NCBI GenBank assembly: GCA_900472785.1 | Contig: UCJH01000012.1 | Span: 1-64,000 of the forward strand | DNA from: Hyphomicrobiales bacterium | GTDB lineage: Bacteria > Pseudomonadota > Alphaproteobacteria > Rhizobiales > Rhizobiaceae | DNA: 64,000 nt | Direction of reading: 5' to 3' | Part shown: positions 1 through 64,000 of the stretch, piece after piece | How the letters are laid out: the number at the start of each line of letters is the position of its first letter | How positions within the stretch are numbered: the stretch's first letter is position 1 | Translations under genes and position numbers: made by a program | The notes under the pieces: model-generated | Databases searched by the model: none | What the model was told of the DNA's origin: nothing | Seen by the model: the letters and a program-made list of their open reading frames with translations, nothing else

Positions 1-35
1 CTCGCAGCCCACCCAGCTGCTGCCGAATGAAAGAA

Positions 36-66
36 AAGACCCCGTCGCGACAAGCGGCGGGGTCTT
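36..66 (-). terminator. Rho-independent terminator of the ATP-grasp operon
   Basis: A 13-bp stem with one G-T pair (arms 36-48 and 54-66) encloses the loop GACAA. Read on the minus strand it is followed by a T-rich tract (TCTTTTCTTTC). It lies about 30 bases beyond the stop of the ATP-grasp gene, so it most likely ends the three-gene minus-strand transcript. Confidence 0.8.
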
Positions 67-98
67 CCTGTCGAGCGATAAAGCGTTCAGCCTGTCGC

Positions 99-1145
99 TT
101 ACAATGTCGCCAGCGCCCGGTTGGCAATCCCCTTGCCGTTCGCCTTGCGGATCGCCACCTTGGTCTCCAGGGCTTCGATGACATCAGCCGAAAAATCGAC
201 CTTGTAGAGCGCCGCGATATCCGGAAGGCCGCCGGGGGTAAAGACGTTGATCTCGAGTATCTTGTCGCCGACAATATCGAGCCCGACCATAAACATCCCG
301 TCCTCGATCAGCTTGGGGCGGACCATCTCGGCGACGGCCAGGATATCCGGCGTGATCTCGACGGCCTCGGCCGTACCGGCGGCGTGCATGTTGGAGCGAA
401 CCTCGCCGGAGGCAGGCACGCGGCGGAAGGCGGCATAAGCGCCATCGCGCGACAGCGGTTTGCCGTTCATCAGGAAAAGACGGATATCGCCGGCCTTGGC
501 CTCCGTCAGATAGGCCTGCGCGATCAGATAGCCTTCGCCGCTGACGGCCTCGAAAATCTGGTTGAGGTTTGCGTCGTCCTGCGAGGCGATCTTGAAAACG
601 TTCTTGCCGCCCGACCCCTGCAGGGGCTTGAGGATCACGCCCTGTTTGTGTTCGCCGATGAAGGTGCGGATTTCCTCGATGCTTTTCGAAATCAGCGTCG
701 TTGGCCGGACGGCCTCCGGAAACCCTTGGAAATAGAGCTTGTTCTGCGCCATCGCCAGACCGCCGGGATCATTGACGACAATGACGCCGCGCTCTGCCGC
801 CAGACGCCCGAAGATCGAACCGACATGAGCAGCCCAGGGACGCTCGTCGGCATCCAGCGACGGATCGCTGCGCAGGAACAGCACATCGACGTCTTGCGAA
901 TCAATGGTCTCGATGGTCGAATCCTTGCCCTGAAGCACGGCATGAAACGTATCCGCCTTCTTGTATTTCGAGCCGGGCAGCGTGTGGGCACGAACCATCA
1001 GGCTGTCGTCCGGGCGCAGGACGAAATCGCCGGGCGTGACATAGCAGATCTTGTGACCTCGATCGAGCGCGGCCAGGGCCAACGACGTCGTCGTAAAATG
1101 CGGCGCTTCCAGCTCGATGGAATTGACAAAAAAGGCTATGCGCAT
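99..1145 (-). CDS. Glutathione synthetase-like ATP-grasp ligase
   Basis: This 348-residue protein looks like a GshB-type ATP-grasp enzyme, which joins a carboxylate to an amine through an acyl phosphate. Visible features are a pre-ATP-grasp N-terminal half, the nucleotide-binding K173 followed by the glycine loop GSGG (177-180), and the metal-binding set D290, E298 and N300 near the C-terminus. It is the last gene of a minus-strand operon, 9 bases after the DUF1704 metallopeptidase gene. True glutathione synthetase is usually a separate housekeeping gene. The partners here (a metallopeptidase and an N-formylglutamate amidohydrolase homologue) suggest a dedicated peptide- or amide-forming role, but the substrate cannot be read from sequence. 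ATP-grasp family is near certain; glutathione synthesis as such is doubtful. Confidence 0.85.
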   Translation of the reverse strand: MRIAFFVNSIELEAPHFTTTSLALAALDRGHKICYVTPGDFVLRPDDSLMVRAHTLPGSKYKKADTFHAVLQGKDSTIETIDSQDVDVLFLRSDPSLDADERPWAAHVGSIFGRLAAERGVIVVNDPGGLAMAQNKLYFQGFPEAVRPTTLISKSIEEIRTFIGEHKQGVILKPLQGSGGKNVFKIASQDDANLNQIFEAVSGEGYLIAQAYLTEAKAGDIRLFLMNGKPLSRDGAYAAFRRVPASGEVRSNMHAAGTAEAVEITPDILAVAEMVRPKLIEDGMFMVGLDIVGDKILEINVFTPGGLPDIAALYKVDFSADVIEALETKVAIRKANGKGIANRALATL

Positions 1146-1154
1146 GGCTTGCTC

Positions 1155-3047
1155 CTAGAGATCGATCATATCGAGAGGGGAAATTCCCTGGCGGGCTTTG
1201 TTGAGGCGGACCTGCGCATGGGGATGGGTGAGAAAATCCGGCCGCAGGGCCGGCGCCTTCAGAAGGCCACGGGCGCTGAGCTCCTGCATGACGGTGAAAT
1301 GCGATGCGGAAATCTTGCCCATCCAGAACGGATCGAGCGCGCCGCCACCTTTCAGATGGTCGAGCAACTGCAGCAGGCCGCGAAGATAAATCGCGTCTTT
1401 GGCAAGACCGCCGCCGCGATACAGGCGCAGCACAAGGTTGAAGGCATCTCCCTGCTCAAAGCCGTGACTGTGTGTCAGGCTGGCGAACGTATCTTCGAAC
1501 GGGGCTCCGTCGAGCATCATCGCGCATCCGACGACCCGGGCCGCAATCAGGCGCAGGCGATCGACCGTCATGCCGCCGCTCAGATATTCCGCGAAGACCG
1601 CGAGCCCTTCCTGCATCCCCTCGTAACCGGCAAGCCCGGACCGGAAAAGCCGCAGACCCTGCGCCGATCCATTGAAATAGGTGAGCAGGTGGACGCCGAC
1701 TTCATGGCTGAGCAACGGTTCGACGCGGCGGCGGTCCATCAAGGTGCTGCGGGATACGAGGAGCCTGTTTCCCGAAACCATCAGGCCGGAGGGAAGGTCG
1801 TCGCGCAGTTCGACAGTGGCCTCGAAACCGGCATATTGCTTCTGGTATCCGGAAATCATCACCCGCGCCCGCCGGTCGAGAACGAAACAATCCGCGATTT
1901 CCGGCTCGATCTTTTGCGCCGCGGCAGAGGCGTCTGCCGTATCCGCCAATATCCGTATCGCTACCTCCAGAAGGGATGGTTCGACCGGACCATAGAGCGC
2001 CCTGCCGAATTCGACGAAGCGCGGCATTTCCCGCGCGGCGAGGAGCGACAGTTGAAGGTCGAGTTCCTGCTGTTTCTCGCGGTAAAGCGCGTGCAGAACA
2101 GGATCTTCGAAACGATCGAAGGCAACCGTGAAAAGCCTGCGTTTCTCCGCTTCGATGTCCACGGTCAGCGGTCGATAAAGAAAGCGCGGTGCCTGTCGAA
2201 AGCCGCCGGCCTTGAACTCCTGCCATGCGGAATCGGCGTTGATCGGCGTCACCGCCAAAAGGAAATCGAAGCTTGAAGCGATGTCGTCGATGCTGCGATC
2301 GGCACGGCTCACGGCATCGACGAAGGCCTTGCGGCCAAGCTGCCGGTGCGTGGTGAGCTTCACGGCCGCCGTCGGCTTGATGAAAGCGGCGACGGCCTGC
2401 AATCCGGCATCGAAAATGTTCGCAACGAGCCGCTCGCGAAGATCCGGATAGATGGTCTGCGATCCGGGCGGCCTGTAGATCGGCGCGAAACGGACGCTGA
2501 TGCAGGGAAACCGCATATCCGGAAAAGCGGCATCCTGCGGCGACGCATCACGCAGCGCGCTTTGCTCGACGACCGGGGTGCGAAACTTGGCCTCGAAATT
2601 CCGGACCGCGTCCACCAGCGCTTGGGCCGCCGCCGGGGCTGGCTCCCTGCCAGTATGGAAAACCTTGACCTCGAATGGCGGAAGATAAGGCGCGTCATCC
2701 GTCAGAAGCGCATCTTCCGCGAGCTCGCCGATATCCAGCAGCAGGAAGGTGCCGAATTTTTCCTGAAGCGCCGCCCCCACGGCCTCGATAATCGGCCGGG
2801 CAATATCGGCGTCGGGGGCTAGAAGATAAACAGCATTGGCAGACGCAACATCGCGGGCGACCGCTTCGTCGCGCCCGGCCTCCAGATAGACGCACAGGAA
2901 AGGAAGCGGTCGATCGATGTGCAAACGGCCGCCATCACCGAATTCCTTCCGGACCGATTTTCCGGATGCGATGCAGTCCAGAACCTCCGCCATCCAGTCC
3001 GGCTCGGCCAAGTCCGGCATTCCTTCCTTTCGGCGGGGACGGGTCAT
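1155..3047 (-). CDS. DUF1704 / QEGLA-motif zinc metallopeptidase
   Basis: This 630-residue protein belongs to the family annotated as flavohemoglobin expression-modulating QEGLA motif protein (DUF1704), related to eukaryotic MATCAP-type carboxypeptidases. The zinc signature HEVGVH lies at 448-453, and QEGLAVFAEY at 479-488 gives the family name and a probable third metal ligand (E480). The first 400 residues carry no motif I recognise. Its ATG overlaps the stop of the amidohydrolase gene (ATGA), so the two are translationally coupled. It precedes the ATP-grasp gene by 9 bases. The family name comes from an old regulatory observation; peptidase activity is inferred from the HExxH site and from eukaryotic relatives. 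Confidence 0.85.
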   Translation of the reverse strand: MTRPRRKEGMPDLAEPDWMAEVLDCIASGKSVRKEFGDGGRLHIDRPLPFLCVYLEAGRDEAVARDVASANAVYLLAPDADIARPIIEAVGAALQEKFGTFLLLDIGELAEDALLTDDAPYLPPFEVKVFHTGREPAPAAAQALVDAVRNFEAKFRTPVVEQSALRDASPQDAAFPDMRFPCISVRFAPIYRPPGSQTIYPDLRERLVANIFDAGLQAVAAFIKPTAAVKLTTHRQLGRKAFVDAVSRADRSIDDIASSFDFLLAVTPINADSAWQEFKAGGFRQAPRFLYRPLTVDIEAEKRRLFTVAFDRFEDPVLHALYREKQQELDLQLSLLAAREMPRFVEFGRALYGPVEPSLLEVAIRILADTADASAAAQKIEPEIADCFVLDRRARVMISGYQKQYAGFEATVELRDDLPSGLMVSGNRLLVSRSTLMDRRRVEPLLSHEVGVHLLTYFNGSAQGLRLFRSGLAGYEGMQEGLAVFAEYLSGGMTVDRLRLIAARVVGCAMMLDGAPFEDTFASLTHSHGFEQGDAFNLVLRLYRGGGLAKDAIYLRGLLQLLDHLKGGGALDPFWMGKISASHFTVMQELSARGLLKAPALRPDFLTHPHAQVRLNKARQGISPLDMIDL

Positions 3048-3865
3048 CGCATTGCCTTGAGCGCGTCTTCAAGGACGGGAATCGTCGATGCGATCATCGC
3101 CCGCATGGCTTCGAGCGCTTCCGGATCGGGCTCGCCTGTCCACTCGTCCATGAAGAATTTCTTGAATTCGACCGCAATCGCGCAGCCGGTCTTCGGAAAC
3201 ATCTCATGGATGAAGCGCGTCTGCTCGCCCTTGCCCTGAAAGGCGATATTTTCGCGGACATCCATGCGGCGTCCGCGAAATTCGAAACTGGACAGCTTTT
3301 CCATGAACGCGTCCACCACGCCGCCCCAGCGCTCGCGATCCATGGAGGATGTGCCGATATTGATTTCCGGCGCCGTATCGACATTCGTCGGCGCGGCATT
3401 CGCTCCATTGCGGCGGTGATTATAGCTGTGGATGTCAAGCACGACGAAACGGCTGTAGCTCCGTTCCACACCGCGCAGAAAGGATGTCAGCATGGTGTAG
3501 TAGTCGTCATGGACGCGCAGGGAGGTCTCCACGGCGTCATTGGGCGGTGCCTTTTTCCAGACATTCAGGCCCCATGCCTGCTCGGGCTTAAGATAGACCG
3601 CGCCTTCGCGTGCTCGGTTGAGATCGACCTCGAAGCGCGAACGGTGGAAGACAATGCGGTTGCGAATGTCGCGGATGGTGAATTCGGTGAAGGGATCTTC
3701 TTCGCGCAGACGCTCGGCATCCGAAAGCGCCATCAGGGACAGAAGGTCGGAGCGAACATTATGGCCATTGTGGATCGCGGTGCCGACAATGGGAGAAGCA
3801 CCGCGTTGCGTCGTCCACCAGTCGTTGGGATCGCAGGAAATTTCGAAGTTTTGTTTGCCTGACAC
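3044..3865 (-). CDS. N-formylglutamate amidohydrolase family protein
   Basis: This 273-residue protein resembles HutG-type N-formylglutamate amidohydrolases, which cleave N-acyl amino acids. The stretch VVLDIHSYNH near the middle supplies the histidine-rich metal-site segment typical of the fold. Translation starts at a GTG with GGGGAG about 8 bases upstream. No hut genes lie nearby, so a role in histidine breakdown is unlikely. It is the first gene of the operon with the DUF1704 metallopeptidase and the ATP-grasp ligase, and probably hydrolyses a small acylated or peptide-like product linked to them. Specificity is unknown. Confidence 0.8.
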   Translation of the reverse strand: MSGKQNFEISCDPNDWWTTQRGASPIVGTAIHNGHNVRSDLLSLMALSDAERLREEDPFTEFTIRDIRNRIVFHRSRFEVDLNRAREGAVYLKPEQAWGLNVWKKAPPNDAVETSLRVHDDYYTMLTSFLRGVERSYSRFVVLDIHSYNHRRNGANAAPTNVDTAPEINIGTSSMDRERWGGVVDAFMEKLSSFEFRGRRMDVRENIAFQGKGEQTRFIHEMFPKTGCAIAVEFKKFFMDEWTGEPDPEALEAMRAMIASTIPVLEDALKAMR

Positions 3866-4174
3866 TCAATACTCCCCTCTTGGATTATCGCCCTGGCGCT
3901 TCGTCCGGCCCATTTCAGCTCCAGCGCTTTCCGGAAGAATTCCAAGTTGCGGCGACATTACAAACGCACGGGAGCGCTATTTGTTCCTGTTCATCAAAGG
4001 CGAGCGCAAGCGCAGTGGCTTGTGCAAACGACAGGGAATTTTTGTGCAGTTGCAGCAAAAAATTCTGGACGATGGAAATCTCGGCCCTAAGTCCAAACTG
4101 CGTTCTGCCGAAATGGCGCCTCCGTAAAATTCGACCGGGCCTTTGAAACCCGGCTGATTCAAGGAATCCAAGAT
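3866..4174. other. Divergent intergenic region between amidohydrolase operon and mfpsA
   Basis: About 309 bases without a gene separate two divergent units, so promoters for both must lie here. AAGGA sits about 9 bases before the mfpsA ATG. I see no convincing -35/-10 pair, operator palindrome, terminator or RNA motif. Confidence 0.6.
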
Positions 4175-5512
4175 ATGACCACTTCCGCTGATCCAGGGCG
4201 TTTTCCACGCATCGCCCTGATTTCCACCCATGGCTACGTTGCTGCGATACCACCGCTCGGTGCCGCCGATACCGGGGGGCAGGTCGTCTATGTGATCGAA
4301 CTGGCGCGTAAATTTGCGCAGCTCGGCTATACCGTCGATGTCTATACCCGGCGCTTCGAGGACCAGCCTGAATTCGACGACGTGGACGAACGGGTGCGGG
4401 TGATCCGCATTCCTTGCGGCGGCCCCGATTTCATCCCGAAGGAATATCTGCACCGCTCGCTGATGGAATGGTGCGAGAATGCATTGCGCTTCATCAAGCA
4501 CAATGATCTGAAATACATTTTCATCAACAGCCACTATTGGGACGCGGGCGTCGCCGGCCAGCGCCTGTCGGAAGCCCTGTCCGTGCCGCATATCCACACG
4601 CCGCATTCGCTCGGCATCTGGAAAAAGCGGCAGATGGAAACCGACTATCCGGAAAAGGCCGATACGTTCGAAGCGGAATTCAATTTTTCCGAACGCATCA
4701 AGCATGAGCTGATCATCTATCGAAGCTGCGACATCGTCATCGCCACGACCCCTGTGCAGCTCGACGTCCTCGTTGAGGACTACGGCCTGGCTCGAAACCG
4801 GGTACACATGGTTCCACCCGGCTACGACGACAACCGCTTCTTTCCCGTTTCGTCCGCATCGCGCGAGATGGCGCGTCAGCGGCTGGGTTTCGAGGGCAAG
4901 GTCGTGTTGGCGCTCGGCAGGCTCGCGACCAACAAGGGTTACGACCTCCTGATCGATGCTTTCGGCGTTCTGGCCGAGCGGGAACCGGACGCGCGCCTGC
5001 TGCTGGCCGTCGGCGGCGAGAACATGGACGATGCCGAAAAGACCATCCTCGACGAACTGAAGACCAAGGCAGCAGACCTGGGGCTGACGGACCGGATCGA
5101 TTTTTCCGGCTTCGTCGCCGACGAGGATCTGCCCGACTATTATCGCGCTGCCGATCTCTTCGTCCTGTCCAGTCGCTACGAGCCTTTCGGCATGACGGCG
5201 ATCGAGGCGATGGCCAGCGGCACGCCGACGATCATCACCGTCCACGGCGGGCTCTATCGCGCAGTGAGCTATGGACGCCATGCGCTGTTTGCCGATCCCT
5301 TCGACAAATACGATCTCGGCATCACCATGATGAAGCCGCTGAAGCACGAGCGGCTCTACGGGCGTCTGTCGCGGATGGGCGCGCACAAGGCCCGCAGCCT
5401 CTTCACCTGGACCGGGATCGCGCAGCAAATCATCGCCGTGGTCGAGGGTCGACCAATGCTGCAGGCACTGGATGACAAGGATTGGGCGGAACCATGGAAC
5501 GACGGCGATTGA
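4175..5512 (+). CDS. mfpsA: Mannosylfructose-phosphate synthase
   Basis: This GT4-family glycosyltransferase (445 residues) resembles Agrobacterium MfpsA, which transfers mannose from GDP-mannose to fructose 6-phosphate. The N-terminal acceptor loop GAADTGGQ (29-36) is typical of the sucrose-phosphate synthase/sucrose synthase group. The nucleotide-sugar E-x7-E motif appears as EPFGMTAIE at about residues 336-344. The length fits MfpsA and is far shorter than plant sucrose-phosphate synthase. The gene overlaps mfppA, which encodes the matching phosphatase, and the pair matches the known mfpsA-mfppA arrangement. Sucrose-phosphate synthase is the alternative, but the rhizobial context favours mannosylfructose. 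Mannosylfructose is a non-reducing disaccharide of the compatible-solute type. Confidence 0.85.
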   Translation: MTTSADPGRFPRIALISTHGYVAAIPPLGAADTGGQVVYVIELARKFAQLGYTVDVYTRRFEDQPEFDDVDERVRVIRIPCGGPDFIPKEYLHRSLMEWCENALRFIKHNDLKYIFINSHYWDAGVAGQRLSEALSVPHIHTPHSLGIWKKRQMETDYPEKADTFEAEFNFSERIKHELIIYRSCDIVIATTPVQLDVLVEDYGLARNRVHMVPPGYDDNRFFPVSSASREMARQRLGFEGKVVLALGRLATNKGYDLLIDAFGVLAEREPDARLLLAVGGENMDDAEKTILDELKTKAADLGLTDRIDFSGFVADEDLPDYYRAADLFVLSSRYEPFGMTAIEAMASGTPTIITVHGGLYRAVSYGRHALFADPFDKYDLGITMMKPLKHERLYGRLSRMGAHKARSLFTWTGIAQQIIAVVEGRPMLQALDDKDWAEPWNDGD

Positions 5513-6267
5513 AACCGGTCCGGCTGTTCTCATCCGATCTCGACGGCACGCTGGCGGGAGATCGGGAAGCCGAGGCAAGATTTGCGGAGGCCTGGGGCAG
5601 GCTTGACCCCGTAACGCGGCCGCTTCTGGTCTACAACAGCGGCCGGCTGATCGAGGACATGCAGGCCTTCCTGCCTCAGACCAGGCTTCCCGCCGCCGAT
5701 ATTCTGATCGGCGGCGTCGGCACAATGCTGATCGACAATGGCGGTTCAAGCCATGGCGAGCTTTATGCAGCATCCCTCGGACAACCATTCGAGAACCGGA
5801 GCATCCGCACCATTCTGGAAAAGACGGGAAACGCCAGTTTGCAACCAGACCAGTTTCAGCACCCGCATAAATCCAGCTGGTATCTGCATGATGCTACCGC
5901 CGAGACAATCGCCCGAATTGAAAGCGACCTGCAACAGGCGGGCCAAAAGGTCCGCGTGGTCTATTCCAGCGCCCGCGACCTCGATATCCTGCCCGCCGGA
6001 ATCGACAAGGGGGCGGCCTTGACCTGGCTTTGTCAGCAGCTTGGCATCGGACTCGACGAGGTCGTTGTCGCCGGCGATACCGGCAATGATTCAAGCATGT
6101 TCGCGCTTGATGGCGTGCGGGGGATCGTCGTCGGGAATGCCTTGCCGGAGCTGCGGACGCTTGCCTTGGCGCAGACGAATATTCACCTTGCAAGCCAGCC
6201 GATGGCCGATGGCGTTATCGAAGGCTTCCGGCATTGGGGGATTGTCGATCCAACGCCAGTTAAGTAA
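5494..6267 (+). CDS. mfppA: Mannosylfructose-phosphate phosphatase
   Basis: This HAD-superfamily phosphatase of the sucrose-phosphate-phosphatase type has 257 residues. The nucleophile motif SSDLDGTLAG lies near the N-terminus and the C-terminal acidic motif appears as VAGDTGNDSSMF. It dephosphorylates the MfpsA product. I chose the ATG at 5494. An in-frame TTG lies 12 bases earlier, but the ATG gives the N-terminus expected for the family. The gene overlaps the 3' end of mfpsA by 19 bases, which indicates translational coupling. It converges with the GH32 gene with only 8 bases between stops and no terminator hairpin. Confidence 0.85.
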   Translation: MERRRLKPVRLFSSDLDGTLAGDREAEARFAEAWGRLDPVTRPLLVYNSGRLIEDMQAFLPQTRLPAADILIGGVGTMLIDNGGSSHGELYAASLGQPFENRSIRTILEKTGNASLQPDQFQHPHKSSWYLHDATAETIARIESDLQQAGQKVRVVYSSARDLDILPAGIDKGAALTWLCQQLGIGLDEVVVAGDTGNDSSMFALDGVRGIVVGNALPELRTLALAQTNIHLASQPMADGVIEGFRHWGIVDPTPVK

Positions 6268-6275
6268 GTGATATC

Positions 6276-7991
6276 TTACAATCTGAGCGCCCAGATCGTC
6301 GCATTGACGACGCTGCCCGCCTGTGCCGTCAATCTTACGGAGCGGATGGGCTCGAACCCGTCGATGCGTTTCGTGCCGACCCATCGGCCGTCATCGGCAA
6401 ACACCTCGATCGAGCCGTAGTCGAGAAAAATCCGCAATCTTTTCGGCCGGGCGCCGCGCGCCACGTAATTAGGAGAAGGTCCTGCCCCATCCACGTCGTG
6501 GCGAATCCACAAACCATCCTCATTCAGAAAAACACCGAGCCTGACGCCGGGATGATCAAGCTCCAGGTCGAAATGCGCGCCACGCTCACTGAGCTCGAAC
6601 AGAATTTCAGCAGCGCCGCTTTCGAGCGTCACCACCTGCCCGGCCGCGAGACGCGTCCTGTCAAGCATATGGCCGCGCAGGCTTTCTGCCGGTCCGATCG
6701 GCGGCGTGCGCAACACCCCGCCCGACAACAGGATGCGGCGCGGCAGCGTCATGGCTGTCGGGAAGTCGATCGTTGGCCCGGCATCGGCCCAATTGGCCAG
6801 CCAACCGATGCCGACCGCCGTATCGCCATCCATGAAGGCCTGGAAGGCATAATTGTCGGTGCCGAAATCGAGCTCCTGCTCGTACTCCTTGACGAAGGTC
6901 CGGCCATCGAACCAGCCGACGGCGGCCATGGTCAGGTTTTTCCGCCGCGTCACGGGGTCTTCGCTGGTCATCAGGCCGAAGATCAGCACCCAGCGCGTCG
7001 CGGGATCGGTCGCCGGGCCGTCGAGTGGCAGCAGACAGGGGCATTCGGTCGCGGTGGTCTTGTAGCGTTTCTCGACCGAGAGCTTGCCGACATAGGTCCA
7101 GCCACCGGCTGCCGTATGGTCTTTCGTCTCGTAGAGCAGGATAACGCCGCCCTCGTCGCTCTGGCTGCCAAGCAACATCTTCCAGAGCCCGTCCGGCCCC
7201 TTGAAGACGTAGGGATCGCGGAAATCCAGGGTCAGGCCCTGGTTTTCCGGACGCTGCGGCAGGATCACATCCGCCTGCCCCGCCATGATGAGATCGCCGG
7301 ATGTCGCCGTCAGCTGTATCTGCTGTTCCGGCTGGCGGTCCTGCACCTGCTCGGTGAAAAAGACGCGAATGCCGGGACCATCGGGCAGAGGAATGGCAGA
7401 ACCGGAAAACGCCCCTCCGCGCTTGTCGGGCCGGGCCGTCAGGTCCTCGGAGGGGAACAGGAAGATCGGCAGATGCCGCCAGCGCAGGTAATCCGAGGAA
7501 ACCGCATGGCCCCAATGCATCGTGTTCCAGCGCAGTCCATGCGAATAATGCTGGTAGAACAGATGCGGACGCCCGCCGAAGCGCCCGAAACCATTGGGAT
7601 CGTTCATCCAGCCGAAGGGCGGGCGGAAATGATAGCCGCCGGACAAGGCCGGTGGCGCGTTGACCGGATTGGTGTGGATGACGGTAATGCCGGTTTCCAG
7701 CACGTCGGCCGGCGTGAACCAGTAGGCCACGGATACCGACGTTTCTGCGGTGTCGTAGCTCAATTCGATCGGTCCGCCGCCAAAAACGTGGAAGATGCGG
7801 AACTCGTTTTCCTCCGCATTGGTGACGAGCACCTCGCCGAACTTGCCGCGGGCGCTGGTGAAGGACAGGGAACCCTGCCGGTCCGCAGCCACGGCCTTCA
7901 GCCAGATATGCAGTGTCGCATTGACCGGGAGTTCGACCGGCAATGTACGGATTGTACCGGATGCTTCGAAGGTCGTTGTTTTCTGATCCAT
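6276..7991 (-). CDS. Cytoplasmic GH32 beta-fructosidase
   Basis: This 571-residue glycoside hydrolase family 32 protein contains the three catalytic segments: WMNDPNG with nucleophile D131, FRDP with transition-state residue D259, and ECP with acid/base E316. A 120-residue beta-rich N-terminal extension precedes the propeller domain, and a C-terminal beta-sandwich follows. No signal peptide is present, so it acts in the cytoplasm. The ATG at 7991 has GAGGT about 7 bases upstream; the longer frame from 8033 lacks such a site. It converges with mfpsA-mfppA, so hydrolysis of mannosylfructose or an imported fructoside is a reasonable inference. Sucrose, levan oligosaccharides and inulin oligosaccharides are equally compatible with the family. 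Confidence 0.85.
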   Translation of the reverse strand: MDQKTTTFEASGTIRTLPVELPVNATLHIWLKAVAADRQGSLSFTSARGKFGEVLVTNAEENEFRIFHVFGGGPIELSYDTAETSVSVAYWFTPADVLETGITVIHTNPVNAPPALSGGYHFRPPFGWMNDPNGFGRFGGRPHLFYQHYSHGLRWNTMHWGHAVSSDYLRWRHLPIFLFPSEDLTARPDKRGGAFSGSAIPLPDGPGIRVFFTEQVQDRQPEQQIQLTATSGDLIMAGQADVILPQRPENQGLTLDFRDPYVFKGPDGLWKMLLGSQSDEGGVILLYETKDHTAAGGWTYVGKLSVEKRYKTTATECPCLLPLDGPATDPATRWVLIFGLMTSEDPVTRRKNLTMAAVGWFDGRTFVKEYEQELDFGTDNYAFQAFMDGDTAVGIGWLANWADAGPTIDFPTAMTLPRRILLSGGVLRTPPIGPAESLRGHMLDRTRLAAGQVVTLESGAAEILFELSERGAHFDLELDHPGVRLGVFLNEDGLWIRHDVDGAGPSPNYVARGARPKRLRIFLDYGSIEVFADDGRWVGTKRIDGFEPIRSVRLTAQAGSVVNATIWALRL

Positions 7992-8114
7992 GTCGGTCAC
8001 CTCGTTCCATGGGGAAACGTCGCGCGGCCGCAAGTGGTTCGATTAAATGCTGCCTGCCGCCATCGAACCGTCGGAATGCATCATCGGCATGCGGTCCCCG
8101 GTTCAATCGTCTTC

Positions 8115-8138
8115 GGGGAGGGAAGTAACTCCCTCCCC
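8115..8138. repeat. Perfect GC-rich inverted repeat downstream of the flotillin gene
   Basis: GGGGAGGGA (8115-8123) and TCCCTCCCC (8130-8138) form a 9-bp perfect stem with a 6-base loop. It lies 78 bases past the flotillin stop and upstream of the GH32 start, both on the minus strand. No U tract follows on either strand, so it may stabilise the flotillin mRNA end or act as a weak terminator. Confidence 0.5.
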
Positions 8139-8215
8139 GATAATTTCAACGATCCAATGCCGACGAAAGCAAGTCTGCCGGAGAGCGGCGGGAATATCCC
8201 GTAGCCGCGTTTATC

Positions 8216-9886
8216 TCACGCCTTCTTTTCATCATCCTTCTTAGGGACGTCCAGACCGGCCATCAGCGAGCTGACGGCGTTGTCGCCATCTTCAAAGCCG
8301 GCCTCCTTCATCAGGCGGTCGAGGATCGGCTTGTTGGCCTGATAGGCCAGAAGCTGGCCGGCCAGTCCCTCGCCCATGCCGATACCGCCGCCGGATGCGC
8401 CACCGGAACCGCCGCGGCCGAGCATGCCGCCGGTGTCGAAGATGCGGATATCCGAGATCTTCTCGATCGGCTTGACGGCTTCGGCAAGGGCCGCCGGAAT
8501 GACACGGATACGCTCGCGGGTGATCTCGAACTCGATGATTGCCGCGCTCAGGCGGTTGCGTGCCTCGTTGAGCAGGGCCTCGCTTTCAGCTTCCGCCTTG
8601 CCGGTCTCCAGGATACCCTTCGCCTTGATGATCGCCGCATCGGCCTCGGCCATGGCCAGCGTCTTGATGGCATCGGCCTGGTCGATCGCCGCCTGCTTCT
8701 CGGCCTCGGCGCCGACGGTGACAGCCGTCGCTTCGGTTTCAGCCCGCTTGCGCGCGTCAATCACCGCGATCTGCTTTTCACGCTCGGCAATCTCGACGGC
8801 CTTGGCAGTATGGACCTTTTCTTCCGCGGCAATGGCGAGCGCCCGGGCGGCCTCGGCCTGTGCCTTGGCTTCCGATTCCTCGCGGCTCTTGTTGGCAACG
8901 GCGATCGCGCTTTCCTGCGAAACGATCTGCAGATCGCGCTGCGCTTCTGTGTCGCGCTGGCGAACCGCGCGGCTTGCATCGATGTTCGCGGTTTCACGCG
9001 CCTGCTTCGCGGTCGCTTCGCGCTCGGCAATCGCCTGTTCCGCGGTGATGCGCGCTTCCTCCTCGGCACGCTTCGCAGCCTGCTCCTGCTGCGCCGTTTC
9101 CGCACGGGTCGCAGCCGACTTGTTGGCGATGTCGCGTTCCTGGCTGAGTTCGGCCTCGCGCTTGGTCCGCTCGATGGTCAGCGACTGCTGTCTCGCCTCG
9201 AGGTCCTTCTGGGCGATCGCCACTTCGGTGTCGCGGACGATCTCGTTGCGCTCCTTCTTGCGGCCTTCGGTGATGCGGGTCAGGGCCGCCAGGCCGTGGG
9301 CGTCGAAGAAGTTATTGGCGTTGAAGTGCTTGATGTCCGTCTGGTCGAGGCGCGTCAGCGACACCGATTCCAGTTCCAGACCGTTCGATTGCAGGTCGGC
9401 ACCGACCGCTTCCTGCACGGCCTTGACGAAGTCCATGCGCTGTTCCTGCAGCGCATCGAGCGTCATCGTCGCTGCAACCGAACGCAGGCCGTCGACGAAT
9501 TTCGCCTCGATCAGTATCCGCAGTTGTTCCGCATCATTCGTCCGATTGCCGAGCGTCTGGGCCGCCAGGGCGATCGACGACGCGTCAGGCTTCACGCGAA
9601 CGTAGAATTCTGCGCCGATATCGACACGCATGCGGTCCTTGGTGATCAGCGCGTCGCCTTCCCCACGGCGGACTTCGAGACGCAGGGTCTTCAGGTTGAC
9701 GCGGGCGATCGAATGGAAGATCGGCAGGACGATCGAGCCGCCATCGAGCACGACCTTCTGTCCGCCAAGGCCGGTGCGCACATAGGCCTCGTCCCGGCTG
9801 GAGCGCGTATAAAGAGTTGCAAGAACAAAACCGATGGCAAAGAAAAGTACGACACCGATCGCGACAGGCCAAATGAGTTCAAACAT
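8216..9886 (-). CDS. yqiK: Flotillin-family membrane protein (YqiK type)
   Basis: This 556-residue flotillin/SPFH protein organises membrane microdomains. An N-terminal membrane segment (about 4-26) is followed by the SPFH domain (about 40-230). A long Ala/Glu/Lys-rich coiled coil spans about 230-470, and the C-terminus is glycine-rich (GGSGGASGGG) and ends in lysines. A GGAGC Shine-Dalgarno precedes the ATG. The gene is 2 bases after the YqiJ-like gene and behind PspA, an arrangement seen in phage-shock-type envelope stress systems. The expected role is membrane scaffolding at the cytoplasmic face together with the NfeD-like partner. Confidence 0.9.
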   Translation of the reverse strand: MFELIWPVAIGVVLFFAIGFVLATLYTRSSRDEAYVRTGLGGQKVVLDGGSIVLPIFHSIARVNLKTLRLEVRRGEGDALITKDRMRVDIGAEFYVRVKPDASSIALAAQTLGNRTNDAEQLRILIEAKFVDGLRSVAATMTLDALQEQRMDFVKAVQEAVGADLQSNGLELESVSLTRLDQTDIKHFNANNFFDAHGLAALTRITEGRKKERNEIVRDTEVAIAQKDLEARQQSLTIERTKREAELSQERDIANKSAATRAETAQQEQAAKRAEEEARITAEQAIAEREATAKQARETANIDASRAVRQRDTEAQRDLQIVSQESAIAVANKSREESEAKAQAEAARALAIAAEEKVHTAKAVEIAEREKQIAVIDARKRAETEATAVTVGAEAEKQAAIDQADAIKTLAMAEADAAIIKAKGILETGKAEAESEALLNEARNRLSAAIIEFEITRERIRVIPAALAEAVKPIEKISDIRIFDTGGMLGRGGSGGASGGGIGMGEGLAGQLLAYQANKPILDRLMKEAGFEDGDNAVSSLMAGLDVPKKDDEKKA

Positions 9887-9888
9887 GG

Positions 9889-10530
9889 TCAGTGCTCCGT
9901 TGTAGGGGTTTCCGCCGAGGCTTGAAGGTCCGGCGGGGCGACGATTGCAGTGAAAATATCCTTGGTGCGATCAACCAGCAGAACGATGGTGCGGACGGGA
10001 ATGGCAACCTCGCCCTTCGCAGCACGCGCACGCACCGTATGCCAGTTTCCATGCGTGTCCTTTATCTGCACCTGTCCGGGCAGACCCTGGTCGAGAGGAC
10101 CGACCGTCACCTGTCCCGTCCGGCCGACCAGATCGCTCAGGTCGACGGCATAGGTCTCGTCACGCGGCACGATGCGTGCGACGGCCCGGGTCGAGTGGCG
10201 GGTCAGCGGGATCGAGCAGATGACCGACAGCGTTGCCGCGATACTCGCCGGCAGCAGGCCGTAGGTATGGCTGGCGACCATTTGAATCAGCAAGCCGCAA
10301 ATCGCGAAGATGCCGAGAAACAGCATGACCAGAATCAGGATGGGCACGCCGCCGACATTGAACCAGGAAAAGAGCCAGGACAGCCCGTCATGGCTGTCGA
10401 ATGGATCGCCCAGCATGTCGCTGAACGAAAACCCGATCACCATGGCCATCACCTCGATGACGGTCAGCGCAACCAGGATCGCAGCGGCGATGAAAAAGGG
10501 CGCCGATTCAGGAGCGAGAAGCAGATTCAT
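9889..10530 (-). CDS. yqiJ: YqiJ-like (DUF1449, NfeD-related) membrane protein
   Basis: This 213-residue protein has three hydrophobic segments (about 10-32, 55-80 and 85-110) and a C-terminal OB-fold-like soluble domain containing the segment LVGRTGQVTVGP. This is the layout of YqiJ/NfeD partners of flotillins. I placed the start at 10530, which gives an N-terminus like E. coli YqiJ; an ATG five codons upstream is also possible, and neither has a strong Shine-Dalgarno. The start lies inside the 3' end of the PspA frame, so translation is coupled. With YqiK it should form a flotillin-NfeD membrane module. Confidence 0.85.
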   Translation of the reverse strand: MNLLLAPESAPFFIAAAILVALTVIEVMAMVIGFSFSDMLGDPFDSHDGLSWLFSWFNVGGVPILILVMLFLGIFAICGLLIQMVASHTYGLLPASIAATLSVICSIPLTRHSTRAVARIVPRDETYAVDLSDLVGRTGQVTVGPLDQGLPGQVQIKDTHGNWHTVRARAAKGEVAIPVRTIVLLVDRTKDIFTAIVAPPDLQASAETPTTEH

Positions 10531-11674
10531 CAGGGGCTTTTCCATCCGATTTCAAAAGAGCCAGTCTCGCTTCGATCGCCCGTTCGCGATGCAGCCGGTC
10601 GAGCTCGTCGAGCTCCACTATACCGCTTCGCTCGCCGGCCGGAACTCCCGTCACGCGCGATACCGCCGCACTGGCACGCGCTGATCGATCCGTCGGTTCG
10701 CGGCGCCGCGGCGCGGCCGCTTCCGTCTCCGGATAACGGTTCAGACTGCGTTTCAATTCGCCGAGCCGCTCTTCCGCCTCCCGACGGGCGGCGAGAACCG
10801 CCTGCAGCGCCTTCTGGCCTTCGTCGACATGGCTTCGCGCATCGTCAAGCGCCTTGTCCAGGGCGGCAATCTGGGACTCGAGATCGATCTGTCGGGCCAC
10901 ACCGGCCTTCGCAAGGTCGTCCCGGCCGGCAGAGATCGCAACCCGGACCTTCTCGTCCAGACCCTTGATATCCGCCATGATTTCACCGCGCCGGCTCTGG
11001 ATGCGATATTCCTGCGCCTGCGCCTTGCCAAGGTCGCCGCGCGCCTCGTCGGCAGCGGCGTCGATTTCGCGGATCGCCTGCTCGACCACGGCCACCTTGT
11101 TCACATCCTCCGCCTTGTCGATCGTGGCGTTGGCGATGCCGGCGATCAGACGGCCCATACGGGACAGAATTCCTTCGTTCATCACATTGTGCTCCTGTGC
11201 TCGTGGCGTGTTCGGCGTCACGCCGATATGGATCTCGTAGCGATCCGAGTAGGCAACCAGACTGGCCGGGAAAGCGCCTTCCCAACCTGCGGAATAGCCG
11301 GCGACATCGAAGCGGGCGCTGATCCGCCCACGAACAGTGGCGATCGTCAGCAGCGAGGGCGCCTTGATGGCAAACAGCTTTTCATCCAGCGGCAGCCGCG
11401 GCGATGTGTGAACCAGCCCGCCATGCCCGGCGAAATCCCTCAAACCCAGCGTGACCAGACGGGCGGGAAGGCCTGTCTGTTCGCGCACGCGCTCATAGGC
11501 CAGCTCGTGCAGGGCAACGAGATTGGCGCCGGCCTGCGGCGTTGCGACTTCCTGGAGGATGCGCATCATCTGCGCATAGGCGGCAAAAGTATCCGCCAAA
11601 GCCTGCTGGCCATAATCATCCAACGCCAACTCGTAGCGGAGATGGGAGGGATGAGGTGAGACATCGTTTCGCAT
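10508..11674 (-). CDS. pspA: TnpB-N-terminal-like domain fused in frame to PspA/IM30
   Basis: This open frame encodes a composite of about 388 residues. The last 224 residues (from 11182) are a complete PspA/IM30 protein, beginning MNEGILSRMGRLIAG and continuing as a long coiled coil, with the usual PspA length. The roughly 164 residues before it are not PspA. They contain LHELAYERVREQTGLPA, followed by a beta-rich part (PLDEKLFAIK, then TIATVRGRI), which resembles the N-terminal half of OrfB/TnpB transposon proteins up to just before the RuvC domain. No RuvC or zinc-ribbon residues are present. An AGGAG lies upstream of an internal GTG/ATG (11185/11182), so PspA alone could also be made. The outer start is uncertain: I used ATG 11674, and a GTG lies at 11692. 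PspA is firm; the TnpB-like reading is by eye. Confidence 0.75.
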   Translation of the reverse strand: MRNDVSPHPSHLRYELALDDYGQQALADTFAAYAQMMRILQEVATPQAGANLVALHELAYERVREQTGLPARLVTLGLRDFAGHGGLVHTSPRLPLDEKLFAIKAPSLLTIATVRGRISARFDVAGYSAGWEGAFPASLVAYSDRYEIHIGVTPNTPRAQEHNVMNEGILSRMGRLIAGIANATIDKAEDVNKVAVVEQAIREIDAAADEARGDLGKAQAQEYRIQSRRGEIMADIKGLDEKVRVAISAGRDDLAKAGVARQIDLESQIAALDKALDDARSHVDEGQKALQAVLAARREAEERLGELKRSLNRYPETEAAAPRRREPTDRSARASAAVSRVTGVPAGERSGIVELDELDRLHRERAIEARLALLKSDGKAPDESASRS

Positions 11675-11685
11675 ACTGGAAACAT

Positions 11686-11706
11686 AAAGCACTTACTTAG
11701 TGCTTT
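11686..11706. promoter_or_regulatory. 8-5-8 inverted repeat upstream of the pspA composite gene
   Basis: AAAGCACT (11686-11693) and AGTGCTTT (11699-11706) form a perfect palindrome with a 5-base spacer, 11 bases before the proposed ATG at 11674. Its size and symmetry suit a dimeric repressor or activator operator for the pspA-yqiJ-yqiK operon. No regulator gene lies beside it. Confidence 0.5.
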
Positions 11707-11810
11707 CAAGAGTCACGCGCAAGATTTCGAGCAGCGGCGCCCGTCGGCTGCACGCGTGGAACAGTCGTACGACTTTCGTTCCGGGCACACTATCGACCCG
11801 GACAGCTGGA

Positions 11811-13598
11811 TCAGTGATTGTGCCTCGGCGGCGTCTTTGCAATCTGGCGGAAATCCGAAGCGCCCTCGATGACAGCCCCGTTGGAGAGCTGCGTCACCGT
11901 TTTCCGGTAGAGCCGTTGCCACGGGGTCGCATCCGCCGGCACAGGCGGAATGCCCTCGCCCTTTCGCCGTTCGATCTCGGCGTGCTCGACCAGCATGTCG
12001 CAGAGCCCCTGGTTGAAATCGATGCGGATCACGTCGCCGGTCCGCACCCACGCGAGACCGCCCCCGGCGGCACTTTCCGGCGAGGCGTTGAGGATCGAGG
12101 GACTGTCGGCGGTGCCCGATTGCCGGCCGTCGCCGATCGTCGGCAGGCTGGTAATACCGCGCTTCAGGAGCGCATCCGGCGGCTGCATGTTGACGACCTC
12201 GGCAGAGCCCGGCCAGCCGAGCGGGCCCGCACCGCGAATGACGAGAATGGTGTTCTCGTCGATGCCCAGCGCGGGATCGTTGATCCGCCTGTGGTAATCC
12301 TCCGACCCGTCGAACACCACCGCCTTGCCTTCAAACACGCCTTCGCGTCCCGGTTCCCGCAGATAGCGCTGGCGAAATCCCTCGGACACGACACTCATCT
12401 TCATGATGGCGAAATCGAAAAGGTTTCCCTTGAGAACGAGGAAGCCGGCTTTCTCCCTCAGCGGTGCGGCATAAGGGAAAATGACCTCCCTGTCCGTTGC
12501 TTCGCGGCCGCTCAGATTGTCGCTGATGGTCTTGCCGGTAACGCTGCGACAGTCGCCGTCGATCTTTCCATTGGCCAGCAGCTCCCACATGATGGCCGGC
12601 ACGCCGCCGGCGCGGTGAAACCGTTCGCCGAGATAGGCACCGGCCGGCTGGACATTGGCCAGCAGCGGAATGTCGAAGCCATGGACCTGCCAGTCTGTCG
12701 GATTAAGCTCAACGCCGGCATGTTTGGCCATAGCCGCCAGGTGCGGCTGGGCATTGGTCGACCCGCCGATTGCGGAATTGACGGCAATGGCATTGAGAAA
12801 TGCCTGCCGGGTCAGGATATCGGACGGCTTGATATCCTCCAGCACGAGTTCGACGGCACGTCGGCCGGTGCGATAGGCCATCTGTCCGCGCTCGCGATAG
12901 GGACCGGGGATCGCCGCGCAGCCGGTCAGCGACATGCCGAGCGCTTCGGCAAGCGCGTTCATGGTCGATGCCGTACCCATCGTGTTGCAGTGGCCGACCG
13001 ATGGTGCGGAATCGAGGGCCGCCTGCAGGAACTCCTCCTCGTCGATCTCGCCCGCCGCCAGCTTTCGCCGCGAGCGCCAGATGACCGTGCCCGATCCTGC
13101 CAGCGTTCCCTCGTGCCAGCCGTCGAGCATCGGCCCGCCCGACAGCACGATCGCCGGGATATCGACAGTCGAGGCCGCCATCAGCGCCGAGGGCGTGGTC
13201 TTGTCGCAACCGGTCGTCAGCACGACACCATCGAGAGGATAGCCGTAGAGAATTTCGACCAGCCCGAGATAGGCAAGGTTGCGGTCGAGCGCCGCTGTCG
13301 GCCGCTTGCAGTTCTCGAACATCGGATGCGTCGGGAATTCGATCGGAATGCCGCCTGCGTCGCGGATGCCGTCGCGCACACGCTTGGCAAGCTCGATGTG
13401 GTGTCGGTTGCAGGGTGTCAGATCGCTGCCGCTCTGGGCGATGCCGATGATCGGCTTGCCGGATCGAAGTTCTTCCGGCGTGATGCCGTAGTTCATGAAT
13501 CGTTCAAGATAAAGTGCCGTCAGATCGATGTGATCGGGGTTGTCGAACCAGTCCTGCGAGCGCAGGCGGCGCGGCTGATTGCTGTCGTCGATCATCAT
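11811..13598 (-). CDS. IlvD/Edd-family sugar-acid dehydratase
   Basis: This 595-residue dehydratase belongs to the group of L-arabinonate/D-xylonate dehydratases and dihydroxy-acid dehydratase, which remove water from an aldonate or dihydroxy acid to give a 2-keto acid. The iron-sulfur ligand cysteines appear as C63 (TPCNRH), C131 (TTGCDK) and C204 (GHCNTMG). The ATG at 13598 follows GAGGT with a suitable gap; the frame upstream is non-coding. The gene is divergent from a Gfo/Idh/MocA oxidoreductase and a ThuA-like gene, which suits sugar-acid catabolism rather than branched-chain amino acid synthesis. The exact aldonate is not determinable. Confidence 0.85.
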   Translation of the reverse strand: MMIDDSNQPRRLRSQDWFDNPDHIDLTALYLERFMNYGITPEELRSGKPIIGIAQSGSDLTPCNRHHIELAKRVRDGIRDAGGIPIEFPTHPMFENCKRPTAALDRNLAYLGLVEILYGYPLDGVVLTTGCDKTTPSALMAASTVDIPAIVLSGGPMLDGWHEGTLAGSGTVIWRSRRKLAAGEIDEEEFLQAALDSAPSVGHCNTMGTASTMNALAEALGMSLTGCAAIPGPYRERGQMAYRTGRRAVELVLEDIKPSDILTRQAFLNAIAVNSAIGGSTNAQPHLAAMAKHAGVELNPTDWQVHGFDIPLLANVQPAGAYLGERFHRAGGVPAIMWELLANGKIDGDCRSVTGKTISDNLSGREATDREVIFPYAAPLREKAGFLVLKGNLFDFAIMKMSVVSEGFRQRYLREPGREGVFEGKAVVFDGSEDYHRRINDPALGIDENTILVIRGAGPLGWPGSAEVVNMQPPDALLKRGITSLPTIGDGRQSGTADSPSILNASPESAAGGGLAWVRTGDVIRIDFNQGLCDMLVEHAEIERRKGEGIPPVPADATPWQRLYRKTVTQLSNGAVIEGASDFRQIAKTPPRHNH

Positions 13599-13756
13599 AT
13601 TCAACCTCAAACAGCCCGTCTCAAGGGCAAGCCAATCGTGAGCCGACAATAGCGGCTCAGGGAGCACAGGCAAGATCACAGACGCGACGCGCGGATCGTG
13701 CTCACCTGCGGAAACAGAAGAATCACTGCGGTGAGATCCTACAGCAAGAGGGGGAA

Positions 13757-13843
13757 ATGTATGATGATTTACGTGCCTCTTTTCGATGGACTGCACCCGG
13801 CGCCAATGCCATCATGCCTTACGGGAGACGGCCCAGACTTTAA
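13757..13843 (+). CDS. Possible 28-residue leader or small protein
   Basis: A short frame (starts MYDDLRASF, ends GRRPRL) has a strong Shine-Dalgarno (AGAGGGGG) 6-7 bases before its ATG and stops 29 bases before the oxidoreductase start. It has no recognisable motif. It could be a leader peptide coupled to the oxidoreductase gene, or chance. The strong ribosome-binding site is the only support. Confidence 0.25.
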   Translation: MYDDLRASFRWTAPGANAIMPYGRRPRL

Positions 13844-13872
13844 GGTGGGCCAGCGAAAGCGCGAGGAAATCC

Positions 13873-14973
13873 ATGACGACAGTCGGCATCGGCATCATCG
13901 GATGCGGTAATATTTCAGGCGCGTATCTGAAAGCCATGGCCTCGTTTCCGATCCTCGACATCCGCGGCATCGCCGACCTCAACGGCGATCTGGCAACCGC
14001 CCGTGCCGCCGAATTCAACGTACCGGCCAGGAGCATCGCGCAGCTTCTTGCCGATCCGGACATCGAGATCATCGTCAACCTGACGGTTCCGAAAGCACAT
14101 GTGGCCGTCGCCCTGCAGGCGCTGGATGCGGGCAAACATACCTATTCGGAAAAGCCGCTGGGGATCAATTTCGCGGAAGGCAAGAAACTCGCGGATACCG
14201 CAGCGGCCAAGGGCCTGCGCATCGGGGCAGCTCCGGACACCTTTTTGGGCGGCGCTCACCAGACGGCTCGCGACCTGATCGACCAGGGCGTCATCGGCCA
14301 GCCGGTCGGCGGAACGGCGACCTTCATGTGCCCGGGCCACGAGCGCTGGCATCCCAATCCGGATTTCTACTATGAGGTCGGCGCCGGTCCTATGCTCGAC
14401 ATGGGTCCCTACTACATCACCGATCTCGTCAATCTCTTCGGGCCCGTTGCGCAGGTGGCCGGCTTCGCCATCACACCGCGGGCGGAACGCATTATCACCA
14501 GCGAGCCGCGCAACGGCCAGCGCATCCCGGTGCATATTCCGACCCATGTGGCCGGGATCATGGCTTTTACCAACGGCGCTGTCGTCCAGATCGGCATGAG
14601 CTTCGATGTTGCCGGGCACAAGCACGTCCCGCTGGAAGTCTACGGCACCGAAGGCACGCTGATCGTGCCGGACCCCAACAATTTCGGCGGCGAGGTGCAA
14701 CTCCTGAGAAAAGGAAGAGACTTCGAGGCGCAGGAAACGACGCAGCCCTATGCCGATGGAAATTACCGGTCGATCGGCGTGGCCGATTTGGCGCATGCGA
14801 TCCGCGCAGACCGCCCACACCGGGCGAACGGCAGTCTTGCCCTTCATGTTCTGGAGGTCATGGAAGCCTTCCAGACGGCGGCCGATACCGGCCGGACAGT
14901 CACGATCACCACCGCCACGGAACGGCCTGCCGCCCTGTCCACCTCGCTCGTCGATGGGCAGCTGGCGCGATGA
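13873..14973 (+). CDS. Gfo/Idh/MocA-family oxidoreductase
   Basis: This 366-residue NAD(P)-dependent sugar or inositol dehydrogenase has an N-terminal Rossmann motif (GIIGCGNISG) and the family signature EKPLGI near residue 95. A C-terminal substrate-binding domain follows. The ATG at 13873 has GAGGAAA a few bases upstream. It is followed after 33 bases by the ThuA-like gene, a pairing common in rhizobial disaccharide and keto-sugar pathways. It is divergent from the sugar-acid dehydratase. Oxidation of a sugar or sugar derivative is inferred; the substrate is unknown. Confidence 0.85.
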   Translation: MTTVGIGIIGCGNISGAYLKAMASFPILDIRGIADLNGDLATARAAEFNVPARSIAQLLADPDIEIIVNLTVPKAHVAVALQALDAGKHTYSEKPLGINFAEGKKLADTAAAKGLRIGAAPDTFLGGAHQTARDLIDQGVIGQPVGGTATFMCPGHERWHPNPDFYYEVGAGPMLDMGPYYITDLVNLFGPVAQVAGFAITPRAERIITSEPRNGQRIPVHIPTHVAGIMAFTNGAVVQIGMSFDVAGHKHVPLEVYGTEGTLIVPDPNNFGGEVQLLRKGRDFEAQETTQPYADGNYRSIGVADLAHAIRADRPHRANGSLALHVLEVMEAFQTAADTGRTVTITTATERPAALSTSLVDGQLAR

Positions 14974-15006
14974 GGCCGGCTCACACAACATTCAGGAGGA
15001 GAGACC

Positions 15007-15648
15007 ATGCGTGAAGCACTGATCGTCTGGGGCGGATGGAGCGGCCACGAGCCGGAGGAATGCGCCGCCGTCATCAAGGGCATATTGGAAGAGGATGGTT
15101 TCAAGGTGAATGTCGAGCGCAGCACCGAGGCGTTCGCCGACCCTTCCGTGCACGATCTCTCGCTGGTGGTACCGATCGTCACCATGTCCAAGATCGAGAA
15201 GGAGGAGATCAGGAACCTCGCCGCCGCCATCGAGAACGGCGTCGGCATTGCCGGCTATCACGGCGGCGCCGGCGACAGTTTCCGCGATTGCGTCGACTAC
15301 CAGTTCATCATCGGCGGCCAATGGGTGGCCCATCCCGGCAATATCATCGACTACCGGGTCACCATCACCCGGCCGGAGGATCCGGTGATGCAGGGCATTG
15401 CCGATTTCCCTTATACATCCGAGCAATACTACATGCACGTCGATCCTTCCAATGAGGTGCTGGCGACGACGACCTTTACCGGGGACCATGCCGCCTGGAT
15501 CGACGGCGTCGTCATGCCCGTCGTCTGGAAACGCAAATATGGAAAGGGCCGCGTCTTTTATTCCTCGCTCGGCCATCAGGCGAAGGAATTCGACGTGCCG
15601 GAGATGAGGACGATCTTCCGCCGTGGCGCGAACTGGGCGGCGCGATGA
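15007..15648 (+). CDS. ThuA-like domain protein
   Basis: This 213-residue protein has the ThuA fold, a glutamine-amidotransferase-like domain first named from the trehalose utilisation genes of Sinorhizobium. Visible family segments are VWGGWSGHEPEE at the start, GYHGGAGDSFR near 91-101 and WKRKYGKGRVFYSSLGH near the end. A GGAGGAG Shine-Dalgarno precedes the ATG. It probably forms an operon with the upstream oxidoreductase and would then act on the same oxidised or keto-sugar intermediate. ThuA biochemistry is poorly known. Confidence 0.85.
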   Translation: MREALIVWGGWSGHEPEECAAVIKGILEEDGFKVNVERSTEAFADPSVHDLSLVVPIVTMSKIEKEEIRNLAAAIENGVGIAGYHGGAGDSFRDCVDYQFIIGGQWVAHPGNIIDYRVTITRPEDPVMQGIADFPYTSEQYYMHVDPSNEVLATTTFTGDHAAWIDGVVMPVVWKRKYGKGRVFYSSLGHQAKEFDVPEMRTIFRRGANWAAR

Positions 15649-15779
15649 CGCCGTCATACGCATCGCGCCATGCCAAACGGCGGCACGACATGATCGTAGA
15701 TATAATTTCCATTTAAGACTTTACCGTCTACAATTTCCGGACTAGAGAGGTGTCGTAACCACTCGTTCCGGAGAGACCC

Positions 15780-16886
15780 ATGCAGATCGAGGAATTCACG
15801 CTTGAGAGAATCCAGTCGCTTTACGAGAACCTCGTAGAGTTCAATCTCTCCGACAGCGGCGTTCACCCCTATTCGTTGAAGGAACTTCTGACGCCGGAAC
15901 AGCTTCTCGGCCTTCATGATGTCGAACTCGGCTATGGCTGGACCAATGGCGGCGTCGAGCTGCGCGATACCATCGCCCGTCTCTACACGAATCGCGACCG
16001 CGACAACGTGATGGTCACCAACGGCTCGGCTGAAGCCAATTTCATTCTCGTCATGACGCTGCTCGAACCCGGCGACGAGATGGTGCTGTTCGTGCCCAAC
16101 TACCTGCAGATTCGCGGATGGGCCAAGGCACTGGGCGTTACCGTCAAGGAAATCGTACTGCGCGAGGACCTCGGCTGGCTGCCCGATCTCGACGAGGTGC
16201 GTGCGGCGGTCACGCCGAAGACCAAGCTCATCAGCCTGTGCAACCCCAACAATCCGACCGGCAGCCTGCTGCCCCGCGAGACCATGGACGCGCTGGTCGA
16301 TATCGCCCGCGAGCACGATGTCTATCTGCATGCCGACGAAATCTACAAGGGCTCGGAACTCGACACGGAGGAGTCCATCAGCTTCGCCGATCTCTATGAA
16401 AAAGCCGTGGTCACCGCCGGCCTGTCGAAGGCCATGGCCCTGCCCGGCCTGCGCCTCGGCTGGCTGGTCGGGCCGGCCAAGGAGATTTACGGCACCTGGC
16501 AGCGCAAGGACTACACCTCGATCACCACCGGCGCGCTCAGCGAGCATATCGCCAATATCGTGCTGCAGCCGGCCAAGCGCGCCGAAATCCTGTCGCGCAG
16601 CCGTCGCCTGCTCCGGGAAAACCGCGCCTTCCTGACGTCCTGGATCGAGGCGCACAACAACCTGTTTTCCTACCTGCCGCCCAAGGCCGGCGGCATGGCC
16701 TTCGTCCGCTACAACCGCGACATCAATTCCTCGGTGCTTGTCGACCGGGTCCGCGAACAGAAAAGCGTGATGCTGGTACCAGGCGACGTCTATGGTCTGG
16801 ACGGCTATATCCGCATCGGCATCGGCGCGCAGAAACATCATCTGGAGGCCGGGCTTGGCCGTCTCGCGGATTTCATGCGAAGCTGA
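15780..16886 (+). CDS. PLP-dependent class I/II aminotransferase
   Basis: This 368-residue fold-type I aminotransferase has CNPNNPTG (near 155) for cofactor and substrate binding and the PLP lysine in AGLSKAMALPGLRLGW. It is shorter than aspartate aminotransferase and recalls the capreomycidine-synthase-like subgroup. Its own promoter region lies in the AT-rich 131 bases upstream. It is the first gene of an operon with a DauR/YheO-type regulator and an ornithine-cyclodeaminase-family enzyme, which points to catabolism of an unusual or D-amino acid. The amino donor is not determinable from sequence. Confidence 0.85.
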   Translation: MQIEEFTLERIQSLYENLVEFNLSDSGVHPYSLKELLTPEQLLGLHDVELGYGWTNGGVELRDTIARLYTNRDRDNVMVTNGSAEANFILVMTLLEPGDEMVLFVPNYLQIRGWAKALGVTVKEIVLREDLGWLPDLDEVRAAVTPKTKLISLCNPNNPTGSLLPRETMDALVDIAREHDVYLHADEIYKGSELDTEESISFADLYEKAVVTAGLSKAMALPGLRLGWLVGPAKEIYGTWQRKDYTSITTGALSEHIANIVLQPAKRAEILSRSRRLLRENRAFLTSWIEAHNNLFSYLPPKAGGMAFVRYNRDINSSVLVDRVREQKSVMLVPGDVYGLDGYIRIGIGAQKHHLEAGLGRLADFMRS

Positions 16887-16896
16887 GGGAGCACCG

Positions 16897-17514
16897 ATGA
16901 AGTCCGAACTCGCGCCCTTTGCCGCCGTCTGCGATGGCGTCGCCCAGCTGTTCCAGCCCTTCGTCGAGGTAGTCCTGCACGACCTTGAAACGGAAACAGC
17001 GGCTTACATCGCCGGCAATTTCTCAAAACGCGAGATCGGCGAACCGTCACTGCTTAACGAGATCGATTTCCGCCCGACCGAACGCATTCTCGGCCCTTAT
17101 GAAAAGGTCAACTGGGACGGCCGCCGGATCAAGTCGATCAGCATCATCCTGCGCGATGGGGCGGAGCGGCCGATCGCGGTGCTCTGCATCAATGCCGATG
17201 TCTCGCATTTCCATGCGGTGATGCAGACGCTGAGCGCCTTTGCCTCTGTTCCGGCAGACCAAGACAAGCCGGCAAGTCTTTTCAAGGAAGACTGGCACGA
17301 GCGCATCAACGAATACATCCAGAACTGGACGGCTTCGCGTGGCCTGATTGTCGCCAGCCTGACGCGCGACCAGAAACAGCAGCTCGTCAAGGACCTGTCA
17401 GCCGATGGCGCCTTCGGCGGCAGGAATGCGGCCGCCTACATCTCCCGCGTGCTCAATATGGGCCGCGCCACGGTCTATAAATATCTCAACCAGGAACGAT
17501 CGGCCGACACATGA
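16897..17514 (+). CDS. YheO/DauR-type transcriptional regulator
   Basis: This 205-residue regulator has a YheO-like PAS domain (about 5-120) and a C-terminal helix-turn-helix of the DauR type. The latter includes the segment AAYISRVLNMGRATVYKYL. DauR in Pseudomonas represses D-arginine catabolism and responds to the amino acid. The ATG at 16897 has GAGGGAG upstream. Its stop overlaps the start of the ornithine-cyclodeaminase-family gene (ATGA). It most likely autoregulates this operon in response to an amino acid bound by the PAS domain. Confidence 0.85.
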   Translation: MKSELAPFAAVCDGVAQLFQPFVEVVLHDLETETAAYIAGNFSKREIGEPSLLNEIDFRPTERILGPYEKVNWDGRRIKSISIILRDGAERPIAVLCINADVSHFHAVMQTLSAFASVPADQDKPASLFKEDWHERINEYIQNWTASRGLIVASLTRDQKQQLVKDLSADGAFGGRNAAAYISRVLNMGRATVYKYLNQERSADT

Positions 17515-18497
17515 TCCTCCTGTCACGACCCGAAATAGAAGCCTTGGTCGATCTGGATGCCGGCCTGCTTGCAGTCGAGCAAGCCTATATTGCCGCCTCG
17601 CAAGGACGGGCGACGATCCCGCCCGTCGGCTATATCGCTTTTCCCGAAGCGGAGGGCGATTGCCACATCAAATATGGCCACATTGCCGGCGATCCGATCT
17701 TCGTCGTCAAGATCGCCAGCGGCTTCTACCGAAATCCATCGATCGGGTTGTCCACGTCCAATGGTGTGATGCTGGCTCTCTCGGCAACGACGGGTCAGTT
17801 GGAAGCGATCCTGCTCGACGAGGGCTTCCTGACGGACCTGCGCACAGGGCTTGGCGGCGCCATCGCCACACGGGCGCTTTGCCGACCGGATGCGCGACGG
17901 GTCGCTATGATCGGATCCGGGATACAGGCCGGCATGCAGATCCGCTGCCTGCGCCGGGCCATGAAGGACACGCCGCTCACCTTCACCCTCTGGGGCCGCT
18001 CCCAAAAAAGGGCGGCAGAGATTGCCGATATTCTTGCGAGAGAGGGTATTCCCGTCGAGACGACAGACGATCTCGAATCGCTGTGCCGCTCCGCCGACAT
18101 CATCATCACGACGACACCTTCCCGCGAACCCTTGATCCGGGGCGACTGGGTCGGGCCCGGAACGCACATTACCGCCATCGGCGCGGATGCACCCGGCAAG
18201 CAGGAGCTGGAGCCTTCGCTTGTCGCCCATGCCGGCCGCCGCATCGCCGACCGGCTCGACCAATCGCTGGCGCACGGCGAATTTTCCACAGCCTTCGCGG
18301 CCGGGCTGATCGACCGGGAAAGCTGCGGTGAACTCGGCGACATTCTTTCCGGAACCATGGCCGGTCGGGAAAATCCGAACGACATCACCATCGCCGACCT
18401 GACCGGCGTCGCGGTGCAGGACATCGCCATCGCTCGGACGATTCTCGATGCGCGCCGGGATAGACTTGACAAAACCGGCGCATATCTTTCAACTTGA
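17511..18497 (+). CDS. Ornithine cyclodeaminase / mu-crystallin family protein
   Basis: This 328-residue protein has the NAD(P)-binding motif MIGSGIQAGMQ near residue 129 and the preceding family segment GFLTDLRTG. Members deaminate ornithine to proline, make or reduce cyclic imino acids, or act as alanine, tauropine or arginine dehydrogenases. The lysine in the segment VVKIASGF fits the substrate pocket. With the aminotransferase and DauR-like regulator it suggests reduction of an imino acid formed from a diamino or D-amino acid. Its stop is 6 bases before the TPP riboswitch begins, with no terminator between. Confidence 0.85.
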   Translation: MILLSRPEIEALVDLDAGLLAVEQAYIAASQGRATIPPVGYIAFPEAEGDCHIKYGHIAGDPIFVVKIASGFYRNPSIGLSTSNGVMLALSATTGQLEAILLDEGFLTDLRTGLGGAIATRALCRPDARRVAMIGSGIQAGMQIRCLRRAMKDTPLTFTLWGRSQKRAAEIADILAREGIPVETTDDLESLCRSADIIITTTPSREPLIRGDWVGPGTHITAIGADAPGKQELEPSLVAHAGRRIADRLDQSLAHGEFSTAFAAGLIDRESCGELGDILSGTMAGRENPNDITIADLTGVAVQDIAIARTILDARRDRLDKTGAYLST

Positions 18498-18503
18498 GAC
18501 ATT

Positions 18504-20553
<2,050 letters not shown>

Positions 20554-20554
20554 C

Positions 20555-21580
20555 ATGCGCGTCCTGATCAAGGGGGCCGGCGTTGCCGGCCTTGCGGTCG
20601 CGCATGAACTCGCCGTTTCCGGGATAAAGGTCGAGATCGTCGACACCGCGTCCGGTGTCGGCACTGGCGCTTCCGGCTTTGCCGGGGGCATGCTGGCGCC
20701 CTGGTGCGAACGCGAAAGCGCGCCTGAAACGGTGCTGACGCTCGGACGACGGGCAGCGGACTGGTGGGACGCGGCGCTGCCGGGCCAAGTCGTCCGACGC
20801 GGCACCCTGGTGGTCGCTCCGGCGCGCGACGGGGCGGAGCTGCGGCGGTTTGCCAGCCGGACCTCCGGCTTCGAATGGCTGGACGAAGCGGGAATCGCAT
20901 CGCTGGAACCGGCACTTGCCGGACGCTTTAGACAAGCGCTGTTCTTCTGCAAGGAAGCCTATCTCGATCCTCGCGCCGCATTGACCGGCCTTCACCGGAA
21001 ACTGCTTGGCGAGGGTGTCTCATTCCGCTTCGGAGCGGAGCAGGACGAAGAACACCCGGGCTTCGACCGGATCGTCGATTGCACCGGCCATGGCCGGATC
21101 AACCTGACGAAGGACCTGCGTGGGGTGCGCGGAGAAATGCTTTATCTGCAGACGCCGGAGGTCACGCTTTCGCGGCCCGTCCGCCTGCTGCATCCCCGGA
21201 TTCCGCTCTACATCGTCCCGCGCGGCAATGGCCTCTTCATGGTCGGCGCGACCATGATCGAGAGCGCCGATGACGGCCCGATCACCGCCCGCTCGCTGAT
21301 GGAATTGCTCAACGCCGCCTATGCGCTGCACCCGGCCTTCGGCGAGGCGCAGCTCGTCGAAACCGGCACCGGTGTCCGGCCGGCCTTTCCGGACAACCTG
21401 CCACGGGTTTTCGAAAGCGACGGCCGCATCTTTGTCAACGGCTTCTACCGCCACGGTTTCCTGCTGGCGCCAGCCATGGCGCAAGAGGTCGCCGAACATA
21501 TCCAGACGCCCGGCATGTCAACCGCCTATCCGACACTGAAAACGTTGAGACACAACCCTCGGGAAGGAGTTCGATTGTGA
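20555..21580 (+). CDS. thiO: Glycine oxidase of thiazole synthesis
   Basis: This FAD-dependent oxidase (341 residues) supplies dehydroglycine for thiazole formation. The N-terminal dinucleotide-binding motif is KGAGVAGLAVAHELA, and the DAO-type C-terminus has the segment GFYRHGFLLAPAMA. The ATG lies 1 base after the thiC stop and lacks a good Shine-Dalgarno, so it is probably translationally coupled. ThiO replaces the anaerobic ThiH route, as expected in an aerobic rhizobium. Confidence 0.92.
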   Translation: MRVLIKGAGVAGLAVAHELAVSGIKVEIVDTASGVGTGASGFAGGMLAPWCERESAPETVLTLGRRAADWWDAALPGQVVRRGTLVVAPARDGAELRRFASRTSGFEWLDEAGIASLEPALAGRFRQALFFCKEAYLDPRAALTGLHRKLLGEGVSFRFGAEQDEEHPGFDRIVDCTGHGRINLTKDLRGVRGEMLYLQTPEVTLSRPVRLLHPRIPLYIVPRGNGLFMVGATMIESADDGPITARSLMELLNAAYALHPAFGEAQLVETGTGVRPAFPDNLPRVFESDGRIFVNGFYRHGFLLAPAMAQEVAEHIQTPGMSTAYPTLKTLRHNPREGVRL

Positions 21581-21774
21581 AATTGATCGTCAACGGCGAA
21601 GACCATGATATCGCCAGCCAGACGCTCGCAGAGCTGCTGCTGTCGCTCGACTACGAAGGCGACTGGCTGGCAACGGCCGTCAATGGCGAGATCGTGCACC
21701 GCGACGACCGCGACGCCTTTGTCCTCAACGACCGGGACCGGATCGAAATCCTGTCGCCGATGCAGGGAGGATAA
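21577..21774 (+). CDS. thiS: Sulfur carrier protein ThiS
   Basis: This 65-residue ubiquitin-like carrier ends in Gly-Gly, where the thiocarboxylate is formed. It starts with GTG overlapping the thiO stop, behind a clear GGAAGGAG. It donates sulfur to ThiG. The usual adenylyltransferase ThiF is not in this operon, so activation must come from a gene elsewhere. Confidence 0.92.
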
Positions 21775-21776
21775 CC

Positions 21777-22550
21777 ATGCTCGAACTCTATGAGACAAAC
21801 GTATCGTCGCGCTTGCTGCTCGGCACCGCACGCTATCCATCGCCCACCATTCTCGCCGATGCGGCGCGAGCCTCGAAGACCGAAATCCTAACCGTTTCGC
21901 TGCGCCGGGAAACGGCGGGCGGCAAGCAGGGCGGCGCCTTCTTCGAGATGATCCGCGATCTCGGCACGCGCATCCTGCCCAACACCGCCGGCTGCCATAC
22001 CGCTTCCGAAGCGGTGCTGACCGCGAGAATGGCACGCGAGGTGTTCGGGACCAACTGGATCAAGCTCGAGGTGATCGGGCATCAGGATACGCTGCAGCCG
22101 GATGTCTTTGCGCTGGTCGAGGCGGCGCGCATCCTCAGCGCCGACGGTTTCGAGGTCTTTCCGTACACGACCGATGATCTTGTCGTCGGCGAAAGACTGA
22201 TCGAGGCCGGCTGCAGAGTGCTGATGCCCTGGTGCGCGCCGATCGGCAGCGCTATAGGGCCACAAAATATCCCGGCCCTGCGCAGCATGCGGGCGCATTT
22301 TCCGGATATACCGTTGATCGTCGATGCTGGCCTTGGCCGACCATCGCATGCCGCCCTCGTGATGGAACTCGGCTTCGATGCCGTTCTTCTGAACACGGCC
22401 GTTGCCAACGCCGGCGACCCGGTGCGCATGGCGGGTGCCTTCGCGAAAGCCATCGAAGCCGGACATTCAGGCTATCAGGCAGGGCTGCTGGAGCCGCGCG
22501 ACATGGCCGTGCCCTCGACACCCGTCATCGGCAAGGCGGTGTTTTCATGA
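21777..22550 (+). CDS. thiG: Thiazole synthase
   Basis: ThiG (257 residues) forms the thiazole phosphate ring from 1-deoxyxylulose 5-phosphate, dehydroglycine and ThiS thiocarboxylate. The Schiff-base lysine is K96 (NWIKLEVIG), and the C-terminal phosphate-binding glycine segment [11 protein letters not shown] is present. It starts 2 bases after thiS behind GGGAGG and overlaps thiE by ATGA. Confidence 0.95.
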
Positions 22551-23152
22551 GGCTCGATCCGTTCTACCTCATCGTCGACAGCGCAGACTGGATCGACCGC
22601 CTCGTTCCCCTCGGGGTCCGGCTCGTGCAATTGCGGGTCAAGGATGCACCGGATCCGGTCCTGCGCAGCGAAATCCGCCGGGCAAAGGAAATTTGTGCCG
22701 CTTATGATTGTCAGTTGGTCATCAACGACTATTGGCAACTCACGATCGAAGAGGGCTGCCACTTCGTTCATCTGGGACAGGAGGATCTGGCTACCGCCGA
22801 TCTCCATGCCATACGGAGAGCCGGATTGAAGCTCGGCCTCAGTACCCATGACGAAACGGAGCTCGAAACGGCGCTGGCTGCCCGACCGGATTACATCGCC
22901 CTCGGCCCTGTCTATCCGACGATCCTGAAGAAGATGCCTTGGGCGCCGCAGGGGCTGGAGCGCCTTAGCGAGTGGAAGCGTAAAATCGGAGAAATACCGC
23001 TGGTGGCCATCGGCGGGCTTAACCTCGACCGGCTGGATGGCGTCTTTTCCTCCGGTGCAGACAGCGCCGCCGTCGTCACCGATATCACGCTGAATAGCGA
23101 TCCCGAAAAACGGGCACGGCAATGGATCGAGAAGACCGGTCAATGGCGATAA
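22547..23152 (+). CDS. thiE: Thiamine-phosphate synthase
   Basis: ThiE (201 residues) couples hydroxymethylpyrimidine diphosphate and thiazole phosphate. Visible are the substrate segment LVINDYWQL, the diphosphate-binding LGPVYPT and the glycine-rich AIGGLNLD. It starts by ATGA overlap with thiG and overlaps the start of thiD. Confidence 0.92.
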
Positions 23153-23904
23153 ACGAACCGCCCTGCATACTCGTCATTGCCGGCAGCGATTGCTCCGGGG
23201 GCGCTGGCATAGCGCGCGACATCGAAACTATTGCTGCGCTCGGCGGCAGAACCTGCCTGGCTATCACCGCAGTCACGGTCCAGACCCATGACGCCGTTCA
23301 CCGCGTGAAAAAACTCGATACCGATCTTGTGATGGCGCAGTTAGAGGCCGCGCTTGCGGCGAACCCGGTCTCTGCCGTCAAGATCGGCATGCTGGCGACA
23401 GCCGAGATCGTTACCGCCGTCTCGACCGTCCTTCGCAAACATCCGAAACTGCCCGTCGTTCTCGATCCGGTGCTGGTCTCATCGTCCGCAAGCCTGCTGC
23501 TGGCCGGCAATGCCATGGAATGCCTGACGCAGGATCTTCTGCCGCTCTGCAGCCTCGTAACCCCGAATATCCCGGAACTCGCCGTCCTCACAGGCGCACC
23601 CGGAGCAGCGCGCACCGAAGATGAAGCGATCGCCCAGGCCCGCTTGCTCGTGTCCGGAGACAACGCCGTGCTGGTGAAGGGCGGACACGCGCAAGGAGTG
23701 CAGTCCACTGACCTCCTGATCCACGCCGACGGGACGGTCGCCCGTTTCGAAGCACCGCGACTGTCTGCCGGCATGCGCGGAACGGGCTGTATGCTGGCAA
23801 GCGCGATTGCTGTTCACCTTGCCTTCGGTCACACGCTTGCCGACAGCGCCCGCCTTGCGAAGGATCATGTCTTCGGAAAGCTGCGTTCGCGCGTCGTCGG
23901 ATAG
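23143..23904 (+). CDS. thiD: Hydroxymethylpyrimidine/phosphomethylpyrimidine kinase
   Basis: ThiD (253 residues) phosphorylates hydroxymethylpyrimidine and its monophosphate. The ribokinase-like N-terminal motif is AGSDCSGGAGI, and the C-terminal anion-hole segment is GMRGTGCMLASAIA. I used the ATG at 23143; another in-frame ATG at 23122 gives 7 more residues. It is the last gene of the thi operon and converges with the aldolase gene. No terminator hairpin is obvious between the stops. Confidence 0.92.
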   Translation: MAINEPPCILVIAGSDCSGGAGIARDIETIAALGGRTCLAITAVTVQTHDAVHRVKKLDTDLVMAQLEAALAANPVSAVKIGMLATAEIVTAVSTVLRKHPKLPVVLDPVLVSSSASLLLAGNAMECLTQDLLPLCSLVTPNIPELAVLTGAPGAARTEDEAIAQARLLVSGDNAVLVKGGHAQGVQSTDLLIHADGTVARFEAPRLSAGMRGTGCMLASAIAVHLAFGHTLADSARLAKDHVFGKLRSRVVG

Positions 23905-23915
23905 GGGATCCCAAT

Positions 23916-24617
23916 TCAGGCCTTGGCGCGCGGACGCGCCAGGTCGTTGACGCCTTCCGGATCGGGCGCGTGGCCGTAGCTCATGCGGCGCATCTGGTTG
24001 ATGACACGCTCCATCTCGTCATCCGGCAGGACCGGCGGTTCGCCCAGCGTCAGCGCCTGCACATACATGCGCGACAGGGTTTCGATCTCGATCCCCATCC
24101 ACAGCGCGCTTTCCAGGTCCTTGCCCAGCGAAATCTGGCCGTGCTGGCCAAGAAGGCATGCGGTCCTGTCCTTGAGCGCGGCCAGCGCATTGTCGGACAG
24201 CGCCTGCGTGCCGAAGGTCGCATAGCCGGCGCAGCGCACCGTCGTGCCGCCCGCAATACCGGTCATGTAGTGGAAACTCGGAATGGTCTTGTGATGGCAG
24301 GCCAGCGTCGTCGCATAGATGGAATGGCAGTGAAGCACGACGTTGATATCGGTGCGCTCGCGCAGGATGTCACGGTGGAAGCGCCATTCCGAGGACGGCC
24401 GGCGGCCGACATAGGTGCCGTCGAAATCCATCTCGACCAGGTCTTCCGGCTGCATCGTATCGTAAGGCAGCGAGGACGGCGTGATCAGGAAGCCCGTATC
24501 GGTCCGCACCGAGAGATTGCCGGCCGTTCCCTGGTTGATGCCGCTCGAATTCATTCGCCGGCAGATATCGACCATTTCGCGACGCAGGTTCGCGTGCTCG
24601 TTGGGGGTGTCGCTCAT
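23916..24617 (-). CDS. Class II aldolase (ketose-1-phosphate type)
   Basis: This 233-residue zinc aldolase belongs to the fuculose-1-phosphate/ribulose-5-phosphate family. The zinc motif is LHCHS, the catalytic region is SSEWRFH, and a third histidine lies in GQHGQISLG. The ATG at 24617 follows AAAGG and is 1 base after the kinase stop. With the upstream FGGY kinase and tagatose-3-epimerase-type isomerase it probably splits a ketose 1-phosphate into dihydroxyacetone phosphate and an aldehyde. The sugar itself is not determinable. Confidence 0.85.
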   Translation of the reverse strand: MSDTPNEHANLRREMVDICRRMNSSGINQGTAGNLSVRTDTGFLITPSSLPYDTMQPEDLVEMDFDGTYVGRRPSSEWRFHRDILRERTDINVVLHCHSIYATTLACHHKTIPSFHYMTGIAGGTTVRCAGYATFGTQALSDNALAALKDRTACLLGQHGQISLGKDLESALWMGIEIETLSRMYVQALTLGEPPVLPDDEMERVINQMRRMSYGHAPDPEGVNDLARPRAKA

Positions 24618-24618
24618 A

Positions 24619-26082
24619 TCATAGACCTTTCTGTAAAAATGCGGGTGTGTTGGTGCGCGACAGCTGACGCCAGCGGTCCGCATAGGCGGCAAGGGAAGGA
24701 CCGATGCCGGGAATGGAAACAGGCGCGTTCAAGGCGATCGGCGTCTCCGCCCGACGCGTCAGATGCCCGGCGAGAAGGGCGGCGCCGGAGCCGACACCAT
24801 AGGCCTCGAGGCTGTAGAGCGTTCGTCCATCCGGCCGCAGGGCAGCGACCAGCGCTGCAAACAGCGGCTCGCGCAGGAAGCTGCCATCGAGCACAGCAAG
24901 CCCGTCGCTGCCGAGCGCATCGAGGCATTCAACGGCAAGCAGCGCAGTATAGAGAACGGCAAGCGCCTTGCGCTCTTCTGCATTCGCCGGCGCGGGCCCC
25001 AGAATGCGCCCCTGAGCGGCGCTGCCGGGAAAGAGCCCGTCATCATTTCCAAACGACGGCAAGGCCATGGTTCCGCGCTCGACAAGGGCCTGCACCGTTT
25101 CCGCGGAGACCGGCCGGTCTTCCTGCTGCGGACCAGCAAGGATCGAAAACTCGCGGCCTCCCATGGTCAGCGCGCCGCCCACCGCACGGCCGTGGACGTC
25201 GCTGTTGCAGGTCATGCCGCGATGCTCGTCGAGAAGGCTCGGCGAGACGGAGCCGCTGAGCGCGACGATCCAGGTTCCGGTGGAAACCACGGTGGCATCG
25301 GACAGACCCGCCGTCTGATAGCGGTAGAAGTTGGCGCTGCTGTCGTGGATGCCCGCAAGGATTTCTATATCCGGGGGTAGGCCGTAGCGTGCGGCAAGCG
25401 ACGGCCGGATGCGCCCGACCCGTGCCCAGGCCGCGGCGAAAGGCGGCATCAGCCGCTGCCAGCCGCGTTTCATCACGATCGGCGACCAGCGCCTTTCGAC
25501 GACATTCCACAGATGCGACTGGGCTCCGAGGAAGCTCATCTCCGACACGGCGACGCCCGAAAGACGCCAGGTCCAGTATTGCGGCACGCCGAGAAACCAG
25601 CGCGCACCGGCAAAGGCTTGCGGTTCTGCCTTTTCCATCCAATACATCTGCCGGGCCTGATGGGTGGCGCCATGCATGACCGCGCTGCCGCGATCGAAGA
25701 AGGTGCCGCATTGTGGCGCATAGCCCACCGCAATATCCGGCGGCAGCGCCTGCTCGTAATCGACCATGGGAAGCGCCGCACCGTCTCCCCCTTCGTCCGG
25801 ATCGGCCCCGACCAGAACCCCGCCGGATCCATGGCCCGAGGTAACGAAGGCGTCGAACGCATGACGTCGGTCAAGTGCGGCCAGCGACGAGAACACCCAT
25901 TCCCCAAGCGCCGTTAGGTCATGATGGCGCCAGGGCGGGCCCTCCCGGGTCGGATTGGCGATGGAGACGGTTTCGAGAATCGCGCCGGCAGGGCTGGCGG
26001 CGCTCAGCTTGACGTTGGTCTTGCCGATATCGAGCACGGCGACGCGAGCCTGATCCTTTTCTCGCGCCGCGTCCTCCATCAT
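24619..26082 (-). CDS. FGGY-family carbohydrate kinase
   Basis: This 487-residue sugar kinase has an N-terminal phosphate motif VLDIGKTNVKL, a GTWIVALSG segment in the middle and the C-terminal adenosine-binding region AYGVGSGAALLAG. It resembles rhamnulokinase and fuculokinase relatives more than xylulokinase. GGAAGGAG precedes the ATG. It sits between the isomerase and the aldolase, which suggests phosphorylation of a ketose at C1. Confidence 0.87.
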   Translation of the reverse strand: MMEDAAREKDQARVAVLDIGKTNVKLSAASPAGAILETVSIANPTREGPPWRHHDLTALGEWVFSSLAALDRRHAFDAFVTSGHGSGGVLVGADPDEGGDGAALPMVDYEQALPPDIAVGYAPQCGTFFDRGSAVMHGATHQARQMYWMEKAEPQAFAGARWFLGVPQYWTWRLSGVAVSEMSFLGAQSHLWNVVERRWSPIVMKRGWQRLMPPFAAAWARVGRIRPSLAARYGLPPDIEILAGIHDSSANFYRYQTAGLSDATVVSTGTWIVALSGSVSPSLLDEHRGMTCNSDVHGRAVGGALTMGGREFSILAGPQQEDRPVSAETVQALVERGTMALPSFGNDDGLFPGSAAQGRILGPAPANAEERKALAVLYTALLAVECLDALGSDGLAVLDGSFLREPLFAALVAALRPDGRTLYSLEAYGVGSGAALLAGHLTRRAETPIALNAPVSIPGIGPSLAAYADRWRQLSRTNTPAFLQKGL

Positions 26083-26105
26083 GCGCTCCTTCCAGGAGAA
26101 CCCGT

Positions 26106-26954
26106 TCAGATCAGACCGTATTGCTGCGCCTTGTTGCGCAGGAACGGCAGGCCGTTGCCCATGACCTCCTCCTCGTCCCTGGCGACGGGCCTCCAGACAG
26201 CCAGGCCATAGGCAACTTCCGGCGGCATGTTGATGAAGCTCTCCATCGCCAGTCCGCCCTTGAAGGAGATGGCGGCAAGCGCCGCATAGATTTCGTTCCA
26301 GGGGATGTTGCCGTAGCCCGGCGTGCCGCGGTCGCTTTCGGAGAGATGGATGTATTTCAAGTGGTCACGCGCCTCGAGGATGCCGTTGGCGGCGCCCTTT
26401 TCCTCGATATTCATGTGATAGGTGTCGAGGTGGACGAAGACATTGTCGGCGCCGACGCGCTCGATCATGTCGACGGCTTGTCGGGCCGTGTTGATCAGGT
26501 GGTTCTCGTAGCGATTGACCGCCTCGACCCCGAGCTGGATGTTGCGGGTCTTTGCGTGTTTTGCCGCTGCCTGCAGCGCGCGGGCGATGTTGTCATATTC
26601 CTTCTCCGTCGGCGGAACGCCGGTCCGTTCGCCGATGCCGCCGAAGATGACGCCGGACAGGGCTTCCGCACCCATGTCAGCCGTCTTGTCTATGGCGATC
26701 TTCAGATGCTCGATCGCCTTTTCCGGATGTACCGAGGCCCAGGCATGCTCCGGCAGGCCGAGCGAGCAGACCGAGCGCAGCTTGTGTTTTTCCAGAAGCT
26801 TGCGGCTGTGATCCGCATCAACGGCCGGCGCGTTCAGGAGAGCGATCTCGATGAAATCCATCTTGTATTTCACGGCGGCCGCGATCGCCTTTTCGGCACC
26901 CTCGCGGTTCCAGTTCATTGTCCACATGCTCGTGTGAACGCCAAAACCTTCCAT
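26106..26954 (-). CDS. Sugar isomerase/epimerase of the D-tagatose 3-epimerase type
   Basis: This 282-residue TIM-barrel enzyme has its metal ligands in the expected order and spacing: E144, D177, H203 and E238. These mirror the four ligands of Pseudomonas D-tagatose 3-epimerase with the same intervals (33, 26 and 35 residues). It should epimerise or isomerise the transported ketose before phosphorylation. It follows the two ABC permease genes by 4 bases in the same operon. Confidence 0.87.
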   Translation of the reverse strand: MEGFGVHTSMWTMNWNREGAEKAIAAAVKYKMDFIEIALLNAPAVDADHSRKLLEKHKLRSVCSLGLPEHAWASVHPEKAIEHLKIAIDKTADMGAEALSGVIFGGIGERTGVPPTEKEYDNIARALQAAAKHAKTRNIQLGVEAVNRYENHLINTARQAVDMIERVGADNVFVHLDTYHMNIEEKGAANGILEARDHLKYIHLSESDRGTPGYGNIPWNEIYAALAAISFKGGLAMESFINMPPEVAYGLAVWRPVARDEEEVMGNGLPFLRNKAQQYGLI

Positions 26955-26958
26955 GGTC

Positions 26959-27954
26959 CTATCCCTTCTTGCGTTTGAAAAACTTGAAATGCGAGGACAC
27001 CCAGCGCAAAAGCATCACGCCAATCAGGAGGATGCCCCAGACCGCAGTTGCGAGGTGCTGGTTAGCGCCCATGAGGTTCAGCCCCGATGACAGGAGCTGG
27101 AGCACGACCAGCGCCAGGAAGACCGGAATGACGCGCCCGAAACCGCCGAACGGATTGACGCCGCCGAGAAAGCAGGCGAGCACCGTGATCAAAAGATAGG
27201 ACTCGCCGTGACCGACGCGCACCGAGTTGAAGCGAGCCAGCATGATGATGCCGGCAATCGCGCACATGGCCCCCGACAGCATGTAGACCAGCACCAGCAC
27301 CTTGCGGGTATTGATGCCCGAATAGTGGGCGGCCTCGATACTGGAGCCGATCATGTAGGTGCCGAAGCCAAGCTTCATCCGGGTGAGCAGCACATGCCAG
27401 ACAAGCACGCAGGCGATGAAGATCAGAAGCGGGATCGGCAGGCCGAGAATGCTGCCATGGCCGATCGGCTGTAGAAAGGCCGGAAAGCCGGAGACGTCGC
27501 CGCCGCGTGTCAGGAACTCACCGAGACCGCGCAGGAAGATCATCATCGACAGCGAGACGAGGATCGGATGCGCCTTGGTATAGGCGATCACCAGCCCCAT
27601 CAGCAGACCACTTGCCGCACCAACACCTATTGCAAGCAGGCTGCCGAGCAGGAAGGCGACCGGCCCGGCATCGACGCCGCCATTCTGCTGCAGCACCCAG
27701 GCGACCGTCAGGCCCGCGATGTTGGCGGTGAAGGTGATGGCGAGGTTGAGCCCGCCGGTGAGGATCGGCAATAGCATGGCCAGCGTCAGCAGCCCGAGTT
27801 CCGGCAGCTGGAACGCGACCGAACCGAACGTGGCGGCAGACAGGAACTGCGGAGAGCCGATGCTGAAAAAGATCATGACGGCGAGGAAGGCAGCCCCCGG
27901 CCCGGCGATCTCCGGCCCAACCCATGCCACGAGGCGATCGACAGGGGTTCTCAT
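26959..27954 (-). CDS. Ribose-type sugar ABC transporter permease (second)
   Basis: This 331-residue inner-membrane protein of the RbsC family has about eight to ten hydrophobic segments. Typical segments include GLNLAITFTANIAGL and the late cytoplasmic loop FLGGVNPFGGFG. Its ATG overlaps the stop of the preceding permease (ATGA). With that permease it should form a heterodimeric channel fed by the periplasmic binding protein at 30540-31517. Confidence 0.9.
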   Translation of the reverse strand: MRTPVDRLVAWVGPEIAGPGAAFLAVMIFFSIGSPQFLSAATFGSVAFQLPELGLLTLAMLLPILTGGLNLAITFTANIAGLTVAWVLQQNGGVDAGPVAFLLGSLLAIGVGAASGLLMGLVIAYTKAHPILVSLSMMIFLRGLGEFLTRGGDVSGFPAFLQPIGHGSILGLPIPLLIFIACVLVWHVLLTRMKLGFGTYMIGSSIEAAHYSGINTRKVLVLVYMLSGAMCAIAGIIMLARFNSVRVGHGESYLLITVLACFLGGVNPFGGFGRVIPVFLALVVLQLLSSGLNLMGANQHLATAVWGILLIGVMLLRWVSSHFKFFKRKKG

Positions 27955-28949
27955 CGGCTTTTTCCTTCCCGCATGAACGGCAGCAGACGCTCGATGCTGG
28001 TGTTCGACAGGGTGATCGCGACCAGGATGATGGCGCCGATGATCATCTTGAAGGCAAAGGGAGAGACGCCCATCAGGTTCAGCCCGTTCTGGGTGATCGA
28101 GATCATCAGCACGCCGAGCACGCAGCCGAGTACGGTCCCCTTGCCGCCGCCAAGGCGCGCACCACCCAAAACCACGGCCGCCAGCACATCGAGTTCGCGG
28201 CCGTAAAGCGCATTCGGCACGACTTCCTGGGCGTAATGTGCCTGGATGAGACCCGCGATACCGGCCATCAGACCGAGCCAGCCGAAGGCGATGAACTGCA
28301 TGGCGCCGACGTTGATTCCGAAACGCCGCGCACCTTCCGGATTGTCGCCGAAGGCATAGAGCTGGCGGCCGGTGGTCGTGCGGGTAATCAATACCCAGGT
28401 GGCGACGACGCAGATGACCATGACCAGAACCGGGAGCGTGATCTCCACCCAGCTGCCATCGGCCATTTCATGTTCGAACAGGATGACCCGGCTCGTCAGC
28501 CAGTCCGGCAGGTTGTAGATCGACACGCCGCGCGTGAAGAACATCAGCAGGCCGAAATAGATGTTGAAGGTCGCGATGGTGGCGACGATCGAAATGATCC
28601 TGAAGCGGTGGATCAGGAGCGCGTTGATCGCGCCGAGCGAAACGCCAAGGATGGCGGCGATCAGAAGCCCCGAAAACCAGCCGCCGCCACCGATGCTCTC
28701 CAGAAGCAAGGCCGCGACGTACTGGACGACCGACGCCGCGACCGCGAACGAGATGTCGATGCCGCCGGCGATCAGCACGACCAGCAGGCCGACAGCGAAG
28801 ATGATGTTGACCGAGCTCGTATTGAGCAGGTCGAAGGCATTGCCGAGCGAAAAGAAGCGGTCTGTCGCGAGCGACAGGAACAGGCTGATCAGCACGATGA
28901 CGGCAAGCAACGCAAATTCCGTGGCATGGGATTGGATGATCTTACGCAT
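27951..28949 (-). CDS. Ribose-type sugar ABC transporter permease (first)
   Basis: This 332-residue RbsC-family permease contains AGGIDISFAVAASVVQY and the conserved loop VLGGARLGGGKGTVLG. The start at 28949 overlaps the ATPase stop by 8 bases; the longer frame upstream is the ATPase gene read in another frame. It pairs with the second permease. Several hydrophobic helices are visible throughout. Confidence 0.9.
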   Translation of the reverse strand: MRKIIQSHATEFALLAVIVLISLFLSLATDRFFSLGNAFDLLNTSSVNIIFAVGLLVVLIAGGIDISFAVAASVVQYVAALLLESIGGGGWFSGLLIAAILGVSLGAINALLIHRFRIISIVATIATFNIYFGLLMFFTRGVSIYNLPDWLTSRVILFEHEMADGSWVEITLPVLVMVICVVATWVLITRTTTGRQLYAFGDNPEGARRFGINVGAMQFIAFGWLGLMAGIAGLIQAHYAQEVVPNALYGRELDVLAAVVLGGARLGGGKGTVLGCVLGVLMISITQNGLNLMGVSPFAFKMIIGAIILVAITLSNTSIERLLPFMREGKSR

Positions 28950-30456
28950 AGACGGCCGCCTCGATGTCCTGCAGCGCACACTGGCGCGGATCGAAGACAG
29001 CACTGATCCGGCCGCCGGCCATGTGCAGCACCCGGTCCGCGTTGAAATAGACCTCCGGCACCTCGTCCGAGATCAGGATGATCGCCAGACCGCTTTCTGC
29101 GAGCTTGGCGACGATCTCGAAAATCCCGGCGCGCGCGCCGACATCGACGCCCACGGTCGGCGCATCGAGGATCAAGAGCTTCGGGTTTGTCGCCAGCCAT
29201 TTGGCAATGGCGATGCGCTGCTGGTTGCCGCCTGATAGCGTCGAAATGGCGTCGGACTGCTTGCCGATCTTGACGCCGAGATCGGTGACCCACTGCGCGA
29301 CCAGCCTGTGCTTGCGTTCATCCGAAAGCAGACCGCCGGTGCGAATGCCGTCGAGCGACGCGATCACCAGATTGTCGGCGATCGATTGCGGCTGGATAAG
29401 GCCGAGCGACAGCCGGTCCTCGGAAAGATAGGCGACGCCAGCCGCGATTGCCTCACGATTGGAAGAGAAGTGCACCGGCTTTCCGACCAGCACCACCTCG
29501 CCGGATTGCGGCTTGAGCATTCCAAAGAGTGAGAGCGCAAGCTCGGTGCGGCCGGCACCCAGCAACCCGGTGATACCGAGGGTCTCGCCCCTGCGGACGG
29601 TAAAGGAAATATCCTCGAACTGACCCGGACGCGTCAGCTTCTTCACCTCCAGCACCACCGGATTTGCATCTTTCGGTGTGGCGCGGACATGCTGGTCGAA
29701 GGTGCGGCCGGTCATCAGTTCGGTAATCCGCGACTGGGTCATGCCCTCGGTCGGATAGACGCCGACAAGCGCGCCGTCGCGCAGGACGGTCAACCGGCTT
29801 GAAATTTCCAGCACCTCGGCGAGGCGGTGACTAACGAAGACGACGGCGACGCCGGAGGCCGAGAGCGTGCGGACGATATCGAGCAGATGGTCTGTTTCGG
29901 ACTGCGTCAGCGACGCCGTCGGCTCGTCCATGAAGACGATCTTCGCCTCGCCGACCAGCGCGCGGGCGATCGCCACGATCTGGCGCTGGGCGATCGGGAA
30001 TTCCTTGAGCGGCAGGTCGACATCGAGCGTCACGCCGAGCCGCTTCAGCGCGCGGATGGCGGTTTCGCGCATGCGGCCGTAATTGACGAACCGCGGCCAG
30101 CGACCCAGCAGCGTCTGGAACGCGATGTTTTCCGCGACGGTCATCTCGGGAAAGAGCGCCAGATCCTGCCAGATGACCTGGATGCCGCCGTTCTGCGCCG
30201 TCACCGGCGACATGTGGGAATAGGTTTCGCCGTCATAATCGATGACCGCGCCGGCTTCCGGCCGATAGACGCCGGTGATGATCTTGATCAGCGTGCTCTT
30301 GCCCGATCCGTTTTCGCCGGCAAGGCAATGCACCTCGCCTGGCAGGACATCGAAGCTGACATTCTTCAGCGCCTTGACGCCGCCGAAGGTCATGTTGATG
30401 TTGCGAAGCGACAGAAGCGGCCTTCGGCCTGCATTCTCGCCGGAAATATCGGTCAT
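28942..30456 (-). CDS. Ribose-type sugar ABC transporter ATPase (double domain)
   Basis: This 504-residue RbsA-like ATPase has two ABC domains. The first has Walker A GENGSGKST and a normal Walker B (IVFMDEPTASL). The second has the usual degenerate Walker A (GLLGAGRTE) with signature LSGGNQQ and LILDAPTVGVD. The start at 30456 (MTDISGEN) fits the family. It is separated from the binding-protein gene by a hairpin-bearing gap. Confidence 0.9.
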   Translation of the reverse strand: MTDISGENAGRRPLLSLRNINMTFGGVKALKNVSFDVLPGEVHCLAGENGSGKSTLIKIITGVYRPEAGAVIDYDGETYSHMSPVTAQNGGIQVIWQDLALFPEMTVAENIAFQTLLGRWPRFVNYGRMRETAIRALKRLGVTLDVDLPLKEFPIAQRQIVAIARALVGEAKIVFMDEPTASLTQSETDHLLDIVRTLSASGVAVVFVSHRLAEVLEISSRLTVLRDGALVGVYPTEGMTQSRITELMTGRTFDQHVRATPKDANPVVLEVKKLTRPGQFEDISFTVRRGETLGITGLLGAGRTELALSLFGMLKPQSGEVVLVGKPVHFSSNREAIAAGVAYLSEDRLSLGLIQPQSIADNLVIASLDGIRTGGLLSDERKHRLVAQWVTDLGVKIGKQSDAISTLSGGNQQRIAIAKWLATNPKLLILDAPTVGVDVGARAGIFEIVAKLAESGLAIILISDEVPEVYFNADRVLHMAGGRISAVFDPRQCALQDIEAAVYA

Positions 30457-30493
30457 TCGGATATGCCTAACAGGGAACACGGAGTAACCTGCC

Positions 30494-30513
30494 GGGCCAG
30501 CCGGAGCCGGCCC
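30494..30513 (-). repeat. Imperfect hairpin between binding-protein and ATPase genes
   Basis: GGGCC (30494-30498) pairs with GGCCC (30509-30513) around a partly paired GC-rich centre. It lies 27 bases after the binding-protein stop and has no U tract. Such hairpins commonly stabilise the binding-protein mRNA and reduce expression of downstream transporter genes. Confidence 0.45.
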
Positions 30514-30539
30514 AGCAGTCGGGAGAACCCTTCAGCGGA

Positions 30540-31517
30540 TCAGAGGCCCATTCCGGCCAGTTCGTCCACGGTATCCTTGTTGATCGGCAGCAACTGATCG
30601 ACGATGATGTCGTTGCCCACCGGCTTGATGACGCCGAGCCCCGGAATGTCGTCGCCTTCCTTGACGCTTTCGCCCTTGATCAGGCGATCGGCCATGGTGA
30701 CGAAAACTTCGCCGGCCTGCTTCGGATTCCACATGAAGCCGCCGGAAATCGCGTCGGACTTGATCAGCTTCTGGCCCTGGCCGGGCGAGAACGGGCCGAG
30801 CACGAAGATCTCGCCGGTCTTGCGGCGCTCCTCGACAGCGCGGCCAGCGCCGATCGGTCCCTGGCTGCCGAAGGCCAGGAAGCCCTTGAGGTCCGGATGC
30901 GCGGCGATCAGGTCGAGCGCCGTCGAGCGGCTCTTGTCCACATCCTCGGCCACGCCGTAACGCTCGCCGACGAGCTTCATATCGGGATAGTTCGCTTTGA
31001 TGTAGGCGATCGCGGCATCGGCCCAGGCATTGTGTAGCGGCACCGTCAGCGAACCGACGAAGACGGCATATTCGCCCTTGCCACCCATCTTTTCGGCGAG
31101 CAGCTTGCCGTGCGCCTCACCGAAACCGGTGGACGAGGCCAGCTCGAAATTCCAGTCGGCGCCCTTCTGGCTCGGCGATTCATGAGTGATAACGAAAATT
31201 CCGGCTTCCTTGGCTTTCGTCAGCACTGGCTCCAGAACCTTGGCATCGTTGGGAACAACGCCGATAACCTTGACGCCCTGGGCGATCAGATCCTCGATCG
31301 CGCGCACCTGAAGCGCCGGGTCGGCACTGGTCGGGCCGACCATGAAGGCATCGAGACCGAGCTTGGCGCCCTGCTCCTTGATGCCGGCCTCCATCGCGTT
31401 GAACCATGGGATGCCGCCGATCTTGACGACGACACCGACCTTGTCGGCTGCCATCGCTGCGAACGACACGCCAAGCGACAGCGACGCGGCAAACGCCGCG
31501 ACGAGCAATTTCTTCAT
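30540..31517 (-). CDS. Periplasmic sugar-binding protein of the ribose type
   Basis: This 325-residue binding protein has a signal peptide of about 23 residues ending AAMA, and a periplasmic-binding-protein fold starting DKVGVVVKIGGIPWF. GGAGGAGGAATT precedes the ATG. It is the first gene of the seven-gene unit (binding protein, ATPase, two permeases, isomerase, kinase, aldolase) and defines what sugar is imported. Repeated operator-like motifs lie just upstream, next to the divergent LacI gene. Confidence 0.9.
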   Translation of the reverse strand: MKKLLVAAFAASLSLGVSFAAMAADKVGVVVKIGGIPWFNAMEAGIKEQGAKLGLDAFMVGPTSADPALQVRAIEDLIAQGVKVIGVVPNDAKVLEPVLTKAKEAGIFVITHESPSQKGADWNFELASSTGFGEAHGKLLAEKMGGKGEYAVFVGSLTVPLHNAWADAAIAYIKANYPDMKLVGERYGVAEDVDKSRSTALDLIAAHPDLKGFLAFGSQGPIGAGRAVEERRKTGEIFVLGPFSPGQGQKLIKSDAISGGFMWNPKQAGEVFVTMADRLIKGESVKEGDDIPGLGVIKPVGNDIIVDQLLPINKDTVDELAGMGL

Positions 31518-31653
31518 TCGAATTCCTCCTCCAAAGTCCCCGTCCGGGGAACATCCTGGCCGCTGCGGACAGCCGGCCCTCCAATCAGAATATGGCCTGG
31601 GATCGGGCCTGCGCCCACCCTTCCGAAAATCGCCTCCTCAAGCGATACCGCGC

Positions 31654-31694
31654 TGCACAATCGATATTTCTTTTTTGCACAATCGATGGTGCAA
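31654..31694. promoter_or_regulatory. Tandem operator-like repeats in the divergent lacI promoter region
   Basis: TGCACAATCGAT occurs twice (31654-31665 and 31676-31687), exactly 22 bases apart, which is two helical turns. The second copy is part of a palindrome, TTGCAC-N8-GTGCAA (31675-31694). The whole gene-free interval 31518-31857 lies between the binding-protein gene and the divergent lacI-type gene. The repeats are the best candidates for that repressor's binding sites. I see no other structure in the interval. Confidence 0.55.
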
Positions 31695-31857
31695 TTAATA
31701 TCAAATAGATTTATTGTTTCGTCAAGCGGAGATTGGCGCAAGAAAATCGGACAGGGCGTCGGCGTATTTTTCGCGGAGACATCGACAGATTCAATGTATT
31801 AGAAACATTGTGCTTTTCCGCCGTTTGGCGGCACGAAAAAAGATTGCAGAGGTCAGG

Positions 31858-32916
31858 ATGCGGCAAGAGAGCAAGAAGAAGGCGACGATCTACGATCTCT
31901 CGGTCCTGTCCGGCTGTTCCGCCTCCACAGTGAGCGCCGTACTGAACGGCACCTGGCAAAAGCGCCGGATCAAGGAAAGCACCGCCGAACTGATCCGCAG
32001 CCTCGCCGAAAAACACCAATACACGGCAAACCTTCAGGCGCGGGGCTTGCGCAGTTCGCGGTCCGGTCTCGTCGGCCTGCTGCTGCCGGTGCATGACAAC
32101 CGCTATTTCTCTTCCATGGCCCAGACGTTTGAGGCGCATGTGCGCGCCCGCGGCCAATGCCCGATCGTCGTCAGCGCCTGCCGCGACCCGCAGGAGGAAC
32201 GCCAGACGGTGGAAACGCTGATCTCCTATTCGATCGACGAACTTTTCGTCGCCGGTGCGACCGATCCCGATGGCGTGCATGCCGTCTGCGAGGCGGCGGG
32301 CCTCAAGCATATCAATATCGACCTGCCGGGCACCAAGACCCATTCGGTCATCAGCGACAATTACGAAGGCGGCCGGCTGCTGACCAAAGCGATCATACGC
32401 CACTGCGAGGGCGATCGGCCGCTGCAGCCGGAAGATCTCTATCTGTTCGGAGGGCGCAACGATCATGCCAGCCGGGAGCGCATCCGCGGGTTTCGCGAAG
32501 TCAAGCGCGCGATGCTCGGCGCCGATCCGGACGAATGCATCCAGCCGACCGGCTATTCGCCGGCCATGACCCAGAAGGCTTTCGAAACCTTCTATGCCCG
32601 CGAGGGCCGCCTGCCGCGGGCCTTCTTCATCAATTCCTCGATCAATTTCGAAGGCTTGTTGCGGTTTCTCGGCCAGCATCCGCACGAAACCTTCGCCGAC
32701 ATCGTCGTCGGCTGTTACGACTACGATCCTTTCGGCTCGTTCCTCCCCTTTCCCGTCATCATGATCCGTCAGGATGTGGACGGCATGATTTCCAAGGCTT
32801 TTGAAATCGTCGACCAAGGGCGCTCGCCTCCGGAACTGCACCTGATCCAGCCGGAACTGGTGCCTCCGCGCACGGCATTGATGGGTCCGCTCGATGCGCT
32901 GAAAGACATCGACTGA
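31858..32916 (+). CDS. LacI-family transcriptional regulator
   Basis: This 352-residue regulator has an N-terminal LacI helix-turn-helix (TIYDLSVLSGCSASTVSAVLNG, shown here as TIYDLS then CSASTVSAVLNG) followed by a periplasmic-binding-protein-like effector domain. The ATG at 31858 has GAGG 5 bases upstream. It is divergent from the ketose uptake and catabolism operon and very likely represses it until the sugar or a sugar phosphate is bound. Confidence 0.9.
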   Translation: MRQESKKKATIYDLSVLSGCSASTVSAVLNGTWQKRRIKESTAELIRSLAEKHQYTANLQARGLRSSRSGLVGLLLPVHDNRYFSSMAQTFEAHVRARGQCPIVVSACRDPQEERQTVETLISYSIDELFVAGATDPDGVHAVCEAAGLKHINIDLPGTKTHSVISDNYEGGRLLTKAIIRHCEGDRPLQPEDLYLFGGRNDHASRERIRGFREVKRAMLGADPDECIQPTGYSPAMTQKAFETFYAREGRLPRAFFINSSINFEGLLRFLGQHPHETFADIVVGCYDYDPFGSFLPFPVIMIRQDVDGMISKAFEIVDQGRSPPELHLIQPELVPPRTALMGPLDALKDID

Positions 32917-32942
32917 GCGAAAGGCGTCGCAAGGCCGATCGC

Positions 32943-33413
32943 TCACGCTTCGACGGGCACGAAGAGGCCGAGCTTGATATCCTTGAGCACCACATTCGTA
33001 TGAATCCGCTTGATTTGCGGATTTTGCGCCATGATGCCGGCGGTGATTTCGTCGTACTGGCCGACATCCCGTGCCGTGATGATGGCGATCAGATCGACGG
33101 AACCGGTCACGTAGTACACCTGCTGGATGTGGTCCTGCTTCTCCGCCCAGACGCGGAATTTCGACAGGGCATCATAGTTTTCCCGCTCGATCTCCATCCC
33201 GGCAATGAAGGTCATCGGGTTGTCGGCAAGCTTGCGGTCGAGAACGGCAATCTCGGCGGCAATGACGCCTTCCTCGCGCAGGCGCTTCAGCCGCCGCTGC
33301 ACGGCCGAGGCGGACAGACCGACCTGCTCCGCGATCGTTTCGGCCTTCAACTGGCAATTTCTCTGGACGATGTCCAGAATGCTCCGGTCGAATGAATCCA
33401 GCATTGCGGACAT
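32943..33413 (-). CDS. Lrp/AsnC-family transcriptional regulator
   Basis: This 156-residue regulator has the AsnC-type helix-turn-helix (AEQVGLSASAVQRRLKRL) and a C-terminal RAM ligand-binding domain with VTGSVDLIAIITARD. GAGGAAC precedes the ATG at 33413. It is divergent from the homocysteine S-methyltransferase-family gene across 229 bases, so it probably controls that gene in response to an amino acid such as methionine. Confidence 0.9.
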   Translation of the reverse strand: MSAMLDSFDRSILDIVQRNCQLKAETIAEQVGLSASAVQRRLKRLREEGVIAAEIAVLDRKLADNPMTFIAGMEIERENYDALSKFRVWAEKQDHIQQVYYVTGSVDLIAIITARDVGQYDEITAGIMAQNPQIKRIHTNVVLKDIKLGLFVPVEA

Positions 33414-33642
33414 TCCAGTTCCTCGCCTTGTATCGACGCCGCGTATAGCCTTCGCCGGGAAAGGCATCCAGAGACATCGAAGGAACATTTGCGGAGTTTC
33501 CGCTTCAATTTGGAAATTTTCGGGTTTCGCACGCAGCTTAAGAAAAAAATTGCGGCAGAACATCGAAGCCGGGATTTAATCTGCAGGACTGTTGCGCCGG
33601 TCAGGGGTGACGACAGGAGACAGCAGTCTCGGAGCCGCTACA

Positions 33643-34551
33643 ATGAACGACATCCTCATTCTCGATGGCGGCATGAGCCGCGAACTGGTCCGGCTGGGTG
33701 CCCAGTTGCGCCAACCCGAGTGGTCGGCGCTTGCCCTCATCGACACACCGGAGATCGTTCGCGACGTGCATCGGGAATTTATCGAGGCGGGTGCGGATGT
33801 CGTCACCACCAACAGCTATGCTCTGGTTCCCTTCCACATCGGCGAGGCGCGGTTTCGCAACGAGGGCGAAGCACTGATCGCGCTTTCCGGCCGACTGGCG
33901 CGGGAAGCGGCGGATGCGTTTACCGAACGCAAGGTGCGCGTCGCCGGCTCCCTGCCACCGATCTTCGGATCCTATGAGCCGCAGCTTTTCGATCCCGGCA
34001 GGGTCCAGCACTATCTCTCCGTTCTCGTTCGCGGCCTTTCGCCTTTTGTGGATGTCTGGCTGGGCGAGACGCTGAGCCTGATCGCCGAGGGCGAAGCCGT
34101 TCGTCAGGCGGTGACCGGGACCGGAAAACCGTTCTGGATTTCCTTCACCCTTGCCGACGACCCCGCCACCGAGGCTACGGATGTGCCGCGTCTGCGCTCG
34201 GGCGAAACGGTTGCAGATGCCGCCGAATGGGCCGCCTCAGCCGGCCTGCAAGCCCTGCTGTTCAACTGCAGCCGACCGGAAGTCATGGCAAGCGCCGTCA
34301 GGATCGCTTCGGAAATCTTCACACGGCGGAACGCCTCGATCGCCATCGGCGTCTATGCCAATGCCTTCGAGCCGCTGGACGAAGAGGGTGCCGCCAACGA
34401 GGCGCTGCATGCGACGCGCGAAGACCTCACGGGCGATGTCTACTGCGATTTTGCCTGCACCTGGGTGGAGGCTGGCGCCTCGATGATCGGGGGCTGCTGT
34501 GGCGTCGGCACCGCGCACATCCATCGATTGGCACAACGGTTGAAATCCTGA
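33643..34551 (+). CDS. Homocysteine S-methyltransferase family protein
   Basis: This 302-residue protein has the Pfam S-methyl_trans fold. It starts with ILILDGGMSREL, and the zinc-binding cysteine pair lies in IGGCCGVG near the C-terminus; an upstream FNCSRPE segment holds the third ligand. Members transfer a methyl group from S-methylmethionine, betaine or a similar donor to homocysteine. The ATG at 33643 has GGAG upstream. The divergent Lrp-type gene suggests amino-acid-responsive expression. The methyl donor is unknown. Confidence 0.87.
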   Translation: MNDILILDGGMSRELVRLGAQLRQPEWSALALIDTPEIVRDVHREFIEAGADVVTTNSYALVPFHIGEARFRNEGEALIALSGRLAREAADAFTERKVRVAGSLPPIFGSYEPQLFDPGRVQHYLSVLVRGLSPFVDVWLGETLSLIAEGEAVRQAVTGTGKPFWISFTLADDPATEATDVPRLRSGETVADAAEWAASAGLQALLFNCSRPEVMASAVRIASEIFTRRNASIAIGVYANAFEPLDEEGAANEALHATREDLTGDVYCDFACTWVEAGASMIGGCCGVGTAHIHRLAQRLKS

Positions 34552-34923
34552 CCCGACACCGAAAAGCCAATCCGGCCCATACCGCCACGGCTTGCGTCAA
34601 TGATGCGAACACGACCGTGCGATGGGGCCTGCATTTCCCTTGAAGAAGAAACCGGAATTGGAACGTCCAAATCCTCAACCCAGGCAAACCTCGGTCTCAA
34701 GACCGTATCGCCGCAAGAACGCCGGTAAAATTTCAGCAGAAACGCCGATCGCCTGCGCGACTTGAACAAATTACACCTTGCCTATAAGCACCGAAGATCG
34801 GGTACAGGCACAGTTCGCCCGCAAATCCGCAGATAATCCGAGTAAACATTTACTGAAATCTATTTCCCCGGACGCGCCACTGTGGCAGGCTGGGCCTCAG
34901 GCTTAAAACATGGAATGCTGGAA
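34552..34923. other. Intergenic region upstream of the EbgR-like regulator
   Basis: These 372 bases carry no credible gene. The only structure I see is the 14-base palindrome at 34841-34854, listed separately. The preceding gene ends at 34551 and no terminator hairpin with a U tract follows it. Confidence 0.5.
34841..34854. promoter_or_regulatory. Operator-like palindrome before the EbgR-like gene
   Basis: AGTAAACATTTACT is a palindrome with arms AGTAAA and TTTACT. A close copy (AATAAATATTTACT, 12 of 14 identical) lies at 35997-36010 before the transporter operon. The shared motif suggests that the LacI-type regulator between them binds both, giving autoregulation and operon control. Confidence 0.6.
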
Positions 34924-35970
34924 ATGGTAACGATCAAGGAAATCGCCAAGGCTGTAGGCGTGTCATCCGCCACGGTGTCGCGGGTCCTGAACTACGACCC
35001 TGCCCTTTCCATTTCCCCTGCCAAACGCCAGGCAATCATCGAAACAGCGGAGGCGTTGAACTACGAGACGCCGCGCAATCGCAACAAGGCAAACGGCCAG
35101 GCTGCGCCGAGCCTGCTGACCAAGCTCGTCATCGTCCATTTCCTGGAACCCTCCGATGAAATCGCCGATCCCTACTATGTCGGCGTCCGCCTGGGGATCG
35201 AAACCCGCTGCCGCGAACTCAAGACCGAGATCGTCAAGATCTTTCATTCCGATGCCTTGCCGGAAGCCTCCCTCCTTGAAAGCGCATCGGGCGTCATCGT
35301 CATCGGCAAACATTCCAACGACGAGATCGAATGGCTGCAGCAATATGCACCTCAGATCGTCTTTGCCGATTTCGACCCCCGGATGGACCAGATCGACAGC
35401 GTCCTCTCGGACATGGGGATCGCCACCCTCAAAATCCTGGAATCCCTGAAAGCCAGCGGGTACAGGCGCATCGGCTTCATCGGCAGCCATGAAAAACTGA
35501 ACGGCACCGTCACCCCTTTCGGCGAGAGCCGTTGCGCTGCTTATATCGATTGGCAGAAGAGGAACGGCACCTTCGATGCCGACCTTCTCGCTCTGGCCGA
35601 TTGTTCCTCGGGACAAAGCCTTCGGCTCGATACCGGGTATCGGCTTGCCGGCGGCCTGCTGGCGCTGAAGGACCGGCCGGATGTGATCGTCACCTCGAAC
35701 GACAATATGGCGATCGGCACTTATCGGGCAATCCAGGAAGTTGGTCTGAGCATACCCGACGACATCGGCGTGATTTCATTCAACGATATTCCGGTGGCGC
35801 AATTCCTGACCCCGCCGCTGACGACCGTGCGCATCCATGGCGAACATATCGGCGAAGTTGCCGTCGATCTTCTGCTGGAACGCCTGTCCGGTCGCGCCTA
35901 TGGCAAGCAGGTTCGCATCGCCACCGAACTTGTTCATCGCGGCAGCTGCCGCAATGCGATGGAATCATGA
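34924..35970 (+). CDS. LacI-family regulator (EbgR/MsmR-like)
   Basis: This 348-residue repressor has helix-turn-helix and hinge regions (TIKEIAKAVGVSSATVSRVL) very like those of E. coli EbgR, a regulator of a GH2 beta-galactosidase. The effector domain follows and ends with TPPLTTVRIHGE. I used ATG 34924; two upstream in-frame ATGs add up to 14 residues that do not match the family. It precedes a maltose-type transporter and a GH2 glycosidase, and two copies of a shared palindrome flank it. Confidence 0.9.
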   Translation: MVTIKEIAKAVGVSSATVSRVLNYDPALSISPAKRQAIIETAEALNYETPRNRNKANGQAAPSLLTKLVIVHFLEPSDEIADPYYVGVRLGIETRCRELKTEIVKIFHSDALPEASLLESASGVIVIGKHSNDEIEWLQQYAPQIVFADFDPRMDQIDSVLSDMGIATLKILESLKASGYRRIGFIGSHEKLNGTVTPFGESRCAAYIDWQKRNGTFDADLLALADCSSGQSLRLDTGYRLAGGLLALKDRPDVIVTSNDNMAIGTYRAIQEVGLSIPDDIGVISFNDIPVAQFLTPPLTTVRIHGEHIGEVAVDLLLERLSGRAYGKQVRIATELVHRGSCRNAMES

Positions 35971-35996
35971 GGCTTTTCGCGAACCTTCGCATGCGC

Positions 35997-36010
35997 AATA
36001 AATATTTACT
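35997..36010. promoter_or_regulatory. Operator-like palindrome before the sugar transporter operon
   Basis: AATAAATATTTACT matches the palindrome at 34841-34854 at 12 of 14 positions. It lies 27 bases after the regulator stop and about 95 bases before the binding-protein gene, a suitable place for repressor control. Confidence 0.6.
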
Positions 36011-36073
36011 AAATTTTCCTTGCGTGTTTTCCAGTTTTGGGTAAATCTTGCATCGACGGCACGGGAGGAGACC

Positions 36074-36094
36074 ATGCCGACGCAAATTCGCTAG
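36074..36094 (+). CDS. Possible six-residue leader peptide
   Basis: ATG CCG ACG CAA ATT CGC TAG follows a strong Shine-Dalgarno (GGGAGGAG). Its stop codon overlaps the Shine-Dalgarno of the binding-protein gene (TAGGGAGGA). Terminating ribosomes would sit on that site, so coupling or attenuation is possible. The frame is short enough that chance cannot be excluded. Confidence 0.35.
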   Translation: MPTQIR

Positions 36095-36104
36095 GGAGGA
36101 ACAC

Positions 36105-37373
36105 ATGTATCACAGGACGATTCTGTCGCGTTTCGCGGCTGCAGCTTTTGCCGGCGCGAGCCTCTTTGCATCCACGGCGGCTTTCGCCGGCGAAGTCACC
36201 ATCTGGTGCTGGGACCCAAATTTCAACGTCGCGATCATGAAGGAAGCCGGCGCGCGCTACACCGCCAAGCATCCCGAAACAACGTTCAATATCGTCGATT
36301 TCGCCAAGGCCGATGTCGAGCAGAAGCTCCAGACGGCGCTTTCGTCCGGCACGACGGATGCCCTGCCGGATATCGTCCTCATCGAGGATTACGGCGCGCA
36401 GAAATACCTTCAGTCCTTTCCCGGCGCGTTTGCCGAGTTGAGCGGCACGGTCGATTATTCCGGCTTCGCACCCTATAAGGTGCAGCTGATGACGGTCGAC
36501 GGCAAGGTCTACGGCATGCCGTTCGACAGCGGCGTCACCGGTTTCTATTATCGCAAGGACTATCTCGAACAGGCCGGCTTCAAGCCCGCCGACGTCCAGG
36601 ACATCACCTGGGACCGCTTCATCGAGATCGGCAAGCAGGTCGAAGAAAAGACCGGCAAGAAGATGATGGGCCTCGACATCACCGATGCCGGCTTCACGCG
36701 CATCCTCATGCAGTCCGCTGGCCAATGGTATTTCGATGCCGACGGCAATCTCAACATCGAGAACAATACGGCCCTCAAGGCAGCGCTTGAAACACAGCAG
36801 AAGATCCTGCAGGCGGGCGTCTACAAGCCATCCTCAGGCTGGACGGAATGGGTCGGCAGCTTTACCTCCGGCGATGTCGCAACCGTCACGACCGGCGTCT
36901 GGATCACCGGCACGGTCAAGGCGCAGGCCGACCAGGCGGGCAAATGGGGCGTAGCTCCTATCCCGAGCCTTGGCATCGAAGGCGCGGGGCATGCCTCCAA
37001 CCTCGGCGGATCGAGCTGGTACGTCCTGGAAAGCTCGGCAGAAAAAGCCGATGCCATCGCCTTCCTGAACGAGACCTATGCCAAGGATATCGACTTCTAC
37101 CAGAAGATCCTCACCGAGCGCGGCGCGGTCGGCTCGCTTATGGCGGCCCGCACCGGCGACGCCTACATGAAGGCCGACGATTTCTTCGGCGGTGAAAAGG
37201 TCTGGCAGAATTTCTCCGATTGGCTGTCCAAGGTTCCTCCGGTCAACTACGGCATCTTCACCAACGAAGTGGACACCGCAGTGACGGCGCACCTTCCGTC
37301 ACTTGCCCAGGGCGCCAAGGTCGATGAGGTTCTGAAGGAAATCCAGAGCCAGGCCGAAGGCCAGATTCAGTAA
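36105..37373 (+). CDS. Maltose-type extracellular sugar-binding protein
   Basis: This 422-residue ABC binding protein has a signal peptide of about 28 residues ending AFAG, and the family-1 solute-binding fold. Segments such as GEVTIWCWDPNF at the mature start, and YGMPFDSGVTGFYYRKD, are typical. AGGGAGGA precedes the ATG at 36105. It is the first transporter gene of an operon with two MalF/MalG-type permeases, a GH2 glycosidase and a MalK-type ATPase. An oligosaccharide that the GH2 enzyme cleaves is the inferred ligand. Confidence 0.9.
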   Translation: MYHRTILSRFAAAAFAGASLFASTAAFAGEVTIWCWDPNFNVAIMKEAGARYTAKHPETTFNIVDFAKADVEQKLQTALSSGTTDALPDIVLIEDYGAQKYLQSFPGAFAELSGTVDYSGFAPYKVQLMTVDGKVYGMPFDSGVTGFYYRKDYLEQAGFKPADVQDITWDRFIEIGKQVEEKTGKKMMGLDITDAGFTRILMQSAGQWYFDADGNLNIENNTALKAALETQQKILQAGVYKPSSGWTEWVGSFTSGDVATVTTGVWITGTVKAQADQAGKWGVAPIPSLGIEGAGHASNLGGSSWYVLESSAEKADAIAFLNETYAKDIDFYQKILTERGAVGSLMAARTGDAYMKADDFFGGEKVWQNFSDWLSKVPPVNYGIFTNEVDTAVTAHLPSLAQGAKVDEVLKEIQSQAEGQIQ

Positions 37374-37423
37374 TCCGCCCTCCTCCCAGCAACGGGTAGT
37401 CCCATGCCCGTTCTCCGCGAAAG

Positions 37424-37450
37424 CGGGCGGCCTTTGCTGAAGGCCGCCCG
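37424..37450 (+). repeat. Strong hairpin after the sugar-binding-protein gene
   Basis: CGGGCGGCCTT (37424-37434) and AAGGCCGCCCG (37440-37450) form an 11-bp perfect stem with a 5-base loop. It lies 50 bases after the binding-protein stop and has no U tract. It probably protects the upstream mRNA and lowers permease expression. Confidence 0.6.
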
Positions 37451-37512
37451 GAGGTTTCCGGCGCACGTCAGATGCCAACCAGAACGATCCATCCAGAAGC
37501 GGAACGACGACC

Positions 37513-38409
37513 ATGGCTCTTGCAAAAACAGGCGGCTTGAAACGCTACTACGATGTCAACGGCTGGCTGTTCATTGCCCCGGCACTCACGCTCATCGGCA
37601 TCTTCCTGATCTATCCGATCTTCCGCTCGCTGTTTCTGTCCTTCTATTCCGGCAAGGGCATGATGCTGAAATTTGCAGGATTCGGAAACGTAACCCGCCT
37701 GTCGAACGACCCCGTCTTCCTCAAGGCGTTGGCCAATACCACCACCTTCTTCGTCGTGCAGGTGCCGATCATGATCGTGTTGGCGCTGATCCTGGCATCG
37801 CTGCTCAACACCGACCGGCTGAAATTCTCGGGATTCTTCCGCACCGCGATCTTCCTGCCCTGCGTCGCGTCGCTTGTCGCCTATTCGGTGCTGTTCAAGA
37901 GCATGTTCTCGGTCGATGGCGTCATCAACCAGGCTCTCATGGCTGTCGGTCTGATCGGCACGCCGATCGGCTGGCTGACGGAACCCTTCTGGGCGAAGGT
38001 ACTGGTCATCCTCGCCATCACCTGGCGCTGGACCGGCTACAATATGATCTTCTATCTCGCAGCCCTGCAGAACATCGACAAATCGATCTACGAGGCGGCG
38101 CGGATCGACGGCGTTCCGGCTTGGGCGCGCTTCGTGCACCTGACCATCCCGATGCTGAAGCCGGTGATCCTTTTCACCACCATCATTTCGACGATCGGCA
38201 CGATCCAGCTCTTCGACGAGGTCTATAACCTGACCGAAGGCAAGGGCGGACCGGCGGATGCGACGATCACGCTGTCGCTCTATATCTACAACCTCACCTT
38301 CCGCTTCATGCCGAGCTTCGGTTATGCCGCGACGATCTCCTATGTCATCGTCGTCATGGTGGCGGTGCTGTCCTTCCTTCAATTCTATGCCGCGAGGGAC
38401 CGCTCGTGA
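37513..38409 (+). CDS. Sugar ABC transporter permease, MalF/UgpA type
   Basis: This 298-residue permease has about six transmembrane helices. The ATPase-contact loop EAARIDGVPAWARFVHLTIP carries the EAA motif. It starts 139 bases after the binding-protein gene, beyond the hairpin, and ends overlapping the next permease start. It pairs with the MalG-type protein. Confidence 0.9.
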   Translation: MALAKTGGLKRYYDVNGWLFIAPALTLIGIFLIYPIFRSLFLSFYSGKGMMLKFAGFGNVTRLSNDPVFLKALANTTTFFVVQVPIMIVLALILASLLNTDRLKFSGFFRTAIFLPCVASLVAYSVLFKSMFSVDGVINQALMAVGLIGTPIGWLTEPFWAKVLVILAITWRWTGYNMIFYLAALQNIDKSIYEAARIDGVPAWARFVHLTIPMLKPVILFTTIISTIGTIQLFDEVYNLTEGKGGPADATITLSLYIYNLTFRFMPSFGYAATISYVIVVMVAVLSFLQFYAARDRS

Positions 38410-39245
38410 CGCCGACACCCGCCCCCTCTGCCCGCACCTGGCGCTTCCTGCCTGCAGCATCCACTTATATCGCGTTGTCCATCGCCGCCTTCGTTTCGCT
38501 CTTTCCGTTCGTCTGGATGCTGATCAGCGCCACCAACACATCGATCGACATCATCAAGGGCAAGACGAGCTTCGGCGATGCATTCTCGACCAACGTGACG
38601 AATTTCTTCACTCTGGTCGATGTGCCGCTGGTGTTCTGGAACTCCGCCAAGGTGGCCATCCTGACCACGCTCCTGACGATCGCGGTTTCATCACTCGCCG
38701 GCTATGGCTTCGAGATGTTCCGCTCGAAGATGCGCGACCACATCTACTCGCTGGTGCTGTTGACCCTGATGGTGCCCTTCGCCGCGCTCATGATCCCGCT
38801 GTTCATGATGATGGGCCGCGCCGGCCTGATCAACACCCATGTGGCGATCCTTTTGCCGACCATCGCATCCGCCTTCATCATTTTCTATTTTCGCCAGTCG
38901 ACAAAGGCGTTCCCGACCGAGCTTCGCGACGCGGCCAAGGTGGATGGGCTGAAGGAATGGCAAATCTTTCTCTACATCTACGTGCCGGTGATGCGCTCAA
39001 CCTTTGCGGCCGCTTTCGTCATCGTCTTCATGACAAGCTGGAACAACTATCTCTGGCCGCTGATCGTGCTGCAATCCAACGAGACCAAGACGATCACCCT
39101 CGTCGTCTCCTCACTCGCCTCGGCCTATTACCCCGACTTCGGCGTCGTCATGATCGGCACGATCCTCGCGACCCTGCCCACCCTTCTCGTCTTCTTCATC
39201 ATGCAACGCCAGTTCGTGGCCGGCATGCTTGGCTCCGTGAAATAG
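38406..39245 (+). CDS. Sugar ABC transporter permease, MalG/UgpE type
   Basis: This 279-residue permease has six transmembrane helices and an EAA-type loop (RDAAKVDGLKEWQIFLYIYVP). It starts with GTG overlapping the preceding stop (GTGA), so translation is coupled. It completes the membrane part of the maltose-type transporter. Confidence 0.9.
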   Translation: MTPTPAPSARTWRFLPAASTYIALSIAAFVSLFPFVWMLISATNTSIDIIKGKTSFGDAFSTNVTNFFTLVDVPLVFWNSAKVAILTTLLTIAVSSLAGYGFEMFRSKMRDHIYSLVLLTLMVPFAALMIPLFMMMGRAGLINTHVAILLPTIASAFIIFYFRQSTKAFPTELRDAAKVDGLKEWQIFLYIYVPVMRSTFAAAFVIVFMTSWNNYLWPLIVLQSNETKTITLVVSSLASAYYPDFGVVMIGTILATLPTLLVFFIMQRQFVAGMLGSVK

Positions 39246-39256
39246 GATTTTCGTCA

Positions 39257-41503
39257 ATGCGCAGATATGAAAGCTTCAACGGCCACTGGATTTTTGCGGA
39301 GGGTTTCGACCCGACCGCGACCGACCGGCCGCTGACAGGCGAAACGATCCGCCTGCCGCACACGGCAGTGGAGCTCCCCTACAACTATTTCGATGAGACG
39401 ATTTACCAGAAGGCCTTCACCTACCAGAAAGTCCTGATCTGGGAGGACAGCTTCGAGGGCCGCGAAGTCTCCCTCGTCTTCGACGCGGCAATGGCCGACA
39501 GCGAGGTCTTCCTGAACGGTCACAGGATCATTGCGCATAAGGACGGCTATACACCGTTCGAGGCGCGGCTGACGCCACATCTGAAGCGGGGCGAAAATCT
39601 TGTGACCGTCAAGATCGACGGCTCCGAGAACCCCGAAATTCCGCCATTCGGCGGACAGATCGATTATCTCTGCTTTGCCGGCATCTACCGCGATGTCTGG
39701 CTGAAGGTCGCAAGTCCGGTTTCGATCGCCAACGTCAAGATCGAGACCCCGGATGCGCTTGCCGCGAAGAAGTCGGTCACCGCCCGTATCTTCCTTGCCA
39801 ATCCGGACGGACGCCCCCTTGCCGGCACGCTCTCCGCCAAGATCCGCCGCAAGGGCGGCGGCGATGTCGCAACAACCACCGTCAACGTCGATGCCAACGA
39901 AGTCTTCCTAACTTTCGACGATCTGGCCGACATCGACCTTTGGGACATCGATAATCCGGTGCTCTACGCCCTTTCGCTCAAGCTGGAGACGGACCATGGC
40001 GAGGACGTGCTGACGCATCGTTTCGGTTTCCGCACCGCGGAGTTCACGCCGGATGGTTTCCTGCTCAACGGGAAACCGCTGAAGCTGCGCGGCCTCAACC
40101 GCCATCAGAGCTGGCCGCACACCGGCTATGCCATGGGCCGACGCGCGCAGGAAAAGGATGCCGATATCCTGAAGCGGGAACTCGCCTGCAACATCGTTCG
40201 CACATCGCACTATCCGCAGTCCAAATGGTTCATCGAGCGCTGCGACGAGATCGGCCTGCTCGTCTTCGAGGAAATCCCCGGCTGGCAGCATATCGGCGGC
40301 GAGGCATGGCAGAAGGAATCGATAGAAAACGTCCGCCGCATGATCGAGCGCGACTGGAACCACCCGTCGATCATCATCTGGGGCGTGCGCATCAACGAAA
40401 GTCAGGACAGTCACGACTTTTACGCCGAGACGAACCGGCTGGCCCGTGAACTCGATACGACGCGCCAGACCGGCGGCGTGCGGTTCATCACCAATTCGGA
40501 ACTGCTGGAAGACGTCTACACGATGAACGACTTCATCCTTGGCCAGGAAGAGGTCCCCGGCAACAATCGCGGCCGCGTGGTGCTGCGCGACCGGGTGGAA
40601 ACGACGGGCATCACCCGACCGATCCCCTACATGATCACCGAATATAACGGCCACATGTATCCGACGAAACGTTTCGATCAGGAGCAGCGCCAGGCCGAGC
40701 ACGTCACGCGCCATCTGCTGATCCTCGATGCGGTCGCGGGCGACAGCAATATTTCGGGCTCCACCGGCTGGTGCATGTTCGACTACAACACCCACAAGGA
40801 TTTCGGCGCCGGCGACCGCATCTGCTATCACGGCGTCCTCGACATGTACCGCATTCCCAAATTCGCGGCCTATGCCTATGCCTCGCAGGGCGACCCGAAG
40901 GACGGCGCGGTGCTTCAGCCGGTCACCTACTGGGCACGCGGCGAGCGCAATGTCGGCGGCGTGCTGCCGCTCATCATCCTCACCAACTGCGACTACATCG
41001 AAGTGAAATTCGGCGAATGGCCGGCCAAGCGCGTCTATCCGGACAGGGAAAACTACCCGCATCTTCCCCACCCTCCGGTCGTGCTCGACCTCAGAACCGT
41101 AACCCCGGAAGAGTTCGGCACCTGGGGCCGCGTCTGGCGCGAAGGCACCTTCACCGGCTATGTTGATGGCAAGCCGGTAAAGACCCTGACGCTCCCGGCC
41201 GATCCCGTGCCGACCACGCTGGAAGTGCTGCCGGACGATATGGATCTTCGTGCGGGCGAAAAGGATGCCGTGCGCGTCGTCGTGCGGGTGCTCGACCAGT
41301 GCGGCAACCTCCTGCCGTTCTTCGAGGAACCAATATCGCTGACGCTCGAAGGCCCGGGCCGCATCATCGGCCCCAGCGACCATACGCTGAAGGGCGGCGC
41401 CACCGGCTTCTGGATCGAGGCCGGCGACGATCGCGGCGCACTGACGCTGACGGTCGAGAGCCGGCGCTTCGCTACGAGCACCACCACCTTCACGATCAAC
41501 TGA
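39257..41503 (+). CDS. Glycoside hydrolase family 2 enzyme
   Basis: This 748-residue GH2 protein is of the beta-galactosidase/beta-glucuronidase type. It has a jelly-roll N-terminal domain, an immunoglobulin-like domain and a TIM barrel with [19 protein letters not shown], the acid/base region WGVRINESQ and the likely nucleophile region MITEYNGH. An extra C-terminal beta domain follows. There is no signal peptide, so it cleaves an imported glycoside in the cytoplasm. The ATG at 39257 lies 11 bases after the permease stop. The EbgR-like regulator supports a beta-galactoside-like substrate, but beta-glucuronide or beta-mannoside remains possible. Confidence 0.88.
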
Positions 41504-41513
41504 GAGACCCGCC

Positions 41514-42602
41514 ATGGCAGATGTTCGCCTGACCGAGATACGCAAGAGCTTCGGCGCACTGGATATCATCAAGGGCGTCGATCTCTCGATCGAAACCGGC
41601 GAATTCGTCGTCTTCGTCGGCCCCTCCGGCTGCGGAAAATCGACGCTTTTGCGGATGATCGCCGGGCTTGAGGACATCACCTCCGGGGAGCTGACGATCG
41701 GCGGCAGCGTGATGAACGATGTCGACCCTTCGAAACGCGGCATCGCCATGGTCTTCCAGTCCTATGCGCTCTATCCGCACATGACCGTGCGCGAAAACAT
41801 GGGATTTGCCCTGCGCTTCGCCGGCATGGCGAAGGAGGAGATCGAGCGCCGCGTCACGGATGCGGCGAACATTCTCGAGCTTGGCCCGTTGATGGACCGC
41901 AAGCCCAAGGCGCTCTCCGGCGGACAACGCCAGCGCGTTGCCATCGGCCGCGCCATCGTGCGCAATCCGGATGTCTTCCTGTTCGACGAACCGCTCTCCA
42001 ATCTCGATGCGGAACTGCGCGTTCACATGCGCGTCGAGATCGCCAAGCTGCACAAGACGCTCAAGTCGACGATCATCTACGTGACCCACGACCAGGTGGA
42101 GGCCATGACGCTCGCCGACAAGATCGTCGTGCTGCGCGCCGGCGTGGTCGAGCAGGTCGGTGCCCCGCTCGATCTCTACGACGATCCGAACAACACCTTC
42201 GTCGCCGGCTTCATCGGCTCGCCGCGCATGAATTTCCTGAAGGCACAGGTCGCGTCCATCGCCCCTGGTTTCGTCACGGTCTCCCTGGCGAACCAGCCGG
42301 ACGTCCAGCTTCGCCTTCCCGCCGCGGCTCCAAGCGTGAAGGTCGGCGATGAGGTCAGCATCGGCGTCCGGCCCGAGCATTTCCGGGCAGCGGGTCAGGG
42401 AGATGCCGATCTCGTCGTCGCCGTCGATGTCGCGGAACACCTCGGCAATACCAGCTATGTCTACGCCCATGTCTCCGCGGGCGAACGGATTATCATCGAA
42501 CGGGCAGAATCCCGTTCGGCGATCAATCGCGAGAAGCTGACTGTCGGACTTTCGGCGGCCAGTTCCTTTCTTTTCGACAGCGCCGGCACCCGCGTCAGAT
42601 AG
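41514..42602 (+). CDS. Sugar ABC transporter ATPase, MalK/UgpC type
   Basis: This 362-residue ATPase has Walker [10 protein letters not shown], signature LSGGQRQR and Walker B/D-loop [14 protein letters not shown]-terminal TOBE/OB regulatory domain with ISIGVRPEH-like sequence follows. It lies 10 bases after the GH2 gene and energises the upstream MalF/MalG-type permeases. Confidence 0.93.
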
Positions 42603-42634
42603 CGGGCGAGGTTCGGACAATTCGGGAGACCACA

Positions 42635-44641
42635 ATGACCGATCGACAGACCATCGGCTGGGGGATCATCGGCCCCGGCAGCATCGCCAAGACGTTTGCC
42701 GGCGGCATTGCCCATTCCCAAACAGGGAAACTGGTCGCGATCGCCAGCCGCGACCCATCGAAACCCGGCCTCGCCGAAGGCTTTCCGGGCGCCCGCATCG
42801 TTGAAGGCTACGACGCGCTGCTTGCCGATCCCGAGATCGACGCGGTCTATATTGCCACGCCGCATCCCTCCCATGCCGAATGGGCCATCAAGGCAATTCG
42901 CGCCGGCAAGCATGTGCTGGTCGAAAAGCCGATCGCGCTTTCGGCCTATGAAGCTGACACACTCTATCACGAGGCGCGCAAGGCTGGTGTCTTCGCCGGC
43001 GAAGCCTTCATGTACCGCCTGCACCCGCAGACCGCAAAGATCGTCGACCTCGTCCAAAGCGGCGCAATCGGCACCGTGCGACTGATCAAGTCGAGCTTCG
43101 GCTTCGACATGGGATCGGTCAGGCCGGAGCATCGGCTGTTTTCCAACAGTCTCGCCGGAGGCGGCATTCTCGATGTCGGCGGTTATCCGGTCTCCATGGC
43201 GCGGTTGATCGCCGGTGCCACGGAAAACAAACCCTTTATCGAGCCGGTCAAAGTGGCCGGCGCCGGCCACCTCGGGGAAACCGGGGTGGACGAGTGGGCC
43301 TCCGCGGTCCTCCAGTTCGAAAACGGCATCATCGCCGAGGTTTCCTGCTCGATCATGGCACAGCAGGACAATGTGCTGCGCATCATCGGATCCGAAGGCC
43401 GCATCGACGTCGCCGATTTCTGGTTCGCATCCGGCCACAGGGGCGGTACCGGGCAGATCGACATCATTCGCAAGGACGGCAGCCGCGATACCGTCGAGGT
43501 TTCCGAGGACCGGTGGCTCTGTTCCTTTGAAGTGGATGCCGCCGGCGAGGCCATCCGTGCAGGCCGCCAGCAATTCGACGCGCCGGGCATGAGCTGGGCG
43601 GATTCGGTCGGCAACCTCCGGGTTCTGGACCAATGGCGGGCATCGATCGGCCTCGAATACGGCATCGAGAAATCGAGCCAGCGCCCCTTCAACATCCGCG
43701 GCGAAACCGTCAAAGCCGGCAACAGCGTACCCCGCCGGCAGATTCCCGGCATCGACAAGCCGGCATCGGTCGTCGCCTTGGGGTTTGAATTCTTCCCCAA
43801 TTTTTCAGCGGCCTCGCTGACGCTCGATGCCTTCTATGAGGCCGGCGGCAATGTCTTCGACACCGCCTGGATCTACCAGAGCGGCATCACCGAGGCGATC
43901 TTCGGCGACTGGCAGACAAGCCGCAGTGTTCCGCGCGACGAGGTGGTGCTGATCGGCAAGGGCGCGCATTCCCCGCTTGTCTATCCCGACCGGATCGGCA
44001 AGCAGCTCTCGCAATCGTTGGAGCGCCTGAAAACCGATTATATCGACGTCTATTTCATGCACCGCGACAATCCCGACGTACCCGTCGGCGAATTTGTCGA
44101 TGCCATGGATGCGGAGGTCAAGGCCGGCCGCATCCGCGGAATCTTCGGCGGATCGAACTGGACCCGCGCACGGCTGGAAGAGGCGACCACCTACGCAGCG
44201 GCAAACGGCAAGACGGCACCCGCCGCCCTCTCGAACAATTTCTCGCTGGCCGAGATGCTGGATCCGATCTGGCCCGGCTGCGTTGCGGCGTCGGACGATG
44301 AATGGAAGGGCTGGCTTGCCGAACGCCAGATTCCGAACTTTGCCTGGTCGAGCCAGGGCCGCGGTTTCTTCACCGATCGCGCCGGCCGTGAAAAGACGGA
44401 GGACGAGGAACTGGTCCGCTGCTGGTACAGCGACCGCAACTTCGAGCGCCGCGAACGCGCCATCGAGCTTGCAAACAGGCTCGGCCGCAAACCGATCCAT
44501 ATCGCGCTGGCTTACGTCCTTGCCCAGCCCTTCCCGGTGATCCCGCTGATCGGCCCGCGGACGGTCGCCGAACTTGAAGACAGCCTTTCGGCGCTCGACA
44601 TCCGGCTGTCCGTGGACGAACTCAAATGGCTGGAAGCATAA
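42635..44641 (+). CDS. Fused Gfo/Idh/MocA oxidoreductase and aldo/keto reductase
   Basis: This single 668-residue frame joins two redox enzymes. Residues 1-345 form a Gfo/Idh/MocA dehydrogenase with Rossmann motif GIIGPGSIAK and signature EKPIAL (97-102). Residues about 370-668 form an aldo/keto reductase with a complete catalytic tetrad: D409, Y414, K442 and H476. The linker is about 25 residues. No stop or frameshift separates them, and codon use is uniform. The gene follows the MalK-type ATPase by 32 bases and ends the operon. Two coupled NAD(P)-dependent steps on a sugar, such as oxidation and reduction at different carbons, are inferred. Confidence 0.88.
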   Translation: MTDRQTIGWGIIGPGSIAKTFAGGIAHSQTGKLVAIASRDPSKPGLAEGFPGARIVEGYDALLADPEIDAVYIATPHPSHAEWAIKAIRAGKHVLVEKPIALSAYEADTLYHEARKAGVFAGEAFMYRLHPQTAKIVDLVQSGAIGTVRLIKSSFGFDMGSVRPEHRLFSNSLAGGGILDVGGYPVSMARLIAGATENKPFIEPVKVAGAGHLGETGVDEWASAVLQFENGIIAEVSCSIMAQQDNVLRIIGSEGRIDVADFWFASGHRGGTGQIDIIRKDGSRDTVEVSEDRWLCSFEVDAAGEAIRAGRQQFDAPGMSWADSVGNLRVLDQWRASIGLEYGIEKSSQRPFNIRGETVKAGNSVPRRQIPGIDKPASVVALGFEFFPNFSAASLTLDAFYEAGGNVFDTAWIYQSGITEAIFGDWQTSRSVPRDEVVLIGKGAHSPLVYPDRIGKQLSQSLERLKTDYIDVYFMHRDNPDVPVGEFVDAMDAEVKAGRIRGIFGGSNWTRARLEEATTYAAANGKTAPAALSNNFSLAEMLDPIWPGCVAASDDEWKGWLAERQIPNFAWSSQGRGFFTDRAGREKTEDEELVRCWYSDRNFERRERAIELANRLGRKPIHIALAYVLAQPFPVIPLIGPRTVAELEDSLSALDIRLSVDELKWLEA

Positions 44642-44645
44642 GAAT

Positions 44646-44668
44646 GCAAAAACCGCCCACGAGGGCGG
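44646..44668 (-). terminator. Terminator, distal of two, for the chemoreceptor operon
   Basis: CCGCCC (44653-44658) pairs with GGGCGG (44663-44668) around ACGA. Read on the minus strand, five Ts follow the stem. It lies just past the second hairpin and the stop of the fused oxidoreductase gene, so it may also stop convergent transcription. Confidence 0.7.
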
Positions 44669-44685
44669 CCAGACCGAACCAAAGT

Positions 44686-44720
44686 GCAAAAACGCCGCCA
44701 GCGAAAGCCGACGGCGTTTG
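44686..44720 (-). terminator. Terminator, proximal of two, for the chemoreceptor operon
   Basis: AAACGCCG (44690-44697) pairs with CGGCGTTT (44712-44719). The minus-strand transcript then reads TTTTTGC. It starts 14 bases after the stop of the secreted PDC-like gene. Two tandem terminators suggest strong insulation from the convergent sugar operon. Confidence 0.75.
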
Positions 44721-44732
44721 CAGGAGATAGGA

Positions 44733-45314
44733 TTAGAGCGAATCCAGGTTGATGCCGATGGTCACGGCACCGATCGGCGCGCCGGTTTCATCGACGATGG
44801 TCGCGCTCGCCTGGGATTGCAGGATCTGGGTCGATTCATCCTTCTCCGCCTCATCGACGAAGACCGCGCCGGCGCCGGCGCCAAACGACTTCTGGAACTT
44901 ATCCTCGTCGCCCTGCCAATAATCTGATGTCACGTCGTTCTGGCCGACATTGAGGCCCTTTGCGTCCATGACGAAGATTTCGGTGATCGTGCCACCGGAC
45001 GCTTCCTGCTTGGCCTTCAGAAAGGTCGAGACGGGATTGGCAAGCACGCCATCGATCATGGCGCGGTCGGACCCTTCCACTTCGGCGCGCCATTTCTGAT
45101 CCAGCGCCTCGACGTCGGCCTGCGAAAGGCCAGCATTCTTCGCATTCTGCGCCTTGATGGCGTCGATGATGACCGGATCGCTGATCCAAGACTTTACATT
45201 GGTCTCAAGATAATCCTTGACCGGTGCAACATAGGCTTCTTCAGCGGAAGCGAAGCCGGCGGAAAAGAGGACCGAGGCGGACGCAATGAGAAATGCAAAT
45301 TTCCTGCTTGTCAT
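44733..45314 (-). CDS. Secreted PDC/Cache-like sensor-domain protein
   Basis: This 193-residue protein has a signal peptide of about 24 residues ending FASA. A single domain resembling the PDC/Cache folds of chemoreceptors follows, with segments ITEIFVMDAKGLNVGQN, then DYWQGDE and ATIVDETGAPIGAVTIG. There is no membrane anchor after the signal peptide, so it should be free in the periplasm. AAGGAAG precedes the ATG. It lies 63 bases after the chemoreceptor gene on the same strand and could bind a ligand for that receptor. Function is inferred. Confidence 0.75.
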   Translation of the reverse strand: MTSRKFAFLIASASVLFSAGFASAEEAYVAPVKDYLETNVKSWISDPVIIDAIKAQNAKNAGLSQADVEALDQKWRAEVEGSDRAMIDGVLANPVSTFLKAKQEASGGTITEIFVMDAKGLNVGQNDVTSDYWQGDEDKFQKSFGAGAGAVFVDEAEKDESTQILQSQASATIVDETGAPIGAVTIGINLDSL

Positions 45315-45377
45315 GGGGTGCTTCCTTCTTTGAGATTTGTTGCTTTTATGCTGACGGGTCAGTTTTTGTCCCAGGTC

Positions 45378-47264
45378 TCAGAATTCCTCCCAGGAGTCCT
45401 GGGAAGGAGCAAGGGCGGTTGCGCCGACACTGCGATGCGCAACCTGGCGGGGCGCATTGACGCGCGGGTCCGGACGCGCTGCCGAAACACGAGGCTGCGG
45501 CGCAGGACGCTGGTCTGCCATCATGTCGATGCGCAGATTGCTGACGGCGCGCTTCAGGAGGCTACTCTGATTCGTCAACTCATGGCAGGCCGCGTTGGTT
45601 TGCTCGACCATCGCAGCATTCTGCTGGGTCACCTGGTCCATCTGCCCGATCGAATTGTTGACCTCCAGAAGACCGGTCGCCTGATCGCGTGAAGACTGAA
45701 CGATCGAGGCGATGCTGTCGTTGATGCGGCTGATCTGCTCCTCGATGAGGCCAAGCGCATCGCCGGTCCGATTGACCAGTGAGACACCGGCAGCCACCTC
45801 GGCGCCGGACGCGGAAATCAGGTTCTTGATCTCCTTCGCAGCACCGGCCGAACGCTGCGCGAGTTCGCGCACTTCCTGGGCAACGACGGCAAACCCCTTG
45901 CCGGCCTCGCCGGCACGGGCGGCCTCGACCCCGGCATTGAGCGCCAGGAGGTTGGTCTGGAAGGCGATTTCGTCGATGACGCCAATGATCTGGCCGATCT
46001 GGTTCGACGAGCCTTGAATCTTGTTCATCGCCCCGATCGCCTCACGCACCACGACGGCGGAATTATGGGCGCCTGTCTTGGCTTCGGCCACCATGCGGCC
46101 GGCTTCCTCTGCGCGGGCCGACGACGAGCGCACGGTCGTGGTAATCTGATCCAGCGCGTTTGCGGTTTCGCCGAGCGATGCCGCCTGCGTTTCGGTTCGT
46201 TTCGCCAGATCGTCGGCGGCACGGGCGAGTTCGGACGTCCCGGAATCGACCGCCGTGGTGGCGCCGCCGATTTCCCGGACGGTTTCGGATACGGCATCGA
46301 TCATCTTGTGGAAGTCGGTGCGCAACTTGTCAAAATCAGGACCGAGGTCCGGGAGCCGGATCGAGAAATCCCCTTCCGCCAGCTGCTCCAAGGCCTGTCC
46401 GATGCGGGCGACGGCGTCTGCCTGGCTGCGGGCGGCCTCACCGACCTGTTCGGAAAAGCGGATGCGCTCGGCATCGAGTTCGTCCCGCTGGATGGCTGCG
46501 GCCCTCTCTTGGTCCAGCTTGGCGCTTGCTTCCTTGAGCGAAGCGTCGAGCGCCCGGGCGATGACACCGATTTCATCCCGCTTTTCCAGGAAATCCACCG
46601 GGCTGTCGAGATCGCCCTTCTGAAAGGCATCGATGCGATTTGTAAGCTTTGCCAATGGCTTGCCGACATAACGGCGCATTGCAAGGAGGAAGACACCGAT
46701 GACGAGCGCGATGACCACCGCCTGCTTGCCGACGAAGACAAGCGACTTCATGTTGCTCTCCGCATGGATGAGCTTCGTCGACCAGACGGTGGCGATATAA
46801 CCGATACGCTGACCGCTCTTGTCCTTGCCGAGCGGCAAGGCGAGGGTGACGAAACCGTCGCCCGTCTTGTTCCAGACCGGCTCTTCGCCAACGGCCTTGA
46901 TGGCTTCTGCGGCCGAGGCCGTCAGGATGCCGGCATCGGCCCCGTCCACCGTCCAACTGTCGGCGGTCTCGCCCTTGCCGGTAATCGCTTCGAAATGGAT
47001 CATGCCCTGGACCGGCGACGATCTGTACAGGGAATAGGCTTCGCGAATGGCCGGCGCTTTTTTCCATTTGACGCCGCCTTCGGCGATTTCGCCGATCTGC
47101 CGCGCATTGCGCTGCCAGTTGGAATAGGCTGTTTCGAGCGCGGCTGCGGTTTCGGACGTCCAGGAGAAATAAGAGGTGACCGCCAGACCGATAAGGTTGG
47201 CCAGCACGATGATGGTTGCAATCCGGGCAGTGAGCGAAAGGCGCGTGAAGATACCAAACAGCAT
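45378..47264 (-). CDS. Methyl-accepting chemotaxis protein
   Basis: This 628-residue transducer has a membrane helix near 10-32, a periplasmic sensing region to about 170 and a second membrane helix near 172-195. A HAMP region and a cytoplasmic signalling domain follow. The hairpin tip contains DEIAFQTNLLALNAGVEAAR. The protein ends in SWEEF, a CheR/CheB-tethering type pentapeptide. AGAGGAC precedes the ATG. The next gene encodes a secreted Cache-like protein that may present the ligand. Confidence 0.93.
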   Translation of the reverse strand: MLFGIFTRLSLTARIATIIVLANLIGLAVTSYFSWTSETAAALETAYSNWQRNARQIGEIAEGGVKWKKAPAIREAYSLYRSSPVQGMIHFEAITGKGETADSWTVDGADAGILTASAAEAIKAVGEEPVWNKTGDGFVTLALPLGKDKSGQRIGYIATVWSTKLIHAESNMKSLVFVGKQAVVIALVIGVFLLAMRRYVGKPLAKLTNRIDAFQKGDLDSPVDFLEKRDEIGVIARALDASLKEASAKLDQERAAAIQRDELDAERIRFSEQVGEAARSQADAVARIGQALEQLAEGDFSIRLPDLGPDFDKLRTDFHKMIDAVSETVREIGGATTAVDSGTSELARAADDLAKRTETQAASLGETANALDQITTTVRSSSARAEEAGRMVAEAKTGAHNSAVVVREAIGAMNKIQGSSNQIGQIIGVIDEIAFQTNLLALNAGVEAARAGEAGKGFAVVAQEVRELAQRSAGAAKEIKNLISASGAEVAAGVSLVNRTGDALGLIEEQISRINDSIASIVQSSRDQATGLLEVNNSIGQMDQVTQQNAAMVEQTNAACHELTNQSSLLKRAVSNLRIDMMADQRPAPQPRVSAARPDPRVNAPRQVAHRSVGATALAPSQDSWEEF

Positions 47265-47606
47265 GAAATGTCCTCTGCCACCGGTAGTGCCGGCATGCGG
47301 GTTCGCTGTCCTTCGCCCAGAAGCGGCACCCTAAGATTGCGGAAACATTTGCACGTCCGAAGGCCTATGCAGACCAAAGATCATCATGACCCTCACGCTC
47401 AAATACGTGGTGCACGCGACAGTATTGAAAACTATTGTTTCATTGTCGTTAATGCCAAGGGTTGAAGCTCCCGTAACATTAGTAATTTTAAATAGATGAA
47501 TTCTTTACGATTTTGAGCGCGCCGTCGCAAAAACCTGCAAGACTTCTCTTGCAGGCGGTACGCGTCTACCCTTCCAGCAGCGTGCGGGAAAGCATCGTCA
47601 GGTGAT
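47265..47606. other. Intergenic region between chemoreceptor and fucU genes
   Basis: These 342 bases hold no gene. The half next to the chemoreceptor should carry its promoter, in an AT-rich stretch around 47420-47515, but I cannot name a clear -35/-10 pair. The other half holds the terminator at 47529-47555. Confidence 0.5.
47529..47555 (-). terminator. Terminator of the ribose-type transporter / fucU operon
   Basis: CCTGCAAGA (47534-47542) and TCTTGCAGG (47547-47555) form a 9-bp perfect stem with a CTTC loop. On the minus strand the stem is followed by TTTTTGC. It lies about 50 bases past the fucU stop. Confidence 0.85.
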
Positions 47607-48068
47607 TTATGACTGCGGCGATACCGGTGGAACAACGCCCTTGGTGAACAGGAAGCAGCCGTAGAAACGGGTTTCACCCGTGGTGATCACGCAGTACGCT
47701 TTCTTTGCGAGATCGTAGAATGCGAAACGTTCGATGCCATACATGGGCGAAGGCCTGCCTTCCGCAGCATCGATTTCCGCCTGAACCTCGGCCTGGATCG
47801 CCGGAACCTCGTCGGGATGGCCCATGACTTCCATCCGCCCGGCGGAATTCTGAAGAGGCGTATCAAGCGGCATGACCGAAAGGATGGCCCGGACGGCACG
47901 CGCCGCCGAAACATTGTCGATGCTCAGGAGTTTGCCGAGCGACGTCTGCCGGGCGACCGAGGCCGACGGAAAATTGGTGTCGGAAATCACCAGAGTGTCG
48001 CCATGGCCCATCGAGCGCAAAGCATGCAGCACATCGGCGTTCAAGGCGGGATCGATATTCTTGAGCAT
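47607..48068 (-). CDS. fucU: RbsD/FucU-family sugar mutarotase
   Basis: This 153-residue protein belongs to the RbsD/FucU family, which interconverts anomers of fucose or ribose after uptake. Typical segments are LRSMGHGDTLVISDTNFP near the N-terminus and RFAFYDLAKKAYCVITTGE near the C-terminus, with the latter more FucU-like. AAGGAAC precedes the ATG. It is the last gene of the operon with a ribose-type ABC transporter. FucU (L-fucose) is favoured over RbsD. Confidence 0.85.
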   Translation of the reverse strand: MLKNIDPALNADVLHALRSMGHGDTLVISDTNFPSASVARQTSLGKLLSIDNVSAARAVRAILSVMPLDTPLQNSAGRMEVMGHPDEVPAIQAEVQAEIDAAEGRPSPMYGIERFAFYDLAKKAYCVITTGETRFYGCFLFTKGVVPPVSPQS

Positions 48069-48103
48069 CGGAGTTCCTTATGAAAACGGGGAGCCGGCAA
48101 CCT

Positions 48104-49114
48104 TCAGGCTGCCGTGATCCGTTCGCGGTATTTGTCGATGATGACGGCCAGGATGATGACGACGCCGGTGATCATCTGGCGCATGAAATCGCTCAGTCCG
48201 AAGAGGATGAGGCCGTTCGCCAGGACACCGATGATGCAGGCCCCGAGCAGGGTGCCGATCACGGTGCCGCGACCGCCGCTGAGACTGGTGCCTCCGATGA
48301 TGACGGCGGCGATCGCATTGAGCTCGAAGCCGATGCCAATGATCGGGCTCGCTATATTCAATCGCGCCATGTAGACCATGGCCGCAATCCCGACCAGCGC
48401 ACCCGCGATCGTAAAAGCGGCCACCTTGTAGACCATCAGCGAATGGCCGGCGAGGCGCACCGCCTCCTCGTTGTTGCCGATCCCGTAGAGCAGACGTCCG
48501 AAGACCGTTTTCGACAGCACGAACCAAGCGACAGCAACCAGCGCCAGCGCGATGAGAAACACCACCGGCACACCGAACACCATCTGGGAACCGAAGGCAT
48601 TGAAGCTTTGCGGGAACGAATAGATCGTGCGGGCATCCGTCACCTGCAAAGCGGCTCCCCGTGCGATGTTGAGCATGCCGAGCGTGACGATGAAGGACGG
48701 AAGACCCCAGAAGGCGCTGATCCAGCCGTTGAGGAAACCGCAGACGACGCCCGTTCCGATGGCCGCAAGCGTTGCAAGGCCGACCGCCACGAATACGGAA
48801 AGGTCCGGAATGGTCAGCACCGTGCCGGCCACGACCGCGCAGAAAGCCAGCATCGACCCGACCGACAGATCGATGCCGCCGATCAGGATGACGAATGTCA
48901 TGCCGATGGCGAGAATCAGGTTGATCGTGATCTGCGTCAGGATGTTGGAGATGTTGTTGGGCGTCAGGAAATGTTCGGTGCTCAGCGAGAAGAACACGAT
49001 GAGCAGCAGCAGCGCGATGCCTATGCCGGCATCCCGCAATACCAATTTCATCGACATGCCCTTCACGGGCGCCTCCGCCGGCGCGTTCGGCGTTGTGTTA
49101 TCGAGTGCTTGCAT
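48104..49114 (-). CDS. Ribose-type sugar ABC transporter permease
   Basis: This 336-residue RbsC-family permease contains VILIGGIDLSVGSMLAF and the loop VIIGGTSLSGGRGTVIG. The ATG at 49114 lies just beyond the ATPase stop; the longer frame upstream is the ATPase gene in another frame. It is the only permease gene here, so the channel is probably a homodimer. Confidence 0.92.
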   Translation of the reverse strand: MQALDNTTPNAPAEAPVKGMSMKLVLRDAGIGIALLLLIVFFSLSTEHFLTPNNISNILTQITINLILAIGMTFVILIGGIDLSVGSMLAFCAVVAGTVLTIPDLSVFVAVGLATLAAIGTGVVCGFLNGWISAFWGLPSFIVTLGMLNIARGAALQVTDARTIYSFPQSFNAFGSQMVFGVPVVFLIALALVAVAWFVLSKTVFGRLLYGIGNNEEAVRLAGHSLMVYKVAAFTIAGALVGIAAMVYMARLNIASPIIGIGFELNAIAAVIIGGTSLSGGRGTVIGTLLGACIIGVLANGLILFGLSDFMRQMITGVVIILAVIIDKYRERITAA

Positions 49115-49116
49115 CG

Positions 49117-50688
49117 TCAGTGCCCCGTCTGTCTTCGTTCGCCCTGATAGGCATAGGTCAAAATCTTTTCTTCGGAGAAATCCGCGCGCGGCAGTTCGCC
49201 GACGATGCGGTGCTGCGACATCACCATGATCCGGTCGCAGAGCGTCATCAGTTCCGGCAGTTCGGAGGAAACGACCAGCAAAGCCAGGCCTTTTTCGGCA
49301 AACCTGCGGATCAGCGCATAGATTTCCGCCTTGGCCCCGACATCGACACCGCGCGTCGGCTCGTCGAGCAGCAGGATCTGCGGATTGCGCGCCAGCCACT
49401 TGGCGAGAACCACCTTCTGCTGGTTGCCGCCGGAAAGCGTGGCCGCCTGTTTCGATGGCCCGCCATATTTGAGCTTGAGATCGGAACCCAGCTTTTCCGT
49501 CATGGCATTTTCCATCGTGCGGTCGAGCAGCCCGAGCCGCGAGACACTCGACAGCGAGGCAAGCGAGACATTGGCCGCGATCGGCATCGTCAGGATCAGG
49601 CCTTCCTCCTTGCGGTCTTCGGTCACGAAACCGATCCCCGACTGGATCGCTTCGCGAGGCGAGCGGAACACGGCCGGTTTGCCACCCCTGAGGATCGTGC
49701 CTGAAAGCGGCGGCTCGGCTGCAAAGATCGCGCGGAGCAATTCCGTCCGGCCCGAGCCCACAAGGCCGGCAATTCCGAGAATTTCACCCCTGTGCAAATC
49801 AAGCGATATGCCATCCACATGGGGCGATTGGGTATGGCGGAAATTGACGAGAGAGAGCACCGTTTCTGTTCCGGCGCTGGATATGGTGTCGCTCGCCATT
49901 TCCTTTTGCAGCTGCTGTCCGACCATGCCGCGCACAAGCTCGTCATGGCTCGTTTCGCCGATCGGACGGGAAAAGACCGTCTCGCCATTGCGCAGAACCG
50001 TGACCCGATCGCAAATGCGGAAGATCTCGTCCAGATGATGCGAGACGAAGATCACCGAGACGCCGCGGCTGCGCAGGTCGTCGATGATGGTGAAAAGCCG
50101 ATCGGTTTCGCGCGAGGTCAGCGTCGCGGTCGGCTCGTCGAGAATGAGAACACGGCTGTCCGTCATCAGCGCACGGGCAACCTCGACCAACTGGCGGTGC
50201 GCGATACCGAGGCGTTCGACCGGCCAGCGGACATCGACATCCTTCAGCCCGATCGCATCGAGCGCCTTGCGGGCACCGGCATTCATCTCGTCGCGCTTGA
50301 CCACGCCGAAGAGATTGCGCGGCAGGTGCTCGATGAAGATGTTTTCGGCGACGGACAGAAAGGGCAGCAGGTTGAATTCCTGATGCACGACCTGAAGTCC
50401 GCGCGCCTTGGCATCGCGCGGCGTCTGCGGCTCATAGTTTTCGCCCGCCAGCCTGATCGCGCCGGAATCGGGCTTGACGATGCCGCAGAGTATCTTGATC
50501 AGCGTGGACTTGCCGGCACCGTTCTCGCCGATAAGCCCGTGCACTTCGCCGGGCGCGACGGACAATGTTACGCCATTCAGCGCGACCGTGCCGCCGAAAC
50601 GTTTGCGGACGTCGTGCAATTCGAGAACCGGCGCATGCGCGCCCTCTGCGACCGTCCGGTGCGCTGCCCCGGAATGTGAATGTGTCAT
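49117..50688 (-). CDS. Ribose-type sugar ABC transporter ATPase (double domain)
   Basis: This 523-residue RbsA-like ATPase has a first domain with Walker A GENGAGKST and LILDEPTATL, and a second domain with degenerate Walker A GLVGSGRTE, signature LSGGNQQ and LLLDEPTRGVD. It follows the binding-protein gene across a hairpin and precedes the permease by 2 bases. Confidence 0.92.
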   Translation of the reverse strand: MTHSHSGAAHRTVAEGAHAPVLELHDVRKRFGGTVALNGVTLSVAPGEVHGLIGENGAGKSTLIKILCGIVKPDSGAIRLAGENYEPQTPRDAKARGLQVVHQEFNLLPFLSVAENIFIEHLPRNLFGVVKRDEMNAGARKALDAIGLKDVDVRWPVERLGIAHRQLVEVARALMTDSRVLILDEPTATLTSRETDRLFTIIDDLRSRGVSVIFVSHHLDEIFRICDRVTVLRNGETVFSRPIGETSHDELVRGMVGQQLQKEMASDTISSAGTETVLSLVNFRHTQSPHVDGISLDLHRGEILGIAGLVGSGRTELLRAIFAAEPPLSGTILRGGKPAVFRSPREAIQSGIGFVTEDRKEEGLILTMPIAANVSLASLSSVSRLGLLDRTMENAMTEKLGSDLKLKYGGPSKQAATLSGGNQQKVVLAKWLARNPQILLLDEPTRGVDVGAKAEIYALIRRFAEKGLALLVVSSELPELMTLCDRIMVMSQHRIVGELPRADFSEEKILTYAYQGERRQTGH

Positions 50689-50710
50689 GAAACCCCCTCC
50701 GAAGGAAAAG

Positions 50711-50734
50711 CCGCACCGAAGAGGTCCGGTGCGG
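50711..50734 (-). terminator. Intra-operon terminator-like hairpin after the binding-protein gene
   Basis: CCGCACCG (50711-50718) pairs with CGGTGCGG (50727-50734), and the minus strand continues CTTTTCC. It lies 16 bases after the binding-protein stop. It probably terminates part of the transcripts, so the binding protein is made in excess over the ATPase and permease. Confidence 0.65.
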
Positions 50735-50750
50735 CATGCGTTGTCGGGGA

Positions 50751-51683
50751 TTACTTTACGTTGTCTTTGGTGACGAGCTCGATGTTGGTCTTGATCCAGC
50801 CTTCAAGCTTTGGTCCGCCGGCCACGACTTCGAGTGCCTTGTCGATGGCATCGGCCGCCATCTGCGAGCCAAACTGGTCAACCGTCGCCAGCAGCTTGCC
50901 ATCCTTCAGGAGCGGCGCGACAGCAGACACGTTGTCGAAGCCGACGACCTTGATGTCGGAACGGCCGGCAGCGTCCAGCGCCTTGACGACGCCGATGGCC
51001 ATCGAGTCGTTGGCAGCCATGACACCCTGAATGTCGGGATGGGCGGTTAGCATGGTCGAGAAGACGGAATTGGCTTCTTCCGTCTCCCAATGCGCGGTCC
51101 TGGAATCGAGCAGATTAAGCTTGCCGGCGGCAATCGCGTCCTCGAATCCGAGCTTGCGCTGAGCGGCGTTGTCAGCGCCGGGATTGCCTTCGAGGATCAC
51201 GACTTTGCCGCCCTCGCCGAGCGCTTTTGCCAGCGCTTCACCGACCATCTTGGCACCGCCGCGGTTGTCCGGACCGACAAAGGCGAGGTCGATGCCTGCA
51301 TCCTTCTTCGCCTGCTCATCCAGCGAGACGTCGAAGTTGACGACCGTGATCCCTGCATCCATTGCCTTCTTCAACGGCGCGACCATCGCGCGAGAATCGG
51401 CCGGCGCGATGACGATGGCATCGACGCCCTGCGTGATGAAATTCTCGACGCCGTTCAGCTGGCTTTCGAAATCCGTTTCGTTCTGCATGCCGATGGCCTT
51501 GAGCTCGTAGTCACCACGCTTCTTGGCATGGGCTTCGGCACCTTCCAGCATGTTCTTGAAGAAGTCGTTGGCAAGCGACTTCATGACCAGTCCGACGACC
51601 GGCTTGTCGGCTGCGAATGCGACTGTCGGCAGCGCGGTGGCGAGCGACAGCGCAAGAATCGATGCGGCTGTAAAGAGTTTCAT
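50751..51683 (-). CDS. Periplasmic sugar-binding protein of the ribose type
   Basis: This 310-residue RbsB-like binding protein has a signal peptide of about 25 residues ending AFAA. The mature part starts DKPVVGLVMKSLANDFF, and IVIAPADSRAMV and VMAANDSMAIGVV are present. The ATG at 51683 has GGAGG 6 bases upstream; an ATG two codons earlier directly abuts that site. With FucU it suggests uptake of L-fucose, ribose or a similar monosaccharide. Two perfect operators lie just upstream. Confidence 0.92.
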   Translation of the reverse strand: MKLFTAASILALSLATALPTVAFAADKPVVGLVMKSLANDFFKNMLEGAEAHAKKRGDYELKAIGMQNETDFESQLNGVENFITQGVDAIVIAPADSRAMVAPLKKAMDAGITVVNFDVSLDEQAKKDAGIDLAFVGPDNRGGAKMVGEALAKALGEGGKVVILEGNPGADNAAQRKLGFEDAIAAGKLNLLDSRTAHWETEEANSVFSTMLTAHPDIQGVMAANDSMAIGVVKALDAAGRSDIKVVGFDNVSAVAPLLKDGKLLATVDQFGSQMAADAIDKALEVVAGGPKLEGWIKTNIELVTKDNVK

Positions 51684-51721
51684 GTCCATCCTCCGTTGGT
51701 TCGGCTGCCCTCCAGCCGCCG

Positions 51722-51735
51722 ATGAAACGTTTCAT
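51722..51735. promoter_or_regulatory. LacI-type operator, proximal copy
   Basis: ATGAAACGTTTCAT is a perfect 14-base palindrome with the central CG typical of LacI-family sites. An identical copy lies at 51789-51802, and a degenerate one at about 51743-51756. It lies 38 bases before the binding-protein ATG. Confidence 0.85.
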
Positions 51736-51788
51736 AGAACCTATGAAAACGTTAGAATGACCTAAGCCGAAAATTTCGACAGGTCAAT

Positions 51789-51802
51789 ATGAAACGTTTC
51801 AT
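51789..51802. promoter_or_regulatory. LacI-type operator, distal copy
   Basis: This is a second identical copy of the palindrome ATGAAACGTTTCAT, 67 bases centre to centre from the first. It lies 55 bases before the divergent lacI-type start, so the repressor probably controls both the transporter and itself, perhaps by looping. Confidence 0.85.
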
Positions 51803-51857
51803 CACGACAAAAATTGCACCATCGTGTTTCAAACCATGCTAATGCGAGGTAAAATGT

Positions 51858-52874
51858 GTGGAGATGGCGTTGAACCCGACTGTCAAGGATGTAGCAAGGG
51901 CTGCCGGCGTTTCGGTCGGAACCGTGTCTCGCGTGCTGGCCAAAAACGAGACCGTCAACCCGGTGATCCGGCAACGGGTGGAAGAGATCATCGAGAGGCT
52001 GGGATACAGGCCGAGCAGCCTCGGCAGAAGCCTTCGGCTCAACAAGTCGGATATTATCGGGCTCATAATTCCCGACATCACGAACCCTTTTTTCGCGGAA
52101 CTGGCCAAGCATCTGGAGACCCTCGCCTCGGCTGCAGGATATTCCGTCCTGTTGGCGAACACGCATGAAGATCCGAAAGCGGAATGCAAACAGGTACAAA
52201 GCCTGCTTGGCCGCGTGCCCGCCGGGATCGTCATCGCGCCGGTCAGCGGCAGCCTTGCGGGTGAAATCCTGTCCGATAGCCTGGTGAGCGTCACGATCGA
52301 CCGCGCGCTGACCGGGCATTCGCTGGTGGCGACGGACAATGTCGAGGGTGGCCGTTTGGCGGCAAGCCATCTTCTGGAACTCGGCCATCGCAGGATCGGT
52401 TACATAAGCGGCCCGTCGACAACCGATGTGTCGATACAGCGTCTGAACGGATTTCAGGGTCGAATCGAGGAGGCGCTGGCCAACCCGTCGCAAGGTGCGG
52501 TGGAACTGACGGTCCTCGAGGGTAACTTCGACTACAAGTCCGGAGAGGCGATCGGGCGAAAGCTTCTGCAGGGAGACAGAAAGCACCGTCCGACGGCCAT
52601 CGCCACTGCAAACGATCAGCAGGCAATCGGATTGCTGCGGGCATCGCGCGACCTCGGTATTCGTGTGCCGGAAGATCTTTCGATCGTCGGTTTCGACGAT
52701 ATTCCGCTGGCCTCCCTCGTCCTGCCGCGTCTGACGACGGTTCGCCAGCCGATCGAGGAGATCGCGGAAATCGCCGTCCGGGCGGTTCTGGGAAAAGGAC
52801 CAATCGTCGGGCAGATCACTTTGAAACCGGCCCTCATCGAGAGAGATTCGACAGCCCCGCCGCGCCCGCGCTGA
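51858..52874 (+). CDS. LacI-family transcriptional regulator
   Basis: This 338-residue repressor has helix-turn-helix TVKDVARAAGVSVGTVSRVL and a sugar-binding effector domain with LIIPDITNPFFAELA. I used the GTG at 51858, with GAGGT 7 bases upstream; an in-frame ATG follows two codons later. It is divergent from the ribose-type transporter/fucU operon and flanked by two perfect LacI operators, so it very likely regulates that operon. Confidence 0.92.
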   Translation: MEMALNPTVKDVARAAGVSVGTVSRVLAKNETVNPVIRQRVEEIIERLGYRPSSLGRSLRLNKSDIIGLIIPDITNPFFAELAKHLETLASAAGYSVLLANTHEDPKAECKQVQSLLGRVPAGIVIAPVSGSLAGEILSDSLVSVTIDRALTGHSLVATDNVEGGRLAASHLLELGHRRIGYISGPSTTDVSIQRLNGFQGRIEEALANPSQGAVELTVLEGNFDYKSGEAIGRKLLQGDRKHRPTAIATANDQQAIGLLRASRDLGIRVPEDLSIVGFDDIPLASLVLPRLTTVRQPIEEIAEIAVRAVLGKGPIVGQITLKPALIERDSTAPPRPR

Positions 52875-52886
52875 GGAAATGTGCCT

Positions 52887-52923
52887 CCGCTCTCATCCGG
52901 AAATCTCTGTCGGATGAGAGCGG
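52887..52923. terminator. Perfect hairpin between convergent lacI and RND pump genes
   Basis: CCGCTCTCATCCG (52887-52899) and CGGATGAGAGCGG (52911-52923) form a 13-bp perfect stem with an 11-base loop. It fills the gap between two convergent stops, so it probably ends both transcripts, though neither side has a clear U tract. Confidence 0.6.
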
Positions 52924-52931
52924 CTGCCAGT

Positions 52932-55900
52932 TCATTCCGCCGCCAAGGGTATCGGATATATCGTTGTCATCTCGGCGTCGTCGCTCTTCGCGGCTGGTTC
53001 CACGGATTTGTTCTTCGGCTCCTTGCCGAAGAACAAGGCATAACCGGCCGGCAGCACCACGATGGTCAGCACCGTGGCGACGAGGATGCCACCCATCATC
53101 GCATAGGCCAGCGGTCCCCAGAAGACGCCGCGCGAAATCGGGATGAGCGCCAGCACCGCTGTCAGCGCGGTAAGCACGATCGGGCGGAAACGGCGCACGG
53201 CCGATCCGACGATCGCCTCCGTCCGGTCCATGCCCGCCGCGATATCCTGATCGATCTGGTCGACCAGGATGATCGAGTTGCGCATGATGATGCCGAGCAG
53301 CGCGATGACGCCGAGGATCGCCACGAAGCCGAACGGCGCGCCGCTGATGAGAAGTGCTGCGGCTGCACCGATGATGCCAAGCGGACCGGTTGCCAGCACC
53401 AGCATCGCCTTGCCGAAATGCTGCAGCTGAATCATCAGCAACACGACGATGACCGCAAGCATGACCGGCGCCTTGTCGGCGATCGACTGCTGGCTTTCGG
53501 CCGCGTCTTCGGCGCCACCCTGGATCTCGACCTTGTAGCCGGGGGCGAGGGCGTCACGCAGAGGCTGCATGTCGGCATACATCTTCATGGCGACGTCGTT
53601 GGGCTGCACGCCGTCGGGCAGCGTGCCGCGAACGGTGATCGTCGGCAGGCGGTCGCGGCGCCATTCAAGCCCCTGCTCCAGAACCGGAACCACCTTGGCC
53701 ACCTGCGACAGCGGAACCGAACCGCCGAAATCCGTCGGCACGTAGATCGAATCCACGGAAGACAGCAGGTGGCGGCTTGCCTCGGGTTCGCGGGCAACGA
53801 TCGAGACCGTTTCCTCGCCATCGCGGAAGTCGTCGAGCGGCGCCCCGGACATCGAGGCCTGCAAAATCTGGCGGATGCGCTGCGAGGTGACGCCGAGCGC
53901 ACGAGCGCGATCCTGGTCGATGACCAGTTTCATGGCCGGCACCGGCTCCAGCCAGTCGTCGTGCAGCGCACCGATCTGCGTGTTCTCGGCAAACTTCGCC
54001 TTGACCTGGTCGGCGATGCGGCGGACTTCAGCGCGATCCGGTCCCATGACACGCATCTGCACAGGCCAGCCGGTCGGCGGCCCAAGGAACAGGCGGTCCA
54101 CCTTGCCGCGAACGGTCGGGAAATCCCGGGCCAAGATCGAGCGCAGCTTGAGGATCAGCCGTTCGCGGGCCGGTTCGTCATTGGCCATGACGAGAAGCTG
54201 GGCGAAGTTCGGATTGCGCAGCTGCTGGTCGAGCGGCAGGAAGAAGCGCGGCGCGCCCTCGCCGATATAGGTGGCGATGAACTTCTTGTCCTTGTCATCC
54301 ATCATCTTGGCTTCCAGCGCCTTGGCCTGGTTTTCGACCTCCTTGATGCTGGTGCCTTCCGGCAGCCAGAGATCGACAAGGATTTCCGGACGCGAGGACT
54401 GCGGGAAGAAATTCTTCGGAATGAACTGGAATGCCCAGAGGCTGGTGGCGAAGACAACGAATGTCATCGTCAGCACGATGATCCTGTGGCGAACGGCCCA
54501 GCCGACAGTGCCGCGCAGACGACGGTAGAACCGGGTGTCGAAGACGTCGTGATGTTCACCGGCATGATGGCGCTGCTTGAGGATCATGTAGCCGAGCCAC
54601 GGCGTGAAATAGACGGCCACAAACCAGGAAACGACCAGCGCGATGCCGACGACGTAGAACAGCGAGCGCACATATTCGCCGGCCGTCGAGGCCGCAAAAC
54701 CAACCGGGATGAAGCCGGCCGTGGTGATCAGCGTGCCGGTCAGCATCGGGAAGGCGGTCGAGGAATAGGCGAAACTGGCGGCGTCGAGCTTGACCATACC
54801 CTCCTCCAGCTTTCGCTCCATCAGTTCAACGACGATCATGGCGTCATCGACCAAAAGGCCGAGGGCGATGATCAGCGCGCCAAGCGAGATGCGCTGCAGG
54901 TCGATGCCCAGCTCGTACATGATGGCGAAGGTGGCGGCGAGGACGAGCGGAATGGCAATCGCGATGACCAATCCCGAACGCCAGCCGATCGACAGGAAGG
55001 AAACGACGAGCACGATGACCAGCGCTTCTCCGAGCGCATGCATGAACTCGCTGACGGCATCGGTCACGACCTCCGGCTGATTGGCGATCTGGTCGACGGC
55101 AACCCCATAAAGAAGCGCCGCTTCAAACCGCTGATAGGTCTCCTCAACGGCCGCGCCGACATCGGTCACCTTGTAGCCCTTGGCCATGACGACACCGAGC
55201 TGGACGCTGTCGTGGCCGTTGTAGCGGTATTTCCGCTGGAAAGGGTCTTCGAGGCCGGACGAGACAGTGGCGATATCGCCGAGACGGGTGACCTGCCCAC
55301 CGGCGCGCAGCCGCAGCTCGCGGATATCCTCTGCCCTGGTTACGCTGCCCTCGACGGAAATGCGCACCGAGCGCAGCCCGGTATCGACCGAGCCTGACGG
55401 ATCGACGTTGTTCTGGCCCTTCAGCGCATTCTGGACATCGATAAGGGTCAGACGACGTTCGGCAAGCGCCTTGGAGGAAATGTCGATATAGATTTTCTCC
55501 GGCTGGTCGCCGATGATGACAGCCTTCTCGACACCGGGGGTGGTCAGCAGCATGTCGCGGGCCTGGATGGCGAAGCGCTTCAGTTCCGGATAGCTGTAAC
55601 CATTGCCGCTCAGCGAATGCAGCGTGATGAAGGTATCGCCGAATTCATCGTTGAAATAGGGACCAAGCAGGCCCTGCGGCAGCTCGTTGGCGATATCGCC
55701 GACCTTCTTGCGCACCTGATAGAAGGCGTCGGCAACCTCGGCGGAATTGGTATCGCCCTTGACCTGCAGCGTGATGATGGCGCTGCCGGCGCGGGTATAG
55801 GAGCGGACGAAATCGAGATGCGGCGTTTCCTGCAGCTTGCGCTCGATCTTGTTGACGACCTGGTCTTCCATGTCCTGGATCGAGGCCCCCGGCCAGATCG

Positions 55901-56075
55901 CCTGAACGACCATGACGCGAAAGGTGAAATCCGGATCCTCCTTCTGGCCCATGCGCATCAGGCCGAGCACGCCGGTGATGAGGATCAGCCCGAAGAGGAA
56001 CCACGCGATGCTCGGATGGCCGATCGCCCAGCGCGACAGGTTGAAGGACTGCTTTTGATCGGTGGTGGTGGTCAT
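52932..56075 (-). CDS. RND-family efflux pump inner-membrane transporter
   Basis: This 1047-residue RND permease (AcrB superfamily) has an N-terminal helix, large periplasmic loops after the first and seventh helices, and twelve predicted helices. The proton-relay region LGLLVDDAMIVVELME and the second-half GIIMRNSIILVDQID are visible. I used the ATG at 56075 (MTTTTDQKQ); the frame upstream is not coding. It follows the adaptor gene by 31 bases. The drug or metabolite exported is unknown. No outer-membrane channel gene lies next to it. Confidence 0.92.
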   Translation of the reverse strand: MTTTTDQKQSFNLSRWAIGHPSIAWFLFGLILITGVLGLMRMGQKEDPDFTFRVMVVQAIWPGASIQDMEDQVVNKIERKLQETPHLDFVRSYTRAGSAIITLQVKGDTNSAEVADAFYQVRKKVGDIANELPQGLLGPYFNDEFGDTFITLHSLSGNGYSYPELKRFAIQARDMLLTTPGVEKAVIIGDQPEKIYIDISSKALAERRLTLIDVQNALKGQNNVDPSGSVDTGLRSVRISVEGSVTRAEDIRELRLRAGGQVTRLGDIATVSSGLEDPFQRKYRYNGHDSVQLGVVMAKGYKVTDVGAAVEETYQRFEAALLYGVAVDQIANQPEVVTDAVSEFMHALGEALVIVLVVSFLSIGWRSGLVIAIAIPLVLAATFAIMYELGIDLQRISLGALIIALGLLVDDAMIVVELMERKLEEGMVKLDAASFAYSSTAFPMLTGTLITTAGFIPVGFAASTAGEYVRSLFYVVGIALVVSWFVAVYFTPWLGYMILKQRHHAGEHHDVFDTRFYRRLRGTVGWAVRHRIIVLTMTFVVFATSLWAFQFIPKNFFPQSSRPEILVDLWLPEGTSIKEVENQAKALEAKMMDDKDKKFIATYIGEGAPRFFLPLDQQLRNPNFAQLLVMANDEPARERLILKLRSILARDFPTVRGKVDRLFLGPPTGWPVQMRVMGPDRAEVRRIADQVKAKFAENTQIGALHDDWLEPVPAMKLVIDQDRARALGVTSQRIRQILQASMSGAPLDDFRDGEETVSIVAREPEASRHLLSSVDSIYVPTDFGGSVPLSQVAKVVPVLEQGLEWRRDRLPTITVRGTLPDGVQPNDVAMKMYADMQPLRDALAPGYKVEIQGGAEDAAESQQSIADKAPVMLAVIVVLLMIQLQHFGKAMLVLATGPLGIIGAAAALLISGAPFGFVAILGVIALLGIIMRNSIILVDQIDQDIAAGMDRTEAIVGSAVRRFRPIVLTALTAVLALIPISRGVFWGPLAYAMMGGILVATVLTIVVLPAGYALFFGKEPKNKSVEPAAKSDDAEMTTIYPIPLAAE

Positions 56076-56106
56076 CGGCGTGGTTCCGCTTTCGATGGAT
56101 CGGGGA

Positions 56107-57258
56107 TCAGCGCAAGCGCTGGGCGTTGCCTTGCATATCGTCGGCGGATGCCGACTGCTGCTCGGCCGGGGCATCGATTTTGACCTTGAGGCCTTCGGTC
56201 ATGAACTGCGTCCCGGCGGAGACGACGAGGTCGCCCGGCTTCAGGCCGTCCGAAATCCGAACCCCATCGCCGGTGAAGTCACCGACCGTGACCGGACGGG
56301 CGTGGACCGTCTCGCGGGCGCGGTCGACTGTCCAGACGATCGGCTGGCTGTCTTTTTCAGCGAGTGCGCTGAGAGGGATGGAAACCGCCTGTTGCGCATT
56401 TGCAGCCGTCGCTTCGATGCGGGCCGTCATGCCAAGCAGGACGTTGGGATCATTCGGCAGGCTGACGCGGACGGCAAAGGTACGGGACTGCGGATCGGCG
56501 CTGCCGGCCACCTCGCGCACCTTGCCCTGAAGCGTCAGCGCGGCGTCGGACCAGAAGCCCGCCTTGACGGCCTTGCCGGGCTTGAACTGCGCGATATCCA
56601 TTTCCGGCACGGCGATCAGCACTTCCTTTTCGCCATCGACCGCGACCGTGACGACCGGGGTTCCGGAGCCGACGACCTGGCCGACTTCGGCGCTGACGGC
56701 GGTGACGATGCCGTTCTGGTCAGATGTCAGGTCGGCATAGCTGACCTGGTTCCGGGCCTGATCCAGCGTCGATCGGGCGGAATCACGCGTGGCAATCGCC
56801 TGATTGTAGCTGAGCACCGCCTGCTCCAGCTGCGATTTTGGCGCGACGTCCTTGGAGAACAGCTGTTCGGCGCGGTTGCGGACCAGTTCAGCGGTCTCGA
56901 CCTGCCGCTCGGCGGCATCAAGGCTTGCCTTGGCGCTACGGACCGAAAGCTCATAGTCGGCGGCGTCGATACGGGCGAGCAGTTCGCCGGATTTCACCCT
57001 CTGGCCGATATCGACCAGACGCTCGGTGATTTTGCCGTTGATGCGGAAGCCGAGGTTCATCTCAGTCCTCGCACGCACCGAGCCGGAATAGTCGAGGATG
57101 CGCGTGTCATCCGCCTTTGCGATCTCGACCGTCTTTACGGGACGAACGACCTCCACCGTTTCGGCCTTTTCCTCCGAGCAGCCGGCCAGCGCGAGAGCGG
57201 CAACCGTCAGAAGGATGGTGGGCAAAATGCGGACACGGGTATAGCTTGGCGAAAACAT
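56107..57258 (-). CDS. RND efflux periplasmic adaptor lipoprotein
   Basis: This 383-residue membrane-fusion protein has a lipoprotein signal ending in LAGC (Cys at about 26). Lipoyl-like halves flank an alpha-hairpin (about 90-160), and beta-barrel and membrane-proximal domains follow. AGGAG precedes the ATG at 57258. It links the inner-membrane pump to an outer-membrane channel. It lies 53 bases after the tetR-type gene in the same direction. Confidence 0.92.
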   Translation of the reverse strand: MFSPSYTRVRILPTILLTVAALALAGCSEEKAETVEVVRPVKTVEIAKADDTRILDYSGSVRARTEMNLGFRINGKITERLVDIGQRVKSGELLARIDAADYELSVRSAKASLDAAERQVETAELVRNRAEQLFSKDVAPKSQLEQAVLSYNQAIATRDSARSTLDQARNQVSYADLTSDQNGIVTAVSAEVGQVVGSGTPVVTVAVDGEKEVLIAVPEMDIAQFKPGKAVKAGFWSDAALTLQGKVREVAGSADPQSRTFAVRVSLPNDPNVLLGMTARIEATAANAQQAVSIPLSALAEKDSQPIVWTVDRARETVHARPVTVGDFTGDGVRISDGLKPGDLVVSAGTQFMTEGLKVKIDAPAEQQSASADDMQGNAQRLR

Positions 57259-57311
57259 CTCGCGCTCCTGGCAAAATTGACAATGATAGGGGATGGCCGT
57301 CGCTGCGGCGT

Positions 57312-57914
57312 TTATCTCAGGGCTTTGAGGGCAAACTCGATGAGTTCCTCCGCCGTCGCCCTGTTCGGTTTGGCAAGACATTGCGCCACCATCTGCGGAT
57401 GGCACATGTTCACCGTCGCGGCCCCGAAACATCGGGCGGCAATGGTGGAATCCTGCGCGGCGAATTCGCCGGCGGCAATGCCCTGGCTGATGATCTCCTC
57501 GATGACGTCATTCATCCGGTCGATGTGCTTTTCGATGACATGCCAATCGCGCTCGATCGCGACGATCACCATTTCATGCACCTTCTCATGGTCCATCATG
57601 GCGGTGACGATCAGCTGATGCTGGGCATGCAGATATTGCCGCAGGCGATCGGCCGCGCTGATCGGCAGGCGTGAGATTGCCAGCGCCTGCTGGTAACTGG
57701 TCCCCAGCATGCGGCCGCAGACGGCCTGGTGGATTTCGGTCTTGGAGGCAAAGAAGCGATAGATATTGGCGGGCGACATGCCGAGGTCACGGGCAATGTC
57801 GGCCACGTTGGTCTTCGAATACCCGTAGTGCCGGAACAATCGCTCGGCGGAATCAAGGATTCGCGTCACGTTTTCCAGTCGGGTCTGATCCAGTGTTTCG
57901 GTGCTCTCGTCCAT
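57312..57914 (-). CDS. TetR-family transcriptional regulator
   Basis: This 200-residue regulator has a TetR helix-turn-helix (ADIARDLGMSPANIYRFF, residues about 38-55) and a C-terminal ligand domain. It heads the operon with the adaptor and pump genes. A 16-bp inverted repeat lies immediately upstream. It most likely represses the pump operon, including itself, until an exported compound binds. Confidence 0.92.
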   Translation of the reverse strand: MDESTETLDQTRLENVTRILDSAERLFRHYGYSKTNVADIARDLGMSPANIYRFFASKTEIHQAVCGRMLGTSYQQALAISRLPISAADRLRQYLHAQHQLIVTAMMDHEKVHEMVIVAIERDWHVIEKHIDRMNDVIEEIISQGIAAGEFAAQDSTIAARCFGAATVNMCHPQMVAQCLAKPNRATAEELIEFALKALR

Positions 57915-57927
57915 GTTCCAGTCTTTC

Positions 57928-57969
57928 GATTTACGACTGACGATTTTTGAATTTCGTCAGTCGTAAATC
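57928..57969. promoter_or_regulatory. Long palindromic operator of the TetR/RND operon
   Basis: GATTTACGACTGACGA (57928-57943) and TCGTCAGTCGTAAATC (57954-57969) are perfect 16-base arms separated by 10 AT-rich bases. The repeat ends 13 bases before the tetR ATG, so a bound regulator would block transcription or initiation. The size would suit two TetR dimers. Confidence 0.8.
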
Positions 57970-58305
57970 ATATGGGCCGTTATGTCAAGACTTCGCGGCG
58001 CGGCCACTGGTCAGGTTCGGCCGCGAGGCAGTCTTGCTGAGGTCATGGAATAGTTCGGTGAGCCGTTGAGGATCAGACCGTATCTCGCTATTGCGATCTG
58101 CGGATCGTCATGCTGACATTTACGTGGAAATAGCTGGATTTGACGGCGATTGCCGACACTTGCCAACCTCTGTGCCCCGATTCTGGTTGACCGAGGCACA
58201 GAGGCTGAGGCAGTCGCTTCGGGTTACCGGACGAATGCCGGAGACCGGTCAGTGGCGATCAGGTGATTTCCAGGCGCTCAAACACACCGAGACGAGAGGA
58301 TATCG
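57970..58305. other. Gene-free region between kdgF and the tetR operator
   Basis: These 336 bases carry no credible gene. One feature stands out: CCTCTGTGCC (58167-58176) and GGCACAGAGG (58195-58204) form a 10-bp perfect stem with an 18-base loop, about 100 bases past the kdgF stop. It may end the kdu transcript, but no U tract follows. Confidence 0.5.
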
Positions 58306-58635
58306 CTACAGAAAATCGTCGCGTCTCGGCGTGAACGTGTCGATCAGCAATCCCTCCTCGAGCGCCACCACGCCGTGGACGAGATTGGGGGCGACGATAA
58401 AGCTGCTGCCGGATGGCAGCGTCGTCGTGACGCCATCGACGGTTACCTCGAAGGCCCCCTTGGCGACGTAACTGACCTGCGTATGCGGATGCGAATGAAG
58501 GGCGCCGACCGCGCCCTTGTCGAAGCTGAAGGCGACGAGCATCATTTCCGGGCGATGCGAAAGAACGGCACGGCGATTGCCGGGCGAAGTTTCCGTCCAG
58601 GTCAGGCCATTGGGCAATGTAGTGTGATCGGTCAT
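58306..58635 (-). CDS. kdgF: KdgF-like cupin for unsaturated uronates
   Basis: This 109-residue single-domain cupin has the metal ligands H47, H49, Q53 and H87 in the pattern HSHPHTQ...H. KdgF of pectinolytic bacteria has the same size and pattern. It linearises 4,5-unsaturated uronates released by lyases. AAGGGG precedes the ATG at 58635. The gene follows kduD and kduI, which act on the product, so the assignment is well supported by context. Confidence 0.85.
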   Translation of the reverse strand: MTDHTTLPNGLTWTETSPGNRRAVLSHRPEMMLVAFSFDKGAVGALHSHPHTQVSYVAKGAFEVTVDGVTTTLPSGSSFIVAPNLVHGVVALEEGLLIDTFTPRRDDFL

Positions 58636-58645
58636 CGGTTTCCCC

Positions 58646-59401
58646 TTATCGTGCCAGCCATCCGCCATCGACGGGAAGGACAGTGCCGTGCACATAATCA
58701 GACGCGCGCGATGCGAGGAAGACGGCGGCGCCTGCCATATCATCCGCCCGCGCCCAGCGCCCGGCCGGAATGCGTTTCAGGATATCGGCATTGCGCTCAG
58801 CATCCGCCCTGAGCGCCGTGGTGTTGTTGGTCTCGACATAACCGGGGGCTATTGCGTTGACATTGATGCCGCGCGCCGCCCACTCGTTCGCCATCAGCCG
58901 CGTCAGCCCCGCAAGGCCGCTCTTGGCCGCGGTATAGGACGCAACGCGAATGCCGCCCTGGAACGACAGGAGCGAGGCGATGTTGATGATCTTGGCCGGG
59001 ATCTTTTCCGCCATCGCCATCCGGGCAAAGGACTGGCAGAGAAAAAACGCCGATTTCAGATTGGTGTCCATGACGGCATCCCAGTCTTCTTCGGTAAAAT
59101 CGACCGTATCGGCGCGACGGATAATCCCGGCATTGTTGACCAGGATGTCCGGGCGAGCAGCAAGAGCACCGGCGCGATCGATGACGGCGCGCACCTCGTC
59201 CATCTTGGAAAGATCGGCGAGAAGAGAATGAAACGCCCGGCCGCTGGCTTCAACCAGCGCTGCGGTTTCGTCCATCGACGAGCGACCGACACCGATGATG
59301 TCGGCACCCGCGCTTGCAAGACCGACGGCAATCGCTTGGCCGATGCCGGTATTGGCACCGGTAACGATGGCGCAGCGGCCGGAGAGATCGAACGGGTTCA
59401 T
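58646..59401 (-). CDS. kduD: 2-keto-3-deoxy-D-gluconate dehydrogenase / 2-deoxy-D-gluconate 3-dehydrogenase
   Basis: This 251-residue classical SDR has the cofactor motif TGANTGIGQAIA, the NNAG segment and the catalytic S and YTAAK. It starts by overlapping the kduI stop (ATGA). KduD reduces 2,5-diketo-3-deoxygluconate to 2-keto-3-deoxygluconate in uronate breakdown. The kduI and kdgF neighbours support this function over other SDR roles. Confidence 0.9.
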   Translation of the reverse strand: MNPFDLSGRCAIVTGANTGIGQAIAVGLASAGADIIGVGRSSMDETAALVEASGRAFHSLLADLSKMDEVRAVIDRAGALAARPDILVNNAGIIRRADTVDFTEEDWDAVMDTNLKSAFFLCQSFARMAMAEKIPAKIINIASLLSFQGGIRVASYTAAKSGLAGLTRLMANEWAARGINVNAIAPGYVETNNTTALRADAERNADILKRIPAGRWARADDMAGAAVFLASRASDYVHGTVLPVDGGWLAR

Positions 59402-60240
59402 TTCAGACTTTCCATCGGTACCTTGTCCATGTCGGTGAAGCTCATATTATCTCCAGCCATCGCCCAGATGAAGGAATATCGACCGGTGCCGGCACCGGAG
59501 TGGATGGACCATCCCGGAGACAGTACGGCATCATGGCTTTTCAGCACGAGATGTCGGGTTTCCTGCGGCTCTCCCATGAAATGGAAGATGCGGGTCGCCT
59601 CGTCCATGCCGAAATAGAGATAGACCTCCATGCGCCGGTCATGCACATGCGCCGGCATGGTATTCCAGACGGAGCCGGGCTCGAACATGGTCAGCCCGAC
59701 CAGAAGCTGGCAGCTTTCGCAGACATCCGGATGCACATACTGGTTGATCGTGCGGGCATTGGCCTCTTCGGCCGAGCCCGTGCGCACCTTCTTGGCCATG
59801 TCGAGCGTGATCAGCACGGTCGGGCAGACACGATGCGCGGGGGCGCTCAGCAGATAGAACTCGGCCGGATTGGCCGGATCATCGCTGCGGAACGACAGGA
59901 TACCCTGCCCCATGCCGATATAGAGCGCGTCCTGGAAACCAAGCGGATAATCGACGCCGCCGACGATGACCGTGCCCTTGCCGCCAATATTGAGAATGGC
60001 GGCCTCGCGACGCTCGAGGAACTGGCTGGTGCCGGTTTCCTTGACCTGATCGATCACGAGATCTTGCCCTACCGGAACGATCCCGCCGACGATCATCCGG
60101 TCGAGATGGCTGTAGGTGAGATTGATCTCACCCTTGGAAAAGAGCCCCTCGATCAGGAAGCCCTCGCGCAGGCCTTTCGTATCGCGCCGGGCCGTGTCTT
60201 CTGGACCGACGACCTGACGTACGTTTACGGATATTGTCAC
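59398..60240 (-). CDS. kduI: 5-keto-4-deoxyuronate isomerase
   Basis: This 280-residue KduI protein isomerises 4-deoxy-L-threo-5-hexosulose uronate to 2,5-diketo-3-deoxygluconate. Segments such as LFSKGEINLTYSHLDRMIVGG and MPAHVHDRRMEVYLYF, with cupin-type zinc histidines, identify it. I placed the start at GTG 60240 with AGAGG upstream, giving the usual length. An ATG at 60288 would add 16 residues and lie inside the ATPase gene without a ribosome-binding site. Confidence 0.9.
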   Translation of the reverse strand: MTISVNVRQVVGPEDTARRDTKGLREGFLIEGLFSKGEINLTYSHLDRMIVGGIVPVGQDLVIDQVKETGTSQFLERREAAILNIGGKGTVIVGGVDYPLGFQDALYIGMGQGILSFRSDDPANPAEFYLLSAPAHRVCPTVLITLDMAKKVRTGSAEEANARTINQYVHPDVCESCQLLVGLTMFEPGSVWNTMPAHVHDRRMEVYLYFGMDEATRIFHFMGEPQETRHLVLKSHDAVLSPGWSIHSGAGTGRYSFIWAMAGDNMSFTDMDKVPMESLK

Positions 60241-60271
60241 GGCATTTGCCTCTTGGCGCTTGATGAAAAGA

Positions 60272-61012
60272 TCAGGTGAGGACGACATATTCGGTGAGTT
60301 GGCTGATGCTGGTGTCGGCCTTCTTCACATCGAATACCTTGGTCCCGTGGCTCATGATCACGAACCGGTCGCAGACCTGGTAGGCGTGATAGAGATTGTG
60401 CGTCACCAGCACGCTCGACACACCCTCCGCCTTCAGCTTCAGGACCTGCGCCAGCAACGCTTCCGTTTCGCGGACGGACAGCGCCGAGGTCGGCTCGTCG
60501 AGGAGCAGCACCCGACGCTTGAAGAACACGGCGCGAGCGATGGCCACGGCCTGCTTCTGGCCGCCGGAAAGGTCGCCCACCAGCTTATCGGGAGAATCGA
60601 TGCCGGAGATGTGGACGGCTTTTTCCAGCACTTCCATGGCGATATCGCGCATCTCGGCCTGTTTCAGGAAGCCGAAGGCATCGGTACGCTCGCGCCCCAT
60701 GAAGATGTTGCGGGTGATGGACAGCGAATCCACCAAAGCCGTGTTCTGGTAGATGGTTTCGATGCCTGCATCGGCAGAATCGGAGCGGCAGGTAAACAGC
60801 GTCTTTCGGCCGTCGACACTGAGATGGCCGGAGGTCGGCTTGTGAATGCCCGAAATCAGGTTGACCGTGGTCGACTTGCCGGCACCGTTGTCGCCGAGAA
60901 GACCGACGACTTCGCTCGGGCCGATGTGAAAGCTCAGGTCCCGAAGCGCAGTCAAGGCGCCGAAGCTTTTGGAGATATTGTGCAGTTCGAGAAGATTGGG
61001 TGCGGACATCAT
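60272..61012 (-). CDS. Sugar ABC transporter ATPase, single-domain FrcA type
   Basis: This 246-residue ATPase has only one ABC domain, with Walker A GDNGAGKST, signature LSGGQKQ and LLLDEPTSAL. The single-domain form is like FrcA of the rhizobial fructose transporter and unlike the double-domain RbsA proteins elsewhere in this window. It overlaps the permease gene by ATGA and precedes kduI. Confidence 0.9.
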   Translation of the reverse strand: MMSAPNLLELHNISKSFGALTALRDLSFHIGPSEVVGLLGDNGAGKSTTVNLISGIHKPTSGHLSVDGRKTLFTCRSDSADAGIETIYQNTALVDSLSITRNIFMGRERTDAFGFLKQAEMRDIAMEVLEKAVHISGIDSPDKLVGDLSGGQKQAVAIARAVFFKRRVLLLDEPTSALSVRETEALLAQVLKLKAEGVSSVLVTHNLYHAYQVCDRFVIMSHGTKVFDVKKADTSISQLTEYVVLT

Positions 61013-62028
61013 GCAGCCCCCCGGCGTTCGATGAGATGGTTGAAGGCGGCAGCGACGACGATCAGCGTTGCGATGAACATGTCGAGGTAGAAGCCAGGCG
61101 CCCGGAGGAGCAGAAGCACGTCGGTGATGGTGTGGATCAGCATGACGCCGAGGAAGATGCCGATGATCGAGCCGCGGCCGCCGCGCAGGGACAGCCCGCC
61201 GATGACGCAGGCGGCGATCGCCTGCAGTTCGAGACCGGCGCCTTGCCCCGGCTGGACGCTGCCGACGCGTGCCGTGGCGATGATGCCGGCAACTGCGGCC
61301 ATGCCCCCGGCGATGGCAAAGGCGATCATCTTGACGCGTTCCGTGTTGATGCCGATGGCCGTTGCCGCGGCCGGATTGCCGCCGGTGGCGAACAGGTGGT
61401 TGCCGAGCTTGTGACGGTGCAGCAACAGATAGAAGCCGATGACGAACAGGACGATCCAGATGAAGGCGGCGTTGATGCCGAACAGCGTTCCGGCAAACAG
61501 GCTGGAAAAGGCGGGTTCCGGGTCGAATCGCACCTGAACGGCGCCATTGTAGAGCAGCACGGCGCCGCGCCAGAACAACAGGCCGCCAAGCGTGACGATG
61601 AAGGAAGGAAGGCCGAAGCGCAGGGTGATCGTGCCGTTAAGCAGGCCGATCATCACGCCCAGCAGGATGCCGAGCGGCGCGGCGATGAAGGCGCTCATGC
61701 CGCCATCGACGAGGCTCGCCATCAGGACGGCCGTCAACGTATAGACCGAGCCGATCGACAGGTCGAACTCGCCGGCGATCATCAGGATGCCGGCGCCGAG
61801 CGCCAGGCAGCCGAGCACCGGGATAGCCTTCATCAGGATCGTCAGGTTCTGCGGCGACAGGTAGCGGAAGTCGTCGGGAAAGGCGAGCGCGCCGGCGATG
61901 CAGACGATCTGCAGGGTCGCGAAGACCAGCAGAATGGCCCCGGCCGGCATGGTCATGATCTGCTTCAGCAGCGATTGTTTTTTGGTGCGCGATTTCGGCA
62001 CGGCTGTGTCGGTCATGGCGTAGGTCAC
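61009..62028 (-). CDS. Sugar ABC transporter permease, FrcC/RbsC type
   Basis: This 339-residue permease contains IAGEFDLSIGSVYTLTAVL and IGGLSLRGGRGSIIG, typical of the family, with about eight to ten hydrophobic helices. It follows the binding-protein gene across a perfect hairpin. Its stop overlaps the ATPase start. Context suggests uronate or oligogalacturonide monomer uptake. Confidence 0.9.
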   Translation of the reverse strand: MTYAMTDTAVPKSRTKKQSLLKQIMTMPAGAILLVFATLQIVCIAGALAFPDDFRYLSPQNLTILMKAIPVLGCLALGAGILMIAGEFDLSIGSVYTLTAVLMASLVDGGMSAFIAAPLGILLGVMIGLLNGTITLRFGLPSFIVTLGGLLFWRGAVLLYNGAVQVRFDPEPAFSSLFAGTLFGINAAFIWIVLFVIGFYLLLHRHKLGNHLFATGGNPAAATAIGINTERVKMIAFAIAGGMAAVAGIIATARVGSVQPGQGAGLELQAIAACVIGGLSLRGGRGSIIGIFLGVMLIHTITDVLLLLRAPGFYLDMFIATLIVVAAAFNHLIERRGAA

Positions 62029-62058
62029 TGTCGTTACTCTGTTCCAGGGATCGCGATT

Positions 62059-62084
62059 GACCTTCCGGCTTTCGCCGGAAGGTC
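62059..62084 (-). repeat. Perfect hairpin after the kdu-linked binding-protein gene
   Basis: GACCTTCCGGC (62059-62069) and GCCGGAAGGTC (62074-62084) form an 11-bp perfect stem with a 4-base loop. It lies 14 bases after the binding-protein stop. No U tract follows on the minus strand, so mRNA stabilisation is more likely than termination. Confidence 0.6.
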
Positions 62085-62098
62085 TTTAAGCGCTACGC

Positions 62099-63049
62099 TT
62101 ATCGGTAGCTGCCGATCAGCGGCTTGACGGAGCTGATGCGCGACTTGTCGAGGAAGGCGCCCTGTCCGGTGTCGATGTCCGTTGGCGTCAGGCCGTACTT
62201 TTTCGCCAGCGCGATCTGGGCGATCGGATAGTAGCCCTGCAGGTAGGGCTGCTGGTCCATCGTCGCGAACATGGCGCCCGATTCCACCGCATTGACGATT
62301 TCGACCGCAAGATCGAAGCCGCCGAACGGAATGTTGATGCCGGCATCCTTGATGGCGCCTGCGCCGACCGTCGAGGTGACCGAACCGGTGCCGAACAGAG
62401 CTTTCGTGTTGGGGTTGGCGATGAGGAACTGCGCGAGAATGTTCTGCGCTTCGGCCGGATCGAGACCCGACTTGACCGTCTCCACCTTGATGCCATGCTC
62501 CTTCATCGACTTTTCGATGCCGCCGCCACGCGCCACGGCGAAGCTGGCCTCTGGAATTTCGCGCGGGTTGAAGACCATGTCGCCTTCCTTGAGGCCGAAC
62601 TGCTCGATCATGCGATTGCCGAGTTCATAGCCCGAAGCGAATTCGTCCATGCCGACATAGGCCTGGCGGCAATTGCCCTTGGCGCCTTCCAGGTCGTCAT
62701 TGTTGAAGCCGATGACGATGATGCCGGCCTTGACGGCCGCGCAGATGCTGGCATCGAAGGCGTCCGAGGACGAGATCGCAACGGCGATGCCGTCGACGCC
62801 GCTGACGGTGGCGCTCTCGATCAGGTCGTTCTGGCGTACCGGATCGTTGTTGGCGTACTGGACGTCGAGATCGACGCCGAACTGCGCCGCGGCATCTTGT
62901 GCGCCCTTCACGACGGGGTTAAAGAACTGGACACTCGGATCAAGGTAGATGATCATCGTCGCCTTGACATCGGCCGCCACGGCGGATGATGTGAAAGCCA
63001 TAGCTGCGCACGCCGCAAGCATTGCGGTTTTCAGTCTGGTCAATTTCAT
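62099..63049 (-). CDS. Periplasmic sugar/uronate-binding protein
   Basis: This 316-residue FrcB/RbsB-like binding protein has a signal peptide of about 26 residues ending AVAA. The mature start is DVKATMIIYLDPSVQFF, and GVDGIAVAISSSDAF and VIGFNNDD are present. GGAGG precedes the ATG at 63049. With kdgF, kduD and kduI downstream, the likely ligand is a uronate such as the KduI substrate. Confidence 0.9.
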   Translation of the reverse strand: MKLTRLKTAMLAACAAMAFTSSAVAADVKATMIIYLDPSVQFFNPVVKGAQDAAAQFGVDLDVQYANNDPVRQNDLIESATVSGVDGIAVAISSSDAFDASICAAVKAGIIVIGFNNDDLEGAKGNCRQAYVGMDEFASGYELGNRMIEQFGLKEGDMVFNPREIPEASFAVARGGGIEKSMKEHGIKVETVKSGLDPAEAQNILAQFLIANPNTKALFGTGSVTSTVGAGAIKDAGINIPFGGFDLAVEIVNAVESGAMFATMDQQPYLQGYYPIAQIALAKKYGLTPTDIDTGQGAFLDKSRISSVKPLIGSYR

Positions 63050-63173
63050 TTGCGTATCCTCCCTTTGGATGTGCAATCGGGGTCGAAAGACCCGTTTCTC
63101 GGCTGGCGAGCTCCGACCAAAGATCGTGCCAGTCGAGATTTCCCTCCTCTACCTCAGTGTCCGGTGAGCACCC

Positions 63174-64000
63174 TCACCCGAACCAAGGATCCGGCCGGCC
63201 CAAGGTCACGTGAATGCCCTTGAACTGCGAATATTCGTCGAAGCCGTACCGGCCAAGTTCCCGACCGAGACCGCTCTTCTTGTAACCGCCGATCGGCAGC
63301 TCCGGCGCACCGTCGATGACGCTGTTGATCCAGCAGCGGCCGGCGCGGATGCGGCGGATGCTCTGCAGCGCATTTTCGAGATTGGTGGACCAGACGCTGG
63401 CCGACAGGCCGAATTCCGATGCGTTTGCCATGGCGACCGCCTCATCGGCCGTCTTGAATGTCAGCGTCGACAGCACCGGGCCGAAGATTTCCTCCCGGGC
63501 GATCGACATGTCGGCGGTGACGCCGGAAAAGACCGTCGGTGCGTAGTAAAGCCCGGCCCCCTCGCCGACACGAGATCCGCCGAGCAGCAGTTCGGCTCCC
63601 GCCGCCTGTCCCGCCTCGACATAGGATTGAACTTTGGCGGCGTGCGCTTCCGAGATCATCGCGCCGATCTTCGTGCGCTCGTTCAGCGGATCGCCGAAGG
63701 TAACTTTGCGGGAGATGTCGAGCAGGCGCTCAAGCAGCGCATCACGAATACCCTCCTGCACGAGCAGGCGGCTGCCGGAAATGCAGCACTGGCCGGCATT
63801 GTGATAGACACCATAGGCGATGCCGTCGGCAGCCGCCTCCAGGTCCGCATCAGCAAACACGATCTGCGGCCCCTTGCCGCCGAGCTCGAGGCCAACGCGC
63901 TTGACGCTGCGGGCGGCAATCTCGCCAAGCTTGGTGCCGACACGGCCCGAGCCGGTAAAGGCGATCATGTCCGTTCCCGGATCTTCCGCCAGCACCTGGC
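63174..64000 (-). CDS. NAD(P)-dependent aldehyde dehydrogenase (N-terminal part beyond window)
   Basis: The visible 3' 275 codons encode the catalytic and C-terminal part of an aldehyde dehydrogenase. The NAD-binding FTGSGRVG, the catalytic glutamate segment LELGGKGPQ and the nucleophile cysteine in NAGQCCISGSR are present. The C-terminal FGPVLSTLTF and PIGGYKKSGLGRE segments are also complete. The frame stays open to the window edge, so the start is missing. It precedes the uronate transporter genes on the same strand and probably oxidises an aldehyde in the same pathway. Confidence 0.9.
   Translation of the reverse strand, partial: QVLAEDPGTDMIAFTGSGRVGTKLGEIAARSVKRVGLELGGKGPQIVFADADLEAAADGIAYGVYHNAGQCCISGSRLLVQEGIRDALLERLLDISRKVTFGDPLNERTKIGAMISEAHAAKVQSYVEAGQAAGAELLLGGSRVGEGAGLYYAPTVFSGVTADMSIAREEIFGPVLSTLTFKTADEAVAMANASEFGLSASVWSTNLENALQSIRRIRAGRCWINSVIDGAPELPIGGYKKSGLGRELGRYGFDEYSQFKGIHVTLGRPDPWFG

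Follow-up and report, generated by a model that had tools for sequence, protein, structure and literature searches.

A TnpB-derived lobe fused to PspA in a flotillin operon may serve as an RNA-independent, autoregulatory DNA-binding domain

The 64,000-nucleotide stretch of Hyphomicrobiales DNA that we analysed (the window) encodes, in a single open reading frame, the part of a TnpB protein that precedes its RuvC nuclease domain joined to the membrane-stress protein PspA, and the frame is followed by the genes of YqiJ and of the flotillin YqiK (Table 1). Our computations recovered the TnpB homology, an old and conserved fusion, the operon, a translation start signal at the head of PspA, and an upstream palindrome whose occurrence tracks the lobe. 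The internal start and the palindrome, both absent from an earlier note on this DNA, suggest a mechanism. We favour, with modest confidence, the reading that the motif-reading lobe of TnpB became an RNA-independent DNA-binding domain by which a membrane-stress operon would regulate itself; DNA binding, the repression exerted by it, the sequestration that would relieve it, and a leaderless long form are what we infer from these features. The palindrome that accompanies the lobe lends some indirect support to the idea, put forward in the earlier note, of a domesticated nucleic-acid-binding module tied to envelope stress.

Table 1. Coordinates of the fusion gene, its putative signals and its neighbours in the window.
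Feature	Position	Strand	Basis or remark
Putative promoter CTTGAA-N16-TTTATGT, overlapping the inverted repeat	11682..11710	-	RpoH1 likeness; -10 match partial
Inverted repeat AAAGCAC-TAAGTAA-GTGCTTT (proposed operator; 11 nt separate it from the ATG of the long form)	11686..11706	-	recurrence with the lobe
Long form, TnpB WED-REC lobe plus PspA, 388 aa (ATG at 11674, stop at 10508)	10508..11674	-	uninterrupted ORF; conserved family
TnpB-like WED-REC lobe, residues ~9-153	11216..11650	-	
Internal Shine-Dalgarno AGGAG, 9 nt ahead of the PspA ATG	11192..11196	-	conserved Shine-Dalgarno in fusion loci
PspA part, 224 aa, residues 165-388 (internal ATG 11180-11182)	10508..11182	-	PF04012 5e-17; conserved internal Met and Shine-Dalgarno; unfused orthologues begin at the equivalent Met
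yqiJ, membrane protein with OB fold, start overlapping the pspA end	9889..10545	-	PF21001 2.4e-17, PF07290 4e-10
yqiK, flotillin with SPFH domain	8216..9886	-	PF15975 2.7e-28, PF01145 3.6e-17
GH32 family hydrolase	6276-8033		sugar-metabolism neighbourhood
IlvD/Edd dehydratase	11811-13796		sugar-metabolism neighbourhood
Gfo/Idh/MocA oxidoreductase	13786-14973		sugar-metabolism neighbourhood
ThuA protein	15007-15648		sugar-metabolism neighbourhood

The 388 codons of the fusion form one open frame without interruption, which bears out the in-frame joining of an N-terminal domain to PspA described in the earlier note, and the sequence motifs quoted there lie at the places given. Its description of the PspA part as complete held for the length but not for the Pfam profile, of which only positions 1-133 of 220 were matched (PspA_IM30, residues 168-302). 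The helical domain of PspA is predicted to form a long helical hairpin (mean pLDDT 74.3 in the model), and this PspA is the sole PF04012 match in the host genome at an E value of 0.001.

Single-sequence searches with residues 1-164 returned one match, to the NCBIfam transposase N-terminal domain TIGR01765 (E 0.19), with no match in Pfam or PHROG and nothing usable among PDB sequences. When 30 members of the family were scanned, TIGR01765 was matched by 8 of them (best 0.0012) and Pfam HTH_OrfB_IS605 by 4 (best 0.11), in both cases beside chance families such as TIGR01486 (8/30). A profile of 30 fusion N-domains (A2) reached a genuine TnpA-linked TnpB at 1e-8, in a match that stops about 10 residues short of the RuvC motif. 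In the reverse direction, a profile of pre-RuvC regions from 10 of 14 TnpBs (the other 4 had no match to the RuvC motif used) matched all 37 fusion N-domains at 28-62 bits, with reversed and shuffled controls at 1.1 bits or less, and hhalign gave a single pair a probability of 99.65 and an E value of 4.4e-24. Foldseek comparison of the predicted N-domain fold against the PDB placed TnpB, Cas12, TranC or Fanzor structures in all of the top 14 positions (best E 0.0031, nothing at E ≤ 0.001, TM-scores by query 0.25-0.58), and among the matches listed all 50 VIA rows belonged to the TnpB/Cas12/Fanzor superfamily. Profiles A2 and A3 found no match among PDB sequences at E values up to 10; they do not score ISDra2-type TnpBs, so that the relationship is traced through a single TnpB subfamily and through the fold. 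The nearest TnpB among those examined comes from another alphaproteobacterium, Rhodovastum atsumiense (L100, 66 bits).

The profiles in both directions with their controls and the blind fold search of the PDB agree, and they confirm residues ~9-153 as a TnpB-like pre-RuvC (WED and REC) lobe. The proposal that a TnpB pre-RuvC module had its nuclease replaced by PspA within a flotillin operon therefore withstood comparison with TnpB profiles and structures, by significant profile matches as well as by profile-profile and fold matches. As in IS200/IS605 TnpB and Cas12f, the domain order is a first strand, inserted REC helices and a WED barrel, with significant profile similarity and a like fold. 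Unlike these proteins, the fusion is without RuvC, TNB/zinc ribbon and TnpA, carries PspA instead, has a shortened basic stretch from the last REC helix to the WED barrel, and shows three REC helices in its model compared with four reported for ISDra2. No RuvC or TNB family matched the 388-residue protein at E values up to 1, and the principal genes from 6276 to 15648 were assigned to families other than TnpA. A match in L052 (E 0.0042) was an ABC transporter and was dismissed as chance. No clear boundary emerged when transposon ends common to L058 and L093 were sought as a way of reading a TAM.

Within Alphaproteobacteria the fusion forms an old family that evolves under purifying selection. 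It was present in 14 of 297 genomes of the host's family, at 31 loci in named genomes (a few identical to sites of the family search), and in 6/385 class-level and 9/398 phylum-level genomes, including three families outside the order; in each of the 45 loci from the searches of the family and of named genomes, lobe and PspA share one frame. All 11 plasmid records with the lobe had a PspA of the same kind adjoining, and the plasmid proteins are annotated as 'PspA/IM30 family protein' (10/11) or 'hypothetical protein' (1/11). The yqiJ gene follows the fusion in 59/59 loci (53/53 by tblastn and, as an OB-fold protein, 6/6 annotated plasmid loci), and yqiK was found in 31/31 long genome loci and 6/6 plasmid loci, the short loci L048-L051 stopping at or shortly after yqiJ. 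Over 18 loci the widely conserved genes were the fusion, yqiJ and yqiK, and none of the sugar-metabolism neighbours was among the genes recurring in at least 3 of the 18. In 14 close pairs of our choosing, dN/dS lay between 0.041 and 0.188 for the lobe and between 0.040 and 0.147 for PspA, and in 12 of them the lobe evolved faster than PspA; the two-domain architecture described in the earlier note is thus shared by relatives, with the lobe under purifying selection in every chosen pair.

The prospect, raised in the same note, that all close relatives might lack the extension was not borne out, since it was present in the 59 loci examined. At least three family genomes (L136-L138, among 9 PspA places fetched) carry a PspA-YqiJ-YqiK operon without the lobe, in which PspA begins at the equivalent of the internal ATG; with nine places fetched, unfused operons may outnumber these three and a further one, L143. 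PspA occurs in 62 of the 297 family genomes and the fusion in 14, so most PspAs in the family are ordinary. In a PspA tree with unsure roots and several long branches, of which only this sister pair was used, unfused L136 was sister to fused L041 (support 100/99), and the lobe was for that reason probably lost in L136. The unfused operons indicate that the lobe is conserved yet dispensable in some lineages. In family genome G065, a 182-aa gene without a Pfam match (L143:2602-3150, minus strand) overlaps the PspA start of a PspA-YqiJ-YqiK operon; it occupies the place of the TnpB lobe, or of the CesT/Tir-like protein of published operons, and the slot before PspA therefore seems to accept different partners.

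The frame of the fusion appears to contain a second start. Among 53 fusion loci, which are related and hence not independent, the conserved Met at the PspA junction had, at a suitable spacing upstream, a match to AAGGAGGT of 5 nt or more in 45 and of 4 nt or more in 53, the Met with the best Shine-Dalgarno being picked among the junction candidates and the control treated alike. Elsewhere in these genes, internal Met codons had a Shine-Dalgarno of at least 5 nt in 4/200 cases and all codon positions in 2.9%, and synonymous-codon resampling (1000 trials) gave at least 5 nt in a mean of 18.8 and a maximum of 29 of the 53 loci. These counts, like those of the upstream repeat given below, omit the duplicates L001, L004, L005 and L046, the second own-genome locus L059, and the non-fusions L052 and L058. 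The junction is a flexible linker whose amino acids diverge between lineages while the ribosome site is kept. No Shine-Dalgarno of 4 nt or more preceded the long start in 44/44 loci examined (the start is undefined in 15 of the 59). An internal start with a Shine-Dalgarno and a long start without one make two products probable. Judged from these signals, plain PspA is probably made from the internal start, the long form being the second product and perhaps translated from a leaderless mRNA.

Upstream of the long start, a repeat of the same build as the one proposed here as an operator (at least 5 of 7 pairs, within 130 nt) was present in 58/59 fusion loci, and one with at least 6 of 7 pairs in 56/59; shuffled upstream regions passed the looser rule in 90/2950 cases and the stricter one in 9/2950. 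Only L012 failed the looser rule, its best repeat differing in the outer bases, and the plasmid loci, which were fetched after the motif had been defined, carried the repeat in 6/6. It ends 10-12 nt ahead of the reference point in 40 of the 59 loci, the remainder being those whose reference point is an uncertain start codon or is placed elsewhere. At one mismatch or less, AAAGYACN7GTRCTTT has one site in the host genome (5.38 Mb) and the backward control pattern three. The exact repeat was found in 12 of 297 family genomes, namely 11 of the 14 with the fusion versus 1 of the 283 without it (Fisher 1.3e-16, shared ancestry uncorrected), and each of the 11 has one copy, just upstream of the fusion; the fusion genomes missed by the exact form (L008, L012 and L014) have variant arms. 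In L014 (AAATCAC) and L057 (AAAACAC) the two half-sites carry matching changes, and in L048-L050 the changes nearly match.

The repeat was not found in 4/4 related operons without the lobe (L136-L138 and L143). That other genomes keep the operon without lobe and repeat is a point against the proposed mechanism, and because lobe and repeat are co-inherited, their tracking is partly shared ancestry. Nevertheless, a site that occurs once per genome and is nearly confined to the genomes of one domain would most simply be read by that domain. Two further observations concern the repeat. In L014, upstream of 1471, apparently two successive AAATCAC/GTGATT-type repeats precede the fusion, and L014 and L012 have the most divergent lobes. 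The only non-fusion family genome with the exact repeat, of 1.4 Mb, carries it at G076:C1:5441-5463 (L148, L159).

The putative promoter that overlaps the repeat resembles the RpoH1 consensus CTTGAA-N15-16-CCTATAT given in the available text of PMC4843759, and PMC4167512 reports a similar motif for R. etli. CTTGA was found at or just before the left arm of the repeat in 49/59 loci. With the -10 element inside the repeat, transcription would start near the ATG, so that the long form would be leaderless and the repeat untranscribed. Such a start would argue against an RNA hairpin in a 5' leader, and a dead transposon end would not persist across orders; we accordingly regard as improbable the view that the repeat is a hairpin or a transposon-end relic rather than a protein operator, even though 7-bp arms with a 7-nt loop would suit a hairpin and hairpins do lie upstream of tnpB in IS200/IS605 elements (L095, L100 and L103). 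The 21 mismatched positions within the 59 repeats comprise 10 C.A, which would break an RNA pair (mostly in close relatives), 8 that are compatible with G.U pairs in RNA, and 3 others, a balance that makes the mismatch argument against an RNA hairpin weak.

Stable binding by TnpB normally requires RuvC and RNA. The net charge of the N-domain was -6 to +5 in 37 fusion sequences. Of 15 bacterial TnpB lobes, 14 had charges between +8 and +23 and the remaining one, that of the closest TnpB, L100, had +1; three haloarchaeal TnpB lobes had -11 to -14. A near-neutral or acidic lobe may have lost part of its nucleic-acid surface, and it is conceivable, although rather unlikely in our judgement, that the lobe no longer binds nucleic acid and now serves PspA as an adaptor for protein interactions, in the slot of a CesT/Tir-like protein, the palindrome being read by an unlinked transcription factor. 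Operons of PspA, YqiJ and a band-7 flotillin are described in the available text of PMC11237479, and the fusion operons resemble them in holding these three together (31/31 long loci and 6/6 plasmid loci) but differ in that the published ones carry a CesT/Tir-like partner gene; this precedent, like the 182-aa gene that precedes PspA in L143, would fit an adaptor. TnpB, OrfB, Cas12 and transposase have no occurrence in the main text of that paper. The best 14 Foldseek matches of the N-domain included no CesT/Tir structure, an absence from a list that excludes nothing by itself.

Several observations speak against an adaptor. The repeat is single per genome and nearly limited to genomes with the lobe, and the sister operons L041 (fused) and L136 (unfused) differ in lobe and repeat alike. 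Frames overlapping the operon aside, no neighbour gene was present in more than 3 of 18 loci, and hence no conserved linked regulator was seen in flanks of 3-5 kb, a survey that is blind to regulators farther away or unlinked. Unlinked HxlR regulators were considered as readers of the repeat, and none of the host's five HxlR loci has a similar half-site, although other unlinked factors could fill this role.

Residue 72 lies in the third helix, which in a visual alignment corresponds to the motif-reading helix of ISDra2; it is Arg in nearly all fusions and Gln in 4 loci of 3 genera, which have AAAGGA- or AAAGTA-type repeats. Since R72 is also kept with AAATCAC, AAAACAC and AAAGTAC repeats, the link between R72Q and the half-site is at most a hint. 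The fusions outside the order (L048-L051), which combine altered half-sites with R72Q, form a natural set for comparing DNA specificity.

We give very little credence to the reading that the lobe continues to operate with a guide-like RNA, as a TldR-like regulator that is guided by RNA or binds it. Such a reading would accord with the TnpB ancestry of the lobe and with ISDra2 TnpB, in which, according to the available text of PMC10097598, the guide-RNA scaffold is held by RuvC with WED, the latter contacting part of it. The fusion is missing RuvC, which forms the other half of the surface that binds RNA, no Rfam match was found in 8000-12400 at E values up to 1 (Rfam is without some omegaRNAs), and at its 3' end, where a tnpB gene encodes its RNA, the fusion gene has PspA coding sequence overlapping yqiJ. 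With RuvC gone and no RNA family found in that interval, the hint of RNA-guided regulation in the earlier note was not sustained. TldR proteins retain the full TnpB body and are RNA-guided. The fusion is like these nuclease-dead TnpB regulators (PMC13418256) in being a TnpB relative turned presumed regulator, and unlike them in that it retains the lobe only, has no RuvC-like region, and would have a fixed palindrome in place of a guide.

In TnpB the WED-REC lobe recognises a short target-adjacent motif in double-stranded DNA. In the autoregulatory reading that we prefer, the lobe, without guide RNA or RuvC, would bind the palindrome over its own promoter, the DNA-bound form being a dimer or oligomer held by PspA, and the operon would be repressed. 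Envelope damage would draw PspA to the membrane and to the flotillin patch of YqiK and YqiJ, taking the lobe off the DNA and inducing the operon. The internal start would supply plain PspA, the working polymer subunit at the membrane, while the long form, mixed into PspA polymers, would be their sensor and repressor subunit. We rate as about an even chance the full construction, in which the lobe, as a stand-alone and sequence-specific DNA-binding domain independent of RNA, is welded to an ESCRT-III-like membrane-stress polymer, one reading frame has two starts (the long form probably leaderless, the short one led by a Shine-Dalgarno), and the repair polymer itself is the repressor. The nearest parallel in logic would be a repressor sequestered at the membrane, PspA being the sensor in its own right rather than acting via PspF. 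In Escherichia coli, PspA links envelope damage to transcription by a change of partner, inhibiting the separate activator PspF. The fusion would be like PspA-PspF and like membrane-sequestered repressors in that PspA couples envelope damage to transcription, and unlike PspA-PspF in that PspA would carry the DNA-reading domain within its own chain.

A search by titles and the starts of abstracts, with bioRxiv and most subscription journals outside its scope, found no description of TnpB with PspA or flotillin, and in the available text of PMC9239133 the word 'fused' occurs twice, not on a TnpB-PspA protein, with zero occurrences of 'fusion', 'transposase' and 'Rhizobi'. Within the literature so covered, an old, selected fusion of a TnpB lobe with PspA is an undescribed exaptation even if DNA binding should fail. 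If the mechanism is true, it would represent a new origin of a transcription-factor DNA-binding domain, namely a motif-reading lobe of the TnpB/Cas12 ancestor that works without RNA or nuclease, and a natural version of the Cas12 lobe, of about 160 residues and reading a fixed DNA word, would be of use to protein engineering. For the bacteria that carry it, the fusion would suggest how a PspA joined to a DNA-reading lobe could directly control its own genes.
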